Below, piece after piece: positions 1-64,000 of a DNA stretch of 64,000 nucleotides. Source of the DNA: Azorhizobium caulinodans ORS 571. GTDB lineage: Bacteria > Pseudomonadota > Alphaproteobacteria > Rhizobiales > Xanthobacteraceae. Numbering within the stretch: the first letter of the stretch is position 1; each line of letters opens with the position of its first letter. The DNA lies in assembly GCF_000010525.1 (NCBI RefSeq), contig NC_009937.1:4593501-4657500 (forward strand). Reading direction: 5' to 3'. The position numbers and the translations under genes are program-made. Below the pieces are notes generated by a model. The model was not told the origin of the DNA and made no database searches. It worked only from the letters and a program-made list of their open reading frames with translations.

Positions 1-485
1 ACAAGCTCGTCGCCGCCGCCATCCAGTCCGTCCCCGGAGGACCCGCGGCAGCCACGGTCGCGGCACTGCTGGTGGTGGCCGCCTCGGCACTCGTGCTCGA
101 TGCCTTCGAGATCATCTTCGTCATCGTGCCGCTGATCGCCCCGCCTTTGCTGGTGCGGGCGGACGACGCGGCCTGGGTGGCGGTGCTCATCCTGCTCACC
201 TTGCAGATGAGCTTCCTCCTGCCGCCGCTCGGCTATGCGCTGGTGGTGACGCGGGACCGGCTGAAGGGCGATGCCCCCATGTCCGCCATGCTGCGCGCTC
301 TTGCCCCATATCTCGGCGTGCTGACACTGGTGCTGGGCGCCGTCTTCCTCGTGCCCGCGCTCGCACACCCAAGGCTGCTGCTGGCCGGCCCGCCCGTCGC
401 CCCGGTTCCCGCCGGCACCGGAGAGCGGAAGCTGGAGGACATGGTGCCCCTGCCGCCGGAACCCGCCGCTCCGGCCTTGAACTGA
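1..485 (+). CDS. TRAP transporter large permease (DctM-like), 3' end only
   Basis: This is the C-terminal part of a TRAP-type large membrane subunit; the reading frame is open from base 3, so the 5' part lies outside the window. The visible ~160 residues are hydrophobic. The stretch DAFEIIFVIVPLIAPPLL followed by LQMSFLLPPLGYALVV is typical of the last helices of the DctM/YiaN family (chloroaromatic/mannitol type). After the last helix there is a proline/alanine-rich tail of about 40 residues ending at the TGA at 483-485. TRAP permeases work with a periplasmic binding protein and a small DctQ subunit in the inner membrane, using an ion gradient; those partners would be to the left. The substrate cannot be read from this fragment. 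Confidence 0.75.
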   Translation, partial: KLVAAAIQSVPGGPAAATVAALLVVAASALVLDAFEIIFVIVPLIAPPLLVRADDAAWVAVLILLTLQMSFLLPPLGYALVVTRDRLKGDAPMSAMLRALAPYLGVLTLVLGAVFLVPALAHPRLLLAGPPVAPVPAGTGERKLEDMVPLPPEPAAPALN

Positions 486-556
486 GGGGCGGGACCGCCC
501 ATCCTGACCGCGCAGCCGGCAGAGGTGCGCCGTGCGAAGGGGGAGGACGCGCGATC

Positions 557-949
557 ATGTACCGCGCCACGACGCGCAAGATCCAGGTGACAGCCACGCC
601 CCGCTATGTGGCGGAACGGTCGGAGCCGGATCAGGGCCGCCATTTCTGGGCCTATACGATCGAGGTGGTGAACCTCGGCAAGGTCAGCGTGCAGCTCAAG
701 TCCCGGCATTGGGTCATCACCGATGCCCACGGCCATGTGGAAGAGGTGCATGGCGCGGGCGTCGTGGGCGAAGAGCCGGTGCTGCCGCCGGGCGGGCGCT
801 TCGAATATACAAGCGGCGTGCCCCTCTCGACCCCCACCGGCATCATGTCGGGCCATTACGACATGCTCGCCGAGACGGGCGAGACCTTCTCGGTGGAGGT
901 GCCGGCCTTCTCGCTGGACGTGCCCCACATGGCCCGCATCCTGAACTGA
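557..949 (+). CDS. apaG: ApaG domain protein (Co2+/Mg2+ efflux-associated)
   Basis: The product is 130 residues, the normal length for ApaG, and is a single immunoglobulin-like beta fold. Family signatures are the block around FWAYTIEVVNLG, the RHWVITDAHG strand (residues ~55-65) and the glycine-rich GVVGEEPVLPPGGRFEYTSG segment. ApaG is a cytosolic protein of uncertain biochemical role; in enterobacteria it is linked to cobalt/magnesium tolerance and sits beside apaH/ksgA. Here it instead lies just upstream of trkH, 13 bp away on the same strand, so the two are probably co-transcribed. The ATG was chosen because the family begins a few residues before the first beta strand. Confidence 0.93.
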   Translation: MYRATTRKIQVTATPRYVAERSEPDQGRHFWAYTIEVVNLGKVSVQLKSRHWVITDAHGHVEEVHGAGVVGEEPVLPPGGRFEYTSGVPLSTPTGIMSGHYDMLAETGETFSVEVPAFSLDVPHMARILN

Positions 950-962
950 CGACCTTATCGCC

Positions 963-2459
963 ATGAGCCTTGCCAATGCCGCGCGGGTGCAGAGGGGCTC
1001 CACCCCGGCGCTCGACCTGCGGCCGCTTGCCGCCACCATCGGCACGCTGCTCGCCATCCTCGGCGCCAGCATGGTGCTGCCCGCCCTCGCCGATCTCAGG
1101 GCCGGCGTCGCGGGGGAGAGCGCCTTCGTGGGCTCCGCCGCCGTCACCATTTTCGTCGGCGTGCTGATGATCGTGTCGGGCCGCTCCGCCGGGCCCATGC
1201 GGCTCGATCTGCGGCAGGCCTTCCTGCTGACCACCTCGGTCTGGGTGGTGCTTGCCCTGTTCGCGGCCCTGCCGCTCGCCTGGGGTCCGAGCGGCCTCTC
1301 CCCGGTGAAGGCGCTGTTCGAGAGCATGTCCGGCCTCACCACCACGGGCGCCAGCGTCATGAGCGGGCTCGATGCCATGGCGCCGGGCGTGCTCTTGTGG
1401 CGGAACATGCTGCACTGGTTCGGCGGCATCGGCATCGTGGTCATCGCCATCGCCGTGCTGCCGGCGCTGAGCATCGGCGGCATGCAGCTCTTCCGCACCG
1501 AGTCCTCCGACCGCTCGGAGAAATTCCTGCCGCGCGCCGGCTCCGTCGCCAAAGGGCTGCTCGCCGCCTATGGGGTGCTGACCCTGCTGTGCGCCATCGG
1601 CTACGGGCTCGCCGGCATGCGCCCCTTCGATGCCGTGACGCTCGCCATGTCGACGGTGTCGAGCGGCGGCTTCGCCAATTCGGATTCCTCGCTGGCCGTC
1701 TTCGCCAATCCGGCGGTGGACTATGTGGCCATCGTCTTCATGCTAGCGGCGGCCCTGCCCTTCCCGCTCTATGTGCGGGCCTTCTCGGGCGACGTGCGCA
1801 AGCTGTTCCGCAATCCGGAAGTGCGTCTGTTTCTGGGGCTCGTCGCCGTCTTCACGGTGGCGTCCTTCCTGCAGCAGACCTTTCAGGGCATCGCCAGCGG
1901 CGAGCCGGCACTGCGCGGGGCGCTGTTCACGGTGGCCTCGCTCATGTCCACCACCGGCTTCATGGCCGTGGACTATACGAACTGGGGCCCGCTGTCGGAC
2001 GCCATCTTCTTCATCGCCATGTTCCTCGGCGGCTGCACCGGCTCCACCTCCGGCGGCCTCAAGTCGCTGCGCATCCTCATCGCGCTGAAAGCCGTGCGCC
2101 AGCATCTCAAGCGCATCTCCTACCGCAACGGCCAGTTCCCGATCCGCTATGGCGGCGCGCCGGTCTCCGACGACGTGGTGGCCTCGGTGCTCGGCTTCAT
2201 CTTCCTTTATGTGGCGAGCTTCGTGGTGATCAGCGTCATCCTGAGCATGCTCGGGCTCGATCTGCGCACCGCGCTTTCCGCCGCCATCGCCTGCCTCGCC
2301 AACGTGGGGCCGGGCCTCGGGCCGCTGGTGGGGCCGGCCTCCAACTACGGCGGGCTGAGCGAGCCGGCCATTGCGGTGCTGACGCTCGCCATGCTGCTGG
2401 GGCGGCTCGAAATCGTCACCGTGCTGGTGCTCGTGGTGCCGCGCTTCTGGTGGCGGTGA
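963..2459 (+). CDS. trkH: Trk-type potassium uptake protein, membrane subunit
   Basis: This 498-residue inner-membrane protein is a TrkH/KtrB K+ transporter. Four pore-loop repeats are visible: TTTGAS (residues ~126-131), STVSSGGFANSD, LMSTTGFMAVD and LANVGPGLGPL, each contributing a selectivity-filter glycine. The segment FLGGCTGSTSGGLKSLR before the last pore unit is a strong TrkH family signature. TrkH translocates K+ with an NAD(H)/ATP-binding TrkA partner; no trkA is in this window. A second K+ uptake system (Kup) is encoded near 17 kb. The start ATG lies 13 bp after apaG. A perfect 12-bp inverted repeat follows the stop codon. Uptake of K+ is a confident family inference; regulation is not visible. 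Confidence 0.93.
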   Translation: MSLANAARVQRGSTPALDLRPLAATIGTLLAILGASMVLPALADLRAGVAGESAFVGSAAVTIFVGVLMIVSGRSAGPMRLDLRQAFLLTTSVWVVLALFAALPLAWGPSGLSPVKALFESMSGLTTTGASVMSGLDAMAPGVLLWRNMLHWFGGIGIVVIAIAVLPALSIGGMQLFRTESSDRSEKFLPRAGSVAKGLLAAYGVLTLLCAIGYGLAGMRPFDAVTLAMSTVSSGGFANSDSSLAVFANPAVDYVAIVFMLAAALPFPLYVRAFSGDVRKLFRNPEVRLFLGLVAVFTVASFLQQTFQGIASGEPALRGALFTVASLMSTTGFMAVDYTNWGPLSDAIFFIAMFLGGCTGSTSGGLKSLRILIALKAVRQHLKRISYRNGQFPIRYGGAPVSDDVVASVLGFIFLYVASFVVISVILSMLGLDLRTALSAAIACLANVGPGLGPLVGPASNYGGLSEPAIAVLTLAMLLGRLEIVTVLVLVVPRFWWR

Positions 2460-2468
2460 CGATATGCG

Positions 2469-2495
2469 GATGACGGGCGCGGCGCGCCCGTCATC
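2469..2495. terminator. Hairpin between convergent trkH and hslO
   Basis: A perfect 12-bp inverted repeat (arms 2469-2480 and 2484-2495, 3-base loop) sits between the stop codons of trkH (+) and hslO (-). It has no clear T-tract on either strand, so it may be a shared terminator or only a 3'-end stabilising hairpin. Confidence 0.55.
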
Positions 2496-2500
2496 GGTCT

Positions 2501-3487
2501 TCAGGAATCCAGCTGATCGAACACTTCTTCCGCCGCGAACCCATAGGTGCGGCCGCAGAATTCGCAGGTGACGGTGATGCGCCCGTCGTCCTGCACCATC
2601 TCCTTCTGCTCTTCGCGGGTGAAGCTCTTCAGCACGCCCGCCACCCGCTCGCGCGAGCAGGAGCACTGGGCCTTCAGCAGTTGCGGCTCGAACACCCGCA
2701 CCCCGCGCTCGTGGAAGAGGCGGAACAGCAGGCGGTCGCTGGTCAGCGTCTTATCCACCAGTTCCACATCCTCGATGGTGCCGGCGAGTGCCTGCGCCTC
2801 GGCCCAGGCCTCGTCGTCATCCACCTGGTGGAGTTCGGTGCCCTCCGGCGCATCGCCCGGATGGAAGTCCGCCTGCGCCGCGCGGCCGGCCTCGGCCGGC
2901 AGGAACTGCGCGAGCAGCCCGCCCGCCCGCCAGGACGAGCCGCCGCCCGCTTGCAATTCCTCGCCCACGGCGAGACGCACGCGGGTCGGGATCTGCTCGG
3001 ACTGGCGGAAATATTCGTGCGCCGCCTCTTCCAGCCCCTCGCCCGTCAGCGCCACAACGCCCTGATAGCGATTGACCGACAGACCCTGATCGATGGTCAT
3101 GGCCAGATGCCCCTTGCCGAGCAGCGCGGCCGGGCTCGCGGCATTGGCCAGCACCGCCGCCTCCACCGCCTCGCGGTCGAAGCGGGCATAGGCGCGGATC
3201 TTGTCGGGGGTCACGAAATCCACCACGAGCATGTCGACGGGACCGTCGGTGTGGGTCTGGAGAATGAAGCGGCCCTCGAACTTCAGAGACGAGCCGAGCA
3301 GGGTCGCCAGCACCACCGCCTCGCCGATCAGCCGCTTCACCGCCGCCGGATAGGTGTGATGGGCGAGCACGCCATCGAGCACGCTGCCGAGGCGCACCAC
3401 CCGCCCGCGCACATCGAGGGCCTCCACCTGAAACGGCGTCACGCAGTCATCCGCATCGAGGCGGGGCTGCTTTTCCTCTTCAGCCAT
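2501..3487 (-). CDS. hslO: Redox-regulated chaperone Hsp33
   Basis: The 328-residue product matches Hsp33, a cytosolic holdase that becomes active on oxidation. All four zinc-binding cysteines of the redox switch are present: C275-S-C277 and C308-E-F-C311. The N-terminal domain holds the typical core with YPAAVKRLIGEAVVLATLLG and KFEGRFILQTHTDGPV (residues ~46-82). A central insert around residues 200-230 is acidic. The gene is downstream of argD-argF on the same strand, an arrangement common in alphaproteobacteria, but a 121-bp gap containing a GC-rich hairpin separates it from argF, so it may have its own promoter. Confidence 0.95.
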   Translation of the reverse strand: MAEEEKQPRLDADDCVTPFQVEALDVRGRVVRLGSVLDGVLAHHTYPAAVKRLIGEAVVLATLLGSSLKFEGRFILQTHTDGPVDMLVVDFVTPDKIRAYARFDREAVEAAVLANAASPAALLGKGHLAMTIDQGLSVNRYQGVVALTGEGLEEAAHEYFRQSEQIPTRVRLAVGEELQAGGGSSWRAGGLLAQFLPAEAGRAAQADFHPGDAPEGTELHQVDDDEAWAEAQALAGTIEDVELVDKTLTSDRLLFRLFHERGVRVFEPQLLKAQCSCSRERVAGVLKSFTREEQKEMVQDDGRITVTCEFCGRTYGFAAEEVFDQLDS

Positions 3488-3508
3488 CGGGACTCCACAT
3501 CATGACAA

Positions 3509-3533
3509 CGGCCCCGGTCATGGACCGGGGCCG
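3509..3533 (-). terminator. GC-rich hairpin after argF
   Basis: A perfect 11-bp inverted repeat (3509-3519 / 3523-3533, loop of 3) lies between the argF stop codon and the hslO start. On the minus strand it is followed by only a weak T-rich stretch (TTGTC), so termination would be partial. Confidence 0.5.
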
Positions 3534-3608
3534 CAAGGATTGCGCTCTTTGCACCCGTCCGTCCACTCGGCCTTACAGGCCCCATGCGGGGCCGGCCAAG
3601 CGAGGGGA

Positions 3609-4538
3609 TCAGGCGCTCGCCTTCTCCAGGCACCAGGCGAGGATGCCCTTCTGGGCGTGCAGACGGTTCTCCGCCTCGTCGAACACCACCGACTGCGGGC
3701 CGTCCATCACCTCATCCGTCACCTCCTCGCCGCGATGGGCGGGCAGGCAATGCATGAATATGGCGTCGGGCGCGGCGCGCGCCATGAGCTTGGCGTTCAC
3801 CTGATAGGGCTTCAAGAGGTTGTGACGGCGCTCGGCCTCCTTGTCGCCCATGGAGACCCAGGTGTCGGTGATGACGCAATCGACGCCTTCCACCGCCTCT
3901 TCCGGATCGCGCATGAAGCGCACCTTGGCCTGCGTGCGCTTGACGAACTCCTTCAGGGCCTGACGCGGAGACAGCTCCTTGGGCGTCGCGACATTGATGG
4001 TGAAGTCAAATTGCGCCGCCGCGTGAACCCACGAGGCGAGCACATTGTTGGCGTCGCCGGTCCAGGCCACGCTGCGCCCCTCGATGCTGCCCTTGTGCTC
4101 CTCGAAGGTGAGCACATCGGCCATCACCTGACAGGGATGGGACACGCGGGTGAGGCCGTTGATGACCGGCACGGTGGCGAATTTCGCCAGTTCCAGCAGG
4201 TCCTCATGGCTCAGGATGCGGATCATGATCGCATCCACGAAACGCGACAGCACGCGGGCGGTGTCGGCGATGCTTTCGCCGCGCCCGAGCTGCATTTCCG
4301 CGCCCGTGAGCATGATGGTCTCGCCGCCGAGCTGGCGCATGGCCAGATCGAACGACACGCGCGTGCGGGTCGAGGGCTTGTCGAAGACCATGGCGAGCGA
4401 CTTGCCCGCCAGCGGCTTCTCCTCGGTTCCCGCCTTGCGCTTGGCCTTCAGCTGCTTGGAGAGCTCCAGCACCCCGCGCAGGTCCACTGCCTCCAGATCC
4501 GTCAGATCCAGAAAGTGACGCACACCATTCCCGCTCAT
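3609..4538 (-). CDS. argF: Ornithine carbamoyltransferase
   Basis: This 309-residue enzyme converts ornithine and carbamoyl phosphate to citrulline in arginine biosynthesis. The carbamoyl-phosphate loop STRTR is at residues 56-60, the HPCQ motif is within [16 protein letters not shown], and the ornithine/catalytic loop [11 protein letters not shown] is near the C-terminus. The start was set at the ATG whose last base is 4538. It overlaps the argD stop as ATGA, which indicates translational coupling with argD. The same frame stays open far upstream through argD, but that extension is alternate-frame translation of argD and not a fusion. Confidence 0.97.
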
Positions 4539-5743
4539 TCGGCGGCCCCCTTCACCGGCGCGGCTGCAAGCCCGTCCTCGATCCGCCGGCAAGCCGCCTC
4601 GATCTTTTCCGCCGCAAGCTTCACTTCTTCCTCGCTGACCACCAGAGGCGGCAGGAGGCGCACAACATTGTCGCCGGCGCCGGGGGCCAGCAGGCCCTCC
4701 TCGCGCAGCGCCACCACGAGATCGCCCGCCGGCACATTGGCGCGCAGGCCGAGCAGCAGGCCCTGGCCGCGCACCTCGGCGATGACGCCGGGATGGCGGT
4801 CCTTCACGCCGGCCAGAAGCTGCGTGAAGCGCAGGCTGATCTGGTTCACATGCTCCAGGAAGGACGGCTCCAGAACCTTGTCCAGCACCGCATTGCCCAC
4901 CGCCATGGCGAGCGGGTTGCCGCCATAGGTGGAGCCGTGGGTGCCCAGCGTCATGCCCTTGGCCGCTTCTTCCGTGGCGAGGCAGGCGCCCATGGGGAAG
5001 CCGCCGCCGATGCCCTTGGCGACCGACATGATGTCCGGCGTGACGCCCGCCCATTCGTGGGCGAACAGCTTGCCGGTGCGGCCGACGCCGCTCTGCACCT
5101 CGTCCAGCACCAGCAGCAGGCCGTGCTCGTCGCACAGCGCCCGCAGGGCGGCGAGGAAGCCGGACGGCGGCACGCGCACACCGCCCTCGCCCTGGATGGG
5201 TTCCAGCAGGATGCCGGCGGTGGCGGGGCCGATGGCCGCCTTCACCGCCTCCAGATCGCCGAAGGGCACATGGTCGAAGCCCGGCAGCTCGGGGCCGAAG
5301 CCTTCGAGATACTTGGCATTGCCGCCGGCGGCGATGGTCGCGAGCGTGCGTCCGTGGAAGGCGCCCTCGAAGGCGATGAGGCGGTTCCGCTCGGGATGGC
5401 CGGAGACATACTGGTATTTGCGCGCCATCTTGATGGCGCACTCCAGCGCTTCCGCACCGGAATTGGTGAAGAAGACCGTATCGGCGAAGGTCGCCTGCGT
5501 GAGGCGCTCGGCCAGCCGCTCGCCGCCGGCGATGCGGAACAGGTTCGAGGTGTGCCAGAGCTTGCCCGCCTGCTCGGTCAGGGCCTGCGCCAGATAGGGA
5601 TTGGCGTGACCCAGCACATTGACCGCGATGCCGGCGGTGAAGTCGAGATAACGTCGCCCGTCCGTCGTCACGAGCCAGCAGCCCTCTCCCCGCTCGAATT
5701 CCAGGTTGATGCGTGCATAGGTCGGCAGAACGGGGGATATCAC
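4535..5743 (-). CDS. argD: Acetylornithine / succinyldiaminopimelate aminotransferase
   Basis: The 402-residue product is a class III PLP-dependent aminotransferase of arginine (and possibly lysine) synthesis. PLP contacts visible are [15 protein letters not shown] (residues ~94-108), D214 in LVLDEVQSG and the Schiff-base lysine K243 in [23 protein letters not shown] (181-189) and [11 protein letters not shown] are further family motifs. It is the first gene of an argD-argF unit with a 4-bp overlap. The divergent gene upstream is gcrA, 341 bp away. ArgD and N-succinyl-DAP aminotransferase activities cannot be separated by sequence. Confidence 0.96.
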
Positions 5744-6084
5744 GGGAACCCCTCCTCACGAGGGTTGAGCGCCGGAGTGGCGCAGGGACAAACGGAAAAA
5801 GGCCGCCCAAGCGGGGCAGCCCGACATGGGTGATTCTAGCTATCGCCCACGCGGGGTCAACATACCTAGCTTGGTTAACGTTTTCGCAACGACTTGGGGA
5901 AAACAGCCGGCTGCGTGATTCTGACTCTTCGCGACCCAGCCCCCATATTGTAGTTTCCCACTCGCCGCCTACGAGATGTCGTGCGGCACCGTTCCCAAGT
6001 GGCGTCGGCTCCCCAGTCCTGCGCGCGGACAGCGCGTCGCAGGAAGCGGCCGGGGATTCGATGAGGCAGCCAAGGAGGCGAGCG
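5744..6084. other. Divergent argD-gcrA intergenic region
   Basis: This 341-bp region has no credible gene. It must carry the promoters of argD (-) and gcrA (+) and contains four GANTC sites, listed separately. The gcrA ribosome binding site AAGGAGG is at 6072-6078. I found no clear full CtrA box (TTAA-N7-TTAA). Confidence 0.6.
5832..6059 (+). promoter_or_regulatory. Cluster of four GANTC (CcrM) sites before gcrA
   Basis: GANTC occurs at 5832-5836, 5917-5921, 5923-5927 and 6055-6059, the middle two 1 bp apart. GANTC is the target of the cell-cycle methyltransferase CcrM, and GcrA is the regulator that reads this methylation in Caulobacter-type alphaproteobacteria. A cluster in the gcrA leader suggests that gcrA transcription responds to methylation state. 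The sites are seen directly; the regulation is inference. Confidence 0.5.
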
Positions 6085-6612
6085 ATGAGCTGGAACGACG
6101 AGCGCGTCGAACTCTTGAAAAAGCTCTGGAGCGAAGGACTGTCGGCCAGCCAGATCGCGGCTGAACTCGGCGGGATCACGCGTAATGCCGTGATCGGCAA
6201 GGTTCACCGTCTCGGCCTGTCGGGCCGGGCAAAGGCTCCGGCCGTCGCGGCCCGTCCGCGCAAGGCCGCCCGTCCCGAGGCGCCCGCACCGCGCCCCCAG
6301 GCCCCGACCCGTCCGGCGACCATCGGCAACACCGCCCTCGCCCCGGCCTTCGAGGAACTGGTGGAGACCGCTCCGGCGCCCGCGCCCGAGGCTCAGCCCT
6401 CCGCCAACATCGTGCCGATGGGCCAGCGCTGCACGATCATGAATCTCACGGAAGCCACCTGCCGGTGGCCGGTGGGCGAACCGGGGACGGACGCCTTCTA
6501 TTTCTGCGGCGGACGCAGCCTTCCCGGCATGCCCTACTGCACCACCCACGCCCGGATGGCCTACCAGCCGGTCCAGGATCGCCGGCGGGACCGCCGGGTG
6601 GCCCGTCTCTGA
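6085..6612 (+). CDS. gcrA: Cell-cycle regulator GcrA
   Basis: The 175-residue product matches GcrA, a sigma-70-associated regulator that controls promoters carrying methylated GANTC. The N-terminal winged-helix-like DNA-binding segment is clear: [15 protein letters not shown] followed by [20 protein letters not shown] and VHRLGLSGR (residues 1-50). A proline/alanine-rich linker covers residues ~50-110. The C-terminal domain contains the conserved cysteines in [25 protein letters not shown] and [12 protein letters not shown]. The start at 6085 was chosen for its strong AAGGAGG site and family N-terminus; an upstream in-frame ATG gives an implausible extension. A terminator hairpin follows. Confidence 0.96.
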
Positions 6613-6625
6613 TCTGTCCTGACCC

Positions 6626-6653
6626 AGCCCCGCTCCGGCGGGGCTTCGGTTTT
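6626..6653 (+). terminator. Intrinsic terminator after gcrA
   Basis: Arms 6626-6633 and 6638-6645 form an 8-bp GC-rich stem with a 4-base loop, followed by TCGGTTTT on the plus strand. The position 13 bp after the gcrA stop fits a rho-independent terminator. Confidence 0.75.
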
Positions 6654-6714
6654 CAGGGGCTTATGACTGTCGAAGACAATGCCCGGCGCGGATGACACGC
6701 CGGGCGCGCATCGG

Positions 6715-7023
6715 TCAGCGCCGGTCGCGCGTCGGGTCGTAGCAGGTATAGCCCACGAAGCACTGCGGATTGTCGCGGGTCGGCACCCAGGCCGGGTTGG
6801 TCTGCTGGTCCATGGGGCAATAGGCCCCGCTCACCACATAGCGGTCGTAAACCAGCTGAGAGGTGGCGAGCACCACGGCACCCTGCTGACGCACCATGCC
6901 GGTGGCCTGCGCACAGCTCATCTTGCGGCTGTCCGGCAGCCCCTGCGCAAGCGCCGCCCCGGAGGCGACGACGGCACCGGCCAGCAGAACCGGCGCCAGA
7001 ACAGCGCGCGACCAGTTGTTCAT
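6715..7023 (-). CDS. Small secreted cysteine-containing protein, copy A
   Basis: This 102-residue protein has a signal peptide (MNNWSRAVLAPVLLAGAVV...ALA, cleavage likely after residue ~26), so the mature form is about 76 residues and periplasmic. Four cysteines (in KMSCAQA, AYCPMD, PQCFVGY and YTCYDP) could form two disulfides. The C-terminal block TRDNPQCFVGYTCYDP is shared almost exactly with the neighbouring gene at 7134-7472, so the two are paralogues from a local duplication. I do not recognise a named family or function. Both lie downstream of phoB on the same strand, 111 bp apart. Confidence 0.75.
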   Translation of the reverse strand: MNNWSRAVLAPVLLAGAVVASGAALAQGLPDSRKMSCAQATGMVRQQGAVVLATSQLVYDRYVVSGAYCPMDQQTNPAWVPTRDNPQCFVGYTCYDPTRDRR

Positions 7024-7133
7024 GATCCTTAACTCCCGCAGCCGCGTTCGGCGCGGCCCCTTGTGGCGTTCGCCGCCGTCTCCGGCGACCGGTCCAACAT
7101 AGGCTCAGCCGCGGCCTGCTGCCAGCGGGCGGC

Positions 7134-7472
7134 TCACCAGCCCCAGCCCCAGCGCCAGTCTCCCTTGGCGGGGTCGTAGCAGGTGTAGCCGATGAAGCAT
7201 TGCGGATTGTCGCGCGTCGGCTCGAAGGCCGGCCGCAGCGCCTGCTGCGGCATGCAGAAGCGCAAATCGCTCACATAGCGGTCGAAGGTGGTCGCGGAGG
7301 TGTCGAGCACGATGCCGCCGGCCCGGGCGACCAGCCGCGCCGCCTGGTCGCAGGTCATAGCGCGCGTGTTGGGCCGCGCCTGTGCGCCGATGGACGCGAG
7401 GGGAAGCAGCAGCACCAGGGCGAGGGCCGCCGCTTTCAGGACGCGACCCGACATGCGCACCAGACCTGCCAT
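7134..7472 (-). CDS. Small secreted cysteine-containing protein, copy B
   Basis: The protein has 112 residues from the ATG ending at 7472, with a basic then hydrophobic signal peptide (LKAAALALVLLLPLASIGAQA). It is paralogous to the gene at 6715-7023: both have (M)(S/T)C-QA near the mature N-terminus, a central FDRYV / YDRYV, and the block TRDNPQCF-GYTCYDP. Copy B adds an aromatic tail GDWRWGWGW. The longer open frame to 7691 would run into phoB and was not used. Located 65 bp downstream of phoB; co-regulation with the phosphate regulon is possible but not shown. Function unknown. Confidence 0.72.
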   Translation of the reverse strand: MAGLVRMSGRVLKAAALALVLLLPLASIGAQARPNTRAMTCDQAARLVARAGGIVLDTSATTFDRYVSDLRFCMPQQALRPAFEPTRDNPQCFIGYTCYDPAKGDWRWGWGW

Positions 7473-7537
7473 GCTCAGCCTCCCTCGCGCCACCCACGCG
7501 GCCATCGGACGGCAGATGGCGTGGCGCACCGCGCCCC

Positions 7538-8239
7538 TCAATGGGCGCGGGCGAACATTTCGTTGAAGGAATAACCGGCGCCGCGCACGGTGCGGATGGG
7601 ATCGGGCTGGCGGCCGCGATTGATCGCCTTGCGCAGGCGGCCCACGTGCACGTCCACGGTGCGCTCGTCGATATAAACGTCCTGGCCCCACACCCCGTCG
7701 AGCAACTGCTCGCGGGAGAAGACGCGGCCAGGGCTCTGCATCAGGAACTCGAGCAGGCGGAACTCGGTCGGACCGAGATGCACCTCGCGGCCCGAGCGGT
7801 GGACCCGATGGGTCTCGCGGTCGAGTTCGATGTCGCCGGCCCGCAGCAGGGTCGCCACATGCTCGGGCTTGGCCCGGCGCAGCAGCGCCCGCACGCGCGC
7901 CAGCAATTCCGGCACGGAGAAGGGCTTCACCACATAATCGTCGGCGCCCGTGGCAAGGCCGCGCACCCGCTCGGTCTCCTCGCCGCGCGCGGTCAGCATG
8001 ATGACAGGCAGGCGCTCCGTCTCCGGCCGCGTGCGCAGCCGGCGACAGAGCTCGATGCCCGAAAGGCCCGGCAGCATCCAGTCGAGGATGACGAGATCGG
8101 GCACGCTCTCGCGCAGCCGCGTCTCGGCTTCATCACCCCGCCCCACATTGTCGACGGCGTAACCCTCGCTCTCGAGGTTGTACCGCAGGAGGAGCGTCAG
8201 CGGCTCCTCGTCCTCGATGATCAGAATGCGCGCAGGCAC
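7538..8239 (-). CDS. phoB: Phosphate regulon response regulator
   Basis: The 233-residue protein has a receiver domain (residues 1-120) with acidic pocket E9/D10/E11 and phospho-acceptor D53 in LVILDWMLPG, and the switch lysine in VVKPFSVPEL. The C-terminal OmpR/PhoB winged helix (residues ~130-230) includes RVFSREQLLDGVWG and the recognition segment RTVDVHVGRLRKAI. PhoB is phosphorylated by PhoR under phosphate limitation and binds Pho boxes. It is the last gene of the phoR-pstSCAB-phoU-phoB cluster, 6 bp after phoU. Confidence 0.97.
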   Translation of the reverse strand: MPARILIIEDEEPLTLLLRYNLESEGYAVDNVGRGDEAETRLRESVPDLVILDWMLPGLSGIELCRRLRTRPETERLPVIMLTARGEETERVRGLATGADDYVVKPFSVPELLARVRALLRRAKPEHVATLLRAGDIELDRETHRVHRSGREVHLGPTEFRLLEFLMQSPGRVFSREQLLDGVWGQDVYIDERTVDVHVGRLRKAINRGRQPDPIRTVRGAGYSFNEMFARAH

Positions 8240-8245
8240 GTTGGC

Positions 8246-8977
8246 TTACCCCTGAAGGGTGCGGGTGGGGAAGGTCACCGTGGTCTCGCTGGACGCATCC
8301 GCCTTCGGGCGGTCGTCGGAGAGCATGTTGCCGGTGACCATGTAATAGACGGTCTCGGCCACATTGGTGGCATGGTCGCCGATGCGCTCGATGTTCTTGG
8401 CACAGAACAGGAGGTGCGTGCACACCGAGATGTTGCGCGGATCTTCCATCATGTAGGTGAGGAGTTCGCGGAACAGCGAGGTGTACATGGTGTCGACGCT
8501 GGCATCCTTGCGCCACACCTCGAGCGCCTTGGCCTCGTCGCGGCCGGCATAGGCGTCCAGCACTTCCTTGAGCTGCTCGAGCACGAGGTCGGTCATGTGC
8601 TCGACGCCGCGCACCAGCTTCTGCGGGTGATACTCGCCCTCGATGGCCAGCACGCGCTTGCCGACGTTCTTGGCGAGGTCACCGATGCGCTCCAGATCGT
8701 TGGAGATGCGCAGGGTGGCCACGATGTCGCGCAGGTCGCTGGCCATGGGCTGGCGCTTGGCGATGACCAGCACCGCCTTTTCCTCGATGTCGCGCTGCAT
8801 GTGGTCGATGGCGGCGTCCATCACCACCACGCGCTGGGCGGCGGTGCCGTCCCGGCGGATCAGGGCGCCGACGGAATCGGCCACCAGACGCTCGGCCTGG
8901 CCGCCCATCTCGACGATCTTGCGGCCCAGTTCCTTCAGCTCGGCATCGAAAGAGGAAACAGTATGTTCAGGCATCAA
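8246..8977 (-). CDS. phoU: Phosphate signalling protein PhoU
   Basis: PhoU is a 243-residue all-helical cytosolic protein with two homologous three-helix bundles; each carries the metal-binding pattern, here seen in DLRDIVATLRISNDLERIGD and TYMMEDPRNISVCTHLLFCAKNIERIGDHATN. It couples the PstSCAB transporter to inhibition of PhoR when phosphate is plentiful. The gene lies between pstB (18 bp upstream) and phoB (6 bp downstream) on the same strand, so all are likely one transcript. The length is normal for the family. Confidence 0.96.
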   Translation of the reverse strand: MMPEHTVSSFDAELKELGRKIVEMGGQAERLVADSVGALIRRDGTAAQRVVVMDAAIDHMQRDIEEKAVLVIAKRQPMASDLRDIVATLRISNDLERIGDLAKNVGKRVLAIEGEYHPQKLVRGVEHMTDLVLEQLKEVLDAYAGRDEAKALEVWRKDASVDTMYTSLFRELLTYMMEDPRNISVCTHLLFCAKNIERIGDHATNVAETVYYMVTGNMLSDDRPKADASSETTVTFPTRTLQG

Positions 8978-8994
8978 AACCTCCCCGTGCCGCG

Positions 8995-9819
8995 TCAGCC
9001 GAACCGGCCAGTGATGTAGTCGCGCGTCTTGATCTCCTTCGGATTGGTGAAGATCACGTCCGAGGGGCCGACCTCCACCAGTTCGCCGAGGTAGAAGAAC
9101 GCCGTGCGGTCGGCGCAGCGCGCCGCCTGCTGCATGTTATGGGTCACGATGACGATCGTGAATTCCTGCTTCAGCTCGTCGATCAGATCCTCGATCTTCG
9201 AGGTGGAGATCGGATCGAGCGCCGAGGTGGGCTCGTCCAGCAGGATGACTTCCGGCTTCACCGCGATGGTGCGGGCGATGCACAGGCGCTGCTGCTGGCC
9301 GCCGGACATGCCGAGCGCCGAGGTGTGGAGACGGTCCTTGGTCTCTTCCCAGATCGCCGCCTTGCGCAGGCAGCTCTCGACGCGCTCGTCCATCTGCGAC
9401 TTGGACAGGCTCTCGTGCAGGCGCACGCCGAAGGCGATGTTGTCATAGATGGACATGGGGAAGGGCGTCGGCTTCTGGAACACCATGCCGATGCGGCTGC
9501 GCACCACGGTGGAGTCCAGATCCTTGCCCACCACGTTCACGCCGTCGAACATGACCTCGCCCTCGGCGCGCTGGCCGGGATAGAGGTCGTACATGCGGTT
9601 GAAGACGCGCAGCAGCGTGGACTTGCCGCAGCCGGACGGGCCGATCATGGCCGTCACGCGCTTCTCCGGGATGGTGAAGTTGATGTTCTTCAGGGCGTGG
9701 TTCTGCCCGTAGTAGAAGTTCAGCTTGTTGACCTGGATCTTCGTCGGCGCGTCCGGGGCGCCGGGCTTGGCCGACACGCTGGTGGACATGCTGAGGTTCG
9801 GATCGACGGCGGAAGTCAT
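8995..9819 (-). CDS. pstB: Phosphate ABC transporter ATPase
   Basis: The 274-residue ATPase energises high-affinity phosphate import. The Walker A motif GPSGCGKST is at residues 60-68, the signature [16 protein letters not shown] and the Walker [17 protein letters not shown] follow, and the switch histidine is in [10 protein letters not shown]. The core begins about residue 27 ([12 protein letters not shown]); the first 25 residues are a low-complexity extension and the start could be an internal ATG (residue 11). It sits between pstA (67 bp) and phoU (17 bp). Confidence 0.96.
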
Positions 9820-9886
9820 GGTCTAGCCTCGTTCGGATCTCGGGGCCCGGCGCAGCGGGCGGAATTGCGTAGGGAAGCCGGCCCGG

Positions 9887-10720
9887 TCAGTGCGACCGCG
9901 CCAGGACGAGCCGCGACACCACATTGAGCACCAGCACGCCCACCGTGATGAGCAGCGCGCCGGCCCAGGCCAGGGCCACCCAGTCGTCGAAGGGGCTGCC
10001 CGCATACTGATAGATGGCGATCGGCAGGCTGGCCATCGGCTTGGACAGGTCCACCGACCAGGAATTGTTGCCGAGCGAGGTGAAGAGCAGCGGCGCCGTC
10101 TCGCCGGCGGCGCGGGCGATGGCCAGCAGCACGCCCGTGACGATGCCGGCGCGGGCCGCGCGCCACGTCACCATCATGACCACCTTCCACTGCGGCGCGC
10201 CGAGCGCGAAGGCGGCTTCGCGCAGGCCCACCGGCACGAGGTTCAGCATGTCCTCGGTGGTGCGCACGATGACCGGGATCACCAGGATGGCGAGGGCGAT
10301 GGAGCCCGCCCAGCCCGAAAAGCCGCCGAAGGGCACGACGAGCAGCTGATAGATGAAGAGGCCGACCAGGATGGACGGCGCAGAGAGCAGGATGTCGTTC
10401 ACGAAGCGGGCGGCGGAGCCGATCTTCGTGCCCTTGCCGTTCTCGGCGAGGAAGGTGCCGGCGAAGATGCCGATCGGACCGCCGATGACGAGGGCGAGGC
10501 CGATCTGGATGAGCGAGCCGACGATGGCGTTCAAGAGGCCGCCGTTCTGGCCCGGCGGCATGGTGATGCGCGTGAAGACGTTGGTGCCGAGCGCCGGAAG
10601 GCCCTTGGCGAGCAGCGTGAGCAGGATCCATGCGAGCAGAAGGATGGCGAGGGCGGCGAATCCGACGGAAATCGCCTTGACGGTCGTGTCCTTGGCCCGG
10701 CGGGCGGCGAGCGAAGCCAT
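9887..10720 (-). CDS. pstA: Phosphate ABC transporter permease PstA
   Basis: The product is 277 residues with about six membrane helices, the usual size for PstA. The EAA-type cytoplasmic loop that docks PstB is visible as VGLREAAFALGAPQWKVVMMVT-type sequence around residues 165-185, and FVNDILLSAPSILVGLFIY is a typical PstA segment. It forms the inner-membrane channel with PstC. The start codon is 14 bp after the pstC stop, consistent with coupled expression. Confidence 0.95.
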   Translation of the reverse strand: MASLAARRAKDTTVKAISVGFAALAILLLAWILLTLLAKGLPALGTNVFTRITMPPGQNGGLLNAIVGSLIQIGLALVIGGPIGIFAGTFLAENGKGTKIGSAARFVNDILLSAPSILVGLFIYQLLVVPFGGFSGWAGSIALAILVIPVIVRTTEDMLNLVPVGLREAAFALGAPQWKVVMMVTWRAARAGIVTGVLLAIARAAGETAPLLFTSLGNNSWSVDLSKPMASLPIAIYQYAGSPFDDWVALAWAGALLITVGVLVLNVVSRLVLARSH

Positions 10721-10734
10721 GGTTCGGTTCTTTC

Positions 10735-11712
10735 TCAGTCGAGGCGCGAACGCACCAGCGCGCGGGACAGCGCGAGGACGATGAAGGAGATGACGAACAG
10801 GATGAAGCCCAGCTGCAGGAGCGAGGTGAGCTTCAGCGAGCCGATCGGCGCCTCGGGGAATTCGTTGGCGATGGTGGAGGCGATGGTGGCGCCCGGCGCG
10901 AAGAGCGAGGCCGAGAGGCGGGTCGCATTGCCGATGACGAAGGTCACCGCCATGGTCTCGCCCAGCGCGCGGCCGAGGCCGAGCATGATCGCACCCACCA
11001 TGGCCGTGCGGCCGTAGGGAACGGAGACGTTCTTGTAGACCTCATAGGTGGTGCAGCCGACGCCGTAGGCGGATTCCTTCAGCATGGGCGGAACCGATTC
11101 CAGCGTCTCCACGAACATGGCCGTGATGAAGGGCACGATCATCACCGCCAGGATGAGACCGGCGGTAAACATGCCCGAGCCCAGCGGCGGGCCCTGGAAG
11201 AGCGCGCCGATCACCGGGATCGGGCCCAGCCACTCGATCAGCGGGGGCTGCACATAGGCGGCCATCAGCGGCGCCACGATGAAGAAGCCCCACATGCCGT
11301 AGATGATGGAGGGCACGGCGGCGAGCAGCTGCACGGCAACGCCGATGGGGCGCTTGAGCTGCTGCGGCGCGATCTCGGTGAGGAAGAAGGCGATGCCGAA
11401 GGAGAGCGGCAGGGCGACGATGACGGCGATGATGGCGCTGAACAGCGTGCCATAGATCATCACCAGCGCACCGTATTTCTCGGTGACCGGGTTCCAGCTC
11501 GGGCTCCAGAGGAAGTCGAGGCCGAACTCGCGCAGGGCCGGCAGGCCGCCGAGGAAGAGCTGGCCGATGATCAGGCCGAGCAGCACGAGAACGAGGATGC
11601 CGCAGGCCCACAGGGCGCCCACGAACAGCGGATCGGACAGTCCGCCGATGCGCTTGGCCTGATGAATGGGAATTCGGCCCATGTCATCCCTGGTATCGAT
11701 CGTCGCGTCCAT
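10735..11712 (-). CDS. pstC: Phosphate ABC transporter permease PstC
   Basis: The 325-residue inner-membrane protein is PstC. Typical blocks are LWSPSWNPVTEKYGALVMIYGTL (periplasmic loop after helix 1), the PLSFGIAFFLTEIAP helix and the docking loop around LKESAYGVGCTTYEVYK. It pairs with PstA. Between pstS and pstC lie 205 bp with a large hairpin and a T-tailed terminator, so pstCAB is probably expressed by read-through at a lower level than pstS. Confidence 0.95.
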   Translation of the reverse strand: MDATIDTRDDMGRIPIHQAKRIGGLSDPLFVGALWACGILVLVLLGLIIGQLFLGGLPALREFGLDFLWSPSWNPVTEKYGALVMIYGTLFSAIIAVIVALPLSFGIAFFLTEIAPQQLKRPIGVAVQLLAAVPSIIYGMWGFFIVAPLMAAYVQPPLIEWLGPIPVIGALFQGPPLGSGMFTAGLILAVMIVPFITAMFVETLESVPPMLKESAYGVGCTTYEVYKNVSVPYGRTAMVGAIMLGLGRALGETMAVTFVIGNATRLSASLFAPGATIASTIANEFPEAPIGSLKLTSLLQLGFILFVISFIVLALSRALVRSRLD

Positions 11713-11842
11713 TCCCAGCCCTTCCTGCGTCCCCCGGCTGCGTCCAGTGCCGGTGTGGGTCTTTCATCCACGTCGCCAGGAGCCCCCTGCTCCGGCGTCC
11801 GTGCGGGCGGCAGCGCCATGGCATCCTGCACGCATTGCATTC

Positions 11843-11864
11843 AAAAAGCCGGGACAAGCCCGGC
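11843..11864 (-). terminator. Intrinsic terminator/attenuator between pstS and pstC
   Basis: On the minus strand a 7-bp GC stem (GCCGGG-C / G-TCCCGGC type, 11848-11864) is followed directly by TTTTTG (11843-11847). It lies after pstS and before pstC in the transcript. This fits partial termination giving more PstS than PstCAB. Confidence 0.65.
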
Positions 11865-11880
11865 ACCCTCCGCGGAGGGA

Positions 11881-11910
11881 CCGGCCCGCACCGGCGAAGG
11901 TGCGGGCCGG
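11881..11910 (-). repeat. Large hairpin in the pstS 3' region
   Basis: A perfect 12-bp inverted repeat (11881-11892 / 11899-11910, 6-base loop) starts 8 bases after the pstS stop on the minus strand. It has no T-tract of its own. It may protect the 3' end of a processed pstS transcript or form part of the terminator that follows at 11843-11864. Confidence 0.65.
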
Positions 11911-11917
11911 AGGATCA

Positions 11918-12961
11918 TCAGAACACCGGCTTGCCGTCCGGAGCCTTCACTTCAGCCTTCCAGGCTTCCTCGACGCGCTTCACGACCGCCTCGGGGAGCG
12001 GGATGTAGTGAAGCTTCTCGGCGATCTCGCCACCTTCCTTGGTGTAGGCCCACTGGAAGAACTTCATCACTTCCTTGGAAGCGTCCACGTTGGTGGGGTT
12101 CTTCGGCAGCAGGATGTAGGTGGCGGACACGATCGGCCACGCATTGGCGCCGGGCGTGTTCAGCATGGAGGCGGCGAAGTCCTTCGAGCCGGCCCAGTCG
12201 GCGGCAGCGGCGGCTTCCATGAAGGCCGGGACCGTCGGGGCGACGAACTTGCCGGCCTTGTTCTGGAGCTGGGTCACGACCAGCTTGTTGGCGGCGGCGT
12301 ACACGAACTCGACGTAGCCGATGGCGCCCTTGGTGTTCTTCACGGTGCCGGCAACGCCTTCGTTGCCCTTGGCGCCCGCGCCCGTCGGCCACTGCACGGA
12401 GGTGGCGGCGCCGACCTTGGCCTTCCAGTCCGCGCTGACTTCAGCGAGGTAGGAGGTGAAGACGTAGGAGGTGCCCGAGGCGTCCGAACGATACACCGGG
12501 ACGATCGCCTGGTCGGGGAGCTTCACGCCGGCGTTGAGGTCGGCGATCGCCTTGTCGTTCCACTTGGTGATCTTGCCGAGGTAGATGTCGGCGAGGACCG
12601 GGCCGGTCAGCTTGAGCTGCTCGGTCTGGATGCCGTCGAGGTTCACGGTGGCGACGATGGAGCCGATCACGGCCGGGAACTGCAGCAGGTTGTTGGAGGC
12701 CAGCTTCGGACCCTCAACAGGGGCGTCGGAGGCGCCGAAGTCCACGGTGCGGTTGATGATCTGGTTCTGACCGCCGCCGGAGCCGATGGACTGGTAGTTC
12801 AGGCCGTTGCCGGTCTTCTCTTTATACTTCGCACCCCAGGACTGATAGACCGGGGCCGGGAAGGACGCGCCAGCGCCGTTGAAATCGAGGGCAGACGCGT
12901 TACCGGCGACGAGGGTGCCGGCCACAGCGAGGGCTGCGCCGAGAATATGGGTGAGCTTCAC
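11918..12961 (-). CDS. pstS: Phosphate-binding periplasmic protein PstS
   Basis: The 347-residue precursor starts at a GTG (12959-12961) with GGAGAG upstream; a longer frame to 13033 would run into the Pho box side and was not used. The signal peptide is residues ~1-24 (ILGAALAVAGTLVAGNASA). The mature protein shows the phosphate-site motifs GAGASFPAPVYQ, SIGSGGGQNQ, DFGASDAP and YRSDASGTSYVFTSYL. PstS captures phosphate in the periplasm for PstCAB. A three-repeat Pho box lies about 100 bp upstream, predicting strong PhoB control. Confidence 0.96.
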   Translation of the reverse strand: MKLTHILGAALAVAGTLVAGNASALDFNGAGASFPAPVYQSWGAKYKEKTGNGLNYQSIGSGGGQNQIINRTVDFGASDAPVEGPKLASNNLLQFPAVIGSIVATVNLDGIQTEQLKLTGPVLADIYLGKITKWNDKAIADLNAGVKLPDQAIVPVYRSDASGTSYVFTSYLAEVSADWKAKVGAATSVQWPTGAGAKGNEGVAGTVKNTKGAIGYVEFVYAAANKLVVTQLQNKAGKFVAPTVPAFMEAAAAADWAGSKDFAASMLNTPGANAWPIVSATYILLPKNPTNVDASKEVMKFFQWAYTKEGGEIAEKLHYIPLPEAVVKRVEEAWKAEVKAPDGKPVF

Positions 12962-13059
12962 GGGGTTCTCTCCATTGCCAATCAGGTGCTGCCACGGGAC
13001 GTTCCCGTCCTGACGCAACTTTGGACCGCCCACACATAGCGGTCTGGCCCGAACCTTCT

Positions 13060-13088
13060 ATGACTGGTTCGTGACACCTGAATGACGG
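13060..13088 (-). promoter_or_regulatory. Pho box (three 7-bp repeats) upstream of pstS
   Basis: Read on the minus strand, three direct repeats related to CTGTCAT occur at exact 11-bp spacing: CCGTCAT (13082-13088), GTGTCAC (13071-13077) and CAGTCAT (13060-13066), separated by 4-bp spacers. This is the architecture bound by PhoB dimers. It lies between the phoR stop and pstS, so pstS has its own PhoB-dependent promoter although phoR is encoded upstream on the same strand. Confidence 0.8.
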
Positions 13089-13089
13089 A

Positions 13090-14451
13090 TCAAGCCGCTG
13101 TATTTACTGAGTTTTTCGCAGCGTCATCGGAGAGGTCGAGGCGCACGGTAAAAGTTGCCCCCTTTCCGGGGGTGCTCTCCACCATCAGCCGGCCCCGATG
13201 GCGGGCGACGATATGCTTGACGATGGCGAGGCCGAGACCCGTCCCGCCCTGGTCGCGGCTCGCCGCAACGTCCACCCGATAGAAGCGCTCGGTCAGGCGG
13301 GGCAGATGCTCCGGCGCGATGCCCGGCCCATAGTCCCGCACGCTCACCGCAGCCACGTCACCCTGCGTCCCCGGCTCGCGGGCGATGCGCACATCCACGT
13401 TCTGGCCGGTGCCGCCGTATTTCAGGGCGTTCTCCACCAGATTCTCGAACAGGCGGATGAGTTCATCCCGATCGCCGCGCACCGGCATGGCGCTCCCGTC
13501 CGTCTCCAGCGTGATGGTGATGGCGCGGTCCTGCGCCAGCGGGCCGAGCGTGTCGCGCACATGGGAGAGGATGCCGCACAGGTCCACCACCGTGTCCGGC
13601 CGCACGTGCACGTTGAGTTCGATGCGCGAAAGCGAGAGCAGATCGTCGATGAGGCGCGACATGCGGCGGGCCTGCGCGCCCATGATGCCAAGGAAGCGCT
13701 CGCGCGCAGCGGCGTCGTTCTTGGCGGGACCCAGCAGCGTCTCGATGAAGCCGGAGAGGGAGGCGAGCGGGGTGCGCAGTTCGTGGCTGGCATTGGCCAC
13801 GAAGTCGGCCCGCATCTGCTCGCTGCGCCGCTGGGCGGTGAGGTCCCGGAACGTCAGCAGCACGCCGTCCGGCTTCGACGGTGCCGGCGCCGCTCCCTTC
13901 GAGCCCGAAGCGTCGGGGCGCGGCTTCAGCTGGACGGGCACCACGTGGGCCTCGAGCCAGCGGTCGAGTGGGATGCGCTCGGCAAACTCGACGCGTCGGG
14001 GGATGCCGTCCTCGGCCGCCATGCGCACCGCTTCCAGCACCTCGGGCACGCGCACGAGGAAGGAGAGCGGATCGCCCACCTTGGCCGGGCCGATGGCAAG
14101 CGCCACGCGGGAATTGGCGGTGCGGATCTCGCCGGTGGGCGTGAGCAGCAATGCCGGTTCCGGCAGAGCGGCGATCAGCGCATGCACCGCCGGCTCACCC
14201 TCCACGTGGTCCTCCTGGGGCCGCACCTTCTCGGCGAGACGCTGGAGCACCGGCGGCTCTCCGGTGAGGATGGCGCAGGCAAAAAAGCCGATGACCGCCA
14301 CCACCAGCAAAGGCAGCCCGACGCCGGGCGCCATCTCGCCGCTCAGCATGGCCACCAGCACGATGGCAGCGATCAGGCCGATCCACAGGCGCGGCTGCCG
14401 CCAGAACGGCGGCGCGGACGCGGCGTCGCGCGCCTCGGCAGGCTCGTTCAT
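13090..14451 (-). CDS. phoR: Phosphate regulon sensor histidine kinase PhoR
   Basis: The 453-residue kinase has two N-terminal membrane helices (residues ~22-62) with almost no periplasmic loop, a PAS-like cytoplasmic domain (~90-205), the phospho-acceptor H223 in FVANASHELRTPLASL and an HATPase domain with the N box LVENALKYG, DYGPGIAPEHL and GGTGLGLAIVKH. PhoR phosphorylates PhoB when PstSCAB/PhoU signals low phosphate. Position as the first gene of the cluster, ahead of pstS and separated from phoB by the entire transporter, is as in several alphaproteobacteria. Confidence 0.95.
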   Translation of the reverse strand: MNEPAEARDAASAPPFWRQPRLWIGLIAAIVLVAMLSGEMAPGVGLPLLVVAVIGFFACAILTGEPPVLQRLAEKVRPQEDHVEGEPAVHALIAALPEPALLLTPTGEIRTANSRVALAIGPAKVGDPLSFLVRVPEVLEAVRMAAEDGIPRRVEFAERIPLDRWLEAHVVPVQLKPRPDASGSKGAAPAPSKPDGVLLTFRDLTAQRRSEQMRADFVANASHELRTPLASLSGFIETLLGPAKNDAAARERFLGIMGAQARRMSRLIDDLLSLSRIELNVHVRPDTVVDLCGILSHVRDTLGPLAQDRAITITLETDGSAMPVRGDRDELIRLFENLVENALKYGGTGQNVDVRIAREPGTQGDVAAVSVRDYGPGIAPEHLPRLTERFYRVDVAASRDQGGTGLGLAIVKHIVARHRGRLMVESTPGKGATFTVRLDLSDDAAKNSVNTAA

Positions 14452-14727
14452 GGCAGCGCTCTCCCGCCGGTTACAGGACCGGCGCGCCTCACATTGCGGC
14501 CCGACATGGGCGTGACCTCTGGCAACGGAAGGCGCGGCGAGCCGGCCTTCTTCGATTCGTTAATCGGGTGATGGTGAATTCGGGCTGCGAAAGCAATACG
14601 ACAAAGCGGCGGTCCCTATTTTCGCCGCAGGGTGTGATTCAAAGTTCCTTCAAGGGAACCTGTTCTCCTATAGAACTCTTTCCATGCAGGCTGCGCTGTG
14701 GCGGCGTGTATCTGACGGGACGAAACC

Positions 14728-15351
14728 ATGTCCATTCGTACGGGTCTTCTGGCGGTGACGACCCTGGCCGCGGGCCTCGGCGCCGCCGCTGCCGATCCCC
14801 TGCCCTACCCTTCCGCGGACTTCGCCCTGAAGGCGGTCCTGCGCGACGGGGGCTCTCTCGACCTCGCCTATGCGGACGGGCGCATGCGCCTGGAACTGCT
14901 GCCGAAATCCTCGCCCACCCTGATCGTCGGCATCGCCGACCTGAAGTCCGGCAAGGTGGCACTGATGGTGCCGTCCATGCCCAAGATGGCGATGCAGACG
15001 GACCTGCCGCCCAGCTTCAGCTTCGCCGCCCTCACCGGCTCGGGCACCAAGACCGGCACCGACACGGTGGCGGGCGAAGCCTGCGACCTCTGGAAGATCG
15101 ATCCGGTGCCGAGCCAGACCACCGCCGGCCCCACCACCGCCTGCATCACGGCCGACGGCATCGCCCTGCGCACCCATGTGGAAATCCAGGGCAAGCCGCA
15201 GTTGGTCTATGAAGCGACCGCGCTGACGCGCGGCCCTCAGGACCCGCGCCAGTTCATGGTGCCCCATGGCGTGCAGACGGTGAAGCTGCCGAAATCGGCG
15301 GTGGCGGCGGTGCCGGGGCTCAACCTTCTGGCTGCCCCCTCCGCGCCCTAG
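14728..15351 (+). CDS. Putative periplasmic protein of unknown function
   Basis: The 207-residue product begins with a signal peptide (MSIRTGLLAVTTLAAGLGAAAA, cleavage near residue 22). The mature part is beta-rich in appearance: YADGRMRLELLP, IADLKSGKVALMVPSMPKMAMQ, then GEACDLWKI and TACITADGIALRTHVEIQGK. A Cys pair (in EACDLW and TACITAD) may form a disulfide. The layout (surface loops, G-x-x-CDLW, then a CITADGIAL strand) resembles DUF4412-like envelope proteins, but I am not certain. The gene stands alone: phoR is divergent to the left and the next gene converges from the right. Confidence 0.7.
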   Translation: MSIRTGLLAVTTLAAGLGAAAADPLPYPSADFALKAVLRDGGSLDLAYADGRMRLELLPKSSPTLIVGIADLKSGKVALMVPSMPKMAMQTDLPPSFSFAALTGSGTKTGTDTVAGEACDLWKIDPVPSQTTAGPTTACITADGIALRTHVEIQGKPQLVYEATALTRGPQDPRQFMVPHGVQTVKLPKSAVAAVPGLNLLAAPSAP

Positions 15352-15399
15352 GCCCCTGCGGCCGGCATCGCCGCCGCAGGTCCGTTCTCACCGCAAGCC

Positions 15400-16452
15400 T
15401 CACTCGGCGGCGGTGACGTGCTTCTTCTCGGGAACGACCGTGTCCTTCGCGGTGGCCGCCTCGGCCGCGGCTTCCGCCGCTCCGCGGGCCCGCAGCCGCC
15501 CGAGGTAGAGCTCCCGCCCACCCAGCAGGGACAGGGCGAAGGCGAAGGGCACGATGTAATAGAACAGCCGGAACACCAGCAGCGCGCCGACCATCTCGCC
15601 GGTGTCGAACTGCGGCAGCGCCACCAGCAGCGCCGCGTCGAACACGCCGAGGCCGCCGGGCGCATGGCTGGCGAAGCCCAGCAGCGTCGCGGTGACGAAG
15701 ATGACCGCCAGCGAGATGGGATCGATATAGGGGCTCGCCGGCATCAGCATGTACATGGCGGCGGCGCACAGGCTGAGGTCCAGGATGCCGATGCCGATCT
15801 GCAGCAGCGTCGTCTTGCCCGCCGGCAGCGTGATGAACCAGTTGGAGCGGCCGATCTTGCGCGGCGCCGCGCTGACCCACCACACATAGCCCACCAGCAC
15901 GGCGAGCGCGCCGATGCCGATCAGCCGGTTCACCAGCGGCGGAAGCTGATCCACGGCGGTCGCCGCGTCGGGATGGATGACGATGCCGAGGCCCAGCACC
16001 GCAATGTTGCCGAGCCAGAAGGTCAGGCCCGCGACGAAGCAGATCTTCGCCACGTCCACCGCTGAGAGGCCCCAGGCGGAATAGATGCGGTAGCGCACGG
16101 AGCCGCCGGTGAAGACCGTGAAGCCCACGTTGTGGCCGACCGAATAGGAGCAGAAGCCGGAGAGCGCGGCGACGCGATAGGGCACGTGCGGTTTCTCGAT
16201 GGTCCGGAGCGCGAACCAGTCATAGAAGGTCAGCGTCAGATAGGCGCAGGCCACGAGAATGAAGGCCGCGGCCACGTGCAGCGGGTTCTTCGCCTTCAGC
16301 GCGGCGACCACGTCGGCCACGTTGAGGTTGTGCAGCATCTTGTACAGGACGGTGATGGCAAAGCCGATCACCACGAGGCTCAGGATAAATCCCAAGCCAT
16401 GCAGGCCCACGCGGTCCCGCAGGAAACGCCAAACCGTCTTAGGAAAGCTCAT
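15400..16452 (-). CDS. LPTM-family integral membrane protein (UPF0104, MprF flippase-like)
   Basis: From the ATG ending at 16452 the product is 350 residues with about eight membrane helices. Family marks are GHNVGFTVFTGGSVRYRIYSAWGLS (residues ~105-130), which matches the conserved GG-x-RYR motif of lysylphosphatidylglycerol synthetase transmembrane-region proteins, and GFASHAPGGLGVFDAALL in a later helix. The C-terminal soluble synthetase domain of MprF is absent, so only a transport/flippase-like role for lipids or related molecules can be suggested. The open frame extends upstream to 16551 but that part lacks family similarity. The next gene upstream is kup, 149 bp away. Confidence 0.85.
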   Translation of the reverse strand: MSFPKTVWRFLRDRVGLHGLGFILSLVVIGFAITVLYKMLHNLNVADVVAALKAKNPLHVAAAFILVACAYLTLTFYDWFALRTIEKPHVPYRVAALSGFCSYSVGHNVGFTVFTGGSVRYRIYSAWGLSAVDVAKICFVAGLTFWLGNIAVLGLGIVIHPDAATAVDQLPPLVNRLIGIGALAVLVGYVWWVSAAPRKIGRSNWFITLPAGKTTLLQIGIGILDLSLCAAAMYMLMPASPYIDPISLAVIFVTATLLGFASHAPGGLGVFDAALLVALPQFDTGEMVGALLVFRLFYYIVPFAFALSLLGGRELYLGRLRARGAAEAAAEAATAKDTVVPEKKHVTAAE

Positions 16453-16601
16453 CACGCACCGTGTCCCCGCAGACGGCCCGCCCGCCCCATTGTCCACCGG
16501 CGAACCGCCCGGATCGGATGGGATGACGCTACGTCGCCACCATCCTTGCATTGAAGCCCTACAGCCTCAAGACGGCGCGCCCAAGGCACGCGGCCCGATT
16601 T

Positions 16602-18488
16602 TCAAAGTTTCACCGGATAACCGATCTCGACCGTGCGGCTGCGCGGCAGGCCGAAGCGGTCCACCGAGCGCTCGGCGTTGCGGGCGAGGAAGGCGAAGAC
16701 GTGGGCCACCACGTCGCGGCCCCGCACCACCTCGTCCGGAGGGATGATGCGCTCGTGGCCGATCACATAGATCGCCTCGTCCGGATCGACGCCACGGGCG
16801 CTCAGCGCCGGCCCGAGCACCGAGGGCACGTCGATCTGCTGCATGTAGCCGAAGCGCAGGTCCACGCGGATGAAGCCGCCGTCGAGATTGGTCACCCGCA
16901 CCCGGTCATCCACCGAGACGCGCGGCCGGGCGGCGATCCAGACCGAGACGATGACCGCCCGCTGGAAGCGCACCTTCAGCAGGTCCGCCATGCGCGAGAG
17001 AGCCACCGGCGTCATGGCACCGGCGCGGGACAGGAAGATGGCGGTGCGCGGGCTCTCCGCATCCGAGGCGCGATCGCCGCGCAGCACGAATTCATCGAGC
17101 GGCTCGGTGAAGCGCTGCTGCTGCGCCACCACCCCCTCGAGGCCCCGCCGCCAGCTCACCATCACGAAGATGACGATGCCGGCGATGGTGAGCGGCAGCC
17201 AGCCGCCCTCATGCAGCTTGGTGAGGTTGGCAGAGGCAAACGCCGCATCAAGGCTGAACAGGCCGATACCCAGCGCGATCACCGCGGGCTTGGGCCATTT
17301 CCACGCCCGGTTCACCTGCGCCACGAACAGGATGGAGGTGGTGACCATGGCGAAGGCCACCGCGATGCCATAGGCCGAGGCGAGGCGGTCGGAGGCCTCG
17401 AAGCCGAGCACGACGGCGATGCAGGCCACCATGAGCAGCCAGTTGAGGCGGCCGACATAGATGTGCTGCTCGTTGTGCTCGCTGGTGTAGCGGATGCGCA
17501 TGGGCGGCAGGTAGCCGAGTTCGATGGCCTGCTTGGCCAGCGAGAACACGCCGGTGATGATGGACTGAGAGGCGATCACCGTCGCCGCCGTCGCGAGGAA
17601 CAGCAGCGGGATATCGAACAGGTCCGGGCAGAGGTCGTAGAAGGGATTGCGCACCGCCTGCGGGTCGCGCAGCAGGATGGCACCCTGTCCGAAATAGTTC
17701 AGCAGCAGCGCCGGCATGGCGACAAACAGCCAGGCACGGGCGATGGTCTTGCGGCCGAAATGGCCGAGGTCCGCATAGAGCGCCTCGCCGCCGGTGATGG
17801 CGAGGAAGCAGGCGCCGATGATGACGCCGGCAAGACCCGGATGGGTGGTGACCGTATGGAAGCCCGCCCGCGGGTCGAGGCCCGCCAGGACTTCAGGCGC
17901 CTGCATGATGCCATAGACGCCCAGCACCGCCAGCGAGCCGAACCAGAGCACCATGATGGGGCCGTAGAAACTGGCGATCCGCTCGGTGCCGAGGCGCTGC
18001 GACAGGAACACCGCCGCCAGCACCAGCACGGTGAGCGGCACGATCCAATCCAGCAGGGCCGGCGAGATGACCTGAAGGCCTTCGATCGCCGAGAGCACCG
18101 ACATGGCCGGCGTCAGCACGCCGTCGCCGATGAGCATGGCGGCGCCCACGAGGCCGGCCGCCAGAAGATACCAGCGCAGACCGATGGCGCTGCGATGCAG
18201 GTCGAGCAGCGTCACGAGCGCGAGGATGCCGCCTTCGCCATCATTGTCGGCGCGCAGGACAAGCATCACGTATTTGACGGTGACGGAAAGGATGATGCTC
18301 CAGGTGATGAGCGACAGGAGGCCCATCACGTCGGCGCTGGTGAAGTCCGTGCCGCCAACCGCCAGCACGCCCTGCTTCAGGGCATAAAGCGGACTGGTGC
18401 CGATATCGCCGAAGACGACGCCCAGCGCGCCGATCTCCGCGGCGAGCGGCAGGGCGCGGGAACGATCACGACTGAAGCTCAAGGCCAT
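16602..18488 (-). CDS. kup: Kup-type potassium uptake protein
   Basis: This 628-residue low-affinity K+/H+ symporter has the family N-terminus ALGVVFGDIGTSPLYALK (residues ~23-40), about twelve membrane helices to residue ~460, and the soluble C-terminal domain with AIFLSRAGAMTPVALSRM and later VGYPVKL-like end. Other signatures are GDGVLTPAMSVLSAIEGL and TGGEALYADLGHFG. It adds a second K+ uptake route beside TrkH in this window; redundancy of Kup and Trk is common in Hyphomicrobiales. The ATG at 18488 is preceded by a 270-bp gap to ahcY. Confidence 0.95.
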   Translation of the reverse strand: MALSFSRDRSRALPLAAEIGALGVVFGDIGTSPLYALKQGVLAVGGTDFTSADVMGLLSLITWSIILSVTVKYVMLVLRADNDGEGGILALVTLLDLHRSAIGLRWYLLAAGLVGAAMLIGDGVLTPAMSVLSAIEGLQVISPALLDWIVPLTVLVLAAVFLSQRLGTERIASFYGPIMVLWFGSLAVLGVYGIMQAPEVLAGLDPRAGFHTVTTHPGLAGVIIGACFLAITGGEALYADLGHFGRKTIARAWLFVAMPALLLNYFGQGAILLRDPQAVRNPFYDLCPDLFDIPLLFLATAATVIASQSIITGVFSLAKQAIELGYLPPMRIRYTSEHNEQHIYVGRLNWLLMVACIAVVLGFEASDRLASAYGIAVAFAMVTTSILFVAQVNRAWKWPKPAVIALGIGLFSLDAAFASANLTKLHEGGWLPLTIAGIVIFVMVSWRRGLEGVVAQQQRFTEPLDEFVLRGDRASDAESPRTAIFLSRAGAMTPVALSRMADLLKVRFQRAVIVSVWIAARPRVSVDDRVRVTNLDGGFIRVDLRFGYMQQIDVPSVLGPALSARGVDPDEAIYVIGHERIIPPDEVVRGRDVVAHVFAFLARNAERSVDRFGLPRSRTVEIGYPVKL

Positions 18489-18729
18489 CGCTCGCGTTCC
18501 GGTCGTTCACGGTTGCTGTGGCGACGGAAGGGATGGGAGCGGCACGCGCACGACACTCACTCTCGATCGGGCGCGCACCATGCGTCCCGATTTCCGGTCG
18601 AAACGGTCCAAGGCTGCCCCCTAGAACACGCGGCCGAAGCATCGGCTGCCGCTCACACCTAGCTCCGATCGGACCGGCTGACAATGTGCCGGATCAGGGC
18701 ACCTCAGCCCCGCACCAGCCAGAATGGAT

Positions 18730-18752
18730 GGCCGCGCCTTTCGGGCGCGGCC
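18730..18752 (-). terminator. Hairpin after ahcY
   Basis: A perfect 9-bp stem (18730-18738 / 18744-18752) with a 5-base loop lies 10 bp after the ahcY stop codon on the minus strand. Only a weak T-rich segment follows, so confidence in intrinsic termination is moderate. Confidence 0.6.
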
Positions 18753-18762
18753 GCTTTCGCGA

Positions 18763-20157
<1,395 letters not shown>

Positions 20158-20656
20158 GTCTGCTCTCCCTGTCGGGGCCTCAAGGCGGCGCGGCATGCTG
20201 CGGCACGCCAGCCGAGTGCCGGGGACGTAGCACGACCCGGCAGCAGCATCAATAACGATATAAAGAAATGTTTATATGACCACTTCCAAAACGGAACGGC
20301 CCCGCAGAATCGCATGCGTGCCCTGCGCCGGATCGCTTGCGCGAAAATGAACGACGCTTTCATTCAGGTGATTTTTGTGTTATGTAAGGTGTTACAGTCG
20401 ATTGCGTCTCAGTCAACCATCCCGCGCTCATATCATCTGCGCATTCTCGGGACATAGGGGCGAGAGTTTGGCGTGTCCGGCCGCGGGGTACGGCTTGGCG
20501 CGAAGGATTGATTGTTGATTTCGACTGCCAGCGGGCTGCCGGATCTTCCGTAGCCCAGTCGTCAGCACAAGTCACGCACCCGTCGAAAAGCCGGTCATCG
20601 GCGCGCGCGTGTCAGGACGATCCGGCCTCCGGGCCTGATCAGGAGCGGTTCAAAGC
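20158..20656. other. Divergent ahcY-carD intergenic region
   Basis: The 499 bp between ahcY (-) and carD (+) hold no credible gene. An AT-rich inverted repeat near ahcY is listed separately. The middle (20330-20420) is comparatively AT-rich and probably contains the carD promoter; the carD leader would then be over 200 bases long. I looked for an SAH-riboswitch consensus before ahcY and did not find a convincing one. Confidence 0.5.
20258..20277 (-). promoter_or_regulatory. Inverted repeat upstream of ahcY, candidate methyl-cycle operator
   Basis: ATATAAA (20258-20264) and TTTATAT (20271-20277) form a perfect 7-bp inverted repeat with a 6-base spacer, about 100 bp before the ahcY start. ArsR-family regulators of the SAM/SAH cycle (SahR, SamR) are known to control ahcY in proteobacteria and use AT-rich palindromes; that link here is an inference from position and shape only. 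Confidence 0.45.
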
Positions 20657-21253
20657 ATGTCGACAAAGAAGAGCAGCGCGCAGGCCCGTCTTGGCTTCAA
20701 GACGGGAGAACACATCGTGTACCCCTCTCACGGCGTCGGCCGAATCACCTCCATAGAAGAACAGGAAGTCGCGGGCTTCAAGCTCGAACTGTTTGTGATC
20801 TCCTTCGAGAAGGACAAAATGACGCTCCGCGTGCCGGTGCCGAAGATCGCTTCGGTGGGCATGCGCAAGCTGTCGGAAGGCCCGGTCGTGACCAAGGCGC
20901 TGGAGACCCTGAAGGGCCGCGCCCGCGTCAAGCGCACCATGTGGAGCCGCCGTGCCCAGGAGTATGAGGCGAAGATCAATTCCGGCGACCTCATCGCCAT
21001 CTCGGAAGTGGTCCGCGACCTCTATCGCTCTGACGCGCAGCCCGAGCAGTCCTATTCCGAGCGCCAGCTCTATGAAGCCGCGCTGGACCGCATGGCCCGC
21101 GAACTCTCGGCCGTGCAGAACATCACCGAGACCGAGTCCGTCAAGCTGATCGAGCAGAACCTCCAGAAGGGCCCCAAGCGGGGTGCCGGCAAGGCGGAAG
21201 AGGTCGAGGACAGCGAGATCGACCAGGACATCGAGGCGGAAGAGGCGGCCTGA
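20657..21253 (+). CDS. carD: CarD family transcriptional regulator
   Basis: The 198-residue protein has the N-terminal RNA-polymerase-interacting (Tudor-like) domain with FKTGEHIVYPSHGVGRI and KMTLRVPVPKIASVGMRKLS (residues ~13-72). A helical C-terminal DNA-binding part follows, with TMWSRRAQEYEAKINSGDLIAISEVVRDLYR. CarD binds the RNA polymerase beta subunit and stabilises open promoter complexes, notably at rRNA promoters. The last ~25 residues are strongly acidic (EVEDSEIDQDIEAEEAA). The gene is preceded by AGGAGCGG and followed by a strong terminator. Confidence 0.95.
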   Translation: MSTKKSSAQARLGFKTGEHIVYPSHGVGRITSIEEQEVAGFKLELFVISFEKDKMTLRVPVPKIASVGMRKLSEGPVVTKALETLKGRARVKRTMWSRRAQEYEAKINSGDLIAISEVVRDLYRSDAQPEQSYSERQLYEAALDRMARELSAVQNITETESVKLIEQNLQKGPKRGAGKAEEVEDSEIDQDIEAEEAA

Positions 21254-21280
21254 GCCGTTCGCCCACACCTCTCCAGTCAA

Positions 21281-21309
21281 GGCCCCGCTTCGGCGGGGCC
21301 TTTGCTTTT
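21281..21309 (+). terminator. Intrinsic terminator after carD
   Basis: An 8-bp perfect GC stem (21281-21288 / 21293-21300) with a TTCG tetraloop is followed by TTTGCTTTT. This is a textbook terminator 27 bp after carD. It also forms the start of the first unit of a degenerate triple repeat. Confidence 0.85.
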
Positions 21310-22030
21310 GGGCACCCCGAAACGAGCCGACCCTCCCGGCCGGAGTGTCGGCCATCCGCGCCTGCGGGCAGCCGAGCGCATGCGGACCAATCCGCCGTTG
21401 GCGGAGCCGGAAAGCCAATGCGCCATATGCGTGCCGGCCGGAACACTCTCAGACCATCCCGTGCATAGGGAGGCGCATCCGCGATCCCGGCACAGGAGGA
21501 GAGACGGACCCGAGCCATCTCCCCCTGCCGTTTGGCCATGGCCCCGCTTCAGCGGGCCTCGGCTTTTTCGCGCTGGCCGAAACCGACAGGTCTTCCTGAC
21601 CTGCCAGCCTGACATAAGCCTTCGCGGACAAGCCAGAGGTTGGCGCAGTCGGAAAGCGACGCGCGATATACGTGCAGCCGTCCGGTGGTGGCGACGCTGG
21701 CCGTCACGTCGCGAGCGGACCGGCTATTCCGACGACACGTCGTTGAGAAAGGCCGGCTCAAATCCTCGAGCAAAATCGCAGGACGTTTCAGGCGCGGAGT
21801 TTCGGCGAGGCGGAAGCTGCTGCCTGAGCCGTCGTCACCCGAACTGAAACAGCTTAGGCCTCACTTCAGCGGGCCTTCGCTGAGCGCCGCCGGGTCCGGC
21901 CTTCAAGTTCCCCGGCCCACCCAAGCCTTCGGGAGGAAGCCGGCATTGGCAGAAGCGGGAAGCGCGCCACGCCGGGTGCGGGCCAATCGTCCGCTAGCGC
22001 GGACGCCCGGGCCGCCGCTTCTCGAAAGGA
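21281..22030 (+). repeat. Three degenerate tandem units in a non-coding tract after carD
   Basis: Three units are visible. Each starts with a GGCC-CGCTTC-GCGGG-type hairpin: 21281 (carD terminator), 21540 and 21857. About 97-116 bp later each has a second conserved core: 21397-21441, 21639-21684 and about 21954-22000. Units 1 and 2 share a core of the form GTTGGCG-AG-CGGAAAGC followed by CGC-ATAT-CGTGC; unit 3 is more diverged. The hairpin-to-core distance is nearly equal in units 2 and 3 (about 98 bp). No reading frame is conserved between units, so this looks like decayed tandem duplication of a non-coding or RNA element. Confidence 0.6.
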
Positions 22031-22265
22031 CCAGCGAGCTCAGAAGACGCTTCATTCGTGAGCGACCTCTGCTCGTGCGGGAGCGCCGAGATGAGGCGAC
22101 GCATCGCCCGTCATAGCCAAGATCGAGACGTCTGGCGCGATCCTGATAAAAGCCCCCAAACCCCGCTGCGGGCCGCAGGCGCCGCTCTGGCAGGAGCCCT
22201 GCCGCCCCCCCCTCCTCGGAGCACGTCCGGAACATCGCCCCGCGCGGGAGGCCTGCCCCGGAATG

Positions 22266-22298
22266 CAAAAAGCGCCGTCGCGGACCCGCGAGGCGCTC
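22266..22298 (-). terminator. Strong intrinsic terminator downstream of the small ORF at 22374
   Basis: On the minus strand AGCGCC-TCGCGG-GT-CCGCGA-C-GGCGCT forms a 12-bp stem with one bulge and a 2-base apex, followed by TTTTTGC. It closes the transcription unit that starts with the cold-shock gene. Confidence 0.8.
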
Positions 22299-22373
22299 AT
22301 CGAACTCATGGAGTGCGGGCGATATTCCGGCGCCGCTCCATCCCCTTCGGACGGCGGCCGGAATCTCTTGGTA

Positions 22374-22577
22374 TCAGCGGCGCGCCTGCGGCGCGTGCTG
22401 TTCTTCCTGAAGCAGGGCCTCGGTGGCCGCGATGGCCCCTTCCAGCTCCGAAATCTTGCGGAGCGCGCCGTCAGACGGAAGCGTCCCGGCCTTGGCAGCG
22501 GTGACAATCAGGTCCCTCTGCGCCTTCTTCAGTCGATCGAGGAGACCGTCGAGATCCGCCTCAGAACTTTGAGCCAT
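22374..22577 (-). CDS. Small helical protein of unknown function
   Basis: From the ATG ending at 22577 the product is 67 residues: a soluble, charged, helical protein (MAQSSEADLDGLLDRLKKAQ, then ALRKISELEGAIAATEALLQEEQ). The heptad-like spacing of Leu/Ile/Ala suggests a short coiled coil. It lies 78 bp downstream of the cold-shock gene on the same strand and ahead of a strong terminator, which supports it being real. I do not recognise a family. The longer frame to 22601 adds an unlikely MFSGVGCF start. Confidence 0.6.
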   Translation of the reverse strand: MAQSSEADLDGLLDRLKKAQRDLIVTAAKAGTLPSDGALRKISELEGAIAATEALLQEEQHAPQARR

Positions 22578-22607
22578 GAAACAGCCAACTCCCGAAAACA
22601 ACGGGAA

Positions 22608-22633
22608 CGGCCGCCACCCGAAGGCAGCGGCCG
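22608..22633 (-). terminator. Hairpin between the cold-shock gene and the small ORF
   Basis: Arms 22608-22618 and 22623-22633 pair with a 2x2 internal mismatch and a tetraloop; on the minus strand a GT-rich TTCCCGTTGTTTTC follows. It may be a partial terminator that lowers expression of the small ORF. Confidence 0.45.
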
Positions 22634-22655
22634 CCCATGAACGCTAAGGCGCCGG

Positions 22656-23324
22656 TCAGTCCGCGACTTCGATGCCGCGGGCCTCCGGACCCTTCGGGCC
22701 CTGGCCAACCTGCACCACCACGCGCTGACCTTCGCTGAGGTCGGCAAGGCCGGAGCGGGACACGACGGTGACGTGCACGAACACGTCCTTGCCGCCGCCC
22801 TCAACGGCGATGAAGCCGAAGCCCTTCTCGGGGTTGTACCACTTCACGGTGCCGACACGCTCCTCGGTCGGGCCGGAAGCCGCGCGGGGGCCACCCGAAC
22901 GGGGGGCGCCGCCGCCGAAGCCACCGGGGCCGGCGGGCGCGCGACGGGGCGGGGCAGCCTCGGCGGTCGAGGTATCGACCTCGAGCACCTCGGTGACCTG
23001 ACGGCCCTTCTGGCCCTGGCCGACGCGGACGCTCAGCTTCGAGCCGGGAGGCACGCTTTCCTGGCCGGCGGCCTCGAGGGCGCGGGCGTGCAGGAACACG
23101 TCACCCGAACCGTCGGACAGCTCGACGAAGCCGAAGCCCTTCTCGGGGTTGAACCACTTGACGGTGGCCTCAATGGGCGGACCCGACGGAGCCGGTGCAC
23201 TGAACGAGCTGTGCGAGGGGAAAGCACGCTCTCCGCCGAAGGCGCGGTCCCGCGACGGGGGCGGGGCATAATCGTCATCAAAGCCACGACGGCGCGGCTC
23301 TCGGAAGTCTCGGTTACGGCTCAT
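22656..23324 (-). CDS. Double cold-shock-domain protein
   Basis: The 222-residue protein carries two cold-shock domains, at residues ~52-115 and ~155-222. Both contain the RNP1 and RNP2 motifs for single-strand nucleic acid binding: KWFNPEKGFGFVEL with DVFLHA, and KWYNPEKGFGFIAV with DVFVHV. A 50-residue Arg/Asp/Pro-rich disordered N-terminus and a Gly/Pro/Arg-rich linker surround them. Classic CspA has one domain of ~70 residues; two-domain forms are typical of alphaproteobacteria. The ATG ending at 23324 is preceded by a 371-bp gap, so a long regulatory leader is possible. Likely an RNA chaperone. Confidence 0.93.
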   Translation of the reverse strand: MSRNRDFREPRRRGFDDDYAPPPSRDRAFGGERAFPSHSSFSAPAPSGPPIEATVKWFNPEKGFGFVELSDGSGDVFLHARALEAAGQESVPPGSKLSVRVGQGQKGRQVTEVLEVDTSTAEAAPPRRAPAGPGGFGGGAPRSGGPRAASGPTEERVGTVKWYNPEKGFGFIAVEGGGKDVFVHVTVVSRSGLADLSEGQRVVVQVGQGPKGPEARGIEVAD

Positions 23325-23695
23325 GTGTATTTCCGTTGAGGTCAGGTCGCCAATCTTGGCCTGGGCCATCCACCATTGCTGAACTTGTCGTCGTTTGTAC
23401 TGATACCGTCTTGGAACGACCTGAATAAGTCCCCCTCGACACGCTCAAGCCAGCTTCCCGCTTCTCGCCTTACAGCCTAAATGGACATGGCCGGATTTTC
23501 CGTGCGTTCAATGCAGAAACGCCCATCACACCGGCATATTCACACACTAACACACATTCCTGCCGATTTGGTACATCAATGTTTATCTGACGTGATCAGG
23601 GGCCCGTCAGAAAGACGCTTTACATTTTTGGAACAAGCAAAACCGGTCAGGCTTGCAATGTTTTTCGTCGCCGCCCCGCCGAGGCCAGAGGTAGC
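23325..23695. other. Divergent csp - nitroreductase intergenic region
   Basis: This 371-bp stretch contains no supported gene. It is more AT-rich than its surroundings (especially 23500-23660), which fits two divergent promoters and a long cold-shock mRNA leader on the minus strand. No clear palindromic operator was recognised. Confidence 0.5.
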
Positions 23696-23698
23696 ATG

Positions 23699-24382
23699 AT
23701 GTCCGAGCCCTTGACCCAACAGGACATTCGCGCGCCCGCCGAGACTCCCGCCGCCCGCCAGCACGGCGCCGCCCCCACCCATTCCGGTGTCGCCCTGCCC
23801 CGCGCCGAGGCGCCGGAAGCCCTCGCGCTGCTGGAACGGCGCCGCTCCCTGCCCCTGCGCTCCCTGGTCGAACCCGGCCCGACGCCGGCGGAGCTGGACC
23901 GCCTGCTGGCGGTGGCCGCCCGCGTACCGGATCACGGCCGCCTGGTGCCGTGGCGCTTCATCGTCCTGTCGGGCGAGGCGCGGGCGCAGGCCGGAGCGTT
24001 GCTCGATGCGCTCTATCGTCGCCAGAACCCGGACCTGCCCGAGAGCAAGGCGGACATGTGGCGCCTCTATCTCCTGCGGGCCCCGGTCACGGTGGTTCTG
24101 GTGAGCCGGCCGGACCCTGCCGCCAAGGTTCCGGTCTTCAACCAGATCCTATCGGCGGGCGCCGCCGGCATGGCGCTCGTCAGCGCCGCGACGGCGCTGG
24201 GCTATGGCGCCCAGTGGCTGCTGAAATGGCCCGGCCGGGACCCAGAGGCCGCGGCCCTGCTGGGCGTCCGCGCGGGCGAGCAGGTGGCCGGCTTCATCCA
24301 TCTCGGCAGCCCGGCCGAGCGGCCCGACGATCGCCCCCGCCCCGCGCTCCCCGACGTGGTGACCCACTGGCAGCCGGGCTGA
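23699..24382 (+). CDS. Nitroreductase family protein (YdjA-like)
   Basis: The 227-residue product is a flavin-dependent nitroreductase-fold protein. Family segments are LLERRRSLPLRSLVEPGPTPAELDRLLAVA-type sequence (residues ~46-75), the FMN-contact RVPDHGRLVPWRFIVL, and the C-terminal half with ILSAGAAGMALVSAATALGYGAQWL. Such proteins use NAD(P)H to reduce nitro groups or quinones; the physiological substrate is unknown. Two ATGs are adjacent (23696 and 23699); either may be used. An N-terminal extension of about 40 Ala/Pro-rich residues is longer than in the compact YdjA. Confidence 0.85.
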   Translation: MSEPLTQQDIRAPAETPAARQHGAAPTHSGVALPRAEAPEALALLERRRSLPLRSLVEPGPTPAELDRLLAVAARVPDHGRLVPWRFIVLSGEARAQAGALLDALYRRQNPDLPESKADMWRLYLLRAPVTVVLVSRPDPAAKVPVFNQILSAGAAGMALVSAATALGYGAQWLLKWPGRDPEAAALLGVRAGEQVAGFIHLGSPAERPDDRPRPALPDVVTHWQPG

Positions 24383-24389
24383 AACGCAA

Positions 24390-24413
24390 AGAGGCGGGCC
24401 AGAGCCCGCCTCT
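24390..24413. terminator. Convergent terminator hairpin
   Basis: A perfect 10-bp inverted repeat (24390-24399 / 24404-24413) with a 4-base loop lies between the nitroreductase (+) and the secreted-protein gene (-). On the minus strand it is followed by TTTGCGTTT, so it probably terminates both. Confidence 0.7.
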
Positions 24414-24438
24414 CCAACGGTTCAGCGACGCGCCGTCC

Positions 24439-24816
24439 TCAGTCGAAGGAAGCCGTCGTCTTGTCGCTCTTGCGGTTGTAGCGAATGGTGATCTTCGACA
24501 CCGAGCACAGGTCGATGTCGTACCAGATGGCGCTGGAGTTATCGTCCGAATAGACGACCTTCAGGTCCCACTTGCAGGTTTTGGTGGCGCGGTGGAACTT
24601 GATCTCCCAGGAATCGCCGTCGTCCAGCGTGTCCTTCCCGAGAACATCCTCTTCCCAGTCGTCCGACTTGCTCGGCGAGACGAACACCTTCTCGATGTCG
24701 TAGCCGGTCTTGTTGACGAGGGTGAAATTCTGCCGCGCCTCGGCGGCAGCGAGCGGGCCGGACACCGCCAGCACGGTAAAGAGCGCCAGCACTGCGGCGC
24801 AGATACGCGAAACCAT
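24439..24816 (-). CDS. Small secreted protein of a conserved alphaproteobacterial family
   Basis: From the ATG ending at 24816 the product is 125 residues with a signal peptide (MVSRICAAVLALFTVLAVSG...AEA). The mature part contains NFTLVNKTGYDIEKVFVSPSKSDDWEEDVLG-like sequence (residues ~30-60), a conserved pattern in secreted alphaproteobacterial proteins, followed by CKWDLKVVY and IDLCSVSKITIRY with two cysteines. From memory, relatives have been mislabelled as argininosuccinate lyase; nothing here resembles that enzyme. Function unknown, probably periplasmic. Confidence 0.75.
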   Translation of the reverse strand: MVSRICAAVLALFTVLAVSGPLAAAEARQNFTLVNKTGYDIEKVFVSPSKSDDWEEDVLGKDTLDDGDSWEIKFHRATKTCKWDLKVVYSDDNSSAIWYDIDLCSVSKITIRYNRKSDKTTASFD

Positions 24817-24954
24817 CCTCAGCCTCCCACGCAGGGCCACAGGCCCGATCGCCGTACCCAACTACGGGATCACTTTTGCGTGGTCAATCGAGGTTTCGCC
24901 CGTCTCCCATGGCGCAAATGGGGTCGATCCCCCAGCAGCGCTCGAAAGGCGCGG

Positions 24955-25197
24955 TCAATAGTGCAGCTTGGCCTCGGCCTGGGCGGCGCTGCGCACATAC
25001 TTGACGCTGAAATAGACGGCCAGCAGGCCGAACAGCGCCATCAAGGCGTATTCGCCGATGTCGCCGAGCTGGAACAGGCCGGCGAGCGCCCACCCGGCGG
25101 CCACCGCCACCGTGAATGCCTGGACCGCGACGAGAATGGTGGCGCTGATGACGCTCACCAGCCCGCGTGCCGTCAGTCCATCATTCGTCCGCGCCAT
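24955..25197 (-). CDS. Small membrane protein of unknown function
   Basis: The product from the ATG ending at 25197 is 80 residues with two membrane helices: VSVISATILVAVQAFTVAVAAGWALAGLF and YALMALFGLLAVYFSV. Short polar ends (MARTNDGLTARG and KYVRSAAQAEAKLHY) suggest cytoplasmic termini. The frame is open to 25281, but that extension is Pro/Arg-rich and atypical. I do not recognise the family. It is on the same strand as the secreted protein at 24439, 138 bp upstream of it. Confidence 0.6.
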   Translation of the reverse strand: MARTNDGLTARGLVSVISATILVAVQAFTVAVAAGWALAGLFQLGDIGEYALMALFGLLAVYFSVKYVRSAAQAEAKLHY

Positions 25198-25337
25198 TCT
25201 CGTCTCCGTCAGGGCCTTGCGCCCGCTGCGCCGCGCCGACCCTTCCGGTCGGGGGCAAGCTGAATTAAGAGGCCGGGACACTGCTCTGCAAAGCCGCGCG
25301 GGTCAAGCGCACGGCATCAGCCGCCCCGGAGGGCCCC

Positions 25338-26933
25338 ATGAGCCACGAAAGCACCCACACCGCGCGCGGCATCGTCGCCGCGCCCCATGCCCTCGCCGTC
25401 GAGGCCGGGCGGCAGGTGCTGGCGGAGGGCGGCAATGCGGTGGAAGCGGCGCTCGCCACCGCCGCCGCCATTGCCGTGGTCTATCCGCACATGAACCATC
25501 TGGGCGGCGACGGCTTCTGGCTCATCCGCGAGCCCAACGGCCGGGTGCGCTATATCGAGGCCTGCGGCTTTGCCGGCGCCCGCGCCACCATCAAGAGCTA
25601 TCGCGACGCCGGCTATGACACCATTCCCGAGCGCGGCCCGCTCGCCGCGCTCACCGTCCCCGGCCTCGTCGGCGGCTGGGGGCTGGCGTTGGAGGCGGCC
25701 CGCGCCGCCGGCGGGCGCCTGCCCCTCCCCCGGCTGCTGGAGAGCGCCGTCCAGCACGCCCGCGCAGGCGTGGCCGTCACCCGCTCGCAGGCGCAGCTCA
25801 CCGCCGACAAACTCGCCGAGTTGAAGGACGCGCCCGGCTTTTCCGCCCAGTTCCTCGTGGATGGCAAGCCGCCGGAAGTCGGCCACATCCAGAAGGCGGA
25901 GCGGCTCGCCGACACGCTGGAGCATCTCGGTCGGGCGGGGCTGGAGGATTATTACCGGGGCGACGTCGCCCACGAGATGGCGGCGGATCTGGAGCGCATC
26001 GGCAGCCCGGTCACCCGCGCCGATCTGGAGCGCTATCGCGCCGTGGTGCGCGAGCCGCTCAGCGTCGATCTGCCCGAGGGCCGCATCTTCAACGCGCCCC
26101 CGCCGACGCAGGGTCTCGCCTCGCTTCTCATCCTCGGCCTCTACAGCCGCCTCGGCGTGAAGCGGGCGGAGAGCTTCGATTTCATCCACGGTCTGGTCGA
26201 GGCGACGAAGCGCGCCTTCCTCGTGCGCAACGAGGTGGTGCGGGACTTCGAGCATCTGAAGCACGATCCGGCCCACTTCCTCACCCCCGCCGCGCTCGAT
26301 GCGGATGCGGCCCGGATCGACAGGCGCCGCGCCCTGCCATGGCCGCAGCCGGCCAAGCGCGGTGACACCATCTGGCTGGGCGCGGCCGACGCGAGCGGGC
26401 TCGTCGTCTCCTACATCCAGTCCATCTTCTTCGAGTTCGGCTCGGGCTGCGTGCTGCCGCACACCGGCATCCTCATGCAGAACCGTGGCGCCAGCTTCAG
26501 CCTCGACGAGCGGGCCGTGAACCCGCTCACGCCCGGCCGGCGGCCCTTCCACACGCTCAACCCGGCGCTGGCGGTGCTGCGGGACGGGCGGGTGATGGCC
26601 TATGGCACCATGGGCGGCGAGGGCCAGCCGCAGACGCAGGCCGCCGTCTTCTCCCGCCATGTGCTGCACGGCGTGCCGCTGGGCGAGGCCATCGAGCGGC
26701 CGCGCTGGCTGCTGGGCCGCACCTGGGGCTCGACCCACACCAACCTCAGGCTCGAGAACCGCTTCGATGAGGATGTGGTGCGGGCCCTCGTCTCGGCCGG
26801 CCATGATCTGGAAGTGCTGCCGGAGGCATTCTCCGACACCATGGGCCATGCAGGCGCGGTCATCTATACGCCCAAGCGCGATCTCGAAGGCGCGCACGAT
26901 CCGCGCGCGGACGGCGGGGCGGCGGGCGTCTGA
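25338..26933 (+). CDS. Gamma-glutamyltransferase-family N-terminal nucleophile hydrolase
   Basis: The 531-residue protein follows the GGT fold. The autoprocessing/nucleophile threonine is T344 in KRGDTIWLGAAD, so a large (~343) and a small (~188) subunit are predicted. Upstream signatures include GNAVEAALATAAAIAVVYPHMNHLGGDGFW (residues ~32-61). The glutamate-binding residues of true GGTs are altered: the SSM-type motif is FHTLNPALAV and the GGSRI loop is GGEGQPQTQ. This pattern is seen in GGT-like acylases, so the substrate is probably not glutathione. No clear signal peptide is visible, also unlike periplasmic GGT. Confidence 0.88.
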   Translation: MSHESTHTARGIVAAPHALAVEAGRQVLAEGGNAVEAALATAAAIAVVYPHMNHLGGDGFWLIREPNGRVRYIEACGFAGARATIKSYRDAGYDTIPERGPLAALTVPGLVGGWGLALEAARAAGGRLPLPRLLESAVQHARAGVAVTRSQAQLTADKLAELKDAPGFSAQFLVDGKPPEVGHIQKAERLADTLEHLGRAGLEDYYRGDVAHEMAADLERIGSPVTRADLERYRAVVREPLSVDLPEGRIFNAPPPTQGLASLLILGLYSRLGVKRAESFDFIHGLVEATKRAFLVRNEVVRDFEHLKHDPAHFLTPAALDADAARIDRRRALPWPQPAKRGDTIWLGAADASGLVVSYIQSIFFEFGSGCVLPHTGILMQNRGASFSLDERAVNPLTPGRRPFHTLNPALAVLRDGRVMAYGTMGGEGQPQTQAAVFSRHVLHGVPLGEAIERPRWLLGRTWGSTHTNLRLENRFDEDVVRALVSAGHDLEVLPEAFSDTMGHAGAVIYTPKRDLEGAHDPRADGGAAGV

Positions 26934-26945
26934 TCCCGCCGCGCG

Positions 26946-27617
26946 TCAGCTGCGCTCGTCGATGATCCGGGCGATCGCCGCGCGCAGTTCCGCAAGGCCC
27001 TTGCCGCCATGGCTGGAGGTGGGAAACACCTCCGGGAAGGCGGCGGGGCGGCGGCGGATCTTGTCCTTGGTGTCGGCGATGACGGCCTCAAGGTCGGTCC
27101 GCTTCACCTGATCGCTCTTGGTCAGCACGATGGCGTAGGACACCGCCGCCTTGTCGAGCAGATCGAGGATTTCCGCATCCACCGGCTTGATGCCGTGGCG
27201 GGCGTCGATGAGGACGAAGACGCGGGCAAGGTTCACCCGGCCGCGCAGATAGGCGCGGATGGTGGCGACCCAGGCATCCACCTTGTCCTTCGGCGCCTTG
27301 GCAAAACCATAGCCCGGCATGTCCACGAGCATCATCTCGGGCACGCACCGGAAGAAGATGAGTTCCTGCGTCCGGCCCGGCGTCACCGAGGTGCGGGCGA
27401 GCGCCGTGCGGCCGGTGAGCGCATTCACGAGGCTCGACTTGCCCACATTCGAGCGGCCCACGAGCGCAATCTCCACGCCCTGCATGGGCGGCAGCACGTC
27501 GACGGTGGGGGCGGCGGTCACGAACTTCCACTCGCCGGCAAACAGCAGACGGCCCTTCTCCAGGAAGGGATCAACGGGCTCTTCGGCGGGCGCGGCGGCT
27601 TCGGGCGTCTCGGTCAT
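26946..27617 (-). CDS. engB: Ribosome biogenesis GTPase EngB (YihA/YsxC)
   Basis: The 223-residue GTPase takes part in 50S subunit assembly. The G1 loop GRSNVGKSS is at residues 54-62, G3 is DMPGYG, and G4 is LTKSD. About 30 N-terminal residues rich in Ala/Glu/Pro precede the G domain. In many alphaproteobacteria engB directly follows yidC; here a YceI protein and a cytochrome b561 are interposed. The stop codon is 12 bp from the stop of the converging GGT-family gene. Confidence 0.95.
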
Positions 27618-27683
27618 GCCCGCTTATGGTCCGCACGGCCGGCGGACGCAAGCGGCGGCACCGCCGGGCGCCGCCGCAGACGA

Positions 27684-28223
27684 TCAGAAGCCCATGCGGG
27701 CCAGAACACCGTCGCGGTCGATGAAGCGATGCTTCAGCGCCGCTGCCACATGCAGCACCACCAGACCCAGAAGGGCGTAGGCGAGTGTCGCATGCACCAG
27801 CTCCAGTTGCCGGAACAAGGCGGCGTTGGGCGCCACCAGATCCGGCAAGGTGAAGAGGTTGAACGGCCGGGTGGGCAGATGCAGCGGCGAAGCCGAGGCC
27901 ATCATCCAGCCCGCCACCGGCACGGCGACCATGAGCAGATAGAGCAGCCCATGTGCCAAATGGGCCGCCCGCCGCTGCCAGCCGGGCGGCATTGCCTCGC
28001 GGGGCGCGGGCGACAGGAGGCGAGTGGCGATCCGCGCCGCCACCAGCACCAGAACCGCAAAGCCGAAGGACTTGTGCCACAGATACCAGGCGAAAGTGGT
28101 GCCGAGGTCGGTGCGCACATGGGTCATCACCCAGCCCAGCACCAGCAGGCCGAGGATGAGCGCCGCCATGGCCCAGTGCAGCAGCCGGAGCGGCAGGCTC
28201 CAGCGCCGGCGTTCGCTCCTCAC
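27684..28223 (-). CDS. Cytochrome b561 family protein (1)
   Basis: This 179-residue membrane protein has four helices with the conserved haem-ligand histidines of the bacterial CybB type: LLHWAMAALI (first helix), YLWHKSFGFAVL (second), LAHGLLYLLMVAVPVAGW (third) and LEL-VHATLAYALLGLVVLHVAA (fourth). It probably moves electrons between quinol and a periplasmic acceptor. The start overlaps the stop of the YceI gene by 4 bp (ATGA), so the two are translationally coupled; YceI-cytochrome b561 pairing is common. Confidence 0.93.
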   Translation of the reverse strand: MRSERRRWSLPLRLLHWAMAALILGLLVLGWVMTHVRTDLGTTFAWYLWHKSFGFAVLVLVAARIATRLLSPAPREAMPPGWQRRAAHLAHGLLYLLMVAVPVAGWMMASASPLHLPTRPFNLFTLPDLVAPNAALFRQLELVHATLAYALLGLVVLHVAAALKHRFIDRDGVLARMGF

Positions 28224-28792
28224 TGGGTGTCCGCCAGCGCCGCGACGGTGATGGCCACGTCGTCGGAGATGAGCGGCAGGCCCGCCGTCATGCCAAAGTC
28301 CGACCGGTGGATGTGACCGCGCGCCGTGAGGCCGAGCGCGCCCTTGCCCGTGGACTGGTCCACATCCACCACGAACACCTCGGGGCGGCTGACGCCGAGC
28401 AGCGTCAGGGTGCCGGTCACCTGCACCCGGTGGTCGTCGAGCTTCTCCACCGACGTCGATTCAAAGCTCACGGCGGGAAAGCGCTCGGTATTGAGGAAGG
28501 CATCGCTGCGCACATAGCTGTCGAGCATGGGCAGGCCGGTGTCGAGGGAGGCCGCCTCCACCTTGAAGCTCACCTTGCTGCGCGCGGGATGGTCGAAATC
28601 CACCGCAAGGTTGGAGGTGAACCTGCGGAACTGGCCGCGGGTCAGCGGATAGCCTTCGGCGCCGATCTCGAAGCGGATGGCGCTGCGGGCCGGATCAAGC
28701 ACATAGGGCGCCGCGCGCACGGCGCCCGCGGCAAGCGCCAGAACGGCGGCAGCGATGGCCGCCCGCCCGGCGGTGCGACGAAACATGGACAT
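28220..28792 (-). CDS. YceI family periplasmic lipid-binding protein
   Basis: The 190-residue precursor has a signal peptide (AIAAAVLALAAGAVRA, residues ~12-28) and a single YceI beta-barrel: YVLDPARSAIRFEIG, FRRFTSNLAVDFDHPARSKVSFKVEAASLDTG-like sequence, and the terminal HIHRSDFGM motif. YceI proteins bind isoprenoid chains such as polyprenyl or quinone-like lipids in the periplasm. The 4-bp overlap with the cytochrome b561 gene suggests the two work together in quinone-linked electron transfer, which is inference. Confidence 0.93.
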   Translation of the reverse strand: MSMFRRTAGRAAIAAAVLALAAGAVRAAPYVLDPARSAIRFEIGAEGYPLTRGQFRRFTSNLAVDFDHPARSKVSFKVEAASLDTGLPMLDSYVRSDAFLNTERFPAVSFESTSVEKLDDHRVQVTGTLTLLGVSRPEVFVVDVDQSTGKGALGLTARGHIHRSDFGMTAGLPLISDDVAITVAALADTQ

Positions 28793-29004
28793 TCAGACCT
28801 CCCCGAAGGTGCCGCCGACGGGGCATCGGCCGGCACGGGGAGCAGGCCACGCGGCGCCGGAAGAGATCCCGCTGCGCCGCTGGTCGCATTCCCACCAAGC
28901 AACCGTCCCTAGCGGCAGTATCGCCGCGAGGTTTCGTCCCCGCCTCTTCTACGCAGGGCGTGGTCTCTGGATGTGGCGAGAGCGTATTTTCGAGGCCCGC
29001 GCCA

Positions 29005-29033
29005 AATAAAAAGGGCCGCGCAATGCGCGGCCC
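29005..29033 (-). terminator. Intrinsic terminator after yidC
   Basis: A perfect 9-bp stem (29013-29021 / 29025-29033) with a 3-base loop is followed on the minus strand by TTTTTATTT. It closes the rpmH-rnpA-yidC unit 28 bp after the yidC stop. Confidence 0.85.
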
Positions 29034-29060
29034 TTCCGAATTCGACTTGACCCAGGGTCA

Positions 29061-30884
29061 TCAGCCCTTGGCGGTCTTCTTCTTGGAGAAGGTGCGGGTG
29101 ATGTTGTCCCACAGTTCGATCTTCACGCCGTTGCGGCGCATGATGACCGCCTGCTGGAGCACCGAGAGGGTGTTGTTCCACGCCCAGTAGATCACCAGAC
29201 CGGCGGCGAAGTGCGCCAGCATGAAGGTGAAGATGATGGGCATGTAGTTGAAGATCATCGCCTGCGTCGGGTCCGGCGGGGCGGGGTTGAGCTTCATCTG
29301 CACCCACATGGTCACGCCCATGATGAGCGGCCAGGCGCCGAGCATCAGGTAGGGGCCGAGCACGGGCACCACGCTCGGGTCCCACGGAATTAGCCCGAAC
29401 AGGTTGAAGACGGTGGTCGGATCGGGCGCGGAGAGGTCGTGGATCCAGCCGAAGAACGGCGCCTGCCGCATCTCGATGGTGACGAACAGCACCTTGTACA
29501 GGGCGAAGAAGACCGGGATCTGGATCAGGATGGGCAGGCAGCCCGCCACCGGATTGATCTTCTCCTTCTTGTACAGCTCCATCGTGGCCTGCTGCTGCTT
29601 CACCTTGTCATCGGCATAGCGCTCGCGGATGGCCATCATCTCCGGCTGCAGGGCCTTCATCTTCGCCATGGAGGCGTAGGACTTGTTGGCCAGCGGGAAG
29701 AAGATGCCCTTCAGCAGCACGGTCACGATGAGGATCGCAACGCCGAAGTTGCCGACGAGCTTGTAGATCCAGTCGATGACAAGGAAGAGCGGCTTGGTGA
29801 TGAAGTAGAACCAGCCCCAGTCGATGAGCAGGTCGAAGCGGTCGATGCCGTACTGGCGCTCGTAGCCGTCCACCACCGCCACTTCCTTGGCGCCGGCGAA
29901 CAGGCGCGACTGCGAGGCGATGCTCGCGCCGGGCGCGATGCTCTGGGCGCTGCCGAGATAATCGGCCTGGAACGTGCGCGTGCCGGCGACCGTGCTCGAC
30001 GAGAAGCGGCTATCCACCTGCGCCTTCTGGTCCGGAATCACCGTCGCGGCCCAGTATTTGTCGGTGATGCCGAGCCAGCCGCCCGTCGCCTTCATGGCGA
30101 GCGGCTTGGCGTCGTCCATCTTGGCATAGGTCACTTCCTGCAGGCCGTGGTCGCCCATCACGCCGATGAGGCCCTCGTGCAGGATGTAATAGCCCTGGGT
30201 ATGCGGCATGCCGTGACGGGACACGAGGCCATAGGAATAAAGGGTGGCGGCGGCCGCGCCCTTGTTCTCCACCTCGTCCTTGACCGTGAACATGTAGCGG
30301 TCATCGACAGTGAAGGTGCGGCGGAACAGCAGGCCCTGGCCATTGTCCCAGGTCAGCACCAGCGGGGTGGCGGGGGTGAGCTTGGCGCCGGCCTCGGCGG
30401 TCCACAGCGTATCGGGACCGGGCACCGGCAGGTTGGCGCCGGGGGCCACCGTCCAGCCGAACTCCGCATAGAAGGGCTCGGGCGAACCGGAGGGAGACAG
30501 GAGCACGATGTTCGGGCTCTTGGGGTCCACCGTTTCGCGGAACTGGCTGAGGGTCAGGTCATCGGCGCGGGCGCCGCGCAGCGAGATGGAACCGCGCAGG
30601 CTCGGGGTCTCGATGGCAACGCGGGGGGTCGCGGCCAGCGCCTGGGCGCGGGTCATGACGCGCGAACCGGCAACGCCCGTGGAGCCGGGCGCGGTCGGCG
30701 CGGCACCACCGCCCTGCGCGGCCTCGGCGGACGGCGACGGCGTCTGGGTCGCCTGCGCGGCCTGCTGCTGCGCCTGGATCTGGCGCTGCTTCTCGGCCTG
30801 CGGCAGGGCGATGAAATACTGCCACCCGATGAGGATCACCAACGACAAGCCGATGGCGATGAACATGTTGCGGTTATCGGTCAT
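29061..30884 (-). CDS. yidC: Membrane protein insertase YidC
   Basis: The 607-residue product has the Gram-negative layout: N-terminal helix ([21 protein letters not shown]), an Ala/Gln/Pro-rich linker, the large periplasmic beta domain (~residues 80-345), and the five-helix insertase core from about residue 365. Core signatures include [21 protein letters not shown], the [25 protein letters not shown] hydrophobic block and the C-terminal basic tail. YidC inserts membrane proteins alone or with SecYEG. The gene overlaps rnpA by 4 bp and is followed by a strong terminator. Confidence 0.97.
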
Positions 30885-31291
30885 GCCGGGCGGCCTCCGT
30901 CGGCGGGGGCGATAGGTGTCTTGGATGTGGGGGTCTTGGCTTTTTTCGCGGCATGCAGCCGGGAGACGGCGCGCTCCATATCGCGCACCAGCGTCTGGAA
31001 GGGCGCGTCGAGACAGGGGCCGCGCGCCACCAGAACGTAATCGAAGCCGCTGCGGCCGAGCTGCGGCATCACCAGCCGGGCAGCCTCGCGCAGCCGGCGG
31101 CGCATGCGATTGCGCACGACGGCATTGCCGTTTTTCTTGGTCACCGTGAAACCGAGGCGGGGCTCGGCCTCGTCGTGCCGGTCCCGCCCCTGCAGAAGGA
31201 AGGACGGGACATTCGCACGCTCTGCCCTGGCCGCTGCCAGGAAGTCACGACGCTTGCGGAGACGATCCACGACGGCCAGCTCCGCGGGCAC
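30881..31291 (-). CDS. rnpA: Ribonuclease P protein component
   Basis: The 136-residue basic protein is the RNase P cofactor that helps mature tRNA 5' ends. The RNR motif region is [29 protein letters not shown] (residues ~45-75). The annotated start is a GTG (31289-31291) only 3 bp after the rpmH stop; an in-frame GTG a few codons later ([12 protein letters not shown]) would give the usual family N-terminus, so the start is uncertain. The C-terminal ~25 residues are a lysine/proline-rich extension. It overlaps yidC by 4 bp. Confidence 0.94.
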
Positions 31292-31294
31292 GCC

Positions 31295-31429
31295 TCACGC
31301 AGACAGGCGCTTGCGGCCGTGGGCGCGGCGCGCAGCGATGATCTTGCGGCCGTTCTTGGTCGCCATGCGCGCACGGAAGCCGTGCCGACGCTTGCGCACG
31401 AGCTTGCTCGGTTGATAAGTGCGCTTCAC
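31295..31429 (-). CDS. rpmH: 50S ribosomal protein L34
   Basis: A 44-residue protein is encoded from a GTG start (31427-31429): it begins [20 protein letters not shown] and ends [10 protein letters not shown], the exact size and sequence style of alphaproteobacterial L34. It is the first gene of the rpmH-rnpA-yidC unit; its stop is 3 bp from the rnpA start. Confidence 0.97.
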
Positions 31430-31725
31430 GGGTCTTGTCTCCGGATTGACGGGCCACGCCCTGAGGCACGGCCGATTTCAAAAATGTCGAGCACGGTCAC
31501 CGGGATCGCGAGACGCGCTCCCGAACCGGCTCCAGCGGCTGTTTCCCGGGCCTGCCCCGGCCACCGGACTTCGCCTTCGGCCGCCTCCCGGTTCAACGGG
31601 AGAATAAGACAGTATCCCAGGAGGCACGGCCGCCCGAGTTCGGGCTCGGCTTATAGGGGTGGGAGGGCCGCGCGTCAACGGCGAACCGGCGGTCGGACAC
31701 AGCCGAACACCCTTCCCGCCCCGCT

Positions 31726-33696
31726 TCAGCCCGCCATGAGCTTGTCGGTTTTCTCCGCCGCGGCCTCGGAAGCCTCCTCCGGGCTGCGGCCCTTGCCGGC
31801 CAGCACCTCGCCCACGTCGGGCAGAATGCTTTCATCCGCCGTATCGGCGGGCTTCAGCGGCTCATCCACGGGGAAGAACACGCCTTCGGGCGTGATGATC
31901 TGGGTCCGCTCGCCTTCCACCTTGCCGGGCGAAGCCTCGCGGGCTGCGTCATTGAGCCCGAAGACGTGGCCTAGCATGCCGCGCGCCACCTCGCGCTCGC
32001 CCATGATGATGAATCCGGCGCCGCCCTGGCGCAGATTCTCCACCTCGGCGTCCGAATGGGCACGGGCGATGATGTCGAGCTCGGGGTTGAGCTCACGCGC
32101 CCGCCGCAGCACGCGGCCGGCTTCGAAGCCATCGGGAATCGCGAGGATCAGCCGGCGCGCCCCGGTCACGTTCGCGGCCACCAGCGCCTCGGCGGCGGCG
32201 GCGTTGGCCGGCACGACCTCGATGCCCGCCTCCTTCAGCTCGTGAATGGCATCCTCCCGGTCCTCCACCACGAGGAAGGGCGTGCCCGCGGTCTCGAGCC
32301 CGGCCGCCACGAGGCGCCCCACCCGCCCGAAGCCGACAAGAACGGTGTGGTTGCTCTGGGCCGTCGCCGGCAAGGCGGCGGCGGGGCCCATGCCCACGTC
32401 GTCCTCCGGCTTCTGCACCACCAGCTTGCCGCGCAGCTTGTCCAGCGCGAGGAAGAAGAACGGGTTGAGGAGAATGGAGATGATGGCGGAGGCGAGGATG
32501 AGATCCCGCCCCTCCTGCGGCAGCAGGCCCAGCTCCACGCCCAGCGCGGCGAGGATGAAGGAGAACTCGCCCACCTGCGCGAGGCTGGCCGAGATGGTGA
32601 GCGCCGTCCCCTTCCCGTAGCCGAACATGCGCACCAGCGCGAAGGAAGCGAGCGACTTGCCCACCAGCACGATCAGCAGCGTGCACAGGAGCGGGATCGG
32701 GCTGCGCAGGATGATGGCCGGATCCACCAGCATGCCCACGGAGACGAAGAACATCACCGCGAAGGCGTCGCGCAGCGGCAGCGTCTCCTCGGCGGCGCGA
32801 TGGGAGAGCGGCGATTCGCTCAGCACCATGCCGGCGAAGAAGGCGCCGAGCGCGAACGAGACGTCGAACAGCTTGGCCGAGCCGTAGGCCACGCCCAGCG
32901 CGATGGCGAGGACCGCAAGGCGGAAGAGTTCGCGCGAGCCGAGACCCGCCACCCGGTCGAGCAGCCAGGGGATGAGGCGACGGCCCACCACCAGCATCAG
33001 CACCACGAAGGCCGCGACCTTGGCGAGGGTCAGCCCCAGCGTCGCGGCGATGCTGGAGGTGCCGAACAGCAGCTCCGCCTGCGAAGCCCCCGCCGGCTTG
33101 CCGCCCATCGCCTCGGAGAGCGCCGGCAGCAGCACCAGCGTCAGCACCATGGCGAGGTCTTCGACGATGAGCCAGCCGACCGCGATGCGCCCCTGCTCGC
33201 TTTCCAGGATGCGCCGCTCCTGCAGGGCGCGCAGCAGCACCACGGTACTCGCCACCGACAACGCGAGGCCGAAGACGAGGCCGCCTCCAAGCGGCCAGCC
33301 GAGAAGGTGGGCGAGGCCCATGCCGAGCAGGGTCGCGACCGCGATCTGCGCCACCGCGCCGGGAATGGCGATGGCCTTCACCGAGAGCAGGTCGGCGAGG
33401 GAGAAATGCAGGCCGACACCGAACATGAGCAGGATGACGCCGATCTCGGCCAGTTCCATCGCCAGCTCGGGATCGGCGGTGAAGCCGGGGGTGAAGGGCC
33501 CCACGAGGATGCCGGCGAGCAGATAGCCCACCAGAGGCGATACCCGCAGACGCTGCGCCAGCGTACCCAAGATGAAGGCCAGGACGATGGCCCCCACGAT
33601 GGTGGCGACAAGCGGCGTCTCATGCGGCACGGGCACATCCTCCTGGAGGGGTAGCATGGAAAGGCACACCCACTCCCGGAGGGAGTACGGGCGCAC
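31726..33696 (-). CDS. CPA2-family cation:proton antiporter with TrkA-N domain (YbaL/KefB-like)
   Basis: The product is up to 656 residues. It has an antiporter domain of about twelve helices (residues ~25-400) with SPLVGYLLAGILVGPFTPG, LMFGVGLHFSLADLLSVK and LALSVASTVVLLRALQE, typical of Kef-type carriers. A cytoplasmic RCK/TrkA-N domain follows, with the nucleotide-binding VLVGFGRVGRLVAAGLE (~residue 425). The C-terminal ~60 residues are an acidic tail. It probably exchanges K+ or Na+ for H+. The start is uncertain: ATG codons exist at residues 1 and 14, and the family core begins near residue 25. Confidence 0.9.
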   Translation of the reverse strand: MRPYSLREWVCLSMLPLQEDVPVPHETPLVATIVGAIVLAFILGTLAQRLRVSPLVGYLLAGILVGPFTPGFTADPELAMELAEIGVILLMFGVGLHFSLADLLSVKAIAIPGAVAQIAVATLLGMGLAHLLGWPLGGGLVFGLALSVASTVVLLRALQERRILESEQGRIAVGWLIVEDLAMVLTLVLLPALSEAMGGKPAGASQAELLFGTSSIAATLGLTLAKVAAFVVLMLVVGRRLIPWLLDRVAGLGSRELFRLAVLAIALGVAYGSAKLFDVSFALGAFFAGMVLSESPLSHRAAEETLPLRDAFAVMFFVSVGMLVDPAIILRSPIPLLCTLLIVLVGKSLASFALVRMFGYGKGTALTISASLAQVGEFSFILAALGVELGLLPQEGRDLILASAIISILLNPFFFLALDKLRGKLVVQKPEDDVGMGPAAALPATAQSNHTVLVGFGRVGRLVAAGLETAGTPFLVVEDREDAIHELKEAGIEVVPANAAAAEALVAANVTGARRLILAIPDGFEAGRVLRRARELNPELDIIARAHSDAEVENLRQGGAGFIIMGEREVARGMLGHVFGLNDAAREASPGKVEGERTQIITPEGVFFPVDEPLKPADTADESILPDVGEVLAGKGRSPEEASEAAAEKTDKLMAG

Positions 33697-33804
33697 GGCG
33701 CGGAAGGGAACCTCGCGAGTTTAAGCCAATCTCAAAGGCAGAACAGTGACTTCCGCCTTCCGGAGCGGAACTTTTTTGCCCGCGGCGCCCTGCGGAACAA
33801 AAAA

Positions 33805-33824
33805 GGCGCCTCCGGGGAGGCGCC
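33805..33824 (-). terminator. Intrinsic terminator after leuD
   Basis: A perfect 9-bp stem (33805-33813 / 33816-33824) is followed on the minus strand by TTTTTTG (33799-33804). It ends the leuD transcript 30 bp after the stop codon. Confidence 0.85.
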
Positions 33825-33854
33825 TTGCGGGGGTGGGCGGGTGAAGCCGGCCGG

Positions 33855-34460
33855 TCACAGCCAGGGCTGTTCGGTCTTCTTCTCGCCCTCATAGGTGTCG
33901 ATCTGGGTGCCCTTCTCGAGCGTCAGGCCGATATCGTCGAGGCCTTCCAGCAGGCAGCGCTTGCGGAAAGGGTCGATCTCGAACTTCACCGTGCCGCCAT
34001 CGGGGCCGCGGATCTCCTGCGCCGCGAGATCGATGGTGAGCGTGGCATTGGCGCCGCGGTCGGCATCGTCGAACAGCTTGTCGAGGTCGTCCTTGGAGAC
34101 GACGATCGGCAGGATGCCGTTCTTGAAGCAGTTGTTATAGAAAATGTCCGCGAAGGACGTGGAGATCACGCAGCGGATGCCGAAGTCCAGCAGCGCCCAC
34201 GGCGCGTGCTCGCGCGAGGAGCCGCAGCCGAAATTGTCGCCGGCCACGATGATCTTCGCATTCCGGTAGGCCGGCTGGTTCAGCACGAAGTCCGGATTGT
34301 CCGATCCGTCCTCCTTGTAACGCATCTCCGAGAACAGGCCCGTTCCGAGGCCCGTGCGCTTGATGGTCTTCAGATACTGCTTCGGAATGATCATGTCGGT
34401 ATCGACATTCACAATCTTCAGCGGTGCGGCCACGCCTTCCAGCGTCGTGAACTTTTCCAT
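33855..34460 (-). CDS. leuD: 3-isopropylmalate dehydratase small subunit
   Basis: The 201-residue protein is the swivel-domain subunit of isopropylmalate isomerase in leucine biosynthesis. Motifs are [15 protein letters not shown] (residues ~19-33), [17 protein letters not shown] (~74-90, the aconitase substrate-binding GCGSSREH) and [16 protein letters not shown]. It needs LeuC, which is encoded on the same strand at 36073-37497 but 1.6 kb away, with three other genes between. Confidence 0.97.
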
Positions 34461-34568
34461 GGGCCTAACGCAGCTCCCTTGCCTTGGCTGTTCCAGATGC
34501 CGACGCGCGGGGCAGCGCCCGCGCGTCCGTGCGAAAAAGCGAGAGGCCGGCGACGCCGCGCGATCGGC

Positions 34569-35108
34569 TCAGCGCCGCGGCAACATCCGCGTGAGGACGT
34601 CGTCCTTCAGCACGAAGTGATGGCCGATGGCCGCCGCCCCATGCACCAGCGCCACGGCCACGAGGCCATTCGCCAGCCACTCGTGAACTTCCACCACCTG
34701 CCGGGCGAAGGTGCGATCCACCGCCACCGGAGAGGGAATGGTGAACAGGCCGAACAGCGTCACCGCATCTCCGCGCAGGAAGGCGAGATAGACGCCGACC
34801 ACCGGCGTCAGCACCAGCAGCGCATACAGCAGTACGTGCACGGCCTGCGAGGCCCGGTGCACCAGCGGCGAGAGCGCCGCCGAGGGGCCGGGCATGGTCA
34901 TGGCGTGCCGCGCCACCACGCGGGCGACGATGAAGGCGAGCAGCACCAGCCCGAACGAAATGTGCAGCCACCACACCATCGCCCGCAGCGGCGTGCCGCG
35001 CTCGAACAGGAAGCGCACGTAGGTGAGGCCGTAGATGATGGCGATCAGCGCCACCGTCGCCCAGTGAATGAAACAGAAGAGGTTGGGATATCTCTGAACC
35101 GGTTGCAC
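34569..35108 (-). CDS. Cytochrome b561 family protein (2)
   Basis: This 179-residue, four-helix protein resembles the one at 27684: FIHWATVALIAIIYGL, VWWLHISFGLVLLAFIVARVV, RASQAVHVLLYALLVLTPVVG and EVHEWLANGLVAVALVHGAAAIGHHF supply the histidine ligands for two b haems. The two proteins are the same length but diverged, so they are older paralogues. It is a single-gene unit between the metallopeptidase gene and leuD and has no YceI partner here. A role in quinol oxidation is inferred from the family. Confidence 0.92.
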   Translation of the reverse strand: MQPVQRYPNLFCFIHWATVALIAIIYGLTYVRFLFERGTPLRAMVWWLHISFGLVLLAFIVARVVARHAMTMPGPSAALSPLVHRASQAVHVLLYALLVLTPVVGVYLAFLRGDAVTLFGLFTIPSPVAVDRTFARQVVEVHEWLANGLVAVALVHGAAAIGHHFVLKDDVLTRMLPRR

Positions 35109-35225
35109 GCTGACCTCCGCCCGCCTGTTTAGAACCGGTCCAGACTAGAGAGCGTGCAATACGGCATAAATTCGGATGTTTGCGGAGGACCACCCCGCCG
35201 GTCGCGTGGGAGTGAGGGGTGCGCG

Positions 35226-35645
35226 TCATAGGTCCGCCGCCGCCTCGATGCGCTCCATGTCATCGTCCGAGAAGCCGAAATGATGACCGATCTCATGCAC
35301 CAGCACGTGGGCCACCACATGGCCGAGCGTCTCCTCGTGCTCCGCCCAGTAGTCGAGGATGGGGCGGCGGTAGAGGAAGATCATGTTGGGCAGCCGGCCG
35401 GTGGGGGCCACGGCCTCGTCCTGCGCGAGGCCGATCCCCTGGAACAGCCCCAGGAGGTCGAAGGGGCTTTCCGCCTCCATCTCCTCCAGCACCTCGTCGG
35501 TGGGAAAGTCCTCGACCCGGATGACCACGCCCGCGCACAGGCGGCGGAACGGCTCCGGCAGCCGGGCGAAGACCTCGTCCGCCAGTTCCTCCATCTCCGC
35601 GAGGCTCGGGGCCTCCAGCGTCCGCCACTTCAGGGCGTCGGACAT
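35226..35645 (-). CDS. Minimal zinc metallopeptidase family protein (HExxH)
   Basis: The start is the ATG ending at 35645, preceded by AAGGAGCAGG, giving 139 residues. The C-terminal end carries the zinc motif HVLVHEIGHHFGFSDDDM with H117, E118 and H121 and a likely third ligand among the following aspartates. This matches the small cytosolic 'metallopeptidase family' widespread in bacteria, whose substrate is unknown. An earlier segment, GRLPNMIFLYRRPILDYW, is another conserved block. The longer frame to 35747 has no family similarity in its first 34 residues. Confidence 0.88.
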   Translation of the reverse strand: MSDALKWRTLEAPSLAEMEELADEVFARLPEPFRRLCAGVVIRVEDFPTDEVLEEMEAESPFDLLGLFQGIGLAQDEAVAPTGRLPNMIFLYRRPILDYWAEHEETLGHVVAHVLVHEIGHHFGFSDDDMERIEAAADL

Positions 35646-35827
35646 TTCAACCTGCTCCTTCGGGATGATCCCGCACCGGACCGGCGGCGGTACTCCGCCG
35701 CCACGGCGCCGCCCAAGTTGGTCCGGGCTTCGCCAAGTTTCGCTCAAGTTGATGCCACGCGAACATGGTTAAGGAACCGTGAAGCGAAAACGTCGTTGCA
35801 ATAACAGGACGACTACGGAGAGTGACC

Positions 35828-35950
35828 ATGCTGCTGCGCAAGCTTGCGGTCACCAGCGCGCTGGTGACGATACTGGGTATCGCCGCGTATCTGGCTCCCC
35901 ACGAGGCCAATGCCACCCTCGTTGCGACGACGTTCGCGGCCATTCAGTAA
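35828..35950 (+). CDS. 40-residue small exported or membrane protein
   Basis: The ATG at 35828 opens a 40-codon frame ending TAA at 35948-35950. The peptide starts MLLRKLAVTSALVTILGIAA, followed by YLAPHEANATLVATTFAAIQ. It has two basic residues then a hydrophobic stretch and a possible signal-peptidase site at HEANA, so it is either a tiny secreted peptide or a single-helix membrane peptide. ACGGAGAG 8-9 bp upstream is a plausible ribosome binding site, and a terminator hairpin follows at 36033-36060. It lies alone on the plus strand between minus-strand genes. No family is recognised. Confidence 0.55.
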   Translation: MLLRKLAVTSALVTILGIAAYLAPHEANATLVATTFAAIQ

Positions 35951-36032
35951 CACCGCACCCTGCCGTGCCCCGAACCTGTCGGAACGCCGGAAGGCGAACG
36001 CTGCATCCTGCGGCGCGCCTCGGAACGCCATG

Positions 36033-36060
36033 AAAGGCCGCACCTGATCGTGCGGCCTTT
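36033..36060. terminator. Bidirectional terminator between the small ORF and leuC
   Basis: An 11-bp inverted repeat (AAAGGCCGCAC / GTGCGGCCTTT, 36033-36043 and 36050-36060) with a 6-base loop is flanked by CTATTT on the plus strand. It can end both the plus-strand small ORF and leuC on the minus strand. Confidence 0.75.
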
Positions 36061-36072
36061 CTATTTCCGTCG

Positions 36073-37497
36073 TCAGCCGCGCGGCCAGGTCCGAACATCG
36101 ACGAAACGGCCAGCGATGGCCGCTGCCGCCGCCATGGCGGGCGACACGAGATGGGTGCGGCCCTTGAAGCCCTGGCGCCCTTCGAAATTGCGGTTCGAGG
36201 TGGAGGCGCAGCGCTCCTCCGGCGACAGGCGGTCCGCATTCATGGCGAGGCACATGGAGCAGCCCGGCTCGCGCCACTCAAAGCCCGCGGCGAGGAAGAT
36301 CTTGTCCAGACCCTCGGCCTCGGCCTGTGCCTTCACCAGGCCGGAGCCCGGCACGACCATGGCCTTCACATTCGCGTTCACCGTGTGGCCGGCAACGATC
36401 TGCGCCGCCTGACGCATGTCCTCGATGCGCCCGTTGGTGCAGGAGCCGATGAACACGCGATCGATGGCGATGTCGGAAATCTTCGTGCCGGCGGTGAGGC
36501 CCATATAGGCCAGAGCGCGCTTCTTGGCGTCCCGACGCACCGCATCCTCGATGGCCTCCGGATCGGGCACGAGGCCTTCCACGGACACCACGTCCTCCGG
36601 GCTAGTGCCCCAGGAGACGATGGGCGGCAGGTTGGCGCCGTCGAGGCGGACTTCCGCATCGAAATAGGCGCCTTCGTCGGAGCGTAGCGTCTCCCAATAG
36701 GCGACCGCCTTGTCCCAGTCGGCGCCCTTCGGCGCGCGGGGACGGTCCTTCAGATAGGCGAAGGCCTTCTCGTCCGGGGCCACCATGCCGGCGCGGGCAC
36801 CGCCCTCGATCGACATGTTGCAGACCGTCATGCGGCCTTCCATGGAGAGCTGGCGCATCACGTCGCCGGCATATTCGATCACGTAGCCGGTGCCGCCGGC
36901 CGTGCCGATGGAACCGATGATGGCGAGCGTCACGTCCTTGGCGCCGACCCCCTCCGGCAGGGTGCCGTCCACGGTGACGCGCATGTTCTTGGACTTCTTC
37001 TGGATCAGCGTCTGGGTGGCGAGCACATGCTCCACCTCCGAGGTGCCGATGCCATGGGCCAGCGCGCCGAACGCCCCATGGGTGGAGGTGTGGCTGTCGC
37101 CGCAGACGATGGTGGTGCCGGGCAGCGTGAAGCCCTGCTCCGGGCCGATCACGTGCACGATGCCCTGACGGATATCGCGCTCGTTATAATATTCGATGCC
37201 GAATTCGCGGGTGTTCTCCGCCAGCGTCTCCACCTGCGTGGCGCTTTCCGGATCGTCGATGCCGTGCGAGCGGTCGGTGGTGGGCACGTTGTGGTCCACC
37301 ACGGCGAGCGTCTTGGAGGGCGCGCGCACCTTGCGGCCGGCCATGCGCAGGCCCTCGAAGGCCTGCGGGCTCGTCACCTCATGGACGAGATGGCGGTCGA
37401 TATAGAGCAGGCAGGTGCCGTCCTCCTGCCGGGAGACGACGTGGTCGTCGAAGATCTTGTCGTAGAGGGTCTTGGGGCCGCTGGTGGGGGCGTTCAT
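36073..37497 (-). CDS. leuC: 3-isopropylmalate dehydratase large subunit
   Basis: The 474-residue aconitase-family enzyme isomerises 2- to 3-isopropylmalate with LeuD. Iron-sulfur cluster cysteines are in [14 protein letters not shown] and in the later GCSMCLAMN block. Further signatures are [36 protein letters not shown] and [16 protein letters not shown]. Length is normal. It is separated from leuD by a small plus-strand ORF, a metallopeptidase gene and a cytochrome b561 gene, so LeuCD are not encoded as an operon here. Confidence 0.97.
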
Positions 37498-37966
37498 GAC
37501 GATGTCCTAAGGAGCATGAACCCAAGCGCACGCGCCGGGTCATTCGATGCGACGATGATGACGGAAGAAAGGGTGTCAGCGACCGAGTCGGGCCAGCGCG
37601 GACGTGGTGAAGCGCCCGAAGAAACGGCCCGGCAAACGCACGTGATCCGGCACGGCGGCAAAGTCCATGGTCGTGCAGGCATAGTGCCCGGTCGCGCACA
37701 GCGCGGCCCTGGGCAGATGCGGAGCGACATGGAAGGGGCGGTTCATGCCGCGCTTTTTAGCAGTTCCAGCGTGCTGCGACAATGCACGAGCCCGTGCCCT
37801 CGACGCTGCGGCGCACGCGATCAATCCGCCGCGGGAACAACCGCAGGTCTGCGCCCTGTTCAGAGCGCGGCGAAAAGCCATGAGCTCAGCCGTATTGCTG
37901 CGATGCAGCAAATGGTGTTGCCTCGCATCATCTTCAGAATTTCGGGGGGCCGGACGGAGAAGGGTC
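37498..37966. other. Intergenic region upstream of leuC
   Basis: This 469-bp region has no gene that I can support. One minus-strand frame gives a 57-residue peptide (MNRPFHVAPHLPRAALC..., 37576-37746) without recognisable family, signal peptide or convincing Shine-Dalgarno; it is possible but weak. The leuC promoter and the promoter of the small secreted protein at 37967 must lie here. Confidence 0.4.
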
Positions 37967-38248
37967 ATGCGGTTGGAGGTTTATGTCCTGGGCGCGCTTG
38001 TGGTTGCGGCGAGCGCCTCGATCTTCGGCGATCTCGGACGGGCGGCAGCACCGGACCAGAGCGAGATGACGGCGCGCTATGATGCCCCGGTCGCCTACTC
38101 GACCACGGCCCGCGCCGAGGACAAGATGCCCGCCACGGACACCGCCTGCAGCCGCATTCCGGGCCGCCCTGCCGCGACCTCGCTCCAGTTCCTGGAGCCC
38201 GGCACCTACGTCACCTCCGACTTCGCCACCGGCTGCGACGCCCGCTGA
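37967..38248 (+). CDS. Small secreted protein of unknown function
   Basis: The ATG at 37967, preceded by GGAGAAGG, gives 93 residues. The N-terminus MRLEVYVLGALVVAASASIFG is a likely signal sequence. The mature part is short and polar with two cysteines (in TACSRIPG and TGCDAR) that may form a disulfide. The frame stays open upstream to 37745, but that part is Arg/Ala-rich and lacks a ribosome site. No known family is recognised. The converging MFS gene ends 24 bp downstream. Confidence 0.6.
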   Translation: MRLEVYVLGALVVAASASIFGDLGRAAAPDQSEMTARYDAPVAYSTTARAEDKMPATDTACSRIPGRPAATSLQFLEPGTYVTSDFATGCDAR

Positions 38249-38272
38249 CGCGGCGCGCCGCGCCGGGCGGCC

Positions 38273-39538
38273 TCACCTGAGGCTCTCGCCGCCGTTCATG
38301 GCGGACGCCGTGCGCGGCAAGGCGACGAGCCACAGGGCCAGCGCCAGCAGCGCAAACCCGCCCAGCGACAGAAACGCTGGCGCATAGCCGAGGCGCGCCG
38401 CCACCAGCCCGGCGACGCCGGGGCTGAGGGCGGCCCCGATCCCCTGCACCGTCATCACCGCCCCGAGCCCCGCATTCACATGCCCGGTGCCCCGCAGGAT
38501 GCGGGCAACGATGCCGGGCGTCGCCACGCCCAGCAAGCCGGCGCCCACGCCATCCAGGATCTGCACGGGCAGCACCGTCAGCGGGTGGTCAAAGAAGCCC
38601 GCCACAAGGCCGCGCAGCGGCAGGGCCACCAGCGCCAGCACCATCACCAGCCCGTAGCCGCGCGTCTGCGCGAGGCGGGAAGCCAAGAGCGCCATGGGCA
38701 CCATGGTGAGCTGGGCGATGAGCACCGTGCCAGCGGCATAAGCGGCCGGATCGAAGCTGCCGGCACTCGCCACCTGCTGGCTGAGCAGCGGCAGCATGGC
38801 GGCATTGCCCAGATGGAAAAGCAGCAGCGTCACCGCCAGCACCCGCAGCGGCACCGAGCGCAGCAGCACGGTGAGGCTCGGCGGCTCGGGATGGACCGCC
38901 CCTTCCGGCACCGCCTCCAGCCCGCGCGCCACGTCATGGTCGATGTCCTGCGGACGGATGCGCGCCAGCATCGCCAGCGAGCCCACGGCCATGAGGCTCA
39001 TCAGCACGAAGACGGCGGTGAGCCCATAGAAATAGCCGAACAGACCCGCGAGACCGGCGGCGGCGAAATTGCCGGCATGGTTCCAGGCTTCGTTGCGGCC
39101 AAGCTGGGCGGCGAGGCCCGCCTGCCCCACGAGACCGAGGGTGAGGCCCGCAATCGCCGGCCCGATGGCCGCGCCGGTGAGGCCGGTGGCGATCTGCGCC
39201 AGCGTCACCACGGGGCCGGAGGGATAGAGCAGCAGCGCCAGCGTCGCGACGACCACCAGCACGGCAGAGACCGCGACCACCGCGCGCTTGGAGCGCACCG
39301 CGTCCGCCAGCATGCCCAGCGGCGTCGTGGCCACCATGCCGGCAAGACCACCGACCATCATCACGAGCCCGATGGAGTCGGCCTTCCAGCCCTGCTCCAC
39401 GAGGAACACGCCGAGGAAGGGGCCGAGCCCGTCCCGCACGTCCGCCAGGAAGAAATTGAGCCCGGCCAGCGCCGCCACGGAGGCGCCGACCGTGCGGGGA
39501 GACAGGGCAACATCGGCGGCGGGAGAGGAAGCGCTCAT
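38273..39538 (-). CDS. Major facilitator superfamily transporter
   Basis: From the ATG ending at 39538 the product is 421 residues with twelve predicted membrane helices. The loop between helices 2 and 3 is GMLADAVRSKRAVV, the MFS signature position. Other features are GLNFFLADVRDGLGPFLGVFL in helix 1 and a central loop DIDHDVARGLEAVPEGAVHPEPP. The sequence style fits bacterial drug/metabolite efflux carriers. Substrate unknown. It converges with the small secreted protein and is 97 bp downstream of pckA on the same strand. Confidence 0.9.
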   Translation of the reverse strand: MSASSPAADVALSPRTVGASVAALAGLNFFLADVRDGLGPFLGVFLVEQGWKADSIGLVMMVGGLAGMVATTPLGMLADAVRSKRAVVAVSAVLVVVATLALLLYPSGPVVTLAQIATGLTGAAIGPAIAGLTLGLVGQAGLAAQLGRNEAWNHAGNFAAAGLAGLFGYFYGLTAVFVLMSLMAVGSLAMLARIRPQDIDHDVARGLEAVPEGAVHPEPPSLTVLLRSVPLRVLAVTLLLFHLGNAAMLPLLSQQVASAGSFDPAAYAAGTVLIAQLTMVPMALLASRLAQTRGYGLVMVLALVALPLRGLVAGFFDHPLTVLPVQILDGVGAGLLGVATPGIVARILRGTGHVNAGLGAVMTVQGIGAALSPGVAGLVAARLGYAPAFLSLGGFALLALALWLVALPRTASAMNGGESLR

Positions 39539-39634
39539 GAGACCTCGCTGGGGACGGGCGCGAGCGTGAGCGTCGCGGCACGTCCCCAACGAAGCGGAGC
39601 TTTGGCGGGTTCCCGCTACCGCTGGGTCAAACGA

Positions 39635-41248
<1,614 letters not shown>

Positions 41249-41358
41249 GGAACATCTCCTGTTGCGCGCGACGTAACGCGACGCGCCTGCGCCGAATTCC
41301 CGAAGGGGAGCAGCAGGATGAAATACGGACAGGGAGACTGTCTATTCTTTTAAATGCG

Positions 41359-41373
41359 TTCAAATCGTTTGAA
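41359..41373 (-). promoter_or_regulatory. Palindrome upstream of pckA, candidate operator
   Basis: TTCAAA-TCG-TTTGAA is a perfect 6-bp inverted repeat with a 3-base centre, about 110 bp before the pckA start and just after the HugZ-like gene's stop. LacI-family regulators (for example PckR, known to control pckA in Sinorhizobium) bind palindromes with a central CG. Assignment to such a regulator is inference. Confidence 0.4.
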
Positions 41374-41376
41374 TTT

Positions 41377-42108
41377 TCAGGGCATTTTCTCTCGCGCCTG
41401 CGTTACAAGCTGCACAAGGACTTGCCGCACCGCACCACGTCCCGTCACGCGCTGCGGAAAGTCGAGACGCCGCACCACATCACCACCGGCCAGTTCGCAT
41501 CCATCCGGATCGAGCCCGATCATGCGCCACGCGACGCCCTCGCGCTCCGGCTCACCGAGCAGGCGCGTCGCATAGAGGGCAATGGCATCTGCATGATCCT
41601 CGTTCATGTGCGAGACCACGCCCTCAACGCTCTCGCGCACCTCGTCCGCGCCGGTCCAGTCGGTGAGAAGGCCCTTGGCCGGGAGCGTGACGATGCGGCC
41701 GAAGCCCTCCACCAGATGGGCTTCGGCCAGTTCCAGCGTGAAGAAACCGAAGTCGGTGAAGTCCGCATATTGGGCGGCGTTGGGATGACGGGCGAGATAG
41801 CGCGCCCGAATGTCGCTTCCCTCCGCCGCCGGCACCACACGGCCGAGCAGGCTGGCGCGGGGGGAATCCAGCGGATCGGCGCCGCTCGCGGCCAGCAGAA
41901 GCGAGGCGCGGGAGTCGCGGGCAAGGTTCTGGGTGTGGCGGGCGAGACGCGAGATGAGAAGGCCCGGCGCGCCGGTCTCGTCGGGGGCCACCGCGACGAG
42001 GGAAGCATAGGGCGCGCCAGTCTCCTCCAGCGTCGCCAGCGCGCCGAAGCGCGCCTCGCGCATCAGGCGACGGATCACCTCGCTCGCCCGCGTTATGGCC
42101 TCGCCCAT
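41377..42108 (-). CDS. HugZ-like / pyridoxamine-5'-phosphate-oxidase-fold protein
   Basis: From the ATG ending at 42108 (preceded by GGGAGGAGACC) the product is 243 residues. It has an N-terminal FMN-binding split-barrel domain (RRLMREARFGALATLEETGAPYASLVAVAPDE) and a C-terminal DUF2470-type domain marked by SHMNEDHADAIALYA (~residues 170-185). This combination is found in HugZ-type haem utilisation proteins and related flavin/haem-binding proteins. Whether it degrades haem is not determined; no haem uptake genes are nearby. It lies between pckA and chvI in the otherwise conserved pck-chv region. Confidence 0.85.
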   Translation of the reverse strand: MGEAITRASEVIRRLMREARFGALATLEETGAPYASLVAVAPDETGAPGLLISRLARHTQNLARDSRASLLLAASGADPLDSPRASLLGRVVPAAEGSDIRARYLARHPNAAQYADFTDFGFFTLELAEAHLVEGFGRIVTLPAKGLLTDWTGADEVRESVEGVVSHMNEDHADAIALYATRLLGEPEREGVAWRMIGLDPDGCELAGGDVVRRLDFPQRVTGRGAVRQVLVQLVTQAREKMP

Positions 42109-42406
42109 GGTCTCCTCCCGAAGCGGCTGCAACGACGCGCGGGACCGTAAAGCCATCGCCCCGACAGCGTGAGAGGCTCGGCGTGCGATTGGAGCAATTC
42201 AAGCTGACGCATCCGCGCGCCGGGAGACTTATCCCCGCACCGCCGTTGGAAAACGCGCGGCTTTGGCAACCGAGATTTGGCGACTCAAGCGTTTCCGTCT
42301 ATTTTCCGTGCAGAATAAAGCGCGGTGTCACATTTCGGCCACGCGAACCGGCTTCTTCGGCACGAAGACGTGATCTTGACCGACCCCGACGCTTGAAAGA
42401 GGTGTC

Positions 42407-43108
42407 ATGCCCACAATCGCCCTCGTCGATGACGATCGCAACATCCTGACCTCCGTCTCCATCGCGCTGGAAGCGGAAGGCTATCGTATCGACACTTATA
42501 CCGATGGGGCTTCGGCGCTGGACGGGTTCAAGACCAACCCGCCCGATCTCGCGATCCTCGACATCAAGATGCCCCGCATGGACGGCATGGAGCTGCTCCG
42601 CCGCCTGCGCCAGAAGACCGACATGCCGGTGATCTTCCTCACCTCCAAGGATGAGGAAATCGACGAGCTGTTCGGCCTGAAGATGGGCGCCGACGATTTC
42701 ATCAAGAAGCCCTTCTCCCAGCGCCTGCTGGTGGAGCGCGTGAAGGCGGTGCTCCGCCGCGTGGGCGCCAAGGACGGCACTGCCCCGCGCGAAGTGGACA
42801 GCGCCAAGGTTCTGGAGCGCGGCCTGCTGCGCATGGACCCCGAGCGCCACACCTGCACCTGGAAGGGCGAGCCGGTGACGCTCACCGTCACCGAATTCCT
42901 CATCCTCCAGGCGCTCGCCCAGCGCCCCGGCGTCGTGAAGAGCCGCAACGCCCTCATGGACGCGGCCTATGACGACCAGGTCTATGTGGACGACCGCACC
43001 ATCGACAGCCACATCAAGCGCCTGCGCAAGAAGTTCAAATCCGCCGACGACAATTTCGACATGATCGAGACGCTGTACGGCGTCGGCTATCGCTTCAAGG
43101 AAAGCTGA
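42407..43108 (+). CDS. chvI: Response regulator ChvI
   Basis: The 233-residue OmpR-family regulator has receiver D52 in [13 protein letters not shown], acidic D8-D9-D10, the [20 protein letters not shown] switch region and a winged-helix DNA-binding domain with [32 protein letters not shown]-type sequence (positions ~180-210). In rhizobia ChvI with ChvG and ExoR controls acid/host-entry responses, exopolysaccharide and motility. The gene precedes chvG by 25 bp. No exoR is in this window. Confidence 0.95.
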
Positions 43109-43133
43109 GGGCGGGCGCGGGGCGCCCATTCCC

Positions 43134-44912
43134 ATGACCGACGCCGCAGATCCGATCTCAGGTCGAGGACCCGAAGCCCCCCCGAAACGGGGGCTCGGGA
43201 TTCTTGCGACCCTCCGGCGTGTGCGCCGGTTCGTGGTCTTCAAGAGCTTCTCCAGCCTGACCAAGCGTATCGTCCTGCTCAATCTGGCGGGTCTTTGCGC
43301 GCTCGTCTCCGGCATCCTCTATCTGTCCGAATTCCGCGCCGGCCTCATCGATGCCCGCGTGCAGAGCCTGCTGGTGCAGGGCGAGATCATCGCCGGCGCC
43401 ATCGCCGCCTCGGCGCAGGTCGAGACCAACGCCATCACCATCGATCCCGAGCGCCTTCTGGAGCTTCAGGCCGGCGAGAGCTACGGCCCCTCGGAAGAAG
43501 GCTTCGCGCCGCTGGAATTCCCCATCAATCCCGAGCGCGTCGCCCCGGTGCTGCGCCGTCTCGTAGGCCCGACCCGCACCCGTGCCCGCATCTACGACCG
43601 GGACGGGATCATGCTGCTGGATTCCCGCTCGCTCTATTCCAAGGGCGAGATCCTGCGCTTTGATCTGCCCCCGCCCACCCAGCCGCCGCCCGGCCTGCTG
43701 GAACGGGCGTGGCGCGGCGCGCAATCCTGGCTCGGCCGGGGCGACCTGCCCCTCTACAAGGAACTCGGCCCCCAGAGCGGCAAGGAGTATCCCGAAGTCG
43801 CTTCCGCCGCCCTCGGCCAGAAGGCCAGCGCCGTCCGGGTGGATGATCGCGGCCGCGTGGTCGTCTCCGTGGCGGTGCCGATCCAGCGCTTCCGCGCCAT
43901 TCTGGGGGTGCTGCTGCTCTCCACCCAGGGCGGCGAGATCGACGAGGCGGTGGAGGCCGAGCGCTTCGTCATCGTGCGCGTCTTCCTCGTCGCCGCCGCC
44001 GTCATGGTTCTGCTGTCGATCCTGCTCGCCGGTACCATCGCCGATCCGGTGCGCAAGCTGGCCGACGCCGCCGAGCGGGTGCGCCGGCGCATCAAGACGC
44101 GCGTGGAAATCCCCGACTTCACCAGCCGCGCCGACGAGATCGGCCATTTGTCCGGCGCCCTGCGTGACATGACCAGTTCGCTCTACAACCGCATCGAGGC
44201 CATCGAGAGCTTCGCGGCGGACGTGGCGCATGAATTGAAGAACCCCCTCACCTCCCTGCGCTCGGCTGTGGAGACCCTGCCGCTCGCCAAGAGCGACGCC
44301 TCCCGCGGCCGCCTGCTGGAGGTGATCCAGCACGACGTGAAGCGGCTCGACCGCCTGATCTCGGACATTTCCGACGCGAGCCGCCTCGATGCCGAGCTTC
44401 AGCGGCAGGAGGCCGCCAGTGTCGATCTCAAGCAGTTGCTGGAGATGGTGGTGGGCATGGCGCAGGACGTGCGCAAGGATGACGGCGTGAGCGTTGCCCT
44501 CGCCTTTGAACGCCTGCCCGGCGCGCCGGCCGATTTCACCATCGCCGGCCATGCCTCGCGGCTGGGTCAGGTGGTGGACAATCTCGTCTCCAACGCCCGC
44601 TCCTTCTCGCCCGAAGGCGGCACGGTGAAGGTGCTCTGCCGCCGCACCAAGACCGGCGCGGAGATCATCGTGGACGACGAGGGCCCCGGTATCCGACCCG
44701 ATGCCCTCTCGCGTATCTTCGAGCGCTTCTATACGGACCGCCCGCACCAGGGCTTCGGCCAGAACTCCGGCCTCGGCCTCTCGATCTCCAAGCAGATCGT
44801 GGAAGCCCACGCCGGCCACATCTGGGCCGAGAACCGCACGCAGGCCGGCGCGCCGGGCGAGGAGCCTCAGGTGCTTGGCGCCCGCTTCATCGTCCGCCTG
44901 CCCAACGGCTGA
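43134..44912 (+). CDS. chvG: Sensor histidine kinase ChvG
   Basis: The 592-residue kinase has a basic cytoplasmic N-terminus, a first membrane helix (~residues 45-65), a large periplasmic domain (~66-275) and a second helix (~280-302). HAMP (~303-355), HisKA with phospho-acceptor H366 in FAADVAHELKNPLTSL, and an HATPase with DDEGPGIRPDALSRIFERFY and NSGLGLSISKQIVEAH complete it. The periplasmic domain is where ExoR binds in Sinorhizobium. It is co-transcribed with chvI and ends 4 bp before hprK. Confidence 0.95.
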   Translation: MTDAADPISGRGPEAPPKRGLGILATLRRVRRFVVFKSFSSLTKRIVLLNLAGLCALVSGILYLSEFRAGLIDARVQSLLVQGEIIAGAIAASAQVETNAITIDPERLLELQAGESYGPSEEGFAPLEFPINPERVAPVLRRLVGPTRTRARIYDRDGIMLLDSRSLYSKGEILRFDLPPPTQPPPGLLERAWRGAQSWLGRGDLPLYKELGPQSGKEYPEVASAALGQKASAVRVDDRGRVVVSVAVPIQRFRAILGVLLLSTQGGEIDEAVEAERFVIVRVFLVAAAVMVLLSILLAGTIADPVRKLADAAERVRRRIKTRVEIPDFTSRADEIGHLSGALRDMTSSLYNRIEAIESFAADVAHELKNPLTSLRSAVETLPLAKSDASRGRLLEVIQHDVKRLDRLISDISDASRLDAELQRQEAASVDLKQLLEMVVGMAQDVRKDDGVSVALAFERLPGAPADFTIAGHASRLGQVVDNLVSNARSFSPEGGTVKVLCRRTKTGAEIIVDDEGPGIRPDALSRIFERFYTDRPHQGFGQNSGLGLSISKQIVEAHAGHIWAENRTQAGAPGEEPQVLGARFIVRLPNG

Positions 44913-44916
44913 CGCC

Positions 44917-45372
44917 ATGAGCGCGGCCGGCGCAAGCATTCACGCCAGTTGCGTCGTCCTGGGCGAAACCGGCGTCCTCATCCGCGGCCCGTCGGGCGCC
45001 GGCAAGTCCACCCTCGCGCTGCGGCTGATGCTCGACCCACCCCGCGCCCTGCCGGAGGCGCGGCTGGTGGCGGACGACCGGGTGCTGCTGTGCGCCGAGG
45101 GGGCCGACCTCGTGGCGCAGGCACCGGAAGCGCTCGCCGGGCTGATCGAGGTCCGGCATCTGGGCATCCGGCAGGTTCCCCATCTTTTTTGCGGGAAGGT
45201 GAAGATTGTGATCGATCTTGCGGCAGAGCTTGCGCCGCGCCTGCCCGACGCCGCCGATCTCACGGAAATCCTTTGCGGAATAAAGATCCAGCGTTTGCCG
45301 GTGCCACCGGGGGCTGACGCAGCACTGCTGCTCGCCGCAGCCCTGGCGACGCGGGAAACAGGCAACACATGA
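44917..45372 (+). CDS. hprK: HPr kinase/phosphorylase, short alphaproteobacterial form
   Basis: From the ATG at 44917, 4 bp after chvG, the product is 151 residues. Walker A GPSGAGKST lies at residues 24-32 and the HPrK signature region VRHLGIRQVPH follows around residue 80. Alphaproteobacterial HprK lacks the N-terminal ~130-residue domain of Bacillus HprK, so the short length is normal and not a truncation. It phosphorylates HPr on serine and links PTS state to ChvG/ChvI and carbon control. The frame remains open upstream inside chvG but without family similarity. Confidence 0.93.
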   Translation: MSAAGASIHASCVVLGETGVLIRGPSGAGKSTLALRLMLDPPRALPEARLVADDRVLLCAEGADLVAQAPEALAGLIEVRHLGIRQVPHLFCGKVKIVIDLAAELAPRLPDAADLTEILCGIKIQRLPVPPGADAALLLAAALATRETGNT

Positions 45373-45482
45373 TGCTTTTGTGCGCTGCACCCCTTGCGTA
45401 ATTTTTGAGCCGCTCTGAATATGACGGCCCCGTTGTGCGGGAAGGCCTTCACCCATTCAAAAGAGGTGAAGGCGGAGGCAAC

Positions 45483-45884
45483 ATGATCGGTCTCGTGCTC
45501 GTCACCCACGGCCGCCTGGCCACCGAGTTCTGTTCTGCGCTGGAGCACGTGATGGGGCCGCAGGCCCAGATCGCGAGTGTCACCATCGGCCCCGATGACG
45601 ACATGGAACGGCGCCGACACGATATCATCGAGGCCGTCGCCAAGGTCCAGAGCGGCCAGGGCGTGGTCATCCTCACCGACATGTTCGGCGGCACCCCTTC
45701 CAACCTCGCCATCTCCGTGATGAATGCGCCGGACGTGGAAGTGGTGGCGGGCATCAATCTTCCCATGCTGGTCAAGCTCGCCAAGGTCCGGGGCGAACTC
45801 CCCCTCTCGGAGGCGGTGGACGTGGCGCAGGAAGCCGGGCGGAAATACATCAATGTCGCCAGCCGCGTCCTTGCCGGAAAATAA
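45483..45884 (+). CDS. PTS EIIA component, mannose/fructose family (PtsM/ManX)
   Basis: The 133-residue protein is an EIIA(Man)-type phosphocarrier with active-site H9 in GLVLVTHGRLATEF. VVILTDMFGGTPSNLAIS (~residues 60-77) is the second family motif. No EIIB/C/D transport genes are present, so it acts in the regulatory PTS typical of alphaproteobacteria. The ATG at 45483 has GGCGGAGG upstream. The HPr frame starts inside its last codons, overlapping by 32 bp. Confidence 0.94.
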   Translation: MIGLVLVTHGRLATEFCSALEHVMGPQAQIASVTIGPDDDMERRRHDIIEAVAKVQSGQGVVILTDMFGGTPSNLAISVMNAPDVEVVAGINLPMLVKLAKVRGELPLSEAVDVAQEAGRKYINVASRVLAGK

Positions 45885-46224
45885 CGCCTCCCCCACCGCG
45901 CTCGATGAGGCCGAGGACGTCGCCGTGGTCTGCGGCGCGCCCGCGCCCGAAGGCGCCCTGGTGCGGCGCCTGCCCATCATCAACAAGCGCGGCCTGCATG
46001 CGCGGGCCTCCGCCAAGTTCGTGCAGATGGTGGAAAGCTTCGATGCCAACGTCACCGTCTGCCGCAATGGCGAGGCGGTGGGCGGCAACTCCATCATGGG
46101 CCTGATGATGCTGGCCGCGGCGCCCGGCACGAGCGTCGTGGTGACAGCAACCGGAGAACAGGCGCAGGATGTGCTGAACGCGCTGGAGGCGCTGGTCGCC
46201 AACCGCTTCGGCGAAGACGAATAG
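45853..46224 (+). CDS. ptsH: Phosphocarrier protein HPr (regulatory PTS)
   Basis: The longest supported form is 123 residues from the ATG at 45853. The catalytic histidine is in NKRGLHARASAKFV (H49 here) and the regulatory serine site is in GGNSIMGLMMLAA, both intact. HPr is usually 85-100 residues with the histidine near position 15, so about 30 extra residues precede the fold; a GTG at 45961 with GAAGG upstream would give an 87-residue standard HPr. Third-position GC bias holds in the extension, so it may be coding. PtsI is not in this window. Confidence 0.9.
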   Translation: MSPAASLPENNASPTALDEAEDVAVVCGAPAPEGALVRRLPIINKRGLHARASAKFVQMVESFDANVTVCRNGEAVGGNSIMGLMMLAAAPGTSVVVTATGEQAQDVLNALEALVANRFGEDE

Positions 46225-46342
46225 CCCTCGGCACGGACATCCGGATCAGGCTTCGGGCGGGCGCCCACCAAACCGCCCACTTCTTCAATTATGCGCGACC
46301 CGGATCGCCATCCAAGCTCCGACAGGCGTGCGTACAAGCAGA

Positions 46343-47815
46343 ATGACGCAGGCAGACACCAGCACATCCTCTCCCCGCGCTGCCGCGCGGCGGGTGCGCT
46401 TTGGCCTGTCGGCAAAGCTGCTCACCCTCACCATCGCCTTCGTCACCATCGCGGAGATCGCCATCTTCGTGCCCACCATGGCGAACTTCCGGCTCGCCTG
46501 GCTCTCGGACCGTCTGGCGGCGGCGCGGACCGCCGCCCTCGTGCTCGATGCCGCGCCGGAAGACACCATTCCCGGTGATCTCACCCGTGCCCTGCTCCAG
46601 AGCGTGGGCGCAAAGGTGGTGGTGGTGAAGCGGCAGGAGACGCGCCGCCTGCTCGCCATGTCCGACATGCCGCCGCCCATCGACCGGCACGTGGACATGC
46701 GCAACACCTCGCTCTGGGACGCGGTGGTGGACGCCTTCGACACGCTGGCCGCCGGCAACGGCCGTACGCTGCGCGTGGTGGGCGATGCGCCCCGCGACGG
46801 CGAATTTCTCGAAATCGTCATTCCCGAGACGCCGCTGCGCAAGGCCATGCTGCGCTTCTCGGCCACCGTGCTCGCCATCTCGCTGGTGGTCTCGGTGCTG
46901 GCGGGCGTGCTCGTCTATTTCTCTCTGCACTGGCTGTTCGTGCGGCCCATGCGGCGGCTCACCGCGCAGATGGCCGAGTTCCAGGCGGCGCCCGAGGATG
47001 CCTCCCGCATCGTCGTGCCGAGCGGGCGCGACGACGAGATCGGTGTCGCCGAGGAGGCGCTGGCCGAGATGCAGACGGAGCTTGCCCAGACGCTTTCCCA
47101 AAAGACGCATCTGGCCGCCCTTGGCCTCGCGGTCTCCAAGATCAACCACGACCTGCGCAACCTGCTGGCCTCTGCGCAGCTCATGTCGGACCGCCTCGTG
47201 GACATTCCCGATCCCGCCGTGCAGCGCTTCGCCCCCAAGCTCGTGGCGGCGCTGGATCGCGCCATCGCCTATTGCCAGCAGACACTGTCTTACGGCCGCG
47301 CGCAGGAGCCTTTGCCCGACCGCCGGCCCGTGGACATCGCCGCCCTGCTCACCGAGGTGCGCGAGACGCTGGGCCTCGGCCCGGATGCGCCCATCGGCTG
47401 GGTGTGCGCGGTGGAGAAGCATCTGGCCGCCGATGCCGACCCGGACCAGCTCTTCCGGGTGATCCTCAACATCGCCCGCAACGCCGTGCAGGCGCTGGAG
47501 GCCCGCGCGCCCAACACGCCGGAGCGCGACCAGATCCGCATCAGCGCCCGCCGCATCGGCTCGGTGGTGGAGATCGAGATGTCGGACACCGGCCCCGGCA
47601 TTCCTGCGGAGCGGCGCGACCGGCTGTTCGCCGCCTTCCAGGGCTCCGCCCGCCGGGGCGGGACGGGCCTCGGCCTGCCGATCGCGGACGAACTGGTGCG
47701 CGCCCATGGTGGCGAGCTGCGCCTGCTGGAAGGCACCATCGGCGCCACCTTCCTCATCTCCTTGCCCGACCGCCCCATCGAGCTGCGCCAGCGCGCCCTG
47801 CGCGCCCGCGCCTGA
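46343..47815 (+). CDS. Orphan membrane sensor histidine kinase
   Basis: The 490-residue kinase has two membrane helices (~residues 25-45 and 170-195) enclosing a small periplasmic domain, HAMP (~196-250), a HisKA-like domain with H269 in VSKINHDLRNLLASA and an HATPase with NIARNAVQALEA, DTGPGIPAERRDRLF and GTGLGLPIADELVRAHGG. No response regulator gene is adjacent, so its partner is unknown. It lies 118 bp after HPr, in the same direction as the chv-pts genes. An ATG five codons upstream (46328) is an alternative start. Confidence 0.88.
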   Translation: MTQADTSTSSPRAAARRVRFGLSAKLLTLTIAFVTIAEIAIFVPTMANFRLAWLSDRLAAARTAALVLDAAPEDTIPGDLTRALLQSVGAKVVVVKRQETRRLLAMSDMPPPIDRHVDMRNTSLWDAVVDAFDTLAAGNGRTLRVVGDAPRDGEFLEIVIPETPLRKAMLRFSATVLAISLVVSVLAGVLVYFSLHWLFVRPMRRLTAQMAEFQAAPEDASRIVVPSGRDDEIGVAEEALAEMQTELAQTLSQKTHLAALGLAVSKINHDLRNLLASAQLMSDRLVDIPDPAVQRFAPKLVAALDRAIAYCQQTLSYGRAQEPLPDRRPVDIAALLTEVRETLGLGPDAPIGWVCAVEKHLAADADPDQLFRVILNIARNAVQALEARAPNTPERDQIRISARRIGSVVEIEMSDTGPGIPAERRDRLFAAFQGSARRGGTGLGLPIADELVRAHGGELRLLEGTIGATFLISLPDRPIELRQRALRARA

Positions 47816-48134
47816 GGGCCCTTGGGCTCGCCCCTGCCCGCTGGCGCCCTCCGCATGCCGGAACGGACGCGCCCCTCCCCTTCCCTGTCCGGCGCCTGTG
47901 GACGACGCACGCGCAAGCCCTTGGCGCGTCAAGGCTCGACCGGCTCGGAGCCCGCCACCGACGGTGCAGCTTTCCACAGGACCGTGGGCCGGCTCACATT
48001 TCTCGCATCGGCGGGCCTTGCACTGCCGGGGAAAAGGCAGTAGTTCAACACACCTCGCCGCCGGGACACCGGGGCGGGCCCTCGGAGGACCAGCCTCCGG
48101 ATCACGGTCTGACCGTTGATCTCCAAAGGGAAAC
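47816..48134. other. Intergenic region before tRNA-Arg
   Basis: This 319-bp gap between the histidine kinase and the tRNA gene contains no supported protein gene. A small GC-rich repeat pair (CCGGGACACCGGGG, CCTCGGAGGACC) is visible at 48060-48100. It must include the tRNA promoter. Confidence 0.5.
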
Positions 48135-48211
48135 GCGCCCGTAGCTCAGCTGGATAGAGCACCAGACTACGAATCTGGGGGTCAGAGGTTCGAATCCTTT
48201 CGGGCGCGCCA
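48135..48211 (+). tRNA. tRNA-Arg(ACG)
   Basis: A 77-nt cloverleaf is formed: 7-bp acceptor stem GCGCCCG/CGGGCGC, D arm GCTC-AGCTGGATAGA-GC, anticodon stem CCAGA/TCTGG with loop CTACGAA (anticodon ACG), a GGGTC variable loop and a T arm with TTCGAAT. The 3' CCA is encoded in the DNA after the discriminator G. ACG would be read as ICG after deamination by TadA, decoding CGU/CGC/CGA arginine codons. Confidence 0.97.
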
Positions 48212-48294
48212 TTTATCTTCAAATCAGATCTGTCGACGGTTGGAGCTTGTGCTTACGCTCCTGACTGCCGTCCCTCGCCATTGAGGCTACCCGC

Positions 48295-49353
48295 TCAGTC
48301 ACACTGATAGGTGACGCGTGCGCGTTCGAAACGGCGGGCCGCGAGGTCTTCGTTTCGGATGATGACGTAATAGGCGCCGGGGCCTCTCATCCCCGCATTA
48401 AGATCGACACCGACCTGAAGCAGAAGCCGCCAGGCGCCGGCCTCTTTAAGGAGCGCCTGTGCCTCCGGGGTTTTCCACGCGTCTCCATTGCCGCAATAGA
48501 TGCCGTGTGATGCGAGCTGACTGGTGGCTTGCAGGCCGTTCTGAAGGGGGCGCGGGAAGCCTCCCAACTGGTGGTTCTCTCCACCGTCCTCATCCGGCGT
48601 CCCGAACTGCGAAAGCCAGTCGCCGTAAACCTCCCGCAGGTCTTCGTCCTTGAGATCGAAAGCATCCCAGCCACGCTCGCTCATGGGGATCGGCGTGACG
48701 ACGGGAACCGCACTGATCAGGGCCGGCGCGAAAATGGTCGTCCAGTCGTCGCTCGAGATTGTCTCCAGATCCATGGGGACGGCAGCCGGCGTGAGGAGGT
48801 CTCTCGGACTGTCATCCCAGATCACGCGCCAGCCGACCGCGGCCTCGGGGGTGAAGTCTTCCGGTTGCTCCCAGAAATCGTAGAAGACGAGGAGGCGGCC
48901 CGTATTCGGGAGCAGGGGATCAAACCCTTCGATGGCCGACAGAGCCGCCAGATCGAACTGACCGAAGAAGGCCAGCGGAAACGGGCGCTCCGTCGCATCC
49001 GCCTTCGCCATGCGCTCCTGGCTGAACATCACGCCCTGCTCGGGGGTCATCCAAGAACGCGGCTTGCGGGAGTCCTCCAGGAGCCGTCTGGCATCCTTCC
49101 GATGTCCGGCGGCACGCCGCTCTGCATCCGGATAGGGCGGCCGCATCGGCCACCCCATGCCGGGCGGAAGGTCGGGCGTCCCGCCCAGCCGACTTGCGCC
49201 GGGAAGCGGCCTGTTCTCGCCAAGTGCGGCCGTGGTCAGAAGCAGCGCCGGCAGCGCCTGAGCGGCAAGACGCTCCACAATTTCCGCCGGCAGGTCCTCA
49301 TCGCCTAAAGATGCCCGAAGTGCATCGCGCGTCCGTGGCAGGGCTTTGCTCAT
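48295..49353 (-). CDS. DUF1963 (YwqG-like) protein
   Basis: From the ATG ending at 49353 the product is 352 residues. It resembles the DUF1963/YwqG family: SRLGGTPDLPPGMGWP (residues ~63-78) near the start, then PFPLAFFGQFDLAALSAIEG and GRLLVFYDFWEQPEDF, and later HQLGGFPRPLQNG. These proteins are cytosolic, beta-rich and of unknown biochemical role, and occur sporadically, sometimes near toxin-immunity or accessory regions. Here it stands alone next to a tRNA-Arg, a classic integration site, but no integrase, attachment repeat or transfer genes are visible. Confidence 0.82.
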   Translation of the reverse strand: MSKALPRTRDALRASLGDEDLPAEIVERLAAQALPALLLTTAALGENRPLPGASRLGGTPDLPPGMGWPMRPPYPDAERRAAGHRKDARRLLEDSRKPRSWMTPEQGVMFSQERMAKADATERPFPLAFFGQFDLAALSAIEGFDPLLPNTGRLLVFYDFWEQPEDFTPEAAVGWRVIWDDSPRDLLTPAAVPMDLETISSDDWTTIFAPALISAVPVVTPIPMSERGWDAFDLKDEDLREVYGDWLSQFGTPDEDGGENHQLGGFPRPLQNGLQATSQLASHGIYCGNGDAWKTPEAQALLKEAGAWRLLLQVGVDLNAGMRGPGAYYVIIRNEDLAARRFERARVTYQCD

Positions 49354-49642
49354 ATTTCGCAACGGCTCCTGTCGCTTCTCTTGTCGTTCCGCACACATCA
49401 GGATGAACGAAACGAAAGAAAATCACGCCGGGATTGGCGGCATATCCCGCACCACGTAACCAAGCGATGGGACAATTTGGTGACGTGTCACGTGAGACAG
49501 CATCTGCGCGCGTGACATACGGTGCCGCACCCCGGCACCGTGCATCACAATCACTTATCGCCGGAGCCGTAGGGCGGCCGTATGGATCGCCGTGGACCGT
49601 CGGCGACAAGGCGCGACGCGACGCCCGATGACACGCCGCCCC

Positions 49643-50683
49643 TCACCCCTCCGCGAAGGCGTCGACCCAGCCGTCGATGAGGCGGCAGCCGAAGAGGAAT
49701 TCGGAGGTGAGGTGCGTGCGCACGAGCGGCGTCAGCGTCCAGCCGTCGGTGAGGGCGGCGGCTTCCGCCCGGCGGGCGGCGATGGCCTCCTCCGCCGTCA
49801 CGGCGGCAAAGCGGAAGGTGGCGCCGGGACGCAGTTGGGCGATGCGGCCGAGGTCGGCACCGATGACGTTCGCGATCTTGGGATAGCCGCCGGTGGGCTG
49901 GCGGTCACCCATCAGCACCACGGGAAAGCCCTCCCCCGGCACCTGAATGGCGCCATGGGCGATGCCATCGGAAACGATGTTGAACCCGCCCGCATGGGTG
50001 AGCGGCGTGCCATCCAGGAAATAGGCCATGCGGTCCGAGCGCACGGACACCGTCCAAGGGCCAGCAAGGAAGGCGGCGATCTCGGCGGCGTTGAAATAAT
50101 CGTCCTGCGGGCCGAGCATCACGCGGATCACGTCGCCGGGGCGGTTCAGCACGGGCGCGGCCAGTTCCATGGTGCCGCCCGGTAGCACATGCGCGCCGGC
50201 CAATGGTAGCATGTCGCCCGCCATCAGGGCGCGGCCCTTGAGGCCGCCCAGCCCCGAGCGGGCGTGGGTGGAGAGCGAGCCGAGCGTCGGGGGAATACCG
50301 ATGGCGCCGCAGGGCGCGAGGTAGCACCAGGCGCCCGCGGTGCCCGCGCGCACGGCGAGCTTCTGGCCCACCTCCAGCGTCAGGCGGCACGCCGACGGGA
50401 CAGGCTGGCCGTCCAGCGTGATCCTGAAGGCGCCGCCAACCAGCGCGACGGTGACGGGCGCCTCCACGGCCTCCAGCTCGACCCCGCCCATGGAGATTTC
50501 CAGAGCGGCAGCACCTTCCGGCACCTGTGCCACGCGATTGGCGAGGGCGAAGGCGAGCGGGTCCATCGGGCCCGCGCCGGTCACGCCAAAGCGCAGCAGG
50601 CCGTGCCGGCCGGCATCCTGAAGGGTGACGCCGGGGCCGGCGGAGAGAATGCGCAGGCCCGGCTGCGCGACCGTCTCGCTCAT
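49643..50683 (-). CDS. pxpC: 5-oxoprolinase subunit C (PxpC/KipA)
   Basis: The 346-residue protein is the biotin-dependent-carboxyltransferase-like subunit of the ATP-dependent 5-oxoprolinase. Typical blocks are LQDAGRHGLLRFGVTGAGPMDPLAFALAN (~residues 20-48), LMGDRQPTGGYPKIANVIGADLGR and the central VRSDRMAYFLDG. With PxpA and PxpB it converts 5-oxo-L-proline plus ATP to L-glutamate. It overlaps pxpB by 4 bp (ATGA) and is the last gene of the pxpABC set. It should not be taken for a urea carboxylase, which is much larger. Confidence 0.94.
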   Translation of the reverse strand: MSETVAQPGLRILSAGPGVTLQDAGRHGLLRFGVTGAGPMDPLAFALANRVAQVPEGAAALEISMGGVELEAVEAPVTVALVGGAFRITLDGQPVPSACRLTLEVGQKLAVRAGTAGAWCYLAPCGAIGIPPTLGSLSTHARSGLGGLKGRALMAGDMLPLAGAHVLPGGTMELAAPVLNRPGDVIRVMLGPQDDYFNAAEIAAFLAGPWTVSVRSDRMAYFLDGTPLTHAGGFNIVSDGIAHGAIQVPGEGFPVVLMGDRQPTGGYPKIANVIGADLGRIAQLRPGATFRFAAVTAEEAIAARRAEAAALTDGWTLTPLVRTHLTSEFLFGCRLIDGWVDAFAEG

Positions 50684-51420
50684 GAGCGGATCTCCCGGCG
50701 CGCGACCACCTCGCCCGACGCGGCGCGCGCATCGAGGGCGAGGAAGGTGTCGCGATCCACCGGCTCGAATTTCAGTTCATCACCCACGGCGACGAGGAAG
50801 GCCGGGTTGCGCTCGGCCGCGAACATGCGCTCGGGCGTGCGCCCCATCAGCCACCAGCCGGTGGGCATGGAGAAGGTGGTGACGATGGCGAGGCCGCCGC
50901 CGATCAGCGTCGTGTTCGGCGGATGCGGCGGACGCGGGCGGGTGCGGCGGGAAACCGCGAGTTCCTTCGGCAGCCCGCCGAGATAGCAGAAGCCGGGGGC
51001 GAAGCCGTACATATAGACGCGGAAAACGGCGCCGGCGTGCAGCGCGACCACCTTCTCCTCGGACAGGCCGGTCATGCGCGAGACCTCGCCGATGTCCTCG
51101 CCATATTCCGGATCGTAGCAGCAGGGCAGCACCCAGCGCGTCACGGGGCCGGACGCCGCCCGCGGCGCATTGACCATGGCCTCGATCTCGCCGACCAGCG
51201 TCGCGCGGGAGATGACCAGCGGATCGTAATGCACCATCAGCGAGCGATAGGTGGGCACGCTCTCGCGCACGCCGGGCAGCGCCCGCGCCACAAGCGCGGC
51301 GTCGAGTGCCAGCACGCGGTCGCTGATCTCCGGCTCAACCGCCCGTCCGAACTCCACCACCAGCGCCGTCTCGCCGCTGTCGAGGAAGCGCGGCGCGGCG
51401 TAGACCTCCCCCTCGATCAT
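50680..51420 (-). CDS. pxpB: 5-oxoprolinase subunit B (PxpB/KipI)
   Basis: From the ATG ending at 51420 the product is 246 residues. PxpB features include the FLDSGETALVVEFG N-terminal strand, the conserved VYMYGFAPGFCYLGGLP (near residue 140) and the later IGGGLAIVTTFSMPTGWWLMGRTPERMF. It forms a complex with PxpC and binds ATP. Both ends overlap neighbours by 4 bp (ATGA with pxpA upstream and pxpC downstream), so the three subunits are translationally coupled. The frame is open further upstream through pxpA, but that part is alternate-frame translation. Confidence 0.94.
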   Translation of the reverse strand: MIEGEVYAAPRFLDSGETALVVEFGRAVEPEISDRVLALDAALVARALPGVRESVPTYRSLMVHYDPLVISRATLVGEIEAMVNAPRAASGPVTRWVLPCCYDPEYGEDIGEVSRMTGLSEEKVVALHAGAVFRVYMYGFAPGFCYLGGLPKELAVSRRTRPRPPHPPNTTLIGGGLAIVTTFSMPTGWWLMGRTPERMFAAERNPAFLVAVGDELKFEPVDRDTFLALDARAASGEVVARREIRS

Positions 51421-52178
51421 GGCGCGAAGGGCGCGATGGCGATGCCGGCCGCTTCCAGCCGCTCGCGCACATAGCGCGCGGTCTCGACCGCCTTCGGCCC
51501 GTCGCCATGGACGCAGATGGAATCGATGGACGTCGGCAGGTGCGTGCCCTGCGCGGTGATGACAGCCCCGGACTGCACCATGGCGATGATGCGGTCGGCC
51601 GCCGCCACGGGATCGTGGATCATGGCGCCGGGTTGGCTGCGCGGAATGAGATGACCCTGCTCCGTATAGCCGCGATCGGCGAATATCTCGGCGGCGAGGC
51701 GCAGGCCCGCGTCGCGGGTGGCGGGCGCCTGCGCGCCCAGCGGGCCGGCGAGGACCACGAGCGAGGGATCGACCGCCTTCACGGCATTGGCGACGGCAAC
51801 CGCCACCTCGGGCTCCTGCTCGGCAATGTTGCCCAGCGCCCCATGGACCTTCACATAGGTGATGCGATGGCCGGAATAGGTGGCGAGCGCCTGCGCCGCG
51901 CCCACCTGATAGGCCACCAGCCGCTCGATCTCGCCGGGCGTGAAGGGCATGCGGCGGCGGCCGAAGCCCCACAGATCCGGAAAGCCGGGATGCGCGCCCA
52001 CCGCCACGCCCCGCGACTTGGCGTAGGCAAACGCCTTGGCCATGATCTCCGGATCACCCGCATGCAGGCCGCAGGCAATGTTGGCCGAAGAGACGATGTC
52101 CATCAGGGCTTCGTCTTCCGTGAGGTGCCAGATGCCGAAGCCTTCGGCGAGATCGGAATTCAGGTCAACGGACGGCAT
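51417..52178 (-). CDS. pxpA: 5-oxoprolinase subunit A (PxpA, LamB/YcsF family)
   Basis: The 253-residue protein is a TIM-barrel-like LamB/YcsF enzyme that acts on 5-oxoproline after activation by PxpBC. Signatures are VDLNSDLAEGFGIW, SSANIACGLHAGDPEIM (~residues 30-47), VGAHPGFPDLWGFGRRRM and YVKVHGALGN. Length is normal. It is 93 bp downstream of livF, with a terminator-like hairpin between, so pxpABC may be partly uncoupled from the transporter genes. The presence of the complete A-B-C set predicts a functional ATP-dependent 5-oxoprolinase. Confidence 0.95.
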   Translation of the reverse strand: MPSVDLNSDLAEGFGIWHLTEDEALMDIVSSANIACGLHAGDPEIMAKAFAYAKSRGVAVGAHPGFPDLWGFGRRRMPFTPGEIERLVAYQVGAAQALATYSGHRITYVKVHGALGNIAEQEPEVAVAVANAVKAVDPSLVVLAGPLGAQAPATRDAGLRLAAEIFADRGYTEQGHLIPRSQPGAMIHDPVAAADRIIAMVQSGAVITAQGTHLPTSIDSICVHGDGPKAVETARYVRERLEAAGIAIAPFAP

Positions 52179-52234
52179 GGGCTCGATCCAGTCTTCAGGC
52201 GGCGCCAGCGAACCGGGCCACCCCTGTCCAGGCG

Positions 52235-52264
52235 AAAACAGAAGCCCGCGCCAGCGGCGCGGGC
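52235..52264 (-). terminator. Terminator-like hairpin between livF and pxpA
   Basis: A perfect 9-bp stem (52244-52252 / 52256-52264) with a 3-base loop begins 8 bp after the livF stop on the minus strand and is followed by TTCTGTTTTCG. It probably gives partial termination between the transporter and the oxoprolinase genes. Confidence 0.65.
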
Positions 52265-52271
52265 GGAGGCC

Positions 52272-52968
<697 letters not shown>

Positions 52969-52976
<8 letters not shown>

Positions 52977-53700
52977 GGTGGCGGTCCCCCAGATAGGCGC
53001 TGATGACGCGCTCGTCGCGGACCACGTCCGCAGGCTTGCCTTCCGCCAGCACGGCCCCGAGGTTCAGCACCACGGCGCGATCCACCAGCGGCATGACGAT
53101 CTCCATCACGTGCTCCACCATGAGCACGGCGACGCCCTTCGCCCGCACGGCCCGCACGAGCTCGACGCCCGCCCGCGCCTCGGAGGGCGTGAGGCCGGTC
53201 ATCACCTCGTCGAGCAGCAGGAGCTTGGGCTCGGTGGCGAGCGCCCGCGCGACTTCCAGGCGCCGCTTTTCCGGCGGCGTCAGCTCGTTAGCGAACACTT
53301 CGGCGCGATGGCCAAGGCCGGCGAACTCCAGCACTTCCTCGGCCTTCTTGCGCGCCTCCTTGGTGGAGGAGGTGCGCACGAGGGCGCCGACGATGACATT
53401 GTCCGCCACCGTCATGCTGTCGAAGCTCTTCACCACCTGGAAGGTGCGGCCGATGCCACGGGCGCAGCGCTCCGGCGCCGAGAGGCGCGTCACGTCCTGA
53501 CCGTCGAACCAGACCGAGCCTTCGGTCGGGGGCCGAAGCCCCGCGATGACGTTGAACAGGGTGGACTTGCCGGCCCCGTTCGGGCCGATGAGGCCGACGA
53601 TCTCGCCGGCGGCCACCTGAAGATTGACATCGCTGTTGGCGACGAGGCCGCCGAAACGCTGCCAGACGTTGCGCACATCGAGAAGGGGCGAGGCACTCAT
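52969..53700 (-). CDS. Branched-chain-type ABC transporter ATPase (LivG-like)
   Basis: From the ATG ending at 53700 the product is 243 residues. Walker A is GPNGAGKST (~residues 40-48), the Q-loop region is IGRTFQVVKSFDSMTVADN, the signature region is ELTPPEKRRLEVARALA (note LTPPE in place of the usual LSGG/LPYG) and Walker B is LLLLDEVMTGL with TPSEA. It partners the LivF-like ATPase. The start overlaps the livM stop as ATGA. The altered signature motif is common in LivG and does not imply inactivity. Confidence 0.92.
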
Positions 53701-54680
53701 GCTGCGCTCCTCTTGCGGCGCTGGAACAGGCCCACGAGACCGTCGGGACGGGCCAGCGCAATGGCCATGATCAGGCAGCCGTAGACGATGAGGTCGATGC
53801 CCTTGCCCGAGCCGCCCATGTAGGTGCGGGTGAGTTCGGTGAGCGGGATGAGGATGGCGGCGCCGAGCACCGGCCCCCACAGCGTTCCGATGCCGCCGAG
53901 CACGGCCGGGAGGGCCATGAGCAGCGAGAATTGGAAGGTCATCACCGATTCCGGGTCGATGTAGCCGAGGAACTGGGCGTAGAAGCTGCCGCCCACCGCC
54001 GTGAAGAAGGCGGAAACCGCCGCGGCCATCATCTTGGAGTTGAACACCACGACGCCAAGGCTCTCGGCGGCTTCCGGATTGTCCTTCACCGCACGCCACC
54101 AGTAGCCCCACTTGGAATTCTCAATCTTCCAGGTGACGAGCCACACCACGGCCGCGAAGACGAGAACGAAGTAGAAGTAGGGAAGCTTGTCGCGGGCGAA
54201 CTGGAAGGTCAGCCAGCTGTCGCGGCCGATGGGCAGCTCGATGCCGGTGGCCGCGCCTGCCCAGTCCCAGTTGTGGAACAGCAGCAGGCCGATCTCCGCG
54301 ATCACGATGGTCGCGATGACGTAATAGTGGCCGGCGAGGCGGAAGCACGCATGGCCGATGCCCATGGCGATCAGCGCCGCGATGACACCGCCGAGCGCCA
54401 TGCCGAACCAGGGCAGCACGCCGAACTTGGTGTAGAGCAGCGTCGAGGTGTAGGCCCCGATGCCGAAGTAGAGGGCATGGCCCAGCGAGAGCTGCCCGCA
54501 ATAGCCGCCGAGGATGTTCCAGCTCTGCGAAAGGCCGGCATACAGCAGCAACAGGATGAGGACGTTCAGCGTATAGACGTCCTTCACTCCGAAGGGCAGC
54601 AGGGCGACCAGCGCGAAGATCACCAGGGCGAGTAGGAGCTGGCGCGTGCGCCGCGCCGTGAAGGAGGGTGCGGCGCTCAT
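53697..54680 (-). CDS. Branched-chain-type ABC transporter permease (LivM-like)
   Basis: This 327-residue permease has about nine membrane helices. Family segments are GLSQSWNILGGYCGQLSLGHALYFGIGAY (~residues 48-76) and SLGVVVFNSKMMAAAVSAFFTAVGGSFYAQFLGYIDPES, the docking region of LivM. It forms the channel with the LivH-like subunit. It shares one base with the livH stop and 4 bp with livG, so the cluster is densely coupled. Confidence 0.93.
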   Translation of the reverse strand: MSAAPSFTARRTRQLLLALVIFALVALLPFGVKDVYTLNVLILLLLYAGLSQSWNILGGYCGQLSLGHALYFGIGAYTSTLLYTKFGVLPWFGMALGGVIAALIAMGIGHACFRLAGHYYVIATIVIAEIGLLLFHNWDWAGAATGIELPIGRDSWLTFQFARDKLPYFYFVLVFAAVVWLVTWKIENSKWGYWWRAVKDNPEAAESLGVVVFNSKMMAAAVSAFFTAVGGSFYAQFLGYIDPESVMTFQFSLLMALPAVLGGIGTLWGPVLGAAILIPLTELTRTYMGGSGKGIDLIVYGCLIMAIALARPDGLVGLFQRRKRSAA

Positions 54681-55558
54681 CAGATGCTCCCGAACAGGCC
54701 GCGCGGGCGGAAGAACACCACCAGCAGGTAGACCACGTAGATGCCCACCGACTTCAGCGAAGGCGGCAGCACCATCGCCGTCATGGCCTCCACGAGGCCG
54801 ACCACGATGCCGCCGGCAAAGGCGCCGAACACCGAGCCGAAGCCGCCGAGCGCCACCGTGACGTAGGCGATGAGCGCGAAGGAAGCACCCACATCCGGAT
54901 AGACGTAGAAGAAGCTCGCCATGATGGCACCGGCGAGACCCACCAGCGCCGCGCCGAGGCCCCAGCCGAGGGCGAACACCTTGTTCTTGTCGATGCCCAC
55001 CAGCGCCACCGCGCCGGCGTCCTCACGGGTGGCTTCCAGCGCCTTGCCGAAGTCCGTCTTCTTGATGAGGAAAAACAGGCCGACGAAGGCGAGGATGGAG
55101 ACCGCGCCGCCCGCCAGCTGCGGCGCCGGCAGGAAGATGCCGAACACCGAAACGGTCTTGCCGCCAAGCCAGGTGTGGGGAATGGAGCGGTAGTCCGGCG
55201 TGAACAGCAGCTGGGCGAGACCGCGCATCACCACGGCAAGGCCGAAGGTGGCGAAGATCTGCACCATGCCCACGTTGGTCTTCGCCCGCATCGCGAAACG
55301 GATGATGGCGAGATAGACGAAGGCACCGAACCCGAACAGCACCGCCGCCGCGATGGGGGCGGAAAGCAGCGGATCGAGGGCGAACCAGCTGAAACAGAAG
55401 AAGGTGATGTACATGGCGAACATCAGGAATTCGCCATGTGCAAAGTTGGTCACGTCCATCAGGCCGAAGATGAGCGCCAGCCCGACGGCGATGAGGCCGT
55501 AGAGCAAGCCCATGAGCAGGCCGCTGGCCAGGCTCTGGATAACGATTGCGGCTGTCAT
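54680..55558 (-). CDS. Branched-chain-type ABC transporter permease (LivH-like)
   Basis: The 292-residue permease has about eight helices. It starts with IQSLASGLLMGLLYGLIAVGLALIFGLMDVTNFAHGEFLMFAMY, the LivH signature, and has the cytoplasmic loop KTDFGKALEATREDAGAVALVGID. The gene follows the binding-protein gene by 31 bp on the same strand. Confidence 0.93.
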   Translation of the reverse strand: MTAAIVIQSLASGLLMGLLYGLIAVGLALIFGLMDVTNFAHGEFLMFAMYITFFCFSWFALDPLLSAPIAAAVLFGFGAFVYLAIIRFAMRAKTNVGMVQIFATFGLAVVMRGLAQLLFTPDYRSIPHTWLGGKTVSVFGIFLPAPQLAGGAVSILAFVGLFFLIKKTDFGKALEATREDAGAVALVGIDKNKVFALGWGLGAALVGLAGAIMASFFYVYPDVGASFALIAYVTVALGGFGSVFGAFAGGIVVGLVEAMTAMVLPPSLKSVGIYVVYLLVVFFRPRGLFGSI

Positions 55559-55589
55559 GTTCCTGCTCCACGCACCTCCTTTCGAGAGA

Positions 55590-56855
55590 TCAGCTCTTGT
55601 TCATCGGCCACACGGCTTCGGCGATGGCCGCCTGAGCCGGGAAGACGGTGACGAACTTGTTGCCGATGCGCTGGAGCAGGACGGGGTCCGCATAGGGGTT
55701 CTGTCCGGTCTCGTCGAACTTCACCTTGGACCACGGCATGATGGTCTTCTCGCCCGGCAGGTCGGTGGCGACGAGCGCGGCGCGGATGGCCTCGCCCTCC
55801 GTGGACTTGGCACGGTTGATGGCGTCGGCCAGCAGCAGCAGGGCCATGAATTCGCGCGAGGTGTTGTCGTTCAGGTCCTTGCCCGAAATCTTCTTGAAGG
55901 CGTCGTTCACCTTGCCGACCGACGGACGCTTGGCGGCGAGGTCGAGCGAGAAGCTGCCACGGGTCATGGAGCCTTCGGCCAGCGGGCCGACGGCGTCATA
56001 AAGGGCCTGCTCGGAGAAGCCGGCCGCCTGCGCGAGCAGCGCCTTGGGCTTGTAGCCCAGCTCGTTCATGGTCTTGAGCAGAAGGATGCCGTCGGTGGTG
56101 TAGCTGGACGGCAGGAGCACGTCCGCATTCGCCGCCTTGAGCTGCTGCACCTCGGCGGTGAGCGAGGGCGAGTTGGCGCGGTACTTGATGTCGGCGACGA
56201 CGTTATAGCCGCGCTCCTTGGCGAGCTTCAGCTGCGCGTTGGCGCTGTCCGTGCCGAAGATGGTGTCCTCGTGGAACAGGGCGACCGTCTCGACCTTCTG
56301 GCCCTTCTTCTTCAGGCTGTCGAGGAAGTCGAACATGGCCGCCGAGAACATCTCGTCGTGGGCGGCGGCGCGGAAGAAGAACTTCAGGTTACGGCGGGTC
56401 AGGCTCGGCGAGGAGTTGTCAGCCGAGAAGAAGGGAACGCCGTAGCGCTCGCAGGACTGGCTGACGGTCGCCGCCACCGCGCTCTGGTAGGTGCCGACGA
56501 TGGCGCACACCTTCTCCTGCGTGATGAGGCGCTCGGCCTCGGCGCGGCCCTTCTGGGGGTCGCCCTGATGGTCGGCATAGACGATGCGCACCTTGGCGCC
56601 GCCGAGGTTCGGCAGGCCGCCGGCACCCGCGAGCGGCAGATCCGCGTCGGAATTCTCGTTGATGAACATCAGCGCGGTCTCGAACGCCTTCTGGGCGTCG
56701 ACACCCATCTGCGCGGCCGCACCCGACATGGGATAGAGCGCGCCGATGACCACTTCCTTGGTCTGGGCACTGGCTTTGCCCGCCGCCCCGGCGCCCAAAG
56801 CGAGCGTCGCGGCGGTGCCGACGAGAAGATTGCGACGATTGATCGTGAACGACAT
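55590..56855 (-). CDS. Periplasmic substrate-binding protein of the Liv-type ABC transporter
   Basis: From the ATG ending at 56855 the precursor is 421 residues. The leader contains a twin-arginine motif (INRRNLLVG) followed by a hydrophobic stretch and an A-x-A site (GKASA), so export by the Tat route is likely. The mature protein is a type I periplasmic fold: VVIGALYPMSGAAAQMGVDAQKAFETAL, DHQGDPQKGRAEAERLI, GTYQSAVAATVSQSCERYGVPF and FFRAAAHDEMF. Ligand unknown; the operon points to 5-oxoproline, D-glutamate or a peptide-derived compound. Confidence 0.92.
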   Translation of the reverse strand: MSFTINRRNLLVGTAATLALGAGAAGKASAQTKEVVIGALYPMSGAAAQMGVDAQKAFETALMFINENSDADLPLAGAGGLPNLGGAKVRIVYADHQGDPQKGRAEAERLITQEKVCAIVGTYQSAVAATVSQSCERYGVPFFSADNSSPSLTRRNLKFFFRAAAHDEMFSAAMFDFLDSLKKKGQKVETVALFHEDTIFGTDSANAQLKLAKERGYNVVADIKYRANSPSLTAEVQQLKAANADVLLPSSYTTDGILLLKTMNELGYKPKALLAQAAGFSEQALYDAVGPLAEGSMTRGSFSLDLAAKRPSVGKVNDAFKKISGKDLNDNTSREFMALLLLADAINRAKSTEGEAIRAALVATDLPGEKTIMPWSKVKFDETGQNPYADPVLLQRIGNKFVTVFPAQAAIAEAVWPMNKS

Positions 56856-56946
56856 ATCAGGGATCCCTCTGCTGAATGCCCCGGTCACGCTCTACGGCGT
56901 TTGCTTCCGCGGGGGTAGTGTCGATTTGGAAAGGTTGTGCCGGCGC

Positions 56947-57765
56947 TCAGCCGGTTGCGAGCGCACTGTTCTTGAGATCGGTGCACAGCATCATGCCGGG
57001 CCCGTGGGCCAGGGCGTATTCGATCTTGGCGGCCGAGATGACCGACTGGGGCGTGACACCGCAGGCCCAGAACACCGGGATCTCGCCTTCGAGGATCTCC
57101 ACCGCATCGCCATAGTCGGGCTTGGAGAGATCCTTGATGCCGATGGCTTCCGGCAGGCCGATGTGGATCGGCGCGCCATGGACCGAGGGGAAGCGCGAGG
57201 TGATCTGCACCGCGCGGATCGCATTGGCGGGCGTCATGGGCCGCATGGACACGACCATGGGGCCGGCGAAGGGGCCGGCCGGCACGCAGGCGATGTTGGT
57301 GCGGAACATCGGCACCTTCACGCCCTTCTCCACATGGCGCAGCGGAATGTCCGCCGCCATGAGCGCCTCCTCGAAGGAGAGCGAGCAGCCGATGGCGAAG
57401 GTCACGAGATCCTCGCGCCAGTAGGCCTTGAGATCCGCCGGCTCGTCCACGAGCACGCCGTCCTTGTAGACGCAGTAGCCGGGCACGTCGGTGCGGATGT
57501 CGAGATCGAGGCCGATGGAGCTCAGCGTCGGATCACCAGGCTCGGACACGCCGATCACCGGGCAGGGCTTGGGGTTGCGCTGGCAGAAGCGCAGGAAGTC
57601 GAAGGCGAGCTTCGCGGGCAGGATGGCGAGGTTCGCCTGCACGAAGCCGGGGGCGAAACCCGCGGTCGAGCCGGTGAGCGCGCCGCTGCGGCTCGCAAGG
57701 CGCACGTCGCGGCCGGTGGCCAGGGAAATACCGCCGGGAGTGGCAATGGAGGCATGCGCGGTCAT
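56947..57765 (-). CDS. DUF1445 protein (YcsI/UPF0317, D-glutamate cyclase family)
   Basis: The 272-residue protein belongs to the UPF0317/DUF1445 family, often called putative hydro-lyase. Conserved blocks are [15 protein letters not shown] (residues ~37-51), the [14 protein letters not shown] motif with its Cys-Ser and the [24 protein letters not shown] segment (~155-178). The same domain forms the N-terminal part of mammalian D-glutamate cyclase, which makes 5-oxo-D-proline from D-glutamate, and in Bacillus ycsI lies in the ycsF-kipI-kipA operon. It is the first gene of this minus-strand series, so its linkage to pxpABC supports a D-glutamate/5-oxoproline role. Confidence 0.9.
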
Positions 57766-57900
57766 CGGAAAACCTGCTCATTGGTTGCGCATGCCCATAT
57801 CATCACCACGAATCCATTGTGTCGAATTTTAATTTCGGATCGTTTTGGATAAACTGGCCTTATCGATGCGTCAGGCATCCGGCCCCGGCGGAGGGTGGTG

Positions 57901-58791
57901 ATGGACCTCAAAGCCTTGGAAACATTCGTGCGGGTGGCGGAACTGGGGAGTTTTCGCGCCGCAGCGAACAAGTTGCACACCACCCAGCCCGCCATCTCCC
58001 AGCGCATCGCTCAACTGGAGAGCGAACTGGGCGCCCGGTTGCTCGAGCGTGAACGCCGCAACGTCACGCCCACCCCTCGCGGCCGCACCCTGCTGGCCTA
58101 TGCGGAAAAGATGCTCGCCTTGCGTGCGGAGATGCTGACCGTGTTCAGCGACTCAACGAGCTTGCGCGGCGTCATGCGCATCGGGCTTGCGGAGACCATC
58201 GTCCACACGTGGCTGACGCGCTTCCTCAAGCAGGTGAACGCCATCCATCCCCATCTGGGGCTCGAGATCGAGGTCGACATCTCGCCGAACCTGCGCGACC
58301 GGCTCGCGGCGCAGGAACTCGACGTGGTCTTCATGCTCGGCCCCAGCCACCTGCCGCTGATGGAGAACCGGCTGCTCTGCTCCTATCCGGTCTCCTTCGT
58401 CGCCAGCCCGGAGATCAGCTGGAGCCAGAAACCGGTGACGCTGGAGGAGCTGGCGACCTTCCCGATCATCACCTTCTCCCGCAACACACAACCCTACATG
58501 GCGGTGCGCACCCTGTTCTCGCGCCACGACTTGCCGCCGGTGCGCCTGCACGCCAGCGCCTCGCTCTCCACCGTCGTGCATATGGCGACCGAGGGCCTTG
58601 GCATCGCGGTCATTCCCGCCGCCATCGTCTCGGGCGAGCTGGCGAGCGGCCGCCTCGCCGTCATCGAGACCAACACGCACATTCCCGATCTGCCCTTCTA
58701 TGCGGCCTGGACCTCCACGCCGGACAGCAGCGCCGCCCGGCAGATCGTCGAGATCGCCGCCGTCATCGCCCAGGAACGCGGCGGCATGTGA
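57901..58791 (+). CDS. LysR-family transcriptional regulator
   Basis: The 296-residue regulator has an N-terminal winged helix-turn-helix (LETFVRVAELGSFRAAANKLHTTQPAISQRIAQLE, residues ~6-40) and a co-inducer-binding domain of standard length. It is divergent from the DUF1445/Liv/pxp series with a 135-bp shared promoter region, the usual LysR arrangement for its target operon. An inverted repeat CGAA-N7-TTCG is visible at 57823-57837. It is the probable activator of the transporter/oxoprolinase genes. An upstream GTG (57895) is an alternative start. Confidence 0.92.
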   Translation: MDLKALETFVRVAELGSFRAAANKLHTTQPAISQRIAQLESELGARLLERERRNVTPTPRGRTLLAYAEKMLALRAEMLTVFSDSTSLRGVMRIGLAETIVHTWLTRFLKQVNAIHPHLGLEIEVDISPNLRDRLAAQELDVVFMLGPSHLPLMENRLLCSYPVSFVASPEISWSQKPVTLEELATFPIITFSRNTQPYMAVRTLFSRHDLPPVRLHASASLSTVVHMATEGLGIAVIPAAIVSGELASGRLAVIETNTHIPDLPFYAAWTSTPDSSAARQIVEIAAVIAQERGGM

Positions 58792-58866
58792 ACAACGCTT
58801 GATTCGGCTCAAGGCGGAACAGGCGTTGCCGGTCCATGGACAAGCATCCCCGAGAGGTGTCGTCCC

Positions 58867-60684
58867 ATGAATGCGCCTTATGCCCCGCCCGCCGAAGTCG
58901 CTCCCGCCAAACGATCGCTCCACGGCACACCCGCTCCGCAGTCGGACGACGGCGCTCTCGGCCTCGAGGGCTTCCGCGCCTTCGACCGGATGACGCAGGC
59001 CCTCACCGCCCGCTTCACCGGCGGACTTTCGCCCGCCGCCATGGCGCTGGCCTGGACCGACTGGTCCATCCACCTCGCGGCGGCTCCCGGCAAGCGGGCC
59101 GAGCTGATGCTGAAGGCCTGGCGCAAATATTCCCGCCTCGCGGGCTACATGGCGCGGGCGAGCCGCGATCCCGCGACGCCGCCGGTGATCGAGCCGCTGC
59201 CGGGCGACGACCGCTTCGCCTCCGAGGCTTGGCAGAAATGGCCTTACAGCCTCTATGCCCAGAGCTTCCTGATGATCCAGCAGTGGTGGCACAATGCCAC
59301 CCATGAGGTGCCCGGCACCTCCCGCCACACGCAGGACGTCACCTCCTTCCTGGTGCGGCAGATGCTGGACATGGCCTCGCCCTCCAACCTGCCGCTGACC
59401 AATCCCGACGTGCTCGCGCGCGCCCATGCGGAAGGGGGCGCCAATTTCCTGCGCGGCTTCCAGAACTGGCTGGAGGACGTGGGCGCGGCACTCTCCGACG
59501 AGCCGCCGGCCGGAACCGAGAAGTTCCGCCCCGGCGTCGAGGTGGCCGTCACCCCCGGACAGGTGGTCTATCGCAACCACCTCATCGAACTGATCCAGTA
59601 CGCGCCGACGACCCCGGACGTCTATGCCGAGCCGGTCCTGCTCGTGCCGGCCTGGATCATGAAGTACTACATCCTCGACCTGTCGCCGCAGAACTCGCTG
59701 ATCCGCTACCTCGTCTCGCAGGGACACACGGTCTTCTGCATCTCCTGGCGCAACGTCACCGCCGAGGACCGGTACGTCTCCTTCGACGACTACCGTCGTC
59801 AGGGCGTGCTCGATGCGCTGGATGCCATCTCGACCATCGTGCCCGGCACGCGCGTTCACGGCACCGGCTACTGCCTCGGCGGCACGCTGCTGGCGATCGC
59901 CGCGGCGGCCATGGGCCGGGCGGGCGACCAGCGGCTCGCGAGCCTCAGCCTGTTCGCGGCCCAGACGGATTTCACCGAGCCGGGCGAACTGCAGCTCTTC
60001 ATCGACGACAGCGAGCTGCACTTCCTCGAAAGCATGATGTGGGACCAGGGCTTCCTGTCCGCCGAACAGATGGCGGGGGCCTTCCAGATGCTGCGCTCCA
60101 ACGATCTCGTCTGGTCGCACATGATCAAGGACTATCTGCTGGGCGAGCGCACGCCCATGATCGACCTCATGGCCTGGAATGCGGATTCCACCCGCATGCC
60201 CTATCGCATGCACAGCCAGTATCTGCGCGAGCTGTTCCTCGACAACGCCCTGGCCAGCGGCCACTACATCGTGGACGGCCATCCGGCGGCCTTGCCCAAC
60301 ATCCGGCAATCCATCTTCGCGGTGGGGACGGAACGGGACCATGTGGCCCCCTGGCATTCCGTATACAAGCTGCACCACCTCACGGATACGGACGTCACTT
60401 TCGTGCTGACTTCCGGCGGGCACAATGCCGGCATCGTCTCGGAGCCGGGCCATCCGCACCGGCATTATCGCGTGCGGCGAAAGGCGGCTGCGGATGCCTA
60501 CATCAGTCCGGACGAATGGGTGGCGGGGAGCGACCTGAAGCCCGGCTCCTGGTGGCCGGAATGGAGCGAATGGCTGGCCGCGCACTCCTCGCCCGGCCGC
60601 GTGCTGCCGCCCCCGATGGGTGCGCCCCAAGCGGGCCTGCACCCGCTCTGCCCGGCGCCGGGAACGTATGTCCACCAACGGTGA
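58867..60684 (+). CDS. phaC: Class I polyhydroxyalkanoate synthase
   Basis: The 605-residue protein fits PhaC. An N-terminal domain (to ~residue 220) contains SLYAQSFLMIQQWWHN. The alpha/beta-hydrolase domain has the lipase-like box GYCLGG with catalytic C336, and the other triad residues D491 (ERDHVAPW) and H519 (SGGHNAGIVSEPG). It polymerises hydroxyacyl-CoA to storage granules. No phaA, phaB or phaR is next to it. RBS GAGAGG precedes the ATG. Confidence 0.94.
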   Translation: MNAPYAPPAEVAPAKRSLHGTPAPQSDDGALGLEGFRAFDRMTQALTARFTGGLSPAAMALAWTDWSIHLAAAPGKRAELMLKAWRKYSRLAGYMARASRDPATPPVIEPLPGDDRFASEAWQKWPYSLYAQSFLMIQQWWHNATHEVPGTSRHTQDVTSFLVRQMLDMASPSNLPLTNPDVLARAHAEGGANFLRGFQNWLEDVGAALSDEPPAGTEKFRPGVEVAVTPGQVVYRNHLIELIQYAPTTPDVYAEPVLLVPAWIMKYYILDLSPQNSLIRYLVSQGHTVFCISWRNVTAEDRYVSFDDYRRQGVLDALDAISTIVPGTRVHGTGYCLGGTLLAIAAAAMGRAGDQRLASLSLFAAQTDFTEPGELQLFIDDSELHFLESMMWDQGFLSAEQMAGAFQMLRSNDLVWSHMIKDYLLGERTPMIDLMAWNADSTRMPYRMHSQYLRELFLDNALASGHYIVDGHPAALPNIRQSIFAVGTERDHVAPWHSVYKLHHLTDTDVTFVLTSGGHNAGIVSEPGHPHRHYRVRRKAAADAYISPDEWVAGSDLKPGSWWPEWSEWLAAHSSPGRVLPPPMGAPQAGLHPLCPAPGTYVHQR

Positions 60685-61071
60685 CGCCGGCACCAGATAC
60701 CTCAACATGAGAGAGCGGAAAAGCGGCGCTTCCGCAGCGCAGCGGCTCTGGCGGCAGCGATAAACCGATCGCAGGGAACGTCGCCGCGCGATATGGCCAA
60801 GCTTCCGTTTGGCAACCTGCGCGCGACTATTTCCCGCCCGCGCCCGATATAGAGGGATGTTCTGATGCACATCGCCGCAGCCACCGCAGCGGTGATGCAC
60901 GATAGGCATGATGGCGGCGTCGCAATTTGCGGCGCGGGCCTTTATCGGTTTTGCTCCTCGGTGTATGCATAGCTCCGCTCTTGTTCAAAAAGACATGATC
61001 GCACGCGCCATCGACCGTTTCGGTCCCGCGCGCCGTGCCGGTCTGCTTTGCCCCGCCTCGGGGCACGCGCC
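60685..61071. other. Intergenic region between phaC and the GGDEF gene
   Basis: The 387 bp contain no supported gene. There is a direct repeat of GATGCAC around 60860-60902 and some AT-rich sequence near 60940-61000 that may hold the promoter of the GGDEF gene. The minus-strand frames crossing it look spurious (Arg/Ala/Gly-rich, no start signals). Confidence 0.5.
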
Positions 61072-62544
61072 ATGACGGCGCGATCGCTCCTCCCGGCCAA
61101 TCCGATTTTGCCCGCCATGCTCGATGACGCCCTGATTTTTGACCTGTCGCCCGTTTCCCTATGGGTCGAAGACTACAGCCGCCTGAAACGGCTGTTCGAT
61201 CAGTGGCGCGCGGAGGGCGTCCGCGACCTGCGCTCCTTCTTCGCCGATGACATGACGCGCGTCAGTCAGTGTGCCGCGCACATCGACATCGTGAAGGTCA
61301 ACAGGCGTACGCTCGACCTGTTTGAAGCAGACTCGCTGGAGGACCTCACCGCCAATCTCGGCAAGATCTTCCGTGACGACATGCTGTCGGTTCACGCGGA
61401 GGAGCTTGTCCATCTGTGGTCTGGCGAAACCAGCTTCTCCAGCCACACCTGCAACTATTCGCTCAGCGGACGGCGCATCGACGTGCAACTGCACGGTGTC
61501 ATCCTGCCGGGCTATGAGGACAGCTGGTCGCGCGTCCTCGTCTCGCTGGAAGACGTCACGGACAGCGTGCAGTCGCGTCGCCGTCTGGCGCTCAGCGAAG
61601 CCTATGCGCGGGGCCTGTTCGAGCATTCGCCGGTCTCGCTCTGGGTGGAGGACTTCTCCGGCGTGAAGGCGCTGCTCGACCGCGTGCGCATGCAGGGCAT
61701 CCAGGATTTCCGCGTCTTCACCGACGTGCATCCCGAATTCGTGGACCAGTGCGCCAGCGAGATCCGCGTTCTGGAGGTCAACCACCAGACGCTTCACCTG
61801 TTCGGCTCGGGCGAAAAGGCGGCGATCATCCGCCGCCTGGACGAAGTGTTCCGCGAAGAGATGCTCCAGGCGCTCCGCGAGCAGTTGATCGACCTCTGGG
61901 ACGGCAAGCTGTTCCAGCAGCGCGAGGTCGCCGCCTATACGCTGGAGGGCACGCAGCTCTATCTGCTCCAGCAGTTTTCGGTCCTTCCCGGCCATGAGAC
62001 CGACTGGGCGCAGGTGCAGGTCGCCTTTGTGGACATCACCGCCCGCAAGAAGGCCGAGGCCTATCTCGAATATCTCGGCAAGCACGACGTGCTCACCCGG
62101 CTCTACAACCGCTCCTTCTATGTGGAAGAGCTGAACCGGCTGGACCGCAAGGGCCCCCGGCCGGTGAGCATCATCATGATCGACCTCGACGACCTGAAGC
62201 TGGTGAACGACCAGCTCGGCCACAGCGCGGGCGACGACCTGCTGCGGCGGGCCGGCGAGGTGCTGTCGTCCCTCGTGGAGAAGCCCTGCCACGCAGCGCG
62301 CATCGGCGGCGACGAATTCGTCATCCTCCTGCCCGGCATCGACGGCGAGGGTGCGCAGACGGTGCTCGACAATCTCGTGAAGCTGGTGGAACTGAACAAC
62401 CAGTACAATTCCGCCAAGACGCCGCTGCGGCTCTCGGTGGGCGTTGCCACCAGCCGCATCGGTGAGCGGCTGGAAGCGACCATCAAGCGCGCCGATCTCG
62501 ACATGTATGAGAAGAAGCGGGAAAAGGACGAAGCGGTCCACTGA
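61072..62544 (+). CDS. Diguanylate cyclase with two tandem PAS domains
   Basis: The 490-residue cytosolic protein has two homologous PAS-like units (residues ~20-165 and ~180-325). Each begins with a nearly identical segment, FDLSPVSLWVEDYS and FEHSPVSLWVEDFS, followed by a matching VRDLRSF/QDFRVF part, so they arose by internal duplication. A GGDEF domain follows from ~335, with the intact RIGGDEFVILLPG catalytic site (GGDEF 412-416) and DLDDLKLVND substrate site. The inhibitory I-site RxxD nine residues before it is replaced by E403-K-P-C406. It should synthesise c-di-GMP without classical product inhibition. No EAL domain is present. Confidence 0.9.
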   Translation: MTARSLLPANPILPAMLDDALIFDLSPVSLWVEDYSRLKRLFDQWRAEGVRDLRSFFADDMTRVSQCAAHIDIVKVNRRTLDLFEADSLEDLTANLGKIFRDDMLSVHAEELVHLWSGETSFSSHTCNYSLSGRRIDVQLHGVILPGYEDSWSRVLVSLEDVTDSVQSRRRLALSEAYARGLFEHSPVSLWVEDFSGVKALLDRVRMQGIQDFRVFTDVHPEFVDQCASEIRVLEVNHQTLHLFGSGEKAAIIRRLDEVFREEMLQALREQLIDLWDGKLFQQREVAAYTLEGTQLYLLQQFSVLPGHETDWAQVQVAFVDITARKKAEAYLEYLGKHDVLTRLYNRSFYVEELNRLDRKGPRPVSIIMIDLDDLKLVNDQLGHSAGDDLLRRAGEVLSSLVEKPCHAARIGGDEFVILLPGIDGEGAQTVLDNLVKLVELNNQYNSAKTPLRLSVGVATSRIGERLEATIKRADLDMYEKKREKDEAVH

Positions 62545-62562
62545 GGCCGCGTGCGGACTACC

Positions 62563-63096
62563 ATGGGCCGCCTCGTCCTGATTTCCGGCTGCTCCGGCGG
62601 CGGCAAGTCCACCCTGCTGGAAGCCCTGGCCGCCCTCGGCCATGAGGTGGTTCCTGAACCCGGCCGGCGGGTCATCGCCGCCTTTCACGCCGGGCAAGGC
62701 GGCGCCCTCCCGTGGGACGATCTCGGTGCGTTTGCGCGCCACGCTCTGGCCCTCGCGCGCTCCGATCGTGCGGCGGCGCTCGCGCGGCCGGGCCTCGTCT
62801 TCTTCGACCGCGGCACGATCGACGCGGCCGCCGCGCTGGCGCAGGCGGAAGGCGTGCCTTTACGGGACAGCCTCGGCCCGGAGCGGCACTACCACCGCCG
62901 AGTTTTCCTCACCCCGCCCTGGCAGGAGATCTATGTGAGGGACGCCGAACGGCGCCATGATCTTGCGGCTGCCGAAGAGGAATACGAGCGGCTGCGCACC
63001 ATCCTCCCCGCCCTCGGCTATGAGGCCGTCATCCTGCCGCGCACCGATGTCGGCGCGCGGGTCCGCTTTGTGCTGGATACGCTCGCCGACGGCTGA
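62563..63096 (+). CDS. Small P-loop ATPase (AAA_28-type)
   Basis: From the ATG at 62563 the product is 177 residues with Walker A GCSGGGKST at residues 9-17 and a likely Walker B in ARPGLVFFDRGTIDAA. The first strand LVLISG, the HEVVPEPGRRVI segment and the C-terminal ERLRTILPALGYEAVILPR match the family of small predicted ATP-binding proteins, whose function is unknown but resembles nucleoside/nucleotide kinases. It begins 18 bp after the GGDEF gene on the same strand, so the two may be co-transcribed. Confidence 0.8.
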   Translation: MGRLVLISGCSGGGKSTLLEALAALGHEVVPEPGRRVIAAFHAGQGGALPWDDLGAFARHALALARSDRAAALARPGLVFFDRGTIDAAAALAQAEGVPLRDSLGPERHYHRRVFLTPPWQEIYVRDAERRHDLAAAEEEYERLRTILPALGYEAVILPRTDVGARVRFVLDTLADG

Positions 63097-63136
63097 AGCG
63101 CCATCGGCCGGAGCGCTCGAGGTTCCGGCCGGCGCT
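63097..63136. terminator. Inverted repeat between convergent ATPase and MbfA-like genes
   Basis: AGCGCC (63097-63102) pairs with GGCGCT (63131-63136), and the CGGCCGGA / TCCGGCCG inner arms extend the stem. It spans the gap between the two convergent stop codons and slightly overlaps the right-hand stop. No T-tract is evident. Confidence 0.4.
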
Positions 63137-64000
63137 AACTGCCGCCGATGAGGATGCCGGCCGCCAGCACCAGCGCGCCACCGACCACCACCTGGATGAC
63201 CGCCCGGAAGAAGGGCGTTTCCATGTAGCGGTTCTGGATCCAGGCGATCGCCCAGAGCTCGACGAAGACGACGATGCCGGCGAGCACGGTGGCGGTCCAG
63301 AAGTCCGGAATCAGATAGGGCAGCGCGTGGCCGAGGCCGCCCACCGCCGTCATCACGCCCGAGGCGAGGCCCCGCTTCAGCGGCGAGCCGCGGCCGGAGA
63401 TGACGCCATCGTCATGGGCGGCTTCCGTGAAGCCCATGGAGATGCCCGCGCCCACGGCGGCGGCGAGGCCCACGAGCAGGGTCGTATAGGAATTCTCGGT
63501 GGCGAAGGCGGTGGCGAAGATGGGCGCCAGCGTCGACACCGAGCCATCCATCAGGCCTGCCAGGCCCGGCTGCACCCAGGTGAGCACGAACTGGCGCCGC
63601 GCCTTGCCGTCCTCCTCCGCCTTGGCATCGGCGGGCAGGTTCTTGGCTTCCAGCCGGTCGGCCAGTTCCTCGTGCCGGCGCTCCTGCAGGGCGAGATCAC
63701 CGAGCAGGCGCCGGGTGCCGGCATCCGAGGTGCGCTTGGCCGCCTCAAGATAGAAATTGGCGCTGTCCTCTTCCATCTTGGCGATCTCGGCGCGGATGCG
63801 GTCGATGCCGAGATTCTTCACCAGCCACACCGGCCGGCGGGAATAGAAGCCCGCCACATGCTCGCGCCGGATGAGGGGAATGTGCGGGCCGAAGCGGCGC
63901 TCGTAATCGGCGATCAGCCGGCCGCGATGGGCATTCTCTTCCGCAGCCATGCCGTCGAACATCTTCGCGGTGTCGGGAAACTCCTCCCGCACCATGGCGG
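63135..64000 (-). CDS. mbfA: MbfA-like ferritin-domain/VIT iron exporter, 5' end cut by window edge
   Basis: The visible part is about 288 residues; the gene continues beyond 64000, so the N-terminus is missing. The N-terminal half is ferritin/rubrerythrin-like with metal-ligand patterns MAAEENAHRGRLIADYE and FYLEAAKR...ALQERRHEELADRLEA. The C-terminal half is a VIT1/CCC1-type membrane domain: GLAGLMDGSVSTLAPIFATAFATENSYTTLLVGLAAAVGAGISMGFTEA-type sequence with three more helices. This architecture is membrane-bound ferritin A, shown in Agrobacterium and Bradyrhizobium to export iron and protect against iron/peroxide stress. Any Irr-type operator would lie outside the window. Confidence 0.9.
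   Translation of the reverse strand, partial: AMVREEFPDTAKMFDGMAAEENAHRGRLIADYERRFGPHIPLIRREHVAGFYSRRPVWLVKNLGIDRIRAEIAKMEEDSANFYLEAAKRTSDAGTRRLLGDLALQERRHEELADRLEAKNLPADAKAEEDGKARRQFVLTWVQPGLAGLMDGSVSTLAPIFATAFATENSYTTLLVGLAAAVGAGISMGFTEAAHDDGVISGRGSPLKRGLASGVMTAVGGLGHALPYLIPDFWTATVLAGIVVFVELWAIAWIQNRYMETPFFRAVIQVVVGGALVLAAGILIGGS

What the first reader, a model, noticed from the sequence alone, without database searches (positions are those of the whole stretch)
49643..58791. Candidate D-glutamate / 5-oxoproline uptake and conversion island with a Liv-type importer
One strand encodes a DUF1445 protein, a type-I binding protein, LivH, LivM, LivG, LivF, PxpA, PxpB and PxpC, with a divergent LysR regulator. 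The DUF1445 domain is part of mammalian D-glutamate cyclase (D-Glu to 5-oxo-D-proline), and Bacillus ycsI lies with ycsF-kipI-kipA, so the enzyme set is a known type. What differs here is the transporter (five-component ABC with a Tat-exported binding protein instead of an NRAMP-like carrier) and the regulator (LysR instead of IclR/KipR). I infer a pathway: import, cyclisation or opening, release of glutamate.
Basis: partly seen in the sequence, partly recalled or inferred. Interest (0 to 1): 0.72.

Follow-up and report, generated by a model that had tools for sequence, protein, structure and literature searches.

The report
Pyroglutamate uptake and conversion operon
A soil bacterium carries one compact gene cluster that most likely pulls pyroglutamate (5-oxoproline, a cyclic by-product of glutamate) into the cell and turns it into glutamate, and it puts an enzyme family of unsettled function (DUF1445) in a setting where that function can be tested.

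The parts
57895..58791 (+). LysR-family regulator, divergent from the operon
   Evidence: Pfam LysR_substrate and HTH_1; present in 79 of 80 named homologous loci
57848..57864 (.). Predicted LysR binding site, palindrome GATAA-N7-TTATC (contains a T-N11-A box)
   Evidence: Sole exact occurrence in the 5.37 Mb genome; looser form in 83 of 87 homologous upstream regions against 4 of 1740 shuffles
56947..57765 (-). DUF1445 / 'D-Glu_cyclase' protein (UPF0317); activity unknown
   Evidence: PF07286 221 bits; solved relatives 3db9 and 2pif; only DUF1445 in this genome
55590..56855 (-). Binding protein of SAR11_0655 type, predicted ligand L-pyroglutamate; twin-arginine N terminus
54680..55558 (-). 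LivH-type permease
   Evidence: PF02653
53697..54680 (-). LivM-type permease
   Evidence: PF02653
52969..53700 (-). LivG-type ATPase
   Evidence: PF00005 and PF12399
52272..52976 (-). LivF-type ATPase
   Evidence: PF00005 and PF12399
51417..52178 (-). PxpA (LamB/YcsF), the only copy in the genome
   Evidence: PF03746 308.9 bits; sole match in the genome
50680..51420 (-). PxpB
   Evidence: PF02682 207.3 bits; under the NCBIfam equivalog cut-off
49643..50683 (-). PxpC
   Evidence: PF02626 275.9 bits; under the NCBIfam PxpC equivalog cut-off

Best explanation
It is a dedicated 5-oxoproline (pyroglutamate) utilisation operon. The exported binding protein captures 5-oxo-L-proline, LivHMGF imports it at the cost of ATP, and PxpABC opens the ring with ATP to give L-glutamate. 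The divergent LysR protein controls the operon through the GATAA-N7-TTATC palindrome, presumably sensing 5-oxoproline. DUF1445 is an accessory enzyme of the same substrate pool, most likely acting on 5-oxoproline or glutamate of the D series so that it can enter the L pathway. Shown here: genes, conservation, site, nearest ligand-bound structure. Inferred: the ligand of this protein, operon activity, the LysR effector, and the DUF1445 reaction (the least certain step).
Against: PxpB and PxpC fall below curated equivalog cut-offs. The binding protein shares only 44% identity with SAR11_0655. No curated model names the single-chain enzyme a 5-oxoprolinase; it scores under the caprolactamase cut-offs (354 v 1000 bits). 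Most Bradyrhizobium and Rhodopseudomonas loci have no oxoprolinase nearby and instead an M20 hydrolase, a D-2-hydroxyacid dehydrogenase and threonate-type genes, though 11 of 11 genomes searched whose importer stands without an oxoprolinase or is of a genus or kind where it does so have PxpA elsewhere (neighbourhoods of 5 of these 11 were not fetched). Of 50 DUF1445 places in the class, only 11 have PxpABC or the single-chain enzyme within 9 kb. No binding or growth data for this organism turned up in what I read.
Confidence: 0.78

Rival explanations
1. One reading: the importer brings in D-glutamate (or 5-oxo-D-proline), and DUF1445 is a D-glutamate cyclase feeding PxpABC.
For: Pfam names PF07286 D-Glu_cyclase; a two-domain mouse protein with DUF1445 converts D-glutamate to 5-oxo-D-proline (PMC5339696, passages). 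The other half, DUF4392, lies beside a second copy of this binding protein in A. oxalatiphilum.
Against: The solved relative holds L-pyroglutamate. The mouse authors linked DUF4392, not DUF1445, to amino-acid chemistry in the passages I saw, and DUF4392 is missing from this genome and from 18 of 19 genomes with the importer. Ring closure is favoured for L-glutamate (Keq about 0.035, PMC13274462 introduction), so a cyclase would work against an ATP-driven opening step unless the D series is handled apart.
Confidence: 0.1
2. The substrate is a different lactam, ureide or hydroxy acid; 5-oxoproline is only the ligand in SAR11, and PxpABC in Azorhizobium is a paralogue for another ring.
For: Bradyrhizobium-type loci carry an M20 hydrolase, a D-2-hydroxyacid dehydrogenase and OtnK/OtnI/LtnD genes; PxpB and PxpC under cut-offs; a Roseomonas locus has HyuA and HyuB and no DUF1445, and their best curated matches are caprolactamase subunits, under cut-off; the SAR11 row differs at 9 of 21 group positions.
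Against: The PxpA is the only one in the genome; an independent lineage links the pyroglutamate-bound protein to PxpABC; the SAR11 row shares 12 of the 21 group positions.
Confidence: 0.13
3. A branched-chain amino-acid importer that merely lies next to pxpABC.
For: LivHMGF families and annotation.
Confidence: 0.03

Closest known systems
SAR11_0655 (PDB 8wch), Liv-type binding protein with L-pyroglutamate
   Different: Here one compact operon with a divergent LysR and a twin-arginine N terminus; the SAR11-like locus has mixed gene directions and no LysR match nearby
pxpTABC-PxpR of Corynebacterium glutamicum (PMC13274462: abstract, introduction and discussion read)
   Same: Dedicated uptake plus PxpABC plus local regulator for 5-oxo-L-proline
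   Different: NRAMP-like secondary carrier and GntR repressor there; ABC importer, LysR and DUF1445 here
ycsF-ycsG-ycsI-kipI-kipA-kipR of Bacillus subtilis (PMC10448178, passages)
   Same: PxpABC with a DUF1445 gene (ycsI)
   Different: YcsG is an NRAMP-family Mn2+ importer there (renamed MntG), regulator KipR; here Liv ABC and LysR
TRAP-type 5-oxoproline uptake, Bordetella DctP6/DctP7 (as told in the discussion of PMC13274462)
   Same: Binding protein for 5-oxoproline near an oxoprolinase; DUF1445 often sits with TRAP genes (24 of 50 places)
   Different: Different transporter class and binding-protein family
Mammalian D-glutamate cyclase (DUF1445 + DUF4392)
   Same: Shares the DUF1445 domain
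   Different: No DUF4392 in the protein or genome

Membership tests
Prokaryotic 5-oxoprolinase PxpABC | Three subunits (LamB/YcsF, CT_C_D, CT_A_B) encoded together | tested here: met
   adjacent, overlapping by 4 bases
Prokaryotic 5-oxoprolinase PxpABC | Each subunit over the curated NCBIfam cut-off | tested here: not met
   PxpA over a subfamily cut-off (353.3 v 226); PxpB 130.6 v 145.55 and PxpC 219.8 v 500 under theirs; PxpC passes the broader TIGR00724 (244.7 v 230.2). So I file it as PxpABC-like by layout and context, not as a curated equivalog
Prokaryotic 5-oxoprolinase PxpABC | ATP-dependent opening of 5-oxoproline | not testable with these tools
   Needs an enzyme assay
SAR11_0655-type pyroglutamate binding proteins | Closest solved structure by sequence and fold | tested here: met
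SAR11_0655-type pyroglutamate binding proteins | One well-supported clade with the other linked proteins | tested here: inconclusive
   15 rows with the window 100/99; joined to the SAR11 row at only 87/70; the Azospirillum pair branches elsewhere at 88/82
SAR11_0655-type pyroglutamate binding proteins | Binds L-pyroglutamate | not testable with these tools
   Known only for 8wch by its title
Liv/HAAT ABC importer | Periplasmic binding protein, two permeases, two ATPases | tested here: met
Mammalian-type D-glutamate cyclase | DUF1445 domain | tested here: met
   PF07286 221 bits
Mammalian-type D-glutamate cyclase | DUF4392 (GLUCM-like_C) domain | tested here: not met
   Not in the protein, not in the genome
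Bacillus-type pxp operon | NRAMP-like carrier and KipR-type regulator | tested here: not met
   The ten genes are Liv importer, Pxp, DUF1445 and LysR

The most novel reading that the evidence does not exclude
Bacterial DUF1445 is not a D-glutamate cyclase but a cofactor-free enzyme that inverts or otherwise rescues 5-oxo-D-proline (a 5-oxoproline racemase-like step), so that importers taking both hands of pyroglutamate can feed an L-specific oxoprolinase. It travels with whichever importer (Liv or TRAP) and whichever ring-opening enzyme (PxpABC or single-chain hydantoinase/oxoprolinase) a lineage uses. Conserved cysteines (C61, C68, C127, C235) and histidines in 50 sequences would allow this, but equally a metal site.
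Probability: 0.2. Interest if true: 0.7.

Novelty: new variant of a known kind. Interest (0 to 1): 0.48.

Why it matters
5-oxoproline forms spontaneously from glutamine and glutamate, yet few bacterial uptake systems are known; the 2026 study I read in part discusses NRAMP-like and TRAP types, and the term ABC does not occur in its text. This locus joins a pyroglutamate-type ABC importer to PxpABC and a regulator with a single exact site in the genome. It also places DUF1445, a family with solved structures for whose bacterial members I saw no assayed activity in the listings of three searches, next to ring-opening enzymes around two importer classes, which makes its function directly testable. 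Even if it proves ordinary, it argues against the 'branched-chain amino acid transporter' label on many rhizobial genes.

Tried and rejected
Branched-chain amino-acid importer: rejected on the fold match. PxpABC as part of the conserved core: rejected (2 of 80). The first structure model, from 9 close sequences, was poor (pLDDT 57.6) and was not used. TRAP binding proteins beside DUF1445 were compared with solved structures: for each of the two proteins tried (of 24 loci with TRAP) the only two hits were 2pfz and 4n4u, weak (57.1 and 55.4 bits; 45.8 and 47.0 bits); that 2pfz is the Bordetella pyroglutamate protein DctP6 is my recollection, so this is a hint only. The contrast of 11 of 50 DUF1445 loci against 0 of 26 control loci with PxpABC or the single-chain enzyme gives Fisher p 0.013 (the count of 27 controls was wrong by one and is superseded); with HyuAB added it is 16 of 50 against 2 of 26, p 0.023. 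A third control locus, L138, has a weak HyuA match (89 bits) at its edge. Control loci differ in length and genomes are related, so these are indicative. Paper searches for SAR11_0655, 8wch or a pyroglutamate ABC importer showed no paper on its ligand; one 2007 paper lists SAR11_0655 only as 'AA transport' (PMC2217521, passage). The terms '5-oxoproline racemase' and 'pyroglutamate racemase' had no occurrence in the 25 papers listed of 32. The likely source paper of 8wch (Clifton et al. 2024, seen only in a reference list) is not held; I read nothing of it, so it may already discuss gene context. No sigma-70 promoter was found. A terminator-like stem lies after LivF at 52264-52244, but it is one of 7 such sites where shuffles give 4.0 on average.

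Full report
What is there. The finding's ten genes are real. Reading frames and families were confirmed by ORF listing, Pfam and NCBIfam. The nine minus-strand genes run DUF1445, binding protein, LivH, LivM, LivG, LivF, PxpA, PxpB, PxpC with gaps of 91, 31, -1, -4, -8, 93, -4 and -4 bases and no internal stops. LysR is divergent, 129 bases from DUF1445. The genome is a single contig of 5,369,772 bases.

What travels with it. DUF1445 accompanies the binding protein in 80 of 80, LysR in 79 of 80, LivH and LivM in 80, LivG and LivF in 79 (one contig ends early); PxpABC in 2 of 80, both Azorhizobium. Further out the importer stands beside PxpABC (G584, G607, G101, an Azospirillum oryzae plasmid, the SAR11-like genome) or beside a single-chain hydantoinase/oxoprolinase of about 1,200 residues (Agrobacterium fabrum pAtl-11c, G198). 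That layout is that of eukaryote-type 5-oxoprolinase as I recall it; no curated model names its activity. On a Roseomonas plasmid the importer has separate HyuA and HyuB and no DUF1445. In Methylobacterium and Terrarubrum plasmids no oxoprolinase was found in the stretch. In the first set of relatives, 11 places had 65% identity or more; 10 have DUF1445 within 1.5 kb, and the 11th is the second A. oxalatiphilum copy treated below. Of 19 genomes with the importer (14 of one family), each has exactly one DUF1445 gene and 18 have PxpA, the exception being G198, whose single-chain enzyme lies beside the importer. None of 26 loci of more distant Liv binding proteins carries DUF1445 or PxpA or the single-chain enzyme; two carry HyuA and HyuB and one a weak HyuA match. 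A tree places the window among 15 linked proteins with full support (100/99); the SAR11 row joins them with weak support (87/70), and the Azospirillum pair sits elsewhere with 88/82, so one origin is not shown. Twenty-one positions were picked because they separate 19 linked from 13 unlinked proteins; at these the SAR11 row has the linked residue 12 times and differs 9 times.

DUF1445 more widely. In 212 genomes of the class, DUF1445 occurs in 45 and PxpA (over cut-off) in 48; both in 23 against 10.2 expected (odds ratio 5.9, p 1.5e-6; not corrected for relatedness). All 50 DUF1445 places were examined (stretches and the window; tally): a TRAP transporter lies within 6 kb in 24, this Liv importer in 4, another Liv set in 2 (one of them also with TRAP), none of these in 21. 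Within 9 kb lie PxpABC in 5, the single-chain enzyme in 6, HyuA/HyuB in 5 and DUF2848 in 7; LysR lies within 6 kb in 18. Several contigs end early, so these are lower bounds; 34 of 50 show no oxoprolinase-type neighbour. In a DUF1445 tree the Azospirillum/G101 pair groups with two TRAP-linked members (95/84), away from the main Liv-linked group (98/96), which suggests that the Liv importer met DUF1445 more than once or was exchanged.

What DUF1445 may do. The name D-glutamate cyclase comes from a mouse protein with two domains; in the passages I saw, its authors compare DUF4392 with a racemase and mention DUF1445 only as the other domain (PMC5339696). A DUF4392 protein was described as a Mn2+-dependent phosphatase (PMC5132392, passages). 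DUF4392 is absent here and in 17 further genomes of 19; the single match, in A. oxalatiphilum, lies directly upstream of a second copy of this binding protein (65% identity), after a LysR and a PLP-enzyme gene. So both halves of the vertebrate enzyme occur, apart, beside this binding protein: this supports a shared 5-oxoproline or glutamate theme, not a particular reaction. Four cysteines and four histidines are conserved in 41-48 of 50 sequences.

Regulation. The palindrome GATAA-N7-TTATC at 57848-57864 occurs once in the genome and in none of 100 shuffles of the window. A looser form is found upstream of DUF1445 in 83 of 87 homologous loci that have LysR (88 were given; one lacks LysR), against 4 of 1740 shuffles; L113 and L116 are among the 4 without it, and most of the 87 are closely related. 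It has the T-N11-A spacing known for LysR sites (recalled).

Limits. I found no experiment on this organism. PxpB and PxpC are below curated cut-offs. Bradyrhizobium-type loci carry an M20 hydrolase, a D-2-hydroxyacid dehydrogenase and threonate-type genes instead of an oxoprolinase, so the substrate range of the family may be wider than 5-oxoproline.

Verdict. Observation confirmed; interpretation right in outline, wrong in stressing D-glutamate. It is a new variant of known 5-oxoproline utilisation systems, with one open question of real interest: the reaction of DUF1445.

Noticed in passing
L132:5581-10607 (A. oxalatiphilum, G002:C1): A second copy of the binding protein (65% identical to the window's) follows LysR, a PLP-dependent enzyme and a stand-alone DUF4392 gene, with no LivHMGF beside it.
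   Followed up: partly
L036:4522-18884 and other Bradyrhizobium/Rhodopseudomonas loci: LysR is followed by an M20 hydrolase and a D-2-hydroxyacid dehydrogenase, and the Liv genes by LtnD, OtnI and OtnK homologues; each has a match in 64-74 of the 84 other loci compared.
   Followed up: partly
L182:5627-7243 and six other DUF1445 loci: DUF2848 (unknown function) lies near DUF1445 in 7 of 50 places, six of them with TRAP genes.
   Followed up: no
L115:14720-18944, L121:15127-17806: In Azospirillum and G101 a lone polar-amino-acid binding protein sits between DUF1445 and PxpB; in Azospirillum a chemoreceptor gene lies between PxpC and PxpA, perhaps for chemotaxis to the substrate.
   Followed up: no
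window 44200-44290: Rhodo-rpoB RNA family match just over its threshold (33.8 v 33.6 bits).
   Followed up: no
window 58867-60684: A polyhydroxyalkanoate synthase gene starts 75 bases after the LysR gene on the same strand.
   Followed up: no
window 52244-52264: Terminator-like stem (9 pairs) just after LivF and before PxpA; one of 7 such sites against 4.0 expected.
   Followed up: no
window 48135-48211: tRNA-Arg (acg) gene about 1.4 kb beyond the end of the operon.
   Followed up: no
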